From: a bacterium
GTDB lineage: Bacteria > Babelota > Babeliae > Babelales > Babelaceae
Assembly (NCBI GenBank): GCA_021827715.1
Contig: JAKAUO010000038.1
Coordinates: forward strand, 1-35,361
Direction of reading: 5' to 3'
Length of the DNA: 35,361 nt
Made by a program: the position numbers and the translations under genes. Shown one piece after another: positions 1 to 35,361 of the stretch. A model generated the notes under the pieces. It was not told the DNA's origin. It saw nothing but the letters and a program-made list of their open reading frames with translations, and ran no database searches. Every line of letters begins with the position of its first letter. Positions within the stretch are counted from its first letter, which is position 1.

Positions 1-712
1 GACCATTGAGATTACTCGTACCAGCACCTAGACCAATAATAGTGTTTTGAAGGGTTGGTGCCCACACAAAGCCTTCACCTGTATCACAGCCGCCAAGAGC
101 ACTGTAATTAATTAAGCTGTTGCCGGTCAAAGTTATAGTAGTAGCTGCAAAACTGCCCGTTGTATCACGTAATATTAAGGTATGCTGAATATCGCAGGCG
201 GTAGCTGCATGTACCAATGAGTAGGTCTCTGCCAATGCACAAGCGGGGACACCGCAGACAAAGGCAACCGTATTTGCAGATATCGAGCCGATAACATCAC
301 CATATAATTGTGCAGACAAGATACCGGTGACTAAAAGATTACGAAGATATTCATCGCGGGCATCAAAGTAGCGAGGATCAACATTAATCATGTGTTGTTC
401 AGCTGGTGCGCCTATGCGTGGTGCCTTACTTGCCATTGCATGGCTCAAGCGCATGATGCACTGGTCAGTTATTTTTTTGATATCAGGGTCTAATTGCGGC
501 TGAACTTCACTATACAGCTCAACAAGCATAGGGATGCTGGCTTGCATATCGCCTAAAGTCGGGTCATTAGTTTTATCATCTAATGATTTATCAACGGTTA
601 ATAATAAAAATATATAGTCATAAAGCTCTTTTTCAGAAAATGCTTTAATTTCCTGCAAAGATATAAGGGTTATTAAACACAAAATACCCCTATAGAAAAA
701 TGCTTGCTTCAT
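1..712 (-). CDS. Secreted fibre-like protein, C-terminal part beyond the window edge
   Basis: An open frame starts at ATG 712 and runs off the left edge, giving about 237 residues. GGAGAGG lies 5 bases upstream of the ATG and fixes the start. The first 25 residues have the shape of a signal peptide (MKQAFFYRGILCLITLISLQ). Residues 25-140 look helical and mixed. Near residue 190 the motif LILRDTTGSFAATTIT appears; the neighbouring giant protein (1418-6748) has the same motif in three places (RDSTGSF, RDGTGSF, RDGSGSF). The low-complexity G/N/T/S-rich sequence that follows is like that protein too. I infer a second member of the same secreted fibre or adhesin family, arranged in the same direction. 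The true length is unknown because the 3' end is missing. Confidence 0.8.
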   Translation of the reverse strand, partial: MKQAFFYRGILCLITLISLQEIKAFSEKELYDYIFLLLTVDKSLDDKTNDPTLGDMQASIPMLVELYSEVQPQLDPDIKKITDQCIMRLSHAMASKAPRIGAPAEQHMINVDPRYFDARDEYLRNLLVTGILSAQLYGDVIGSISANTVAFVCGVPACALAETYSLVHAATACDIQHTLILRDTTGSFAATTITLTGNSLINYSALGGCDTGEGFVWAPTLQNTIIGLGAGTSNLNG

Positions 713-751
713 AATACCTCTCCAATTTTTCAGACAATAAATATCTTTTTT

Positions 752-781
752 AGGATATTGATTTTAATAACACCAGGTCAA
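752..781 (-). promoter_or_regulatory. Candidate sigma70 promoter for the fibre-like gene at 1-712
   Basis: On the minus strand TTGACC (781-776) and TATCCT (757-752) are separated by 18 bases. The start codon lies about 40 bases downstream, with a good ribosome binding site between. Confidence 0.4.
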
Positions 782-931
782 TAAAATTCTTTATGCCTGC
801 CCAATTGTTATGAAAGGTTCCAGCCATTGCCGTAGCTTCATAGGTATTTGCCAATGCCGGTGAAAAATTTCCTGTTTTTTGTTTTCTTATGTTACTCTAC
901 TCTACTAAGTTAACACTGAAAGGACAGGAAT

Positions 932-1462
932 ATGGTCAATAATCAATTTAATTGCGCTGTTAGAATGAAAATTATTTTTTTCATCAATGTATTGGCAACA
1001 TTCTTATATATATCAAGCTCACATGCTGTGGTAGATCATAATACTTTATATCAACAATGGAATAATGCATCATTTGAAGATCAAGAGAAAATAATAATAG
1101 ATTTTTTTAAATACGCCTTTGAACCAGTAGCGCCTAATCGACAAGTAACCCTTGAACGTTTAAAAGTTATCCATGGCATAATCAATAATTCTCAATGTGA
1201 AGCTAGCGATGGACCTATGGGAACGGTATTTAAAAAAATGGTAGATGATGAGATTGAGCGTGTCACTAATACACTATATGCGAAGATACCTGAATGGTGC
1301 GGTACAGTACCCTCACATTACTTAACGGGTGATAATATTGCATTGCTCTGCACACATAAAACTTTTAGAATAAACTGGCACTCATTATTTTTCAACGACT
1401 TTGACCCAAAATCAGTATCATGCCTGACCGATAGCGATAAAATCAAATGTTCCATCCTGTAA
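932..1462 (+). CDS. Small secreted protein of unknown function
   Basis: 176 residues. The ATG at 932 has AAAGGACAGGAAT just upstream and is preferred over the in-frame ATG at 965, which has no ribosome binding site. The N-terminus (MVNNQFNCAVRMK followed by IIFFINVLATFLYISSSHA) reads as a signal peptide with a long n-region, cleaved after SSHA. The mature part is mixed charged and aromatic, probably helical at first, with several cysteines that could form disulfides in the periplasm. I recognise no family. The last 45 bases overlap, tail to tail, the end of the giant minus-strand gene, so the two 3' ends share coding sequence. It sits alone between two minus-strand fibre-like genes. Confidence 0.7.
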   Translation: MVNNQFNCAVRMKIIFFINVLATFLYISSSHAVVDHNTLYQQWNNASFEDQEKIIIDFFKYAFEPVAPNRQVTLERLKVIHGIINNSQCEASDGPMGTVFKKMVDDEIERVTNTLYAKIPEWCGTVPSHYLTGDNIALLCTHKTFRINWHSLFFNDFDPKSVSCLTDSDKIKCSIL

Positions 1463-4400
1463 CTGCTGGTAATAAGCATTTGATATGGAAAGGGCTACAC
1501 TACTTGTGCTTGGTGCCGTAGTAATAAGAATACTAGTAGCTGATGTATTTGATCCTCCTCCTGCCGTGCCCTCTGTTGTTGCTATCACTACAGGTTTAGA
1601 GCTGAAGACCGGTGTAAAATTAACGGTGACAACCCCCGTGCCCCCTGCAGCTGCGGTAAAGCCTGTCCCATAATTTATAGTAGGTGATGAAGTACCGTTT
1701 GTAGTAATATTCCCCGTTATGATACGCAAGCCAGATGCTGGATAACTTCCTACAGCATTTAAATAATTACCCGAAAGTTTATTAGGTATGGTGGCAAATT
1801 CGAGCCCAGTGGTAAATAAGCCGGTGCCGGTTACGCTTAATGCCGTTGCAGCATTTGAAGCGCCGTTCACCGTAAGCGCTGTACCAGCAGAAGGGGCCGC
1901 GATAGTGGTTGCGCCCTGCGGATTAATTGAGAGTGCGTTCTTGCCATTAGTACTTAATGCGAGCGTGTTTGCAGAGCCTGCAGATAAACCGGTATCAGTG
2001 GATCCACTAAATTGAATACTTGGCGATGTTACTGAACCAGCAGCAACAAAAAGTATTCCCGTTGTCGTCACATTTGTTGCTGCAAAGCTGCCAGAACCAT
2101 CACGTTTTACCAACGTGTTTGGTGTATCATTTGGCGTTGCCGCAGCAACCGCATTGTATGCCGTTTCAAAATTTTGCCAATCGACTCCGGTGATTAAACC
2201 AACATTATTACCAGTAACATTACCCGCATAGGGTATTGTTAAAAGATTCGTATTATTGCCAGATTGTGTATAGCCAACCACACTACCTGCTGTTGAAGTA
2301 GTCAAAAATTGTACTGGCGCTGTATTACCATTCAAGCTTTCAATGCCACCTGTTAGTGTTGTTACCCAACTGAGTTGATTGTTGCCATTATAGAACAATG
2401 CCTGATTTGTTTGTGGCACTGTTGTTGGCCAATTAAGTGTGTATGTAACATTTAATGTCTGGGCACCCAGTGAGACAGTTGCTTGCGTTGGACTTTGAAA
2501 TATTCCATATCCTGTAGTTGCCACATTAACAAACGTTGGTGATGAGGTCGGCGCAATATCTTGCGGAGTTGAAAGTATAATACTACCAGCACCATTGGCA
2601 ACATTAATTTGATTTGTAGTTCCGGCAATAGTGTTTGCTACAGGTGCAACGCCAGTTGAGCCGATAAGTATCTGCCCATTAGTTAAATTAATAGGATTAA
2701 GCGCTCCAGAGCCAGCTGAAGTAAGAATTGCATTTGCGCCCAATGATACTGCTCCAGTGCCCCCATTTCCAATCGGCAATATCCCTGTAACTTGCCCGGC
2801 AAGGTTAATATTTTGCGTAATAATATTATTACTTGCATCGAGTTGCAATGGCAATGATGCCGTTAAAAGTGGTAATTTAATATTCAGACCATTCGTAAAA
2901 ATCATCTGCGTTGCAGCAGTTGACCCTGTCCCTGATATAACATTCAGCTGTCCGGTAAGCGGTGAAGAAAGGCCCACTGTCGGTTGATTAGTAAATGAAA
3001 TGGATGGTACCGTTGCTGAACCATCAGGGGCTAAGAAGCTGTTGTCTGCAGTAATATTGTAAGCAGCAAAGCTGCCAGTGCCATCACGTACTACAATAGC
3101 ACCTGGAGTATCTGAAGATGCAATGGTAGCAAGTGAACTATTTAAGATAGTGCCCGGAGTAATATTATTATTCGTAATAAGGCCCGAAGAAATATTTCCA
3201 TTCCCAGCTGAATCTTCCATAAGAACACCATATGGCACGTTAAATGCAGGTATATTAATCGTACCACTTCCATTTATTTGTAAACGATTAACACCAGCAG
3301 TGCTGAAGGTTAAGGTATTTGGGTTTGGTACAGAAAACCCCGTTGTCGGATAATTTTTAAACGTAATACTTGGCATTGCAGCGGTGCCATCTGCCGCCTG
3401 GATAGTAACGGTTGAAATAAGCGCTGCCACATCTAACGTGGTAACATTCATGGTATTGGCTTGTACATTGCCGCCTGATATCGTGGTGCCGGCACCATCT
3501 GAAAGTGTTTGTGCTTGTACCTGCCCACTTGCCGTTAAGCTTGAAACGCTCGGGTTGCTCACTAGACCAATAGTAATAGTACCTGAACTTGGCGTGCTCA
3601 CACTGATATTGTTACCCGCTGCAAGTGAATTAAATTGCAGCGTGTTACCCGTTTTTGAGGCATAAACACCAACGCCTGTACCAATATTAGCAGCATTGGT
3701 ACCTACTGAGGGCGAGCTAAACTCAACAAAGGTAAGTGTATTGGTATCAATAGTGGCGCTTCCTGCAACATTGGTGCATATCCAGCTTGAACCGCCATAT
3801 ACGCTACCTTGCTCGATCAATGTATAGGCACCCACAGCACTTCCACCGCTGGGGAAATCAGTCGGGCGCGACCAGATACCACCATTATTAATCTGCCAAA
3901 TGCCATTATATACACCATCTGCTTGTGCGGTTAATAGCACAAGGTAATTTGTTGTTGTCGCAATACTATCAATAACGGGAAATCCATATGTTGTAGTAGG
4001 TGATACATCTACTACATTGCTGGGTGATTTAACCTGTAACCCAACAGCAACGCTATCTACATAGCTTTTATTAGTACCGTCTGTTGCATTTACTGGGGAA
4101 TTATTAATGGTAATAGCATCGGTTATGATTCTGTACCCGAATCCTGATGGCAGAGTAAGATTCCCTGAAATAGAAGCACCGCCACCGGTAACGGTAAGTG
4201 TGGTACCACTGGCTGCTTGATTGATAACAACATTACCTCCCTGATTAATGGTTAATACCGGACTATTACTCGTGTTTAGTGCCAATAGGCCAGAAGCAGC
4301 AGAAAGCCCCGTGCCAGAATATCCGGTAAAATTCAATGATGGTGCCGCAGAACTACCAGCAGGAAGCGTAAGCGCTCCGGTCATGGTGCCTCCAGAAAGA

Positions 4401-6748
4401 GGTAATTTGCTCGTAAGCTGCGTTTGAATTGAGCTTGTCACGCCACTTACATAGCCCAGCTCAGTTGCAGTAGTAGGACTTGTTTGGATAATATTACTTG
4501 CATTTGCATAAAGCGCATTACCCGCTGAACCTGCATTAAGGCTTGCGATAGCAAAATTACCATCAGTTTGCAAAAGGCTTGTCGATGCGCGATACAAGTT
4601 TGTACCAGGCGTATCATCTGACCATTCAAGCACTGCTGTAGGGTTAGTTGGTAGATGTATACCCGTTGCAGTAGGGAAATTAAGTATATTATTAAATCCG
4701 TCAATAAGATAACTTGTGTAAGTGCTTACCAATGCTTTGCCATCAGTAGTATCACTATTAGTAAACATGGTGCTTAACTGTGCCTGACTGGCCTGCTTAG
4801 TAAGCTGCCAACCACGAATATTACTCAGACCTGCGCTAGAAGGCCCAGGTATAGTACTTACTATATTTCCCGAGTAAAGTTGCACGCTGGCAGGTTGTGT
4901 GTTTTCTCCGGTCACTGCAGAAAGTTGCGCACCCATACTACTGCTTTCTACACCCAATACCGTTATATCAGCACTTTGATTAAGATACACTAGCCCTGCT
5001 GAGCCATTATAATCAGACTGATACGTTAATGCCGGTAATGTTGATTCAGCAGTGTCAATCACAATAATATCCTGGGTGATATTTGCATGCTGTCCAACAA
5101 GGGTGGCATTATTATTTGCGGCATCTGAGTAATTAAATGAAATAATACCAGGATTATTTATAATTATTTTTGAACTATTGGCCAATCCACCGATAAATGC
5201 AAGGTCAGCTTGCCCATTTACAACAATATCATTAAGTGCAGAATTTTGGATGGTAACACCAGTGGCAACGCATTGCACAGGGTTTGTGTCTCCATTGGTT
5301 CCAATGAGCAACCCATCAACAAGGTAGTTTAAACTTGAAGAGGAGAAGTTTATAATTGCACCATTACCTGATTGCAATGCTGTCCCAGTTGGAATACTGC
5401 TTAATGATATACCATTTATATTACATGCTGTTGCTTGCAATTCTGCAAAGTCTTGAGCCTCGATATTAATACCGCTATTTAAAATAAAGGTGGTACCATT
5501 CAACGCGGTGCGCGATGTCGAAGTGCATAAAATACCATTGTGATTACTGGTAAAAGAACCACCGATAATTTGAACGTTTGCATAATCTTCTATTTGAGCA
5601 CCTAAATCACAATAGAGAAGTCCTGTAGATTCAGCTATGAGTAATGATTCAGGGCCACTGACAAGTAAACCAGTATTTGCCGGCGTCGGAATAGCGCCTT
5701 GCAAACTGGTTCCAGATATAATGTGATTATAAAAAGCGCAATGGGCATTAAAAATATTAACTCCAAGAGCACAATTTTCTGTTACACAGCCATTTAAAAA
5801 GTAGTCGGAATTCCGACCACCTGTCATATAAAATCCTGTGTTACAGCGAACAATTCCAACATTATTTAAGGTTGTAGTGTTGCTTGCAGGTCCATAGGGT
5901 GGCACGGCAGGAACATTTGATGCATCAATGGCTATTCCGCACCATAGGTTAATACTATCTACAGGAGAAGTAATAGCAAAATCTTTCAGACCCGCGGTAT
6001 TAGTCACATAAAGAAATGTTTGTGTGAGGGTAAACTCGGTTAAAATAGTAGTAGTGAAAATAGTGGTTAAATATGAATCTCCTACTATCGCAATAGGCTC
6101 ACCAGTAATAGTAATAGGCCCAGAGGAAAGATCTTCTTCATAGATGCCAGCTCCAACATTAATAACAACAGGCACATCGCCCGCAGGAGTGGTGTAGTAA
6201 TTTGCATACTGAACGGCCAAGCGCAATGATGCAAAGGGGTTATTAAATGAACCATCGCCTGTCTCATCGCTGCCATTAATTGCTACATAAAGATTAAGCT
6301 CATTGCCGATATCTGACCAAGCTGTCTGGTTGACGGGAACGCCAGAAGCACGTAATAATTTCCCCGGAGTGGGCGCAGTAGCAGGAAGAGAAAAAGTATA
6401 GTTTGTCGGCACAGTGCTCGGCGCGCTTAACCCTATATAATTTCCGATACCTGAGTCATAAAGATTAAGTTGGTCCGCACTAACCGTACTCGCATCAAAG
6501 CTGCCTGTTGAATCACGCAATACTAACGTTAATGGTTTATCAGCAGATGTTGCTGTGTATAAAAGATTGTACAGCGCAGTATCAGTCAACGTGTTAATCC
6601 ATGAAAGCTGTCCACTATTATTAGTCAAGGTCATCGCTTGCCCTGATTGTCCTTGAGTAGTAGGTAATAAAATTACTGTAGAGCCTTCTTGGCTGTATAA
6701 ATGCGCTACAGATACAAAAATGGATGCCCATATTTTAAAATTTTTCAT
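1418..6748 (-). CDS. Giant secreted fibre-like protein: parallel beta-helix, phage-tail-type repeats, lectin-like C-terminus
   Basis: About 1776 residues. A GTG at 6754 also opens the frame, but AAGGG lies 8 bases before the ATG at 6748, which I prefer. A signal peptide (residues 1-19, ending HLYS) comes first. Near residue 150 the stretch LYVAINGSDETGDGSFNNPF matches the opening of DUF1565/pectate-lyase-like right-handed beta-helix proteins, and the sequence to about 570 has short solenoid-like turns. From about 800 on, copies of PS(I/L)xF...TG(L/F)S...L..ST.G...L.I...G recur (near 800, 1124, 1247 and 1574). This pattern is common in phage tail-fibre and tail-spike-like proteins. RDxTGSFxA motifs recur near 76, 1217 and 1548. 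The last 60 residues (SSKPVVIATTEG ... FDFIAIGQA) resemble the H-type lectin fold seen at fibre tips. I infer a surface fibre or adhesin; the lectin call is tentative. It could also be a phage-derived structural protein, but no other phage gene is near. Confidence 0.8.
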   Translation of the reverse strand: MKNFKIWASIFVSVAHLYSQEGSTVILLPTTQGQSGQAMTLTNNSGQLSWINTLTDTALYNLLYTATSADKPLTLVLRDSTGSFDASTVSADQLNLYDSGIGNYIGLSAPSTVPTNYTFSLPATAPTPGKLLRASGVPVNQTAWSDIGNELNLYVAINGSDETGDGSFNNPFASLRLAVQYANYYTTPAGDVPVVINVGAGIYEEDLSSGPITITGEPIAIVGDSYLTTIFTTTILTEFTLTQTFLYVTNTAGLKDFAITSPVDSINLWCGIAIDASNVPAVPPYGPASNTTTLNNVGIVRCNTGFYMTGGRNSDYFLNGCVTENCALGVNIFNAHCAFYNHIISGTSLQGAIPTPANTGLLVSGPESLLIAESTGLLYCDLGAQIEDYANVQIIGGSFTSNHNGILCTSTSRTALNGTTFILNSGINIEAQDFAELQATACNINGISLSSIPTGTALQSGNGAIINFSSSSLNYLVDGLLIGTNGDTNPVQCVATGVTIQNSALNDIVVNGQADLAFIGGLANSSKIIINNPGIISFNYSDAANNNATLVGQHANITQDIIVIDTAESTLPALTYQSDYNGSAGLVYLNQSADITVLGVESSSMGAQLSAVTGENTQPASVQLYSGNIVSTIPGPSSAGLSNIRGWQLTKQASQAQLSTMFTNSDTTDGKALVSTYTSYLIDGFNNILNFPTATGIHLPTNPTAVLEWSDDTPGTNLYRASTSLLQTDGNFAIASLNAGSAGNALYANASNIIQTSPTTATELGYVSGVTSSIQTQLTSKLPLSGGTMTGALTLPAGSSAAPSLNFTGYSGTGLSAASGLLALNTSNSPVLTINQGGNVVINQAASGTTLTVTGGGASISGNLTLPSGFGYRIITDAITINNSPVNATDGTNKSYVDSVAVGLQVKSPSNVVDVSPTTTYGFPVIDSIATTTNYLVLLTAQADGVYNGIWQINNGGIWSRPTDFPSGGSAVGAYTLIEQGSVYGGSSWICTNVAGSATIDTNTLTFVEFSSPSVGTNAANIGTGVGVYASKTGNTLQFNSLAAGNNISVSTPSSGTITIGLVSNPSVSSLTASGQVQAQTLSDGAGTTISGGNVQANTMNVTTLDVAALISTVTIQAADGTAAMPSITFKNYPTTGFSVPNPNTLTFSTAGVNRLQINGSGTINIPAFNVPYGVLMEDSAGNGNISSGLITNNNITPGTILNSSLATIASSDTPGAIVVRDGTGSFAAYNITADNSFLAPDGSATVPSISFTNQPTVGLSSPLTGQLNVISGTGSTAATQMIFTNGLNIKLPLLTASLPLQLDASNNIITQNINLAGQVTGILPIGNGGTGAVSLGANAILTSAGSGALNPINLTNGQILIGSTGVAPVANTIAGTTNQINVANGAGSIILSTPQDIAPTSSPTFVNVATTGYGIFQSPTQATVSLGAQTLNVTYTLNWPTTVPQTNQALFYNGNNQLSWVTTLTGGIESLNGNTAPVQFLTTSTAGSVVGYTQSGNNTNLLTIPYAGNVTGNNVGLITGVDWQNFETAYNAVAAATPNDTPNTLVKRDGSGSFAATNVTTTGILFVAAGSVTSPSIQFSGSTDTGLSAGSANTLALSTNGKNALSINPQGATTIAAPSAGTALTVNGASNAATALSVTGTGLFTTGLEFATIPNKLSGNYLNAVGSYPASGLRIITGNITTNGTSSPTINYGTGFTAAAGGTGVVTVNFTPVFSSKPVVIATTEGTAGGGSNTSATSILITTAPSTSSVALSISNAYYQQLQDGTFDFIAIGQA

Positions 6749-6805
6749 ACTCACTGCCCTTAATAAAATGTATATATATCATCATAATTTTTTTTAAATG
6801 ATCTA

Positions 6806-6835
6806 TTGCAAAAAATAGAATAAACTTTTTATTAT
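6806..6835 (+). promoter_or_regulatory. Candidate sigma70 promoter for the barrel gene at 6870
   Basis: TTGCAA (6806-6811) and TATTAT (6830-6835) are separated by 18 bases. The ATG at 6870 lies about 28 bases after the expected transcription start. Confidence 0.45.
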
Positions 6836-6869
6836 TAGCAAGTCTTTTTATAATTCTTCCATAAAAATT

Positions 6870-7736
6870 ATGATACAAAAAAGATATCTCTTTTTTCTTT
6901 TTCAATTTTTTGCACTTCAAGCACGCGAAGAAGATGATATTACCAGTAAGCAGGGAAATTTCGCCTTACCTACTTCACAACAGCCGGCGCCACTTTTCTG
7001 TTTTGGCCAAACTATTATGGATAAAGGCGATATTCAAGGGTACGCCTATGTAGATTATTTATTAAGCGACAATAGTTCATTTACTGAAGTTGTACCACAA
7101 ATATATTACGCAGTACGCGATGATCTTTGTATAGGATTTGGGCTTCCTATTGCAGCACAATTTATAATGCAAAAGCACCATTCTTCCGGCTTGCAAGATT
7201 GTATTTTACAAGCCGAATATGCATTTTATAATAATGACCACCCGACCTATGGGAATCAATTTACTTTTGTTGGCAATATAACGTTTCCTTCAGGTTCAAC
7301 CAAAAAAGATCCCGTAACGGGGCTAGGATCACCCAGCTTCTTTCTTGGAATGACAGCAAGCCATATGTCAGAAAAATGGTACCTTTTTGTATCGCCTGGA
7401 TACATTATCACTACTCCGCATGGTAATAAACATTTGGGAAATCAATGGCTCTATCAATGGGGTATCGGAAGAAATCTCTATTATACATCACAAAAAAGGC
7501 TTCTGACGCTAATTCTTGAGTTTTTCGGAACACAGGGAGGATTAGATACGTTACCCCTTAAAGCATCACAACGCTTGGGTGGTACCAATTTATTTATCGG
7601 ACCGTCGGTATGGTTTGCTACTCCAAAATATATTGTGAATGCTGGGATCGCTTTTCCGGCCATGCAAAAAGTATCACGCATAAACACAAAACATAAATTT
7701 ATTTTTGCTGCTGAAATCGGCTACAAATTTAATTAA
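6870..7736 (+). CDS. Outer-membrane beta-barrel protein, paralogue of 20141-21046
   Basis: 288 residues. The signal peptide is MIQKRYLFFLFQFFALQA, cleaved about position 18. Alternating hydrophobic and polar strands rich in Y, F and G follow, and the protein ends in GYKFN, close to the terminal aromatic signal read by the BAM machinery. The segment GNFALPTSQQPAPLFCFGQ near residue 29 is almost repeated in the product of 20141-21046 (GNLALRTSQQPAPLFCFGQ), and the two align along most of their length. This copy lacks the roughly 15-residue insertion carried by the other. Specific function, such as porin or adhesin, is unknown. The ribosome binding site is weak, but the promoter spacing agrees with this start. 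Confidence 0.8.
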   Translation: MIQKRYLFFLFQFFALQAREEDDITSKQGNFALPTSQQPAPLFCFGQTIMDKGDIQGYAYVDYLLSDNSSFTEVVPQIYYAVRDDLCIGFGLPIAAQFIMQKHHSSGLQDCILQAEYAFYNNDHPTYGNQFTFVGNITFPSGSTKKDPVTGLGSPSFFLGMTASHMSEKWYLFVSPGYIITTPHGNKHLGNQWLYQWGIGRNLYYTSQKRLLTLILEFFGTQGGLDTLPLKASQRLGGTNLFIGPSVWFATPKYIVNAGIAFPAMQKVSRINTKHKFIFAAEIGYKFN

Positions 7737-7852
7737 TTATCTGACTTAATTACAAGAGAATGCCAAGAACTAGAATTGGCTACAAATTTCGTCTAAACTG
7801 TTTCATAATAAGCGCTGCAATGCCCACAACGCTATTAGCTGAGGAAATTAAT

Positions 7853-8290
7853 ATGACAAAAAAACTTATTGCCTTAATTTTTATCGTATTTGGATTACAA
7901 AGTGCACCAGATTATATCGCAGACTATCTGCCAGAAACATCAGTTTTAAAACAACGTCATCTTACAGAACCTTCCAGCTCGTGGCTCGGATTATTATTTA
8001 ACAGTTCAATGAGAAACAGATGCGATGATATTAATTATTTTTTGCATGCTATAGCAGAAGGCGGCGATATACATACACGCCAGAGAGATAAACTCGGCGC
8101 TCTATTCTGTTTACCATGTCCCTCTAAAGAAGATGATTACGCGGCAACTATTTATACCCTCTATCTTTGTACAAGAGTCGTTTTATTAGATCAACCAGAA
8201 CATATCCGAGAAACTGCCTTTCGCGATGTATACCGCCTTGCACAACAACTTAAACAGTATCAGATTACTCGGGCCAATAGTGACGCATAG
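7853..8290 (+). CDS. Small secreted protein with a degenerate ankyrin-like segment
   Basis: 145 residues from ATG 7853, chosen because GAGG lies 8 bases upstream and the protein then begins with a typical signal peptide (MTKKLIALIFIVFGLQSA). The frame stays open back to 7760, but that extension has no ribosome binding site. The stretch INYFLHAIAEGGDIHTRQRD, about residues 64-83, resembles one ankyrin repeat followed by the start of the next, but the conserved TPLH is missing. The rest is not recognised. It follows the barrel gene on the same strand by about 116 bases. Ankyrin-like assignment is an inference from one weak repeat. Confidence 0.6.
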   Translation: MTKKLIALIFIVFGLQSAPDYIADYLPETSVLKQRHLTEPSSSWLGLLFNSSMRNRCDDINYFLHAIAEGGDIHTRQRDKLGALFCLPCPSKEDDYAATIYTLYLCTRVVLLDQPEHIRETAFRDVYRLAQQLKQYQITRANSDA

Positions 8291-8335
8291 TAACATTAAA
8301 ATCTCCCTCAGGCGCGGTAATAGCGATCATGAGTA

Positions 8336-8437
8336 TCAGGCTCGCGTATCATTTTCAAGTGTTTGCTCTTTTTGTATAAACCATGCCGCAATACAGCCTA
8401 CTAATGTAACACAAGCTAAAACTAATTTTTTTGATTA
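8336..8437 (-). other. In-frame transmembrane tail directly after the ankyrin stop codon
   Basis: After the TAA that ends the ankyrin gene (8437-8435), the same frame continues for 32 sense codons to TGA at 8338-8336. They encode SKKLVLACVTLVGCIAAWF and a polar tail, which looks like a membrane helix or a lipoprotein-type signal peptide. There is no ATG, GTG or TTG that could start it separately. GAGGAATAATCAAAAAAATTA looks like a ribosome binding site followed by a start codon that has been lost and an A-run that has gained a base. It may be a dead small gene or a rare read-through extension. Confidence 0.35.
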
Positions 8438-9046
8438 TTCCTCTTTTTCTAAAAAAGCAAGAATAGCTCTTCTTTTCTTATTTAATATATAATCATCGGT
8501 GCGTTTTATCATTTTTCTTGCAAGCTCTATCGCAGTCATGCCGATCATATCTTTTTCTTTAACTTGTTGGATTTTAGATTCAAATTCTTCCTCTTTTACG
8601 TAAGATTCTATATGAAAAATCATTTCAGGGAAAGCTGCTATTTCTTCAGAGCGAATAGTAGTTGCGTCTTTTATAGGTTTATGTCTATCAGCGCCAGAGG
8701 CGCACAATAGCTGCGCACATTTTAAATTTCCACTATAAACAGCCGCATGTAAAGGGGTTTCATACGTAGTAATTGTTATCTCACGTGATTCGGGTACAAT
8801 AAGCGTTCTCATATGCTTTATATAATAACTATCTAGATGATGGTTATCTTCATTGAGTCCAATCTTCTTTCTTAAGAGCCAAAGGTGGTCACCAATGGCG
8901 AGCGTTCTATAATCAGTCTGTAGACACAAAGAGGCTATTCTGTAAACGATATTCCCCACGTTACAACAATCAGGATCCTGTTCCCGCTGATCCAAAGAAT
9001 ATAAAGGTGAAGCGATCAAACAGAGTAAGAAGATTATTTTTTTCAT
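8435..9046 (-). CDS. Secreted ankyrin-repeat protein
   Basis: 203 residues. The signal peptide is MKKIIFLLCLIASPLYS, cut after about 17 residues. The clearest ankyrin repeat is ETPLHAAVYSGNLKCAQLLC followed by ASGADRHKP, about residues 96-125. A second, weaker unit begins at GMTAIELARKM near 168 and ends with ILAFLEKEE. The linker between them is charged and probably helical. Exported ankyrin proteins are common in bacteria that live inside eukaryotic cells and often bind host proteins; a host-facing role is an inference here. The ribosome binding site (AAGAGAT) is moderate. The in-frame sequence beyond the stop is described separately. Confidence 0.8.
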   Translation of the reverse strand: MKKIIFLLCLIASPLYSLDQREQDPDCCNVGNIVYRIASLCLQTDYRTLAIGDHLWLLRKKIGLNEDNHHLDSYYIKHMRTLIVPESREITITTYETPLHAAVYSGNLKCAQLLCASGADRHKPIKDATTIRSEEIAAFPEMIFHIESYVKEEEFESKIQQVKEKDMIGMTAIELARKMIKRTDDYILNKKRRAILAFLEKEE

Positions 9047-9183
9047 AAGATTATCTCTTGCATTAAGGCGGATAGTATAAACATAAACGCTCTATTGTAT
9101 AAAATCCCCGCCTATAAATCAAAAAAATAATACTGTGGCACCTCTTAAACTTTGGCCCAATTTATGATATAGTAGTATATTAC

Positions 9184-9212
9184 GTGCCCCAGCTGGAAGA
9201 CCAGCTTCGCAC
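9184..9212. repeat. Hairpin element just upstream of tRNA-Arg
   Basis: AGCTGG (9191-9196) and CCAGCT (9201-9206) form a perfect stem around a four-base loop, and GTGC (9184-9187) pairs with GCAC (9209-9212) outside it. It is GC-rich against AT-rich surroundings and sits 22 bases before the tRNA. It may be a mobile palindromic repeat or a processing signal. Confidence 0.45.
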
Positions 9213-9234
9213 CAAAATCTTTGAATATAATAAT

Positions 9235-9311
9235 GTGCCCATAGCTCAGCTGGATAGAGCAACGGATTTCTAATCCGTAGGTCGTAGGTTCGAATCCTAC
9301 TGGGCACACCA
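9235..9311 (+). tRNA. tRNA-Arg (anticodon UCU)
   Basis: Acceptor strands GTGCCCA (9235-9241) and TGGGCAC (9301-9307) pair. The anticodon stem ACGGA/TCCGT encloses the loop TTTCTAA, which gives anticodon UCU for arginine AGA/AGG. The T arm GTAGG-TTCGAAT-CCTAC is canonical. Discriminator A is at 9308 and CCA (9309-9311) is encoded in the DNA. The CCA is also the first three bases of a palindromic repeat that continues downstream. AGA is a frequent arginine codon in AT-rich genomes, so this should be a well-used tRNA. Confidence 0.95.
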
Positions 9312-9334
9312 GCCTGCGCCAAGGCTACGGCTGG
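9309..9334. repeat. Palindromic repeat at the tRNA 3' end
   Basis: CCAGCC (9309-9314) pairs with GGCTGG (9329-9334). The GC-rich core contains AAGGCTACG. It resembles the element at 10906-10935: both begin CCAGCCT and end GCTACG-n-CTGG. The left arm overlaps the encoded CCA of the tRNA. It could also work as a terminator-like or processing hairpin, but no T-run follows. Confidence 0.5.
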
Positions 9335-9366
9335 CATGCCAATTCTTTAAATGACTTCATAAAACA

Positions 9367-9961
9367 TTAACAATTAAGCGTAAGAGCGCGGATTTTCTGA
9401 ACACACTCTTGCCGCTTCGCTTTCCAAGCTGCATTTACTTCTTTTTTTGATGCGCTGGGAAAGTGTTGCATGTATTCTTGAACAAAGCGAATATATGCCC
9501 ACTCTTGCTTTGGTAATCTTTTTTGTTTCTTGTTACGCTCGTATTCAGCCCGCCATTCATTAGCAAAATCCGCGTATGTGGGGGGATTTCCCTCAAGCCA
9601 TCGCTCACGTAACCAATCAATTCCTTGAGCCGTGAAGTGAAAATGATCGCCAATAAGCTCTTTGAAAAAATTACGCGTTGCAAGATCATTTTTATATGAA
9701 CCTGAACCATAAAGCATAAGGGCTTTTGGATCAAGGACATATTTGGTACCACGCAACGCTTTAGAAACGGCTGGAATTTCGAGTGGTGGTAATTCTTTGC
9801 CCGTGGCGATATAGTGAATAATTCTTTGTATCAGTTCGTTTTTGTTAAAAACCTTTAGAAGATAATTTTAGTTCTTCTAATTGTGACTTAAGTTCGTCAA
9901 CGTGCATGTAGGATAATATCTCTTTTAATTCAATCTGTTTGTTTTCTGAAAGTTGTCTCAT
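9367..9961 (-). pseudogene. SAP-domain / DUF6434-like protein, broken by a frameshift
   Basis: The first frame starts at ATG 9961 (MRQLSENKQIELKEILSYMH) and stops at a TAA after SSKGF. One base later in another frame the sequence continues NKNELIQRIIHYIATGK and runs to 9367. Joined, about 197 residues result. Residues about 15-55 fit a SAP-type helix-turn-helix (DELKSQLEELKLSSKGFNKN then ELIQRI). The rest (RNFFKELIGDHFHFTAQGI, W-rich middle, EYxxxFP.ASKKE) resembles the DUF6434 domain that often follows such SAP modules; the family name is from memory. The break lies in a run of five Ts on the coding strand (GGTTTTTAAC), where four would restore the frame. It is a real frameshift, a sequencing error, or a slippage site. 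The downstream fragment alone is 129 residues at most (9367-9756). Function unknown, possibly nucleic-acid binding. Confidence 0.7.
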
Positions 9962-10014
9962 TGCTTAATTGATTCCTTTGCCAATCATCCCTTGCACATT
10001 TTGAGAGTGTCTTT

Positions 10015-10347
10015 TTATTTTTTCCCTAATTGAGAGAGGTCAATATTTACAAAATGGCCATCGCGACCCACCATAAATTGATTATAGCCAAGGCTCGTTA
10101 ATATTTTATGGAATGTTTCAAGGCTATAGTTATCTTTTGCATTCGAACGCATTGCTTGCACTACAGTTGGCGAAACGCCTGCCATTTTTGCTAGCTCTCT
10201 TACTGATATTTCATCTTGAGCCATTGCCGCTAAAATCAATTCAGATAAAAGTAAGTCTTTATATTCTTGGTCAAACTTTTTTTTTTCTTTAGGGCTTAAT
10301 TTTTCAACAAATTGATCAAATGTAGATTTTTGCTTTTTTCTATTCAT
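10015..10347 (-). CDS. XRE-family antitoxin (HigA-like)
   Basis: 110 residues from ATG 10347. An in-frame ATG at 10383 is less likely because its AAGG touches the start codon, whereas AGGGAT lies 7 bases before 10347. A charged N-terminal helix (KSTFDQFVEKLSPKEKKKFD) is followed by a helix-turn-helix, about residues 45-85 (ISVRELAKMAGVSPTVVQAM), and a short C-terminal part (GYNQFMVGRDGHFVNID). It overlaps the toxin gene by 8 bases, so translation is probably coupled. Toxin-first order is typical of HigBA. It should neutralise the toxin and repress the shared promoter at 10757-10785; both roles are inferred from family and context. Confidence 0.85.
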   Translation of the reverse strand: MNRKKQKSTFDQFVEKLSPKEKKKFDQEYKDLLLSELILAAMAQDEISVRELAKMAGVSPTVVQAMRSNAKDNYSLETFHKILTSLGYNQFMVGRDGHFVNIDLSQLGKK

Positions 10348-10726
10348 AATAAGATCCCTTTTTACATCTTTGTGTGTAATCATCCTTGATTTTTAACGCC
10401 AAGTCCTTTTCCTTTGGTGGCATTTTATCTGATTTTTTATGATAGGCATTTGTGATAATAATTTTTGCTCCTTTATAGAAAAAACATAGAAATCGGTCAG
10501 GCGCTGGTTTTATTGCAAAAATTTGATCACCTTCATTGCGAAACTTTTCTTCATTAAATAAGGTTCTTCTGTTTCCTATAAGCCTGAATAAATTGAGGGT
10601 TTTCTTTTGTTGTTCTATAGGGAGGTCTTTAAAATATTCCAGAGCTTTGCTTCTTCCTCGTGGATCATAATACCATTCAAGCGTGAACTCTTCACCCTCA
10701 AAGGCTATAAAATCTACATTTATCAT
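10340..10726 (-). CDS. RelE/HigB-type toxin (Gp49-like)
   Basis: 128 residues from ATG 10726, with AAGG 10 bases upstream; a TTG two codons earlier is a less likely start. The sequence fits the HigB/Gp49 branch of the RelE superfamily: ALEYFKDLPIEQQKKTLNLF in the helical part, then LFNEEKFRNEGDQIFAIKPA, the central strands RFLCFFYKGAKIIITNAYHK and a KKSDKMPPKEKDLALKIKDD helix. Members usually cut mRNA on the ribosome. The basic residues R, K and H expected of the active surface are present. It is directly followed, with an 8-base overlap, by an XRE antitoxin. Length and order agree with an intact type II toxin-antitoxin system. Confidence 0.85.
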   Translation of the reverse strand: MINVDFIAFEGEEFTLEWYYDPRGRSKALEYFKDLPIEQQKKTLNLFRLIGNRRTLFNEEKFRNEGDQIFAIKPAPDRFLCFFYKGAKIIITNAYHKKSDKMPPKEKDLALKIKDDYTQRCKKGSYYE

Positions 10727-10756
10727 ATACAACTAACCTTTTCATAGTTTTTTATC

Positions 10757-10785
10757 ATTGTACCACAATAATGACACAATGGCAA
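10757..10785 (-). promoter_or_regulatory. Promoter and likely autoregulatory operator of the toxin-antitoxin operon
   Basis: On the minus strand TTGCCA (10785-10780) and TACAAT (10762-10757) are 17 bases apart, a near-consensus sigma70 promoter. The palindrome ATTGT-GGT-ACAAT (10757-10769) covers the -10 box, which is where an XRE antitoxin would bind to block its own transcription. The toxin start codon lies about 30 bases downstream. Confidence 0.6.
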
Positions 10786-10797
10786 TGGTTTTAAATT

Positions 10798-10905
10798 TTA
10801 GTAGGCATTCAATTCTATTTCAAGCGATCTGAAAACCGTTTGAATAGTCTGCAATCTTAAGGTAAACTCAATTTCATTGTTACGGAACGCGTCAAGTACT
10901 CGACA
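10798..10905 (-). pseudogene. Possible remnant of a second helix-turn-helix antitoxin
   Basis: In one minus-strand frame ending at TAA 10800-10798 the sequence reads VLDAFRNNEIEFTLRLQTIQ followed by TVFRSLEIELNAY. This resembles the final helices of small XRE antitoxins, where a phrase like TLFRILKALDxEL is common. No start codon or full domain is present, and a palindromic repeat (10906-10935) cuts in upstream. It may be chance. Confidence 0.2.
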
Positions 10906-10935
10906 CCAGCCTCCGTCCTTGCGGAGCTACGTCTG
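10906..10935. repeat. Palindromic repeat related to the one at 9309
   Basis: CCAG (10906-10909) pairs with CTGG (10932-10935), and CTCCG (10911-10915) pairs with CGGAG (10922-10926) inside. The ends CCAGCCT and GCTACGTCTGG match the 9309-9334 element apart from a small internal change. It is GC-rich in an AT-rich intergenic stretch of 288 bases, which otherwise holds only the operon promoter and the weak remnant at 10798-10905. Confidence 0.45.
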
Positions 10936-11014
10936 GACTAGGAAGCCTCATACTGATCCCTGCAGGAATCGCGGGCATTATTTAAGCTATTCAGAACTTT
11001 CAATAAAATAAAAA

Positions 11015-12520
11015 CTATTGATCCTTGAACCTAGTTTTTATGGTGGCTGTTTTTTGAAATATATGTGGTTTTTTTTCTTGAGTATATATAAGTTGCTGAA
11101 GACCAACTGGATTTTTGGGAATGGTTTGCTGAATCAATTCCATAAGCTTTGATAATGGTACATTTAATTTTTTTAATTCTTCTTGTGCCTTAGATGTTTT
11201 CAACCAATCAATAAGCATTTTTTTTATACAATCATGAAGCTCTTTTTGATACTTTTCACGCTGCTTTTCTGGCGTTAAAGTATACCGAAAAATTTTAATG
11301 CCACTTGCTGGGTCAAAAAATGCAGGAATCAATAAAATTCGTGCCTGTATATTGTCCATAGCTGCTTGATTACTTGTCTGTATAGGACTGGCAAAATCTA
11401 TAAATTTACTCCTCTCATAGCGTTCTTTTCTCCCAAGAAGTATTTCATTTTGAGGATCTTTGATTAACTCCAATGCATTTTCTTCTTTATGCGCTTTTTC
11501 TGTTGCTATACGATCCTTCAAGTCTAGTAAATAATCCTCTCCAAAAACATTATCAACCAGAAAAGGATTATTTCTGTAAAGAGTTAAAATACTCAACATA
11601 TCATGATGCCTTTTCTTTAAAGCATCAAATGAATTGGTTAGTTGTACAGAATAAGGTTTACCATAACTGTGGCTAAGATAAGAAAGCGAATCGACTTTTT
11701 CTTGTGGCAAGAAAATTTGTAACATTTGCCCCGCTTCTGGCTTTATATAACGTGCATGAATAGATTCAAGTTCCCTTAAATATTTAACGTCAAAGTTCCA
11801 GGCTTTAAAAAAATCAGTTAATAAATCGCTGGTATCAGAAAGGCTATATGAACCCATGAAAAAATGAAACGAACCTGAATTTATATTTGCAGTGTTTCCA
11901 AAAAGAGAAATATTTGTTGATAACAGGAGCGATTTAAGCGGCTGCCACATATCGTTCCAATCACCTTTCCAACTATCAATAAAATTTTGAACATTAGAAT
12001 AACAATAGGTGCAGTTGCTATCAAACAAATTTCTTACTAAAACAGCTTGATGCGGATCATTTTGTACATTAAAGATATCGTAAAGCTCTCTATAAATATC
12101 AAATAAAATACCTAATTCTCTTTTATACGCATGATAAAAAACATAATAATCTGCATATCGTCGTTCGTTATCAAGCATCTGCAAAACAATGGGCCAATAA
12201 TCTTCAACATTCTTAGTATATTGTTGACAGTAAAGAGTAAGCAGCTTCTTTGCATATTCATTTATTTCTGATGAGCCTTCATCATCCTTTAAAGAAAACC
12301 ACACTTTAAGAAATGCATCAGTTTGAGTGTTTTTTGGAGTATTTTTGTGAGGATTGTTTTTAGATTCTTTGGTGAAAGTATTAACAGAAGAAAGCGCAGA
12401 TCTTTTTTTAATATCACGTATTATAGTTGCATGGTGAACTATTTCTTGCGCTTCAGGGCCATAACTTTGAACAGGTGTTATGGCAAAATATATAAATAGG
12501 TATATACCCTTTTTATTCAT
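11015..12520 (-). CDS. Large secreted protein of unknown function
   Basis: 501 residues. The start at 12520 is supported by AGAGGAGA 3 bases upstream. The signal peptide is MNKKGIYLFIYFAITPVQS (about 19 residues). After a polar low-complexity linker (residues 40-68, rich in N, K and T), the protein is mostly helical: ADYYVFYHAYKRELGILFDI near 122, LRELESIHARYIKP near 248 and SFDALKKRHHDMLSIL near 298. Two cysteines in NCTYCYS (about residue 168) could bind metal or form a disulfide. I recognise no family. The tail is lysine-rich. It stands alone with its own promoter, so it is probably expressed independently; a host-directed role is possible but unsupported. Confidence 0.75.
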   Translation of the reverse strand: MNKKGIYLFIYFAITPVQSYGPEAQEIVHHATIIRDIKKRSALSSVNTFTKESKNNPHKNTPKNTQTDAFLKVWFSLKDDEGSSEINEYAKKLLTLYCQQYTKNVEDYWPIVLQMLDNERRYADYYVFYHAYKRELGILFDIYRELYDIFNVQNDPHQAVLVRNLFDSNCTYCYSNVQNFIDSWKGDWNDMWQPLKSLLLSTNISLFGNTANINSGSFHFFMGSYSLSDTSDLLTDFFKAWNFDVKYLRELESIHARYIKPEAGQMLQIFLPQEKVDSLSYLSHSYGKPYSVQLTNSFDALKKRHHDMLSILTLYRNNPFLVDNVFGEDYLLDLKDRIATEKAHKEENALELIKDPQNEILLGRKERYERSKFIDFASPIQTSNQAAMDNIQARILLIPAFFDPASGIKIFRYTLTPEKQREKYQKELHDCIKKMLIDWLKTSKAQEELKKLNVPLSKLMELIQQTIPKNPVGLQQLIYTQEKKPHIFQKTATIKTRFKDQ

Positions 12521-12542
12521 ATTCTCCTCTAGTTTCTTTTCA

Positions 12543-12572
12543 ATAGTAACCTGTTGCTTTATAAAAAATCAA
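12543..12572 (-). promoter_or_regulatory. Candidate sigma70 promoter for 11015-12520
   Basis: On the minus strand TTGATT (12572-12567) and TACTAT (12548-12543) are 18 bases apart, with the start codon about 23 bases downstream and a strong ribosome binding site between. Confidence 0.4.
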
Positions 12573-12720
12573 GATATCCCTATCTGTCGATTAAAAGTAA
12601 TGTGCCAGGACATATGAAAAATTTATTCGCAAAACAGATAATTAATTGTCGCTAAAACCATGGGGCTGTAAGATTGCACATGGAACGCGATTTCCAAGGG
12701 TGTATCATCTATAAAGACCA

Positions 12721-12834
12721 TTACCCATGATAATAATCAATACCATGTACTCGAACATGATTGATCGTGCCACGCACAATCCCTGCCTCTGAATTCCACT
12801 CAACAAGATCGCCAACTTTAAAATCTTTAGCCAT
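12721..12834 (-). CDS. Very short DUF2945 (HVA1/Tudor-like) protein, probably truncated
   Basis: 37 residues, beginning MAKDFKVGDLVEWNSEAGIV and continuing RGTINHVRVHG. This matches the first half of DUF2945, a small Tudor-like fold usually about 60-75 residues long whose members start with a KKGDxVxWNSEAGxVxGxI pattern. The ATG shares one base with the TAA of the DUF488 gene (TAATG), so the two are translationally coupled. The second half of the domain is not found in any frame after the stop, so this looks like a truncated copy. It might still fold if the strand set is minimal, but I doubt it. Confidence 0.55.
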   Translation of the reverse strand: MAKDFKVGDLVEWNSEAGIVRGTINHVRVHGIDYYHG

Positions 12835-13370
12835 TAGATATCCTCAGCTGCTGGATATGTTACCGTTGTTCCCTGTACATCGGCCCAAGGAGTTAACGTA
12901 TGAGGTTTATGTTGCGTTATACTATAGATATCTTCCACTTCTATGCCCCGCACTAATAAAGCGTCACCTATTAATGACCGGTGACAACGCCACGGAACAG
13001 CCTCGCTACACATAATTACTACGGTCTTTTCATGCGCAATTTTAATAAGTTCCTCTATCCCGTCTTCAAATTCTTTGGTTTGCATATAGTCTGCATATCC
13101 GCGAAATGAAGTATTGTGCCAAGCCATGTTAATCGAACCAACATGCGTGTGGCGCAAACCGCCTAAGTTTTTTTGATGACGATAACCAATATGATGATTT
13201 CTTAAAAAATGCGCCAATTCCGAACCATTAAATTGGGGGTTATGACGGGACTTGGGGATAGTACGAACATCCACAAGCTCAGTGATATGATAATGTTTCA
13301 GTATATTTAAAAAATCTTCCAGTGGCTTGGTCGAATGCCCGATGGTAAATATTTGCAATTTTTTACTCAT
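12834..13370 (-). CDS. DUF488 family protein
   Basis: 178 residues. The opening IFTIGHSTKPLEDFLNIL, then VDVRTIPKSRHNPQFN, GYRHQKNLGGLRH, FRGYADYMQTKEF and VIMCSEAVPWRCHRSLIGDA are the standard sequence of motifs of DUF488 in order, at full length. The family has an unknown activity; the conserved VDVR, R/H residues and the C(S/A)E...CHR segment suggest a catalytic or metal site. There is no clear ribosome binding site before ATG 13370; the upstream 295 bases are very AT-rich. It forms a two-gene unit with the short DUF2945-like gene, a pairing that also suits general stress or accessory genes. Confidence 0.9.
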   Translation of the reverse strand: MSKKLQIFTIGHSTKPLEDFLNILKHYHITELVDVRTIPKSRHNPQFNGSELAHFLRNHHIGYRHQKNLGGLRHTHVGSINMAWHNTSFRGYADYMQTKEFEDGIEELIKIAHEKTVVIMCSEAVPWRCHRSLIGDALLVRGIEVEDIYSITQHKPHTLTPWADVQGTTVTYPAAEDI

Positions 13371-13603
13371 AATATAATTAGAACACGCTTTTTAATTATA
13401 TAAAAAATTCTCTTTTTTATTTAATTAAAAAATCTATGCATTACATACAATGAAATGCTCTTAACTCATACTATCAGATATTTTGTGTAATAAAGTCAAA
13501 TAATTTTCTTGGAATTTCGATTAATTTTAATATTTTTTTTAAAATTTATACGAATTTACACTATTTAAAACATTGTCTGTTTGTATAATAAGATATACCA
13601 GCT

Positions 13604-13631
13604 TTGACAATTTATGAAAAAATCATAGAAT
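13604..13631 (+). promoter_or_regulatory. Strong sigma70-like promoter for 13666-14178
   Basis: A perfect TTGACA (13604-13609) and TAGAAT (13626-13631) are 16 bases apart. The start codon is about 35 bases downstream. The rest of the 295-base gap between the divergent genes (13371-13665) is A+T-rich without further recognisable sites. Confidence 0.6.
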
Positions 13632-13665
13632 TTAATGAGTCCTTTAAATTTAAACAGGGAATTAT

Positions 13666-14178
13666 ATGAATTTCAATAAAATATTTATCTATAAATCGAT
13701 TTTTTTATCCATATCAATTATATTAATAAATATTTCAATGTGTGTCCAAGACAATGCTAATAATGTGATCATTCAAAAAGAAAAAAAATCATTAAACTAT
13801 AGTACACATCTGGCCACTGGATTATTAGCGCACATTTCCCTTCCAATAACCACTATCGGTGGATTTTTAATTGGAGAAGTTGCCTCAAACAATAATATGG
13901 ATACGTGGATTTATCGAAATTTTAATTTTCAACCGCCTCTTCTTGAAGGAGAACTTAATGAGAATTTACAACTTATGTGTTTTGTAAGTGGAATTCCCAC
14001 TCTATTCGGTTTGCTTGCAGGGCTTTATTTTGTATATAAAACACCACAATGGACTGAAACTTATATTCTCCGGAAAAATGATACACGGACAACCAAGCAA
14101 AATATCATTAATTTTATAAATCGTATTTTGTTACCCTATCCATTTGGAGTTGTCTGTGGTGAATTTTTTAGCCATTAG
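13666..14178 (+). CDS. Predicted inner-membrane protein of unknown function
   Basis: 170 residues. CAGGGA lies 5 bases before the ATG. Hydrophobic segments at about 9-27, 48-70 and 104-124 and a weaker one at 150-165 suggest three or four membrane passes; the first could instead be a signal peptide cleaved near residue 25. The loop between the second and third is polar and aromatic (NNNMDTWIYRNFNFQPP). No family is recognised. The gene is strongly A+T-rich, more so than its neighbours. Confidence 0.65.
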   Translation: MNFNKIFIYKSIFLSISIILINISMCVQDNANNVIIQKEKKSLNYSTHLATGLLAHISLPITTIGGFLIGEVASNNNMDTWIYRNFNFQPPLLEGELNENLQLMCFVSGIPTLFGLLAGLYFVYKTPQWTETYILRKNDTRTTKQNIINFINRILLPYPFGVVCGEFFSH

Positions 14179-14279
14179 ATACGAGCAAAAAATGGTTTTA
14201 TATTTGGGCGCGATTGCTGCTTTAACCATAGAACTATGCTAGTATATATGTATTAAATGAAAACTATTTTGGGAGATTT

Positions 14280-14458
14280 ATGGAAAAAAGAACCTATTTT
14301 TTTGGAGCACTTGTAACCACATTAGCAATAGTTGGGTTAATAGTTATACCACACAAGATGGTTCTGGACCCGCATTAGATACAGAAGAATCTGACATTGT
14401 TATGTTAATGGATGAATTTGCACGCACCCTTTATGAAGAATATCGGCAAACAAAATAA
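14280..14458 (+). pseudogene. Frameshifted membrane microprotein
   Basis: ATG 14280 follows GGGAG by 4 bases and encodes MEKRTYFFGALVTTLAIVGL followed by IVIPHKMVLDPH, ending at TAG 14376. Another frame takes over around 14345 with YTTQDGSGPALDTEESDIVM and runs on as LMDEFARTLYEEYRQTK to TAA 14458. The joined product would be about 59 residues: one membrane helix plus an acidic, helical tail. One base appears to be missing near 14340-14350. Good start signals and sensible composition on both sides suggest a recently broken gene or a sequence error. The other parts of the 14179-14599 gap hold a small AAAGC-TGCG-GCTTT hairpin (about 14468) and the promoter at 14524. Confidence 0.45.
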
Positions 14459-14523
14459 TAACACGTAAAGCTGCGGCTTTAATGCCGATACTAAAACTTG
14501 GCACAATTATTGACCACTACGCC

Positions 14524-14552
14524 TTGACAGCTGTTCAGTAATGTTCTTGAAT
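14524..14552 (+). promoter_or_regulatory. Candidate sigma70 promoter for the propeller-barrel operon
   Basis: A perfect TTGACA (14524-14529) and TTGAAT (14547-14552) are 17 bases apart; ATG 14600 is about 41 bases after the expected start point. Confidence 0.5.
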
Positions 14553-14599
14553 AGTGTGATTACCATTTCAAGTTCATTAATATTTTAAAGAGAGTAGTA

Positions 14600-16000
14600 A
14601 TGCCAACCAAATTTCTTGCGTATAAAGCACTTTTATTAGCACTATGCCCACAATTTCTTTATGCTGTCCCTGCTAACTCCGTTGTGGCAACTATTAATGT
14701 GGGAGTAACCCCTTCGGGCCTTGCAATAACGCCTGATAATAATTTCGCTTATGTGGCCAATAATAATAATTATGGGCTCCCCAATGCAGATAATGTAAGC
14801 GTATTAAATCTTACTAATAACTTGCCGGATCTTCTTATCTCCAGTACCACCTTTAATGAACCTTATACCATAACTATTAATGCTGCCGGAACTTTAGCCT
14901 ATGTAACCAATAGTAATTACACAACCGTAAGTATTATTGATATACCAAGTAACACCGTAAGTGGAATTATTACCGGCTTTGATGGGCCATCTGGCCTTGC
15001 TATAACGCCTGATGGGACCTATGCGTATGTTAATAATTATGGTGGCCCGGAAGGTGTTGGAAGTGGTAATGGAAAAACTGTCAATGTAGTAGATCTCACT
15101 AATAATACTATTGTTAAAACTATTACTGTTGACCAAGCCCCTGCAGCATTGGCAGTGTCTCCAGACGGCGATTATGTGTATGTTATTAATTATGTTAATG
15201 GCACACCTGGCAGCGGCACCATGAATGTCATACAGACCAGTGATAATACGGTAACCGGAACAGTATATGGATTTTTTGGCCCCTTTGACATTGCGATAAC
15301 GCCTGATGGAAACTATGCCTATGTTACTAACTTTGGCAGTAATAACTTTTTCCCTTTTGGGACAACCGTAAATGCAGTTGATTTAACGAGTAACACCATT
15401 ACCGCGACAATTACTCTTGGCATACAACCTGCTGGCATAGCCATTACCCCTGATGGCAACTACGCCTATGTAACTAACTATAATACCCTTTATACCTCAA
15501 CATATTTCAGCTCTTTAGTTGCAGGTCAAGGCACGGTTAATGTTATTGATATTGCAACTAATACGGTAATTCCACCAACGATAGTTGTTGATCAATCACC
15601 GGCTAATATTGCCATTTCACCAAATGGCGAATTTGCCTATGTTTCAAATTACACTTCTAATACGATCAATGTTATCGCATTGCCAACTTTTGAAATTGCA
15701 GCACAAGGATGCCAAATTCAAAATAGATATCTTACCCAGATGGATGTGATTAATAAAATCACCTGGACAGTATCCGGAACCTCACTACCGGTAAGTTATG
15801 ATGTTTATCGTGATGCCGCGCTTACAGATTTGGCGGGCACAGTGCTCATAGACGCTTTATCATTAGATGACGATGAACCGTTCGTATTATTAGATCATAA
15901 TAGAAACCCGGATATTACCTATACCTATTATATCGTGGGCACCAATAGTGTTGGCACCACATCGGAACCTGTTGCAATAACCGTCACTCAAAATTGTTAA
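14600..16000 (+). CDS. Secreted YVTN-type seven-bladed beta-propeller with a C-terminal FN3-like domain
   Basis: 466 residues. AGAGAG precedes ATG 14600. The signal peptide ends near residue 22 (FLYA). Seven repeats of the form GxxPxxxAITPDGxYAYVTNY follow, with variants such as GLAITPDNNFAYVANN, ALAVSPDGDYVYVINY and NIAISPNGEFAYVSNY, giving a seven-bladed YVTN propeller across about residues 30-365. The last 95 residues (NKITWTVSGTSLPVSYDVYR ... ITYTYYIVGTNSVG) look like a fibronectin type III domain and include a cysteine at each end (QGC, QNC). Such proteins usually sit in the periplasm or on the cell surface and bind partners. It is 9 bases upstream of a barrel gene and probably co-transcribed, so the two may work together at the envelope. 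Confidence 0.9.
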   Translation: MPTKFLAYKALLLALCPQFLYAVPANSVVATINVGVTPSGLAITPDNNFAYVANNNNYGLPNADNVSVLNLTNNLPDLLISSTTFNEPYTITINAAGTLAYVTNSNYTTVSIIDIPSNTVSGIITGFDGPSGLAITPDGTYAYVNNYGGPEGVGSGNGKTVNVVDLTNNTIVKTITVDQAPAALAVSPDGDYVYVINYVNGTPGSGTMNVIQTSDNTVTGTVYGFFGPFDIAITPDGNYAYVTNFGSNNFFPFGTTVNAVDLTSNTITATITLGIQPAGIAITPDGNYAYVTNYNTLYTSTYFSSLVAGQGTVNVIDIATNTVIPPTIVVDQSPANIAISPNGEFAYVSNYTSNTINVIALPTFEIAAQGCQIQNRYLTQMDVINKITWTVSGTSLPVSYDVYRDAALTDLAGTVLIDALSLDDDEPFVLLDHNRNPDITYTYYIVGTNSVGTTSEPVAITVTQNC

Positions 16001-16009
16001 GGAATAAAC

Positions 16010-16597
16010 ATGTTAAAAATAGTACGCCCTCTTACTAAATTTATTGTTTGTCTTTCTGTCCCCATGTGTGCGCGAGATGTGTTGCTTGAATTTAAAGCTG
16101 CCTATTTTTTATTCAGCGACCCGTGTGTAAAAAGCATTTACGGTAATGGCGGCGCGTTATATGGCCCAGAGATAACTTTTCTCTTAAGTAAAAATTGGTA
16201 CGGTTTTGCAAGTGTAGATTTTTTGAGTAAAAAAGGACATTCTCTCGGGTTACATGATGCCACAAAAATGGATATTGTGCCTTTAGGGATTGGTCTTAAA
16301 TATTTTGTGCCCTTTCGTTATGGTGATTTTTATGTGGGTCTCGGGTTTCAACCGGTACATTTAAAAACTATAAATTGTTCACCCTATGTTGCTGAACTAA
16401 CCTCAAAATGGGGCTTTGGCGGCATTGCAAAAATAGGAAGCTACTTTGACTTGTCCCGTAACTTTTTTATAGATCTTTTTTTTGATTACAGCTTTGTAAA
16501 AGTAAACTGTGATAAATGCGCACCAGGAGTGATCCCACTCAAAGCAAATATAAGTGGCTGTATCTTTGGCGCAGGATTAGGGTACAGATTTAATTAA
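16010..16597 (+). CDS. Small outer-membrane beta-barrel protein
   Basis: 195 residues. AAGGAAT precedes the ATG by 4 bases. The signal peptide ends near CA-RD (residue 22). Eight or so amphipathic strands follow (GPEITFLLSKNWYGFASVDF, GIGLKYFVPFRYGDFYVGLG, NFFIDLFFDYSFVKV), and the protein ends GAGLGYRFN, a typical last strand of OmpW- or opacity-like barrels. Four cysteines in pairs (NC, CDKC, GC) may form disulfides. It is the second gene of the propeller operon. Its last 8 bases overlap the end of the minus-strand oxidase gene. Specific role unknown. Confidence 0.75.
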   Translation: MLKIVRPLTKFIVCLSVPMCARDVLLEFKAAYFLFSDPCVKSIYGNGGALYGPEITFLLSKNWYGFASVDFLSKKGHSLGLHDATKMDIVPLGIGLKYFVPFRYGDFYVGLGFQPVHLKTINCSPYVAELTSKWGFGGIAKIGSYFDLSRNFFIDLFFDYSFVKVNCDKCAPGVIPLKANISGCIFGAGLGYRFN

Positions 16598-18035
16598 TGT
16601 CGCGATATTTTTCATAAAAATGGTTCATGAATAATTCATTGGGGTCATACTGCTTTTTCATAACAAAAAAAGTATCTATGGTTGGGTAGATAGCGCTGAG
16701 CTGTTCACACGTGGCATGTAACTGGATCGGCAAATAATAGGCGCCCCCTAATTGATAGGCGCATTCGATCAAGGCACGGGTCCATTGCTGCACATCATAA
16801 GTAGCTTGTGATGAAATTTTTTGATTGAAGAAAATTACTATACCAATTACATCGGTTCGCGCATAGGACAAAAAACTCTCACTATTTTTAGGTATATATC
16901 GTAATTCAATATGCATAAGATTAATGGCATATTTACGAGTTGCAGTATCAAGCTTTTCCATGAATTTGGTAAATCCATCCAACGGAATAAAATATTCTTG
17001 CAATAGATCAGTCTCTTTTTTTGGCTTACTATAGACCTGGGAAACAGGTGGGCTCATAATAAAATTACGTGACCGAATATCACCGTCACGGCTTTCATCA
17101 AGTGGTGCATGTAATGCTTTAAATGCAGGAATTTTACGCAAAAGCGCAAGTCCCAGTTGCCGGATATATTTCAAGGGCGCACGGTCGCGTCGAATAGCGG
17201 TTAATGATCGTATTTTATTTTTGGTGAATTTTATCGCATCTATTTTTCTATAACAGACTGCCGTAATATCAGAAAAGATTTTTTCTTTTGAAATAGTGAG
17301 ATTAACCATGCCAAAATGAAACCCAATAGCCCTATCCTGAGCCATAGTTCTTAGAAATTGAGCATAATCATTAATTGCTACTCTGCATGATTCTCTTTGA
17401 TAAAAATTATTTTCAACCACCTGAAAGCTTACTTCTAAAATGATACCAAACAGGCCATAGCCGCCAATAACCAATGAAAATAACTGGCTATTTTCTGTCC
17501 TGCTTGCGGTAACTATGGTCCCATCTGCCAACATGATTTTAAGGCAAACAACTGATTCGATAAGTGGTCCATTCTGGGGATCGATACCATTTGCATTAAC
17601 GCTCAATGCGCCCCCAATGGTAAAGACATTGGCAACTTGCATAATTTTAACGGCATGGCCAGACGCATTAAGGTATTCTTGAATTTCTTGCCAGGTAATG
17701 CCTGCTTGAACGGTAATAATTTTTTTTAAGGGATCAAATTCGACTATTTTGTTGAGTTTTTTTAAAGAAATGATTCGTGCATGCGGATAAAAAGCATGAC
17801 CGCCTTGACTATGGCGCACCCCTGCAACTGCTATTTTTAGACCATGAGTACGAGCATCTTGCAGATACTGTGATAATGAGGCGTAGTTTGCTGGCTCAAC
17901 AATGTCATGAACAACCGTTTCATTCAAACGTGAAAAATCATTAATGGTTATCCTTTTAGCGTTCTGATGAGCTTTATGGGCACACCCTATCACTAAAAAA
18001 GGAATGATTGGCATGAGTATTTTAAGGAATTTCAT
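16590..18035 (-). CDS. FAD-linked oxidase, predicted lipoprotein
   Basis: 481 residues. The N-terminus MKFLKILMPIIPFLVIGCAH has a lipobox (VIGC, Cys18), so the protein is likely a lipoprotein in the envelope. An FAD-binding type 4 domain spans about residues 45-210: AVAGVRHSQGGHAF (His75 where alditol-oxidase relatives attach FAD covalently), ITVQAGITWQEIQEYL, TIGGALSVNANGID and GGYGLFGIILEVSF. In many relatives the motif is NAHG; here the His is Asn (NANG). The C-terminal half ends with FFVMKKQYDPNELFMNHFYE, the usual end of lactone/alditol oxidases. Substrate is unknown, possibly a sugar, polyol or lactone. An exported flavin oxidase as a lipoprotein is unusual. Confidence 0.85.
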   Translation of the reverse strand: MKFLKILMPIIPFLVIGCAHKAHQNAKRITINDFSRLNETVVHDIVEPANYASLSQYLQDARTHGLKIAVAGVRHSQGGHAFYPHARIISLKKLNKIVEFDPLKKIITVQAGITWQEIQEYLNASGHAVKIMQVANVFTIGGALSVNANGIDPQNGPLIESVVCLKIMLADGTIVTASRTENSQLFSLVIGGYGLFGIILEVSFQVVENNFYQRESCRVAINDYAQFLRTMAQDRAIGFHFGMVNLTISKEKIFSDITAVCYRKIDAIKFTKNKIRSLTAIRRDRAPLKYIRQLGLALLRKIPAFKALHAPLDESRDGDIRSRNFIMSPPVSQVYSKPKKETDLLQEYFIPLDGFTKFMEKLDTATRKYAINLMHIELRYIPKNSESFLSYARTDVIGIVIFFNQKISSQATYDVQQWTRALIECAYQLGGAYYLPIQLHATCEQLSAIYPTIDTFFVMKKQYDPNELFMNHFYEKYRDIN

Positions 18036-18127
18036 GATACTATTTCTTTGATTATATAAATAATTCTATACTCTTAATGCTATATAAAATTTTCAAACTG
18101 TCAATACCGCTTATTAAGGGTGAACCA

Positions 18128-18505
18128 ATGACCAATAAAAAATTTATTGATAAGCACGCAGAAGAACAGCCCACTGTATTATCAGCACAACAGACACTTC
18201 TTGCAGCAGAACGTACTTTTTTTGCTTTAATACGAACTGCGTTATCTGCTATTGCAGGCGGTGTTGCCATTTTGCGATTAATTGAAGTTGGGACATCATC
18301 ACATACAATAGCTGATTATATTATTGGAGAAACCCTTATTATATGGGCATGTGCTTTAATGATTATGGCTTACGTTGATTACAGAAAAATTCAGAAGCAA
18401 CTTATTGCTCACAAAAAGGGCGCATGGCGGCGTTACCGTTTTTTTATTCTTTTAGCGCCACTTTTAATGATATCTGTTTTGCTTATATGGGTAACTTTAT
18501 CTTAG
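18128..18505 (+). CDS. DUF202 family membrane protein
   Basis: 125 residues from ATG 18128, where AAGGGTGA is 4 bases upstream; the frame is open from 18077 but without support. The signature LLAAERTFFALIRTALSAIA is the core of DUF202 (YidH-like) and forms the start of the first membrane helix. Two more helices follow, at about residues 67-83 (YIIGETLIIWACALMIMAYV) and 104-124. Function of the family is unknown. It is divergent from the FAD-oxidase gene (92-base gap) and its last 9 bases overlap the end of ung on the other strand. Confidence 0.85.
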   Translation: MTNKKFIDKHAEEQPTVLSAQQTLLAAERTFFALIRTALSAIAGGVAILRLIEVGTSSHTIADYIIGETLIIWACALMIMAYVDYRKIQKQLIAHKKGAWRRYRFFILLAPLLMISVLLIWVTLS

Positions 18506-19204
18506 ATCAGCCCAATTAATTTCTTGCAAATGGTGCGCTTTTAAAAATGCATTTGTTTTTGAAAAATGGCGACAGCCTAAAAATCCACGCACTGACAATG
18601 GCGAAGGATGTGCTGCTTTTAAGATTAAATCACGCTCGGAATTAATGTGCAGGTGCAAATTAAGCACTTTTTTCTGTGCGTATGCCCCCCAGAGCATTAA
18701 GACCGTCGGGTGTTTACGTTTGATAACCGCTTTAATAACGGCATCAGTAAACATCTCCCAGCCGCGTCCGGCATGACTTGCAGGTTTTCCTTCCTCTACT
18801 GTTAAAATTGCATTCAGCAACAATACCCCTTGCTGCGCCCAACCAGTTAAGGTACCCTGGATAGGAATCGGCATACCAATATCAGTATGTAGCTCTTTAA
18901 AAATATTACGTAATGAGGGCGGCTGCGCGATTCCTGCCGGAACACTAAAACTGAGCCCATGCGCTTGGCCTGGGTTATGATACGGGTCCTGCCCGACAAT
19001 TACCACACTCACTTTATCAAAAGGGGTAGCTTTTAATGCCGCAAATATATTTTGTTTTGCAGGATATATAACCGCACCGGCGGCCTGGCGCTCTTGCAAA
19101 AATTGAAGCAAAGCATCTATTTCTGGCAGTTTACAAACTTCCTCGAGAGGCTTTTTCCAAGAGGCAGGCAATGCTGTATAAAATTGTTTTTGTCGTTCTG
19201 TCAT
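18497..19204 (-). CDS. ung: Uracil-DNA glycosylase, family 1
   Basis: 235 residues, the usual length. It removes uracil from DNA to start base-excision repair. GQDPYH (residues 71-76) has the catalytic Asp73, NIFAALKATP and LLLNAILTVEEGKPASHAGR follow the family pattern, and HPSPLS (199-204) carries the catalytic His and the loop that enters the DNA minor groove. It begins 2 bases after the stop of the barrel gene at 19207, so it is probably expressed with it; this coupling to an envelope gene has no obvious meaning. The start MTERQKQFY agrees with relatives. Confidence 0.97.
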   Translation of the reverse strand: MTERQKQFYTALPASWKKPLEEVCKLPEIDALLQFLQERQAAGAVIYPAKQNIFAALKATPFDKVSVVIVGQDPYHNPGQAHGLSFSVPAGIAQPPSLRNIFKELHTDIGMPIPIQGTLTGWAQQGVLLLNAILTVEEGKPASHAGRGWEMFTDAVIKAVIKRKHPTVLMLWGAYAQKKVLNLHLHINSERDLILKAAHPSPLSVRGFLGCRHFSKTNAFLKAHHLQEINWADLR

Positions 19205-19206
19205 AC

Positions 19207-20091
19207 TTAAAATTTAACATCCCATGCGGCCCATAAAAAGACAATATATTTATGACCATAGCGCTTGGGCGCTATATCAAAACCAGAAGCTATGTTAAAC
19301 AAAAACCTCTGTATAGTGCTATGGTACTTAAACTTATATTGGTACACCGCGTACCAGCTCGCGCGAATATAATTACTTTTTTCAACGATAGTATCAAAAC
19401 TTGGATATACTTTTGCCCCAAAAGAAAATCTCGGCGTGAAGCCTATCTCGACCCCATGCTTTCCCCACACATTTTTACTTGCCACAAGAAAATCGATAAG
19501 ATTGCCTATCGAAAAGATATGTTTCATACAATGGTCATCTGTGGCAGATCGTGGAACAAAATATATATATCGCCCACCAAGAAGCAATGAATTATTTTGA
19601 TTGAATCGATAAACACTATCAAGTTGTGCGCCGATACCATATTGGCCAAACCCAAAATATGGCTTTTGTAAGGCATACACTGGATGTGTCGGAAACCCGA
19701 ATAAGCCAGAAAATGTTAAATTCGCATGATTGCTTATCAAAAAGTTTTTACCAAGAGTGATAAGGAAATCATCTGTTTGAGTATCTTTAAAATGGGAATC
19801 AATATCAGTCTGCTGCACTTGTGCTACAGCAAAATCTGCTCTCAGAAAATATGATTCCCAACTATAAATAAATGTTCCCAAGCCACCAAAGTAATTACGA
19901 TGAATATCGTTGTATCTTTTTTGGGAAACTTCATCAAACAATAGGCCAATAAATGTATATGGTCGTTTATTTTCTGGCTCAAAGATATGCTCTTTAGTAA
20001 TCTGAGCTATCCTAAAGTTATATACTACCGATCTACTATACAGATAATAAGGAGCGATAAAAATAAAAAAAATAAGTAGTTGCTGCTTCAT
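19207..20091 (-). CDS. Predicted outer-membrane beta-barrel protein
   Basis: 294 residues. The signal peptide is MKQQLLIFFIFIAPYYLYS. The rest has amphipathic strands rich in Y, F and G (GGLGTFIYSWESYFLRADF, GKNFLISNHANLTFSGLFGF, RASWYAVYQYKFKY) and ends in LWAAWDVKF, a C-terminal phenylalanine as expected for barrels. I see no close similarity to the other barrels in this window. It lies between another barrel gene (49 bases upstream) and ung (2 bases downstream), in one probable transcript. There is no good ribosome binding site at the start; AACAGG is adjacent to the ATG. Confidence 0.7.
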   Translation of the reverse strand: MKQQLLIFFIFIAPYYLYSRSVVYNFRIAQITKEHIFEPENKRPYTFIGLLFDEVSQKRYNDIHRNYFGGLGTFIYSWESYFLRADFAVAQVQQTDIDSHFKDTQTDDFLITLGKNFLISNHANLTFSGLFGFPTHPVYALQKPYFGFGQYGIGAQLDSVYRFNQNNSLLLGGRYIYFVPRSATDDHCMKHIFSIGNLIDFLVASKNVWGKHGVEIGFTPRFSFGAKVYPSFDTIVEKSNYIRASWYAVYQYKFKYHSTIQRFLFNIASGFDIAPKRYGHKYIVFLWAAWDVKF

Positions 20092-20140
20092 CCTGTTAAA
20101 AGTTTTATGTAAGAAGAAAGTAAAGTCAAATTTCGGTTAT

Positions 20141-21046
20141 TTAATTAAATGTCCAACCAGCAGTCAACACTACCTTATAGTTATCTTTATCCGCCGGATT
20201 AATCGATTGCTGAACAACAGGAATTAAGACTCCTGCCTTGAGGATAAAATGCATCGTTGAAATCCATAATGTCGGCGCTAAAGAAAACGTATTAGTTGAG
20301 GTTTTCCTAACCCCTCCTTGTTCGCCATTGGCAGTATATGAGCCAAGCATCTCAAGCATAAGCGTTATAATTTGCTTTTCAGTAAGATAGAATATATTTC
20401 TGGCAAGTCCGGCCTGATATAAAAAATTAACGCCAGGCTTAATTCCATTTTGCGGAACAGTATAATTAAGCCCGGGGGATATCCAATAATACCAATCAAT
20501 GGCACGATGGTGCGCCGTAAAGCCCATAAATAAATTAGAAGCCCCAACTCCCGTTGGTGGATTTTTTTTAGCTGATCCGGTTGCAAGCGTCAGCCCACTC
20601 ACAAGAGTAAGCTTATTTACATAGGTTAACCCTTCATGGATATAAAAACCATATTCAACCTGCGCAAAAATATCACCTACGCCAGAGGACTTAGATCCTG
20701 AAACGAGTTCAGGATGACACAAGTGATAGGATCCCACGGTCTCTTGTTTATACTTGACGGCAAAGGGAATGCCCCCTAAAAATGCGACATTATTTTCAAA
20801 GCCATACACCATACTTGGGACAAGCGAAGAAAAATATTTTTGAGAACTTGTGAGCCATTCAGGTGAAAAAAATCCCTGAATATTCCCTTTATCAACTAAA
20901 AATTGTCCAAAACAAAACAATGGCGCTGGCTGTTGCGAGGTACGTAAAGCTAAGTTGCCTTTATGAACATAGGCAACCTCTTTCTGAATAACTTTTGAAT
21001 ACAAAGAAAGAGATATAAAAAAAGAGACGAATAATAACTTTTTCAC
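20141..21046 (-). CDS. Outer-membrane beta-barrel protein carrying an in-frame palindromic insertion
   Basis: 301 residues, GTG start at 21046, no clear ribosome binding site. The signal peptide ends near LYS (residue 17). GNLALRTSQQPAPLFCFGQ (about 29-47) and most of the rest align with the product of 6870-7736, so the two are paralogues. Around residue 110, where the paralogue reads KHHSSGLQD, this protein has an additional SYHLCHPELVSGSKSSGVGD. The extra residues CHPELVSGS are the translation of a palindromic repeat (20693-20720). The reading frame is intact across it. The C-terminus is LTAGWTFN, a typical last strand. Specific transport or adhesion role unknown. Confidence 0.85.
   Translation of the reverse strand: MKKLLFVSFFISLSLYSKVIQKEVAYVHKGNLALRTSQQPAPLFCFGQFLVDKGNIQGFFSPEWLTSSQKYFSSLVPSMVYGFENNVAFLGGIPFAVKYKQETVGSYHLCHPELVSGSKSSGVGDIFAQVEYGFYIHEGLTYVNKLTLVSGLTLATGSAKKNPPTGVGASNLFMGFTAHHRAIDWYYWISPGLNYTVPQNGIKPGVNFLYQAGLARNIFYLTEKQIITLMLEMLGSYTANGEQGGVRKTSTNTFSLAPTLWISTMHFILKAGVLIPVVQQSINPADKDNYKVVLTAGWTFN
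20693..20720. repeat. Palindromic element inside a coding sequence
   Basis: ATCCTGAA and TTCAGGAT form perfect 8-base arms around a five-base centre ACGAG. A second copy, 27 of 28 bases identical, is intergenic at 31109-31136. It resembles the small palindromic elements reported in Rickettsia and other bacteria, whose translation gives HPELVSGS. Comparison with the paralogous gene shows an insertion here. Confidence 0.8.
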
Positions 21047-21125
21047 GGCAAAACTTTCGTATCAACAACCTTCATAGTATAAAATGTGGCACCAGTTTTT
21101 CACAACTAAAACTATCAACGACAAC

Positions 21126-21154
21126 TTGATCTTTCATAACATCTTTTTTATCAT
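21126..21154 (+). promoter_or_regulatory. Candidate sigma70 promoter for the ABC exporter operon
   Basis: TTGATC (21126-21131) and TATCAT (21149-21154) are 17 bases apart; ATG 21193 is about 32 bases after the expected start point. Confidence 0.35.
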
Positions 21155-21192
21155 CAGAGAATAAACAATCTTTTAAGCGAAAAAATTATACT

Positions 21193-21966
21193 ATGCATGC
21201 AGCCATTGAAATAAAAAATTTAAAAAAAATATTTAATCCCACGACAAAGCCCGTTACAGCAGTTGATGATATCAATCTTGAAGTTCATAAAGGTGAAATA
21301 TTTGGCTTTCTTGGCCCCAATGGAGCAGGAAAAACTACTACCATGCGGATAATCACAACCCTACTGAAGCCCACATCAGGCTCGGTCCATATTGGTGGAT
21401 TTAATCTGGTCACGCAAGCGGAACAGGTGCGTCGGCATATTGGTTATGTCAGCCAATCTGGCGGCTTAGAACGCAGTGCAACCACACGAGAAAATTTAGT
21501 TCTGCAAGCGCAACTGTATGGCTTGAGTAAATCCGAAGCTGAACAGCGCGCACAAGAACTTATCACCTCACTTGAACTTGCTACGTTTGCCGACCGTATT
21601 GTTGAAACATATTCAGGTGGGCAACGGCGCAGGGCAGATATTGCGCTGGGGATGGTTCACAAGCCTAAAATTCTTTTTTTAGATGAACCAACAATTGGAC
21701 TCGATCCTCAGAGCCGCGCCCATATATGGGCAGAAATTAAAAAACTTAAAACAAATGGCACCACTATTTTTTTCACGACTCATTATCTTGATGAAGCAGA
21801 CCTTTTTTGCGATCGCGTAGCTATTGTTGATCACGGAAAAGTTATTGCATTGGGCACCCCACAAGCGCTTAAACAAGAATGTTCTCACGGTGATCACAAA
21901 CCTACCTTGGATGATGTTTTTTTACAAAAAACCGGACATACCTTTAAACCAACAAATGAGCTTTAG
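21193..21966 (+). CDS. ABC transporter ATP-binding protein, ABC-2 (DrrA-like) type
   Basis: 257 residues. It powers an exporter by ATP hydrolysis on the inner face of the membrane. Walker A GPNGAGKTT is at 41-49, the Q-loop Gln at 88, signature SGGQ at 141-144, Walker B ILFLDEP at 160-166 and the H-loop His at 197, all intact. The tail PTLDDVFLQKTGHTF is typical of DrrA/daunorubicin-type and related drug or lipid exporter ATPases. The permease gene follows after 8 bases. The substrate cannot be read from sequence. The N-terminal MHAAIEIKNLKK start is natural for this family. Confidence 0.95.
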   Translation: MHAAIEIKNLKKIFNPTTKPVTAVDDINLEVHKGEIFGFLGPNGAGKTTTMRIITTLLKPTSGSVHIGGFNLVTQAEQVRRHIGYVSQSGGLERSATTRENLVLQAQLYGLSKSEAEQRAQELITSLELATFADRIVETYSGGQRRRADIALGMVHKPKILFLDEPTIGLDPQSRAHIWAEIKKLKTNGTTIFFTTHYLDEADLFCDRVAIVDHGKVIALGTPQALKQECSHGDHKPTLDDVFLQKTGHTFKPTNEL

Positions 21967-21974
21967 AGATTACC

Positions 21975-22739
21975 ATGCTAAAATTATTAAAAGATACGTC
22001 GCTTATTTTTTTCAGATCGTTACAGATCACTCTCAGAAACCCGGTGTGGATATTGTTTGGACTTTTTCAGCCACTCTGTTTTTTGTTACTTTTTGCCCCC
22101 TTGCTTGAAAAACTCACCAACACCCCGGCTTTTGGTAGCAATAATTCTTTGACGGTGTTTACCCCAGGACTTTTAATTATGATTGCTCTCTATGGAACGT
22201 CATTTGTAGGATTTGCACTTATTGATGATATTCGGTCAGGTGTTATTGAACGCTTACGAGTAACACCCATTACTCGAGAAGCGATTCTTTTAGGACGCGT
22301 ATTACGGGACATTACTGTACTTGCTGTTCAAGCAACTTTTTTACTCATGCTTGCGTGGCTTTTGGGCCTTTCAGCCCCGCTTGGTGGAGTGCTTCTTTCG
22401 TATGGATTAGTATTACTGGTGGGATTTACCATGTCAACGGCATCCTATTGCGCTGCAATGGTGCTGCAAAGCGAAGATGCGCTGGCACCCATGATTAATT
22501 TTTTCTTATTACCCATACAGCTTCTTGCAGGGATTACGCTTCCTCTTTCTTTAGCGCCTTTGTGGCTGCAAAGAATAGCATTTTTCAACCCTTTTTCACA
22601 TGCTGTTTCTGCTGCACGAGCTTTATTTATTGGTGATTATTTTAATGCATCAGTAATAGGCGGCTTTGCTGCTATGCTGAGTGTTGCAAGCATAACGTTT
22701 TATTGTGCTACTCGATTATTTAAAAAATCTGCTGAATAA
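21975..22739 (+). CDS. ABC-2 type transporter permease
   Basis: 254 residues with about six membrane helices. The segment LRVTPITREAILLGRVLRDI, about residues 89-108, is the conserved loop of DrrB-like ABC-2 permeases. The preceding GVIERLRVTP and the later LAGITLPLSLAPLWLQRIAF followed by NPFSHAVSAARALF are also characteristic. With the ATPase it forms a two-gene exporter; no substrate gene or regulator is adjacent. A hairpin 15 bases beyond the stop closes the operon. Confidence 0.93.
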   Translation: MLKLLKDTSLIFFRSLQITLRNPVWILFGLFQPLCFLLLFAPLLEKLTNTPAFGSNNSLTVFTPGLLIMIALYGTSFVGFALIDDIRSGVIERLRVTPITREAILLGRVLRDITVLAVQATFLLMLAWLLGLSAPLGGVLLSYGLVLLVGFTMSTASYCAAMVLQSEDALAPMINFFLLPIQLLAGITLPLSLAPLWLQRIAFFNPFSHAVSAARALFIGDYFNASVIGGFAAMLSVASITFYCATRLFKKSAE

Positions 22740-22753
22740 TTAATCGTAAGATA

Positions 22754-22784
22754 TTGAACCGTCTACAAATGGTCGACGGTTCAA
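22754..22784 (+). terminator. Hairpin terminator after the ABC exporter operon
   Basis: TTGAACCGTC (22754-22763) pairs perfectly with GACGGTTCAA (22775-22784), a 10-base stem with an 11-base loop, followed by a weak T-rich stretch (CTTTAT). It lies between the permease stop and the next promoter. Confidence 0.65.
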
Positions 22785-22813
22785 CTTTATCTGCACTATA
22801 TAACCAAAAAATA

Positions 22814-22843
22814 TTGTCTTGCGGAGCATTCATTCCCTATACT
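22814..22843 (+). promoter_or_regulatory. Candidate sigma70 promoter for the ubiquitin-like gene
   Basis: TTGTCT (22814-22819) and TATACT (22838-22843) are 18 bases apart. ATG 22867 is about 17 bases after the expected start point, with GGGAG as ribosome binding site between. Confidence 0.45.
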
Positions 22844-22866
22844 TATAAAAAAGGGAGTTTGTCCGC

Positions 22867-23238
22867 ATGAAAACAGTAAACAAAAACGTATTTTTAAGTC
22901 TGTTTGCCTTTGGTTCATTAGCTTTTTTGTACGGCTCGCCTCAAGAAAGAATAGTGCTCTATGTGGATGCTCCAAAAACAGATATTATTATTAGAGATAT
23001 TGAAGAGACCGACACAGTATTAGACCTAAAAAACACATTGCAAGAACTCGAAAACATACAAGTAAATCAGCAGCAATTGTATGTCCGTCCAGGCAATTGG
23101 GTCAAAGCCCTTTTCGCATTACAGCCTGACATACTCATTAAGGACGACACTCAGTCAATTAAAACCATTATGTCAAAATATAATACAGCCTACTTTTTAC
23201 TCCAAATAGCTAAAGAGCAACGTGATAAAAAAGATTAA
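22867..23238 (+). CDS. Secreted ubiquitin-like protein
   Basis: 123 residues. GGGAG lies 9 bases before the ATG. Residues 1-23 form a signal peptide (NVFLSLFAFGSLAFLYG). Residues 29-73 follow ubiquitin without a gap in the central part: IEETDTVLDLKNTLQELENI (45-64) matches [20 protein letters not shown] of ubiquitin, and QVNQQQLYV matches PPDQQRLIF. By eye 10 of 28 positions from 46 to 73 are identical (E, D, T, K, Q, E, I, Q, Q, L). An insertion of about 14 residues (RPGNWVKALFALQP) follows, then IKDDTQSIKTIM and YFLLQIAK, which suit the end of the fold. The C-terminus is KEQRDKKD, not GG, so it could not be conjugated in the usual way. Its own promoter and terminator-bounded position suggest single-gene expression. 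A host-directed mimic is an inference; a bacterial domain of similar fold is the alternative. Confidence 0.7.
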   Translation: MKTVNKNVFLSLFAFGSLAFLYGSPQERIVLYVDAPKTDIIIRDIEETDTVLDLKNTLQELENIQVNQQQLYVRPGNWVKALFALQPDILIKDDTQSIKTIMSKYNTAYFLLQIAKEQRDKKD

Positions 23239-23244
23239 TCTCTT

Positions 23245-24750
23245 TTATTCTAAGGTAATGGGCAAGTAGAGTACACTAAATTCTCGTGCGTGTCCAGAAA
23301 GCTCTTTGATAGAGCCATCGGCAAGATCACCTGAATCTTCAATGTTATTATACAAATTCTGGTAGCTCAGCTTAATATAGGCAACAAATTGTATCGCAAA
23401 ATCACGCACTTGAGTAACATTGATCGGATCAAGAAAATTATATTTTAATAAAAAGAGCATCAATACTTGATCAACAAACGAAAGCGTTGCATGTTCATGC
23501 TGCTTTAAAAGCTCGACAATACGTGCACCACGAGCCAAGCGTTCCTGAGAAACAACATCAAGTTCAGAACCAAATTGTGAAAACGCAAGAAGCTCATGGT
23601 ACTGCGCAAGCTCTAAACGTAACGCGCGGACCATTTTTTTCATTGCCGATGTCTGCGCGGCACCACCCACACGAGAAACTGAAAGTTCAACATTCACTGC
23701 CGGGCGCACCCCGCTATTAAAAAGCTTGGTGTCGAGAAATATTTGACCGTCTGTAATAGAAATTAAATTAGTAGGAATGTAGGCAGTAATATCATCACTC
23801 TGCACCTCAGCAATCGGCAATGCAGTAATAGAACCACCTGCAATAAATTTTCCGGCACGCTCTAATAACCGTGAATGCAAATAGAAAACATCTCCAGGGT
23901 ATGCCTCACGGCCCGGTGACCGCCGCATTAAGAGTGACATTTCTCGATAAGCAATTGCATGATTACTCAAATCATCATAAATAATTAAAACATCCTTTTT
24001 TTGATCTTTAAAATATTCTGCGATCGTACAGCCAACATAAGGTGCCAAATATTTATCAAGAGCTGGCTCACTTGCATCGGCACTTATGATAACGGTATAG
24101 GATAAAGCACCAAACATTTTCAAGGTATAGGCAAGACGTGCCAGATTTGCCTGACGCTGACCAATAGAGACATAAATACAGACAACATCTTTACCCTTTT
24201 GATGCAAAATAGTATCAATAATGATAGATGTTTTTCCTGTTGATCGGTTTCCAATAATAAGCTCGCGTTGACCACGACCAATAGGAATAAGGGCATCAAT
24301 AGCCAAAATTCCTGTTTCTAAGGATTGATGTATTGGCGTACGTTCTATAATTCCAGGAACCGTAGTTTCAATAGAACGATATTCTACCGTGTTAAGCGCA
24401 CCCAAGCCATCAATGGGTTTACCCATAGCATTGATAATACGCCCTAAAAGATCATTGCCCACGGGGGCCTTAAATACGGTGCCGGTACGTTTGACAATTT
24501 CTAGCTCAGCAACGGGAATATGCGCATACAAAAGAAATATAGTCACCGAATCATCATCTAAATCGAAGATAATGCCCTTGTTTCCACTTTCAAATTCAAC
24601 AAGCTCTCCGTAGACAGCATTTTTTAATCCATAAGCCGTGCAATGGGCGTCGCCCACTTGAACCACTTTACCAATTTCTGCAAATTCGGCATTATCTTTT
24701 GAAAGTGATTCTTCAAAAAAAGACAATATATCTGCGCTTTTAATATCCAT
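23245..24750 (-). CDS. atpA: ATP synthase F1 subunit alpha
   Basis: 501 residues, full length. It forms, with beta, the catalytic hexamer of F1. The N-terminal crown (about 25-90), the P-loop GNRSTGKTS (167-175; GDRQTGKT is usual), VSIGQRQANLARL, LLMRRSPGREAYPGDVFYLH and the family signature RPAVNVELSVSRVGGAAQ are in order. The substitutions N for D and S for Q in the P-loop are mild. It overlaps the end of the delta gene by 11 bases. Unlike usual operons, gamma, beta and epsilon genes do not follow: the next gene faces the other way, 6 bases beyond the stop. Confidence 0.97.
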   Translation of the reverse strand: MDIKSADILSFFEESLSKDNAEFAEIGKVVQVGDAHCTAYGLKNAVYGELVEFESGNKGIIFDLDDDSVTIFLLYAHIPVAELEIVKRTGTVFKAPVGNDLLGRIINAMGKPIDGLGALNTVEYRSIETTVPGIIERTPIHQSLETGILAIDALIPIGRGQRELIIGNRSTGKTSIIIDTILHQKGKDVVCIYVSIGQRQANLARLAYTLKMFGALSYTVIISADASEPALDKYLAPYVGCTIAEYFKDQKKDVLIIYDDLSNHAIAYREMSLLMRRSPGREAYPGDVFYLHSRLLERAGKFIAGGSITALPIAEVQSDDITAYIPTNLISITDGQIFLDTKLFNSGVRPAVNVELSVSRVGGAAQTSAMKKMVRALRLELAQYHELLAFSQFGSELDVVSQERLARGARIVELLKQHEHATLSFVDQVLMLFLLKYNFLDPINVTQVRDFAIQFVAYIKLSYQNLYNNIEDSGDLADGSIKELSGHAREFSVLYLPITLE

Positions 24751-25300
24751 ACGTATTCTCTAATTTTTTAAGGTGCTGTGCTATTGATGATTCCCATATA
24801 TAATCTTGCGAAATAATTCGGATTCCTGCAATAAGTTCAGGGTCTACCAAAAATTCAGCATCTATTTTTTTGCCGGTTAACGTCTTAAAACTTTTAATAA
24901 TTTCTTTTTTATCATGATCAGTAACTTCCTGGGAGGTCGCCACTACTGCATGCTGATACCCAATCTGATTCAAAAGTCTCAATTGAATAAGTGCGAGTAT
25001 GTCGGGCAACAAAAAAATCCGCTCATGGCCGATTAAAAGAGTGATCAATTTTTCTAGAGCTGTTTTAAATATTGAAGTTGACTCAGGGCACGCAAGAGCA
25101 AAAATCTTTATAAAAAAAGCAATTTTTTCTTCTGGCAATAACGTCACGTTCCGCACCAAAAAGCCCCCAATACCATTTTTTTTCAAGAACTGGTTGTACG
25201 CAAGCAGGTTTCTATAATCATCAGGAACTAATAAACCTGCGTACGTATATAGAAATGCGCGTGCATATTTTTTTATAATCTGGCGACGCGGAGTCTTCAT
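24740..25300 (-). CDS. atpH: ATP synthase F1 subunit delta (OSCP)
   Basis: 186 residues. It links the peripheral stalk to the top of the F1 head. The N-terminal YARAFLYTYAGL helix and the C-terminal DPELIAGIRIISQDYIWESS with QHLKKLE are the two most conserved parts of the family. The middle is divergent. Position between a b-type subunit (4-base overlap) and alpha (11-base overlap) confirms the assignment. Confidence 0.9.
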   Translation of the reverse strand: MKTPRRQIIKKYARAFLYTYAGLLVPDDYRNLLAYNQFLKKNGIGGFLVRNVTLLPEEKIAFFIKIFALACPESTSIFKTALEKLITLLIGHERIFLLPDILALIQLRLLNQIGYQHAVVATSQEVTDHDKKEIIKSFKTLTGKKIDAEFLVDPELIAGIRIISQDYIWESSIAQHLKKLENTYGY

Positions 25301-25788
25301 TGATTACTCCTTGCCTCTGCTTGATTTTTAAGTTTTTTTAAGGCGCTCTTCAAGTAGGCATCATTATTGATAGTTTGATTACGTAATTCAAACCGTAACT
25401 GCTTGTACACTTCAGGGACGATTTCATTATACGCGGCACGTAATATACGTTGTTTTTCAAGCTGTTCCTGCTCTGCTCTATACGCGCGCTTACGCTCATT
25501 GAATTCATTCTGCTGCAAAAGTTTCAAGAGTTCATTTTTTTCTTGAGCTTTTTTATACTGCGTCTTAAATTTTTCAAATAATTGAACAAAATAGTTTACC
25601 TGCTTATTAAAATGCTCAAACTGTTGCCGCATTAAAGATAAGCTCTGTTGTAATTGAATCTCCTGTAAAAGGGAGTTCTGACGCTCATGCATCAAATAGG
25701 GAAGAATAACCTTACGATATGCCCAATACCCAATAAAAGCATAAACACCGTATTGAGCAACCATATATAAAAGAGTAATACTATTCAT
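25297..25788 (-). CDS. atpF: ATP synthase F0 subunit b-like protein
   Basis: 163 residues. One N-terminal membrane helix (about residues 5-27, LYMVAQYGVYAFIGYWAY) is followed by a long charged coiled coil rich in Q, E, K and R (for example NELLKLLQQNEFNERKRAYR). This is the architecture of the peripheral-stalk b subunit; sequence similarity to classical b is weak, so the call rests largely on its place between the other stalk subunit and delta. The overlaps are 8 bases upstream and 4 downstream. Confidence 0.75.
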   Translation of the reverse strand: MNSITLLYMVAQYGVYAFIGYWAYRKVILPYLMHERQNSLLQEIQLQQSLSLMRQQFEHFNKQVNYFVQLFEKFKTQYKKAQEKNELLKLLQQNEFNERKRAYRAEQEQLEKQRILRAAYNEIVPEVYKQLRFELRNQTINNDAYLKSALKKLKNQAEARSNQ

Positions 25789-26143
25789 GCAGTATCCGTT
25801 TTTTAAGGATCTGAGTTATTTCAGAGATAATATGACTTTTTATCTCAGGCGATACAGGGGCCCCGCTATGGCCGCCGACGCTCGTGGTGGGTATGGGCGA
25901 CGGGCAGAGTTCACTGGTCCTTATTTCTTTCTGTATGGTCTGAAAAAATGCACTTTTTTCACTCCGTTCAATCTTTAAAGCCTCTTCCTGCTTTGCAACC
26001 CTCTGTAAAAGCATCTTTTGATCATTACGTATTTTCATACTATGTCTATATGCGGGCTTAAAAAAAACCTTTGATAGTATCCAATAGGCACACGCAAAAT
26101 GAACCAATTGAACGACTAGTGTTAAATCAAGAAGCGAAGACAT
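25781..26143 (-). CDS. ATP synthase F0 second b-type (b-prime-like) subunit with a GC-rich insertion
   Basis: 120 residues, short for a b subunit. The membrane helix is near residues 7-28 (LTLVVQLVHFACAYWILSKV), followed by FFKPAYRHSMKIR, the usual join to the stalk, and a charged helix to about 77. Residues 80-100 (CPSPIPTTSVGGHSGAPVSP) are proline- and glycine-rich, encoded by GC-rich DNA, and break the helix. The last 20 residues are charged again. It follows the c-subunit gene with a 17-base overlap. Together with the next gene it suggests a b/b' heterodimer stalk. Confidence 0.75.
   Translation of the reverse strand: MSSLLDLTLVVQLVHFACAYWILSKVFFKPAYRHSMKIRNDQKMLLQRVAKQEEALKIERSEKSAFFQTIQKEIRTSELCPSPIPTTSVGGHSGAPVSPEIKSHIISEITQILKKRILHE
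25850..25910. repeat. GC-rich in-frame element within the b-prime-like gene
   Basis: About 60 bases, mostly G and C, in a gene that is otherwise strongly A+T-rich. On the coding strand it gives a Pro/Gly/Ser-rich peptide in the middle of a stalk helix, and the frame is kept. I found no second copy in this window. Confidence 0.5.
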
Positions 26144-26381
26144 AATAAATCATAGCAATTGCTATACCGACACACCACAAAGATGACGTTTCTATAATCG
26201 CCAAACAGGTAAGTAAAACCGGAAAAAGCTTTCCACTACTTTCAGGATATTTAGCTACATTTTCACAAGCCTTTGAGCCGACTAACCCTTGAGAGAGTGC
26301 AGGGCCCATTGTGCCGATTGCAACAGTAAATGCAGCACCCAATAATGCCGCGATTTTTACATATGAGACAAATTCTTCCAT
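26127..26381 (-). CDS. atpE: ATP synthase F0 subunit c
   Basis: 84 residues from ATG 26381, which has AAGGTG 4 bases upstream; the frame is open to 26411 but that start lacks support. Two membrane helices are joined by the polar loop (VAKYPESSGK, where RQPE is usual). Glu64 in AIIETSS of helix 2 is the ion-carrying residue. Gln31 in GPALSQG of helix 1 and Thr65 next to the Glu are the positions that help bind Na+ in known Na+-type rings. Forms the rotor ring in the inner membrane. It is the first gene of the cluster; no subunit a gene precedes it. Confidence 0.95.
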   Translation of the reverse strand: MEEFVSYVKIAALLGAAFTVAIGTMGPALSQGLVGSKACENVAKYPESSGKLFPVLLTCLAIIETSSLWCVGIAIAMIYYVFAS

Positions 26382-26586
26382 AACGCACCTTATATAAAGT
26401 ATACTTCCCATAATCTATATAGAGTAACTATAAACTCTTTAATAGCAAAAATCGATCTTTTATGTAATTTTTTTTAATTTTTTGTAAAATCAGGAAAAAA
26501 GTGATAGGCTCAAGATTCCTTCTGGATCATTACTTTTGTAAGGTAATTCACCTGAACATCAAGCATTATAACTTTGTAAAGATTGT

Positions 26587-28254
26587 ATGAAAATAAAAAA
26601 AATTATAATTTTACTGTGCATTTTAATAAACCAAACTTCTTATACGGCAGAGACATTATTCTTTGACATAGATGAAAACAGCTTTGAAGATTCAACTGAA
26701 AATGGTGACTATAGCCTTGAGATTGCACAACTTATTAATCAAACTCGCGACCCGGCAGACTGCGTATTTACAACTCAAGATTTAGTAGATATTGCTGTGG
26801 GAACGTTAGGTCTACCCAGCCTAGAACAATTTAATATCTATAAATATACCAATCCTCCTGTTATCCGAAGCTTACACGATTTACCAAGCTTAAGGCCATG
26901 GTATGGATGCGATGATAAACTCTGTTTTTATGCAACGTTCTTTTTCAACCCCATGGTTCACGCCTATTTTACCCGATGCGGCAGTTTTTTAAGCGATTAT
27001 CTTTTTATTTCGCAAGAAGATGCGCTTATAGCCGAGCTTGAAAATTTACTACCAAATGGAGAAATTCCTCAAGTTTTGCCTTTGTTTAATGTCGCGCGGC
27101 TCCAGCAACGGCGGCTGGGGGTTATGCTTGGTGCATCAAAATGCTTTGGTAATGTTCGTTTTAATATGGCAATTCCGCTTTTTTACCAAGAATTAAATTT
27201 TTATCTTACACAAGCTCAAGTTGATGCCTTGAATGCATCACCCTTTTTTGGCGGCATCCAGCCTCAGCCGGTATCAGAGGGCGCACAAAATCTCGGCTTT
27301 GCTATCTTTGATCCAAACACATTTATTGATCGTCATTTAATAAGTGATAAAATTGGCCTGGGGGATATTCGTTTTTATTTAGATTATATGCTCTTTAATG
27401 AAACCCGCTGTCCTTTAAGGATAGGGGGCCTCTTAACATTACCTAATAGTACCGTATTTAGGCATTCTATTATTGGAAGTAACTTTGAAAAATGCCATCC
27501 CGGACCAGGGCTGAGCCTTGAGGAAATACTTGTTTTACAATGCATGGCCGAGGGAAGTCCTACTGATCCACTTACACTTGATGCAAAAAATAAATTAGCT
27601 GCTTTGTCGCAAAGTTATGCCCTACAATTTCTAGATCGCTTAAGTGCAACGGTCATCCAAAATTCTCTAGGACAAGAACAAGTAAGTTATGGTTTTTTAG
27701 CTGAAGCCTTTATCGAGTTAACCGAGAATAGTCACTTATGCCTCTTTTTTGAATGGTACCAATTTCTTCAAGGGCGACAAGACAGGCCCGTGCGCTTGTT
27801 TATCAGCCCCGGACAATCACTCGACCGTGACTATAACACCCCTGGCCTGGCACAAGATAATCTTACGTTCTTACAACAACGCTTTATTAATATTCTATTT
27901 CCGCCTATTGCTCAGGTCAAAGTACAAAGAGGGGATGTCATTAATGCTCGTTTTTATACAAAAACAGATTGGCGCGTATTGCAATGGAATATCGGCTATG
28001 ATCTTTGGTGGCAAGGCAGAGAGCGGCTTTATGGCTGTGCATTCACCCCAGCTAATGCACAATTAGATCTTAAATCAGCCGAAAGGCCAACTGCTTTGCA
28101 AGGCAAAATATTTGGTGGATGTAACGTACAAAGAGCTGCGGAAGACTATGAAACATTTGGCTGGCGCTTGGGCTTAAAAGCAGAGGCGACCGTTAATAAT
28201 TATGGAATAGGTAATGATTGGCTTATTGGTGTAGACTTTGTTGCAGATTTTTAA
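26587..28254 (+). CDS. Large secreted protein, probable outer-membrane barrel
   Basis: 555 residues. The signal peptide is MKIKKIIILLCILINQTSYT (cut about residue 20). An acidic segment follows (FFDIDENSFEDSTENGDYSL). Strand-like blocks rich in aromatic residues come next (KLCFYATFFFNPMVHAYFTR, LGVMLGASKCFGNVRFNMAI, GLGDIRFYLDYMLFNETRCP), and the protein ends with NDWLIGVDFVADF, a terminal phenylalanine. I infer an outer-membrane barrel with large loops. The ribosome binding site is weak. The next gene follows after 21 bases on the same strand. Confidence 0.65.
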   Translation: MKIKKIIILLCILINQTSYTAETLFFDIDENSFEDSTENGDYSLEIAQLINQTRDPADCVFTTQDLVDIAVGTLGLPSLEQFNIYKYTNPPVIRSLHDLPSLRPWYGCDDKLCFYATFFFNPMVHAYFTRCGSFLSDYLFISQEDALIAELENLLPNGEIPQVLPLFNVARLQQRRLGVMLGASKCFGNVRFNMAIPLFYQELNFYLTQAQVDALNASPFFGGIQPQPVSEGAQNLGFAIFDPNTFIDRHLISDKIGLGDIRFYLDYMLFNETRCPLRIGGLLTLPNSTVFRHSIIGSNFEKCHPGPGLSLEEILVLQCMAEGSPTDPLTLDAKNKLAALSQSYALQFLDRLSATVIQNSLGQEQVSYGFLAEAFIELTENSHLCLFFEWYQFLQGRQDRPVRLFISPGQSLDRDYNTPGLAQDNLTFLQQRFINILFPPIAQVKVQRGDVINARFYTKTDWRVLQWNIGYDLWWQGRERLYGCAFTPANAQLDLKSAERPTALQGKIFGGCNVQRAAEDYETFGWRLGLKAEATVNNYGIGNDWLIGVDFVADF

Positions 28255-28275
28255 GTAGTTAAAGGACTCGATAAC

Positions 28276-28872
28276 ATGAATAAAAAATTTTTTCTAGTTA
28301 CACTTTTATTAGTGATTCCATTTTTTTCTTTTCGAGAAAAGACTCATGAAGGTATTTCAATAGATTTTCCGGGCCTTAAGGCGCTCGATAATACAGGTAT
28401 GATTAACATAAGTAATATAGCCGATTTCAGAGCAAAAACAGAATCAATGATCAATCATAAGCTTGATAAAGAACATGCTATGTATGATTATGTGGTATTG
28501 GAACAACAAGGCGCGTTAACTCCTGAGCGCGTTGAAAAGCTCACTGCTATCTACACAAAAAGATTTTTACAAATATCACAGAAATACTTTAATGAAATAC
28601 GCCACATTAAACCCGTTTTAATTAAACTTATCTCAGCATGGGCGCATCAACGAAACCTCAATGATTCACTTGTTCTTCTTTGGGCAACTATTGAACCGGG
28701 CAAAGAGGAACTTTTTGTTAAAGAATATGCGCCAAAACTGCAAGATTTCTATACTTTTTTATGCCATATTGATATGCTCTTACAAGATATTATGCATAGC
28801 TGCCCAAAAACATATGCGCATTATCTTGAATGTAAAAAATTAATTGAAGAAAAACATCAACACCCCGTATAA
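28276..28872 (+). CDS. Secreted helical protein of unknown function
   Basis: 198 residues. AAGGA lies 9 bases before the ATG. The signal peptide is MNKKFFLVTLLLVIPFFSF. The mature protein is predominantly helical and charged (ALTPERVEKLTAIYTKRFLQ, ISQKYFNEIRHIKPVLIKLI, MLLQDIMHSCPKTYAHYLEC). No known family is recognised. It follows the barrel gene at 26587 by 21 bases and is probably co-transcribed; it could be a periplasmic partner of that barrel. Confidence 0.65.
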   Translation: MNKKFFLVTLLLVIPFFSFREKTHEGISIDFPGLKALDNTGMINISNIADFRAKTESMINHKLDKEHAMYDYVVLEQQGALTPERVEKLTAIYTKRFLQISQKYFNEIRHIKPVLIKLISAWAHQRNLNDSLVLLWATIEPGKEELFVKEYAPKLQDFYTFLCHIDMLLQDIMHSCPKTYAHYLECKKLIEEKHQHPV

Positions 28873-28881
28873 TGAGGCTCC

Positions 28882-28920
28882 CCGCTCGCCCTGAGCGGAG
28901 CCGTAGGCAAAGTCGAATGG
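28882..28920. repeat. GC-rich palindromic repeat just upstream of recD2
   Basis: CCGCTC (28882-28887) pairs with GAGCGG (28893-28898) around GCCCT, followed by the phrase GCCGTAGGCAAAGTCGAATG. This matches a repeat style seen in many bacterial genomes (CCGCTCGCCCTGAGCGG...). It occupies nearly all of the 58-base gap before recD2 and leaves no good ribosome binding site. Confidence 0.6.
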
Positions 28921-28930
28921 GTACGTACGC

Positions 28931-31096
28931 ATGAATGATTCAACTCCTGTTAAAATTAATGGGACCATAGACCGCTTTATTTTTCATAATCAGGAAAATG
29001 GCTATGCGGTATGTATAGTAACAGTAGATAAACAGCAATCAATCACTGCTGCGGGTATTTTACCTGCTACTGCTGCAGGACAAGAAGTAGAACTTATCGG
29101 CTCCTGGATAATGCATAAAAAATTCGGCAGACAATTTGCAATTTCACAATGTATCCAAAAAATCCCTTCCTCGCTGCTTGGCTTAAAAAAATATTTAGGG
29201 TCGGGACTTATAAAAGGGATCGGAAAATCGTATGCCGAGAAACTGGTTGATCACTTTGGCGAAAAAATAATAACCATTATCGAATCACACCCAGAACGGC
29301 TTCAAGAGGTTGCAGGAATTGGTAGCAAAAGGGCTTCAGTTATCACCCAATCATTTATTGAAAATAAAGAAGTTTCTCATATTATGATCTTCTTGCAGGG
29401 ATACGGAATTTCTCCTGCCTATGCAGCAAAAATTTACAAACAATATCGCACCAGAACTATTGATGTTTTAAAGGAAAATCCCTATCGCTTGGCCGATGAA
29501 GTGTGGGGTATAGGCTTTAAACTAGCAGACGAAATTGCCCAAAAACTCGGGTTTAAGAAAGATACACCAAAACGGATCTCAGCGGGCATTATTTACGCAT
29601 TGCAGGTATACGCCCAATCTGGCCATATCTATTGCACAAAAAATGACCTTATTCTTAAATCCGCCCAACTTTTGGAGCTCGAGACTGAGCATTTAGAAGA
29701 ATCGCTTAATGATCTGATTAATCAGGAAAAAATTAAACATATTTTTTTTGAAGAAAAAGATTATTATGCGCTTATGGCGCATTACCATGCAGAACGTTCA
29801 GTTGCTCAAAAATTATTGGATCTGCTGCAATACCCAACTGCCATTCCTTTTGACACTAACCGTATTTACGCAGCACTTCTTGCAAAAAATACCTATGACA
29901 TAGCGCTTCATGAAGAACAACAAAAAGGAATCATGAATGTTTTTAATCATAAGGTTACGGTTATTACCGGCGGCCCAGGAACGGGGAAAACCACGTTAAT
30001 ACGCAAGCTTCTTTCTATTTTAGAAGCTGAAAAAATAACCTATAAACTGGCTGCGCCTACTGGCCGCGCGGCTAAACGCATCAGCGAACAAACCGGCAAA
30101 TTTGCAACTACCATCCACCGGCTTTTGGAGATAGATCCGCAAACTTTTACTTTTGTATATAACGAATCAAACACGCTTAAACTTCAAGTCCTGATTGTTG
30201 ATGAAAGCTCAATGATAGATATCTTTCTTGCAAACGCATTACTCAAAGCATTGCCCCTTAATGCGACCATTATTTTTTTAGGAGACATTGATCAATTACC
30301 TTCTGTTGGTCCGGGAAACTTTCTTGCCGATTGCCTTGCAAGCACCGCTATTTCTCGCGTGAAACTGACTCATATTTTCCGCCAGGCACAAGATAGCCTT
30401 ATTACTCTTAATGCACATCGAATTATTACAGGACAGGCACCCATTAAATATAGCAAACAGGCCCGGAATGATTTTATATTTATTCATGAAGAAAATCCTG
30501 AAAACCTTTTTAATCAAGTTATCCAGTGTTATAAAACACACCTTAAAGAACACAATATCGCTCAACAAAATAGCGCGCTCCTGACCCCCATGAACCGCGG
30601 AGTTGCAGGCAATTTCACGCTAAACCATAGTTTACAGGCCTTTTTAAATGGCTCAGAAAATGCCTCTATAGCCCACGGAAATACCATTTTTAAGGTGGCA
30701 GATAAAGTGATGCAAATCAGAAATAATTATGAAAAGATGGTCTTTAATGGTGATTGCGGAACGATTGAAGAAATAGATCACGAACAAGAGACATTAAAAG
30801 TTGGGTTTCAAGATAAAGTCGTTATCTACGATTTTGATGAATTGCATGAACTTATTTTGGCCTATAGCATGACTATTCATAAAAGTCAGGGGTCTGAGTA
30901 TGACGCAGTTATTATACCCATTTTTATGCAGCACTATATGCTCTTAGCAAGAAATCTTATTTATACCGCAATTACACGTGCTAAAAAATTATGTATCATT
31001 ATTGGGCAACCGAAAGCTGTTCATTGTGCTTTATCTCAGGTTCGGGTGGTTCAGCGGGTGACATTTCTTACCCACTATCTTAATAAAACTTTATGA
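28931..31096 (+). CDS. recD2: RecD2-type 5'-3' DNA helicase
   Basis: 721 residues. It unwinds DNA in the 5'-3' direction and works in repair without RecBC. The N-terminal domain (1-80) is followed by helix-hairpin-helix segments (GLIKGIGKSYAEKLVDHFG, LQEVAGIGSKRASVI, VWGIGFKLADEIAQKLG, about 95-205). Walker A GGPGTGKTT is at 347-355, Walker B LIVDESSMID at 421-430, and the C-terminal motor ends with YSMTIHKSQGSEYDAVIIP. This order is specific for RecD2 rather than RecD. The start ATG 28931 fits the family; the upstream repeat supplies only a weak ribosome binding site. Confidence 0.95.
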   Translation: MNDSTPVKINGTIDRFIFHNQENGYAVCIVTVDKQQSITAAGILPATAAGQEVELIGSWIMHKKFGRQFAISQCIQKIPSSLLGLKKYLGSGLIKGIGKSYAEKLVDHFGEKIITIIESHPERLQEVAGIGSKRASVITQSFIENKEVSHIMIFLQGYGISPAYAAKIYKQYRTRTIDVLKENPYRLADEVWGIGFKLADEIAQKLGFKKDTPKRISAGIIYALQVYAQSGHIYCTKNDLILKSAQLLELETEHLEESLNDLINQEKIKHIFFEEKDYYALMAHYHAERSVAQKLLDLLQYPTAIPFDTNRIYAALLAKNTYDIALHEEQQKGIMNVFNHKVTVITGGPGTGKTTLIRKLLSILEAEKITYKLAAPTGRAAKRISEQTGKFATTIHRLLEIDPQTFTFVYNESNTLKLQVLIVDESSMIDIFLANALLKALPLNATIIFLGDIDQLPSVGPGNFLADCLASTAISRVKLTHIFRQAQDSLITLNAHRIITGQAPIKYSKQARNDFIFIHEENPENLFNQVIQCYKTHLKEHNIAQQNSALLTPMNRGVAGNFTLNHSLQAFLNGSENASIAHGNTIFKVADKVMQIRNNYEKMVFNGDCGTIEEIDHEQETLKVGFQDKVVIYDFDELHELILAYSMTIHKSQGSEYDAVIIPIFMQHYMLLARNLIYTAITRAKKLCIIIGQPKAVHCALSQVRVVQRVTFLTHYLNKTL

Positions 31097-31108
31097 CTTG
31101 GATGACTG

Positions 31109-31136
31109 AGATCCTGAAACAAGTTCAGGATGACAC
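31109..31136. repeat. Intergenic copy of the palindromic element
   Basis: ATCCTGAA and TTCAGGAT arms around ACAAG, 27 of 28 bases identical to the element inside the barrel gene at 20693-20720. It lies 13 bases after the recD2 stop, where it may also act as a hairpin at the transcript end. Confidence 0.8.
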
Positions 31137-31159
31137 TTACTTAGATTAAAAAGATACAA

Positions 31160-32314
31160 ATGAAAAAGCTTCTTATCCTTCTTACTCCCCTTACATTTTT
31201 CTGCGGCCTAATATGGTATATGTTTCATGCACAAATTATTATTGTTAGTTTTCCCGCTTTTGCTGAATACTCTTTTCAGCCTATTAATAAAAAAAATATT
31301 ACTCTTTTTTGGTACAATGATCATCAAAAAAATGAAGAAAATGCTGATATTATATGGACAGATCAAACGCATAAAAATATTAGTGCTGTAGTTTCAGCGT
31401 GGCTTTCTTTAATGCAAGAAGAACAACGCATAGAAAAGAGAGTTAAACTTGAGACCGTAGCGGTGACCCCAGCAGGAACCGAAGCATTTCTTACCTTTTC
31501 GCATACACTTTTTAACCATGATTATGCTATTATCAAAAAATGGCAGGTACTTGAAGGGCTCTTTCTTACGCTCAATAGCCTCTTTTCAGAACTTGTCCTG
31601 TTGGGTATTTTGGTTAATGATAAACCCCTCTTTGATGAACATATTGATTGTTCTTCAAGCTTACCTGTAAGCTCATTTTTGCAAAGCTACTCAATGGTGC
31701 CTACACAACTCACTCATCCATCAAAACCCCTGACTCTAGTTATCCACCCCTATGGGGATAAAAATAAAACAGGAAGAGTAATTGCACGCGAATTTGAACG
31801 GAAAATGAACCGGCAGCTTGCGGTACAGATACAAGAAATTCTTGAGTCGACAGGATATTGCAAAGTCTTTATTACCCATGGCATTGGCGTCTTAGATGAC
31901 CATGAAGAAAACGCCACGCTTGCAAATAGACTCTCTGCTGATTTGTATCTTGATCTTAATTGTTTTGAAAGCAAGAAAATAGCACCGGAAATACAAGGAT
32001 ATTTTGCCGTTTATAACCCCGTTACCGATTTCTGGAAAAAAAAGTATGAAGCAATAAGCTTAGCGCCCATTGGGCAGGCCTATTTAAAAAACCATGGCGT
32101 ATCATTGCAACACACCATGGCATTCTTTAACAATCTTAATAAGCAAGCTGGCCAAAAGATCTTTATACATGGGCCTTATGGGTTACCATTACGACCACTG
32201 ATTGGCATTGAAACGCCCAGCATGCTCATTGAATGTGGCATACAAAAACCAGAACAGATTTCTGAAATAGCCGAATTTATTGCACAAGCGCTCTTACAAA
32301 GTTTATCTTCTTAG
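31160..32314 (+). CDS. GerMN-like plus amidase_3-like envelope protein, catalytic residues apparently lost
   Basis: 384 residues. An N-terminal membrane anchor or signal (LLILLTPLTFFCGLIWYMF) is followed by a GerMN-like domain, about residues 46-155 (VSAWLSLMQEEQRIEKRVKL then ETVAVTPAGTEAFLTF). The C-terminal half, 190-384, follows N-acetylmuramoyl-L-alanine amidase (amidase_3): VIHPYGDKNKTGR (DPGHGG in active enzymes), REFERKMNRQLAVQIQEIL, THGIGVLDD...ATLANRLSADLYLDLN (SIHAN usually) and TPSMLIECG (Glu358 is the usual catalytic Glu). The first zinc-ligand His (DPGHGG) is replaced and the second is Asn267, so two ligands appear missing. Probably a non-catalytic peptidoglycan-binding or regulatory relative; alignment errors could alter this. 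Confidence 0.75.
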   Translation: MKKLLILLTPLTFFCGLIWYMFHAQIIIVSFPAFAEYSFQPINKKNITLFWYNDHQKNEENADIIWTDQTHKNISAVVSAWLSLMQEEQRIEKRVKLETVAVTPAGTEAFLTFSHTLFNHDYAIIKKWQVLEGLFLTLNSLFSELVLLGILVNDKPLFDEHIDCSSSLPVSSFLQSYSMVPTQLTHPSKPLTLVIHPYGDKNKTGRVIAREFERKMNRQLAVQIQEILESTGYCKVFITHGIGVLDDHEENATLANRLSADLYLDLNCFESKKIAPEIQGYFAVYNPVTDFWKKKYEAISLAPIGQAYLKNHGVSLQHTMAFFNNLNKQAGQKIFIHGPYGLPLRPLIGIETPSMLIECGIQKPEQISEIAEFIAQALLQSLSS

Positions 32315-32593
32315 GACCGCGCCCAGCGCAACAAGAAGAGCTCCTGTTGATAATGCTATATAGCCTTGCGACTTTTTATCAGCATCACAACTATCTTCAC
32401 ATAACAATCCCAGACCAACCAACATTGCAAAGCCACCGGTTGTCATCGTAAGGCCACTTACCACGTGCGTCAGGTTAAAGCGGGCAGGCGTATAACAATA
32501 GGTAGAATCGCATACAATAACTTGGGACGCGCTTGTTAAATGTTGTTGAAATCCTAATGATAACGCTATCATAAGTATCATGGTTTTTTTCAT
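32303..32593 (-). CDS. Small envelope protein with two hydrophobic segments
   Basis: 96 residues. A signal peptide (MKKTMILMIALSLGF, cleaved near SAS) precedes a short loop with paired cysteines (CDSTYC). Two membrane segments, about 43-64 (VVSGLTMTTGGFAMLVGLGL) and 77-94 (YIALSTGALLVALGAVLRR), flank a second cysteine pair (CEDSC). The end overlaps the amidase-like gene by 12 bases on the other strand. Not recognised. Confidence 0.6.
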   Translation of the reverse strand: MKKTMILMIALSLGFQQHLTSASQVIVCDSTYCYTPARFNLTHVVSGLTMTTGGFAMLVGLGLLCEDSCDADKKSQGYIALSTGALLVALGAVLRR

Positions 32594-32677
32594 AATCTTT
32601 CACTTTCTTGAGATCCTAAAAGTAACTGTTTAAAATACAACTATATAGATTTTTTTACCATTTAAAAAGGGAGTACA

Positions 32678-32890
32678 ATGAATCATTTTTTTAAACATAA
32701 TGGACCTATTCTTAAAGGGATATTTTATCTCGCCATTGGTCTTATCTTGAGCTCAAGTGCATTAGGGCTTTGGCACTTTTTGTTTATGAGGCAGCTTCTT
32801 ATGGTTGCGGCGATATATTTTATGGCCTGCGGACTTTATTATTCTGGCCTTTACCATAACCTTATGCATCAGATAAATTTTAAAAAGTAA
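32678..32890 (+). CDS. Tiny two-helix membrane protein
   Basis: 70 residues. AAAAAGGGAG lies 5 bases before the ATG. Two hydrophobic helices (about 13-33 and 37-58) are separated by WHFLFMRQ, and the tail is basic (LMHQINFKK). The next tiny gene is similar in style and follows after 24 bases. Function unknown. Confidence 0.65.
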   Translation: MNHFFKHNGPILKGIFYLAIGLILSSSALGLWHFLFMRQLLMVAAIYFMACGLYYSGLYHNLMHQINFKK

Positions 32891-32914
32891 TTTCTATAAA
32901 GAAAGGGAAAATCA

Positions 32915-33076
32915 ATGAATTCACCCATAAAAGGCTATCTTTATTTTGCCATAGCAGCGTTATTATTAATTATCGCAATGCCACTTATCATAAATATTAT
33001 CCTTCTTTTTATTGCCGCAGCTTTCATTATTGCTGGAATTTCATTGCTTAAAGACCACATATCCTACCAAAAATAA
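32915..33076 (+). CDS. Tiny membrane protein, 53 residues
   Basis: Encoded MNSPIKGYLYFAIAALLLII and on to ISLLKDHISYQK, with GAAAGGGA 7 bases upstream of ATG. Two hydrophobic helices (about 8-26 and 28-44) leave only short ends. It follows the 70-residue gene on the same strand and shares its two-helix plan (LYFAIAALLL against FYLAIGLILS), so the pair may be diverged copies. Confidence 0.55.
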   Translation: MNSPIKGYLYFAIAALLLIIAMPLIINIILLFIAAAFIIAGISLLKDHISYQK

Positions 33077-33085
33077 ACCATATCA

Positions 33086-33108
33086 GAAGGCGGAATTCTA
33101 CCGCCTTC
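33086..33108 (+). terminator. Hairpin after the tiny membrane-protein pair
   Basis: GAAGGCGG (33086-33093) pairs perfectly with CCGCCTTC (33101-33108) around a 7-base loop. It is 9 bases past the stop of the 53-residue gene. There is no T-run on the plus strand, so termination may be weak or factor-dependent. Confidence 0.5.

Positions 33109-35361: not shown

Follow-up and report, generated by a model that had tools for sequence, protein, structure and literature searches.

A giant Sec-type protein made of phage-fibre modules, a probable fibre adhesin, in a Babeliaceae bacterium (Dependentiae)

A gene of a Babeliaceae bacterium encodes a 1776-aa protein that we judge rather likely to be a chromosomal, Sec-exported, modular fibre adhesin, probably trimeric, and a member lacking Peptidase_S74 of a mosaic family specific to the phylum. 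The original prediction, that of a cellular adhesin composed of phage fibre modules, is supported as an interpretation by the absence of phage genes and by the Sec-type N-termini described below.

The fibre gene and its setting

The stretch of DNA analysed (the window, 35,361 nt) is the start of contig C7 in a genome of 1,005,852 bases, which is split into 54 contigs and 94.5% complete. The fibre gene is intact and its frame may open at GTG (1418–6754) or at ATG (1418–6748). The latter is taken as the start, because the tetranucleotide AGGG lies 8 nt ahead of it, and the resulting chain has exactly the 1776 residues originally given. Parts of the protein are numbered from the GTG codon, and hence are shifted by +2 relative to the ATG (Table 1). 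The nearest named relatives of the fibre genes are found in contigs of 'Candidatus Babeliaceae bacterium', of the same genus, and place the host in Dependentiae/TM6 (Babelota). No family was matched by the small protein encoded at the 3' end of the gene, on the opposite strand.

Table 1. Features of the fibre gene and of adjoining DNA (aa numbered from GTG 6754)
Feature	Position	Strand	Basis or remark
Giant fibre-like gene, 1776 aa	1418..6748	-	ORF and Shine-Dalgarno
Shine-Dalgarno AGGG	6757..6760	-	8 nt before ATG 6748
Predicted Sec signal peptide, aa 3–21	6692..6748	-	sequence, hydropathy, paralogue comparison
N-terminal fibre module LLPxxQGxxGQ..LSW / LVLRDSTGSF, aa 22–117	6404..6691	-	common with paralogue C30
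Beta-helix cassette, aa 118–700, repeated unit present in other Dependentiae genomes	4655..6403	-	phylum search, alignment
Right-handed parallel beta-helix with GSDxTGDGSxxxPFxS DUF1565-like N-cap, about aa 155–540	5135..6292	-	model and family matches
PSLxF..TG fibre block, aa 805–850, directly after GGTMTG (aa 788)	4205..4342	-	motif
Phage tail-fibre / PSS2 decoration-protein-like module, aa 859–1053	3596..4180	-	similarity matches
PSITF..TG fibre block, aa 1120–1165	3260..3397	-	motif, weak cyanophage similarity
IVVRDGTGSF block, aa 1220–1235	3050..3097	-	motif
PSIQF..TG fibre block, aa 1570–1620	1895..2047	-	motif
C-terminal tip, aa 1670–1778, no S74	1421..1747	-	very weak gp53-like C-terminus similarity
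176-aa small protein, hydrophobic N-terminus	932..1462	+	overlaps fibre gene 3' end, 45 nt, opposite strand
Second fibre gene, 3' part lost at contig start	2..712	-	similarity

Other genes of the window deserve mention. A gene at 6870–7736 (+) adjoins the fibre gene divergently; it matches no Pfam family, and forms with 20141–21046 (-) a paralogous pair featuring hydrophobic N-termini and the look of outer-membrane barrels. The region 10015–10732 (-) contains a small protein and an HTH regulator, and resembles toxin-antitoxin modules of the HigBA type. At 33228–35359 (+) resides a tandem pair with hydrophobic N-termini and 'KLNCTFDSIEDGSCQPLINS'-type stretches common to both; the pair belongs to a lineage-specific family, a further member of which was found at L048:1898–2806 (-).

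Modules of the 1776-aa protein

The N-terminus, MKNFKIWASIFVSVAHLYS followed by QEG, is short and basic, then hydrophobic, as in Sec signal peptides. Its position matches the hydrophobic N-termini of the paralogues, and the signal peptide originally proposed is borne out, on hydropathy and paralogue comparison, as a predicted Sec-type N-terminus. The fibre module next to it is shared with the paralogue in contig C30 (48% over aa 11–99). Measured against 2000 shuffles, the motifs PSIxF..TG (3 observed, 0.015 expected), LVxRDxTGSF (3 observed, 0 expected) and GGTMTG (1 observed, 0 expected) are all in strong excess, and the repeated PSIxF..TG fibre blocks of the original prediction are confirmed by these counts. 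Stalk modules of phage type, including the three PSIxF..TG blocks, span aa 780–1650. The segment from aa 859 to 1053 matches phage tail fibres (E 2e-11) and the solved decoration protein of cyanophage PSS2 (9nx3, E 1.1e-6). The PSITF..TG block weakly resembles cyanophage proteins, some of which are annotated as tail fibre.

Searched as a whole against Pfam and NCBIfam, the protein matched nothing. It features neither Peptidase_S74 with the Ser/Lys dyad nor any domain known for trimerisation or outer-membrane anchoring, and the conserved helical N-domain typical of most family members is also missing. A lectin-like end, also proposed, is unsupported: PF21882 (phage gp53-like C-terminus), the sole Pfam match from segment searches, was reached by the tip at E 0.46, relatives of the tip were found neither in the PDB nor in phages or genomes of the phylum, and the single-sequence AlphaFold model of the C-terminus is uninformative (pLDDT 36.5).

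Dependentiae are intracellular, and secretion of many of their proteins has been predicted (PMC6561590, PMC4378268), which would suit an effector released into the host cytoplasm to act on host proteins. The modules are of fibre and tailspike types rather than eukaryote-like domains, none of which Pfam detects in the protein, and this role is very unlikely.

A beta-helix cassette repeated in the phylum

The cassette includes, in this order, a DUF1565-like N-cap, a beta-helix, and a conserved domain. The helix core is modelled with pLDDT >90 (AlphaFold, monomer). PF07602 (DUF1565, 6.7e-4) and PF13229 (Beta_helix, 2.8e-6) were each matched by one member among the cassette homologues, so that matches and fold model together sustain the DUF1565-like beta-helix of the original prediction. 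Phrog_4577, annotated 'tail protein', is matched by 10 of the 13 cassettes.

Searches in 101 genomes of the phylum identified the aa 118–685 unit in the fibre gene's own genome and in six others. Cassettes are full-length in five of these six, and the sixth, G019, retains the C-terminal part only. Reading frames in G077 have two (contig C44) or three (contig C27) cassette copies each, and one in G099 (contig C3) a full and a partial copy. Thirteen copies entered the alignment. No relative of the cassette was found in IMG/VR.

The helix model matches phage tailspikes, many other phage beta-helix proteins and XylC; the pneumococcal surface adhesin PfbA comes lower in the list. Tailspike depolymerases, alginate epimerases and lyases are also among the structural matches, and the beta-helix may accordingly be viewed as the catalytic, tailspike-like domain of a secreted depolymerase or glycan-cleaving enzyme, which would open polysaccharides of the host or of biofilms. 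We hold this unlikely. Along the helix body (about aa 210–485) the 13 aligned cassettes have no conserved acidic residue in common, and this speaks against a catalytic site present in all of them; the conserved acids D163, D167 and E207 sit in the N-cap region. The 1776-aa protein may still have a catalytic acid of its own. Proteins of the DUF1565 and pectate-lyase type, PfbA included, share the fold and the N-cap motif with the 1776-aa protein, but in the latter one cassette is set within a much longer fibre, and conserved catalytic acids are missing from the helix body.

Paralogues and Peptidase_S74 domains

Fibre relatives were identified in the same genome in contigs C30, C13, C23, C39, C42 and C45, and at 2–712 in the window. 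Their number is given as 6–8, because the genes in C39 and C42 and at 2–712 are cut at contig ends. Fibre genes often break at contig ends (C7, C39 and C42 in this genome, G000; C13 in the same-genus genome G001), probably at near-identical repeats that halt assembly, and gene counts are therefore lower bounds or include split genes. The 2–712 gene encodes a signal peptide, a helical-looking domain of about 100 aa, the motif KAPRIGAP, the stretch RDEYLRNLLVTG, and fibre modules. It had been regarded as a relative in the same direction, and is one: it lies on the minus strand and its product is 39% identical to the 1776-aa protein over 61 aa (E 2.5e-6).

Peptidase_S74, an intramolecular chaperone, ends five of the paralogues. 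The search for chaperone domains suggested at the outset was thus successful in these, but not in the 1776-aa protein. S74 domains occur in 15 of 34 near relatives; across the phylum 24 of the 101 genomes encode them, at most in 17 copies each. Thirteen S74 regions, when aligned, all retain the Ser and the Lys of the SxxxxK dyad. The S74 profile matches phage long tail fibre, L-shaped tail fibre and myelin regulatory factor.

Many members of the family have the helical-looking N-domain, the [KR]APR motif and the sequence YLRNLLVTG. The extended motif [KR]APR(x)nP (KAPRIGAP, RAPRPDAP, TRAPRTPIGGGRPP) is found after the helical-looking N-domain in fibre proteins from several families of the phylum, as at the N-termini of L033, L035, L043, L045, L049 and L064, and may serve as a signal for processing or sorting. 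Beta-propellers of lactonase type are encountered in two settings, free with a hydrophobic N-terminus or built as heads into S74 fibre proteins (window 14600–16000 (+); L031:5357–8428 (-); L048:8110–10530 (+); L069:6125–7453 (-)), which gives the impression of a cassette open to exchange. At L032:3411–4588 (+) an apparently decayed fibre gene was observed; its N-terminal part runs into a stop, and what is left of an S74-like C-terminus lies in another frame beyond it.

Paralogues in G001 share DNA blocks 80–92% identical beside dissimilar sequence, and contain internal duplications, both of which denote mosaic evolution. No sharing of blocks at the DNA level was found between the 1776-aa gene and the paralogues of its own genome. 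The heads vary among family members, and include YadA-head-like repeats, lactonase-type propellers and beta-helices. This variety bears on the view that the fibres do not adhere but serve as structural material, either shed as a matrix or coating the surface. The 1776-aa protein is rich in T, S, G, A and N and has few charges, its stalks are long and repetitive, and an obvious anchor is missing, all of which would suit a coat; heads and tips which are varied (differing ends included) and recombined fit binding instead, and a purely structural role seems to us quite improbable.

Phage genes and export

Phage genes for heads or packaging flanking the fibre gene, or lack of export, would have spoken against an adhesin used by the cell. 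None of the former are found in the window, where the neighbours of the fibre gene include no structural phage families; Sec-type N-termini are predicted for the 1776-aa protein and for its full-length paralogues. In 34 genomes (the fibre gene's own and 33 relatives) neither an HK97-type capsid nor a terminase over cut-off was identified, terminase-type matches below cut-off being present in four relatives, and the genome of the fibre gene has no tail sheath. With no capsid, no large terminase over cut-off and no sheath in that genome, prophage, tailocin and contractile injection system were discarded. One relative features a phage-sheath-like match just over cut-off (G025:C5:184–624 (-)), which may point to a contractile injection system in another part of the phylum.

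That the gene is a prophage or prophage-remnant tail fibre or tailspike is suggested by its sequence likeness to such proteins, and is nevertheless highly improbable. Besides the missing virion genes and the Sec-type N-termini, the neighbours of fibre genes are housekeeping or envelope genes (groEL, bamA, ftsI-like, cysS-like and secA, named from translations), and relatives of neither the 1776-aa protein nor the family N-domain, nor indeed of the cassette, are found among IMG/VR viral contigs. Plasmids yielded one weak module match.

The BamA-like gene denotes an outer membrane. Two secretins are encoded in the genome, and secretins occur in 33 of 34 relatives. The YadA C-terminal anchor is found in 0 of 34 genomes, and type Vc autotransporters were excluded on this ground. 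Trimeric autotransporter adhesins of this type (YadA) resemble some paralogues in the YadA-head-like repeats, but differ in having the anchor that this genome and its 33 relatives lack.

Discussion

Phage S74 fibres and tailspikes (T5 L-shaped fibre, endosialidase type) share with the Dependentiae proteins the stalk modules, the right-handed beta-helix and, in the paralogues, S74. In contrast to them, the 1776-aa protein is Sec-type, chromosomal, free of accompanying virion genes, and has no S74. A closer parallel is provided by the MAT superfamily of Bdellovibrio bacteriovorus, made by 21 paralogues, 13 with and 8 without S74 (Caulton et al. 2024, PMC10769870). MAT fibres are displayed at the surface and have varied tips, and immediately behind their signal peptide comes a common beta-rich domain of about 130 aa (PMC10769870). 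Both sets consist of long, modular, phage-fibre-like proteins, exported in Bdellovibrio and predicted to be so in Dependentiae, with many chromosomal paralogues, beta-helix segments, S74 and non-S74 groups and diversified tips, in bacteria that enter other cells. Instead of the beta-rich domain, most Dependentiae members have the helical-looking domain of about 100 aa, [KR]APR and YLRNLLVTG; in the 1776-aa protein, which begins with a fibre module, neither type of N-domain is apparent. Targets would be protists, not bacteria, and in PDB searches none of the solved MAT tips was matched by sequence. A parallel in the way of working is well supported as an analogy; we claim no homology, since most Dependentiae members have a different-looking N-domain.

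For these fibres we infer export, trimerisation, surface display, binding and a host target, in the following order. The protein would be exported by Sec through its N-terminal signal peptide, and may cross the outer membrane by a secretin of T2SS/T4P type, given that secretins are present. Three chains would then wind into a long trimeric fibre, with phage-type stalks and a right-handed beta-helix segment; the S74 paralogues would fold and cut themselves by the Ser/Lys chaperone-protease, the dyad of which is conserved. The variable head or tip would point outward and bind glycans or proteins at a surface, most likely that of the protist host. Cassette duplication and recombination among paralogues, to which the shared blocks point, would diversify the repertoire. 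An obligate intracellular bacterium may also employ such fibres within the host cell instead of for attachment.

To our knowledge there is no account of how intracellular Dependentiae recognise protists. Among the papers searched none joins Dependentiae with tail fiber, and in a word search the genome papers on Babela (PMC4378268) and Chromulinavorax (PMC6561590) mention neither adhesin nor fibre. The putatively exported, mosaic and phylum-specific family of phage-fibre type supplies concrete candidates for this recognition. The present analysis adds the taxon, the phylum-wide family, S74 chaperones in sister genes, duplication of the beta-helix cassette, and the likeness to MAT fibres. After Bdellovibrio, this would be a second and apparently separate case of a cell-invading bacterium whose own surface proteins are fibres of phage type. 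More tentatively, and with some doubt, a recombining MAT-like repertoire specific to the phylum, with its own N-terminal attachment domain, the [KR]APR motif for sorting and duplicated beta-helix cassettes, might set which protists each lineage can infect. If this were true, the repertoire would be the missing host-recognition system of the Dependentiae.
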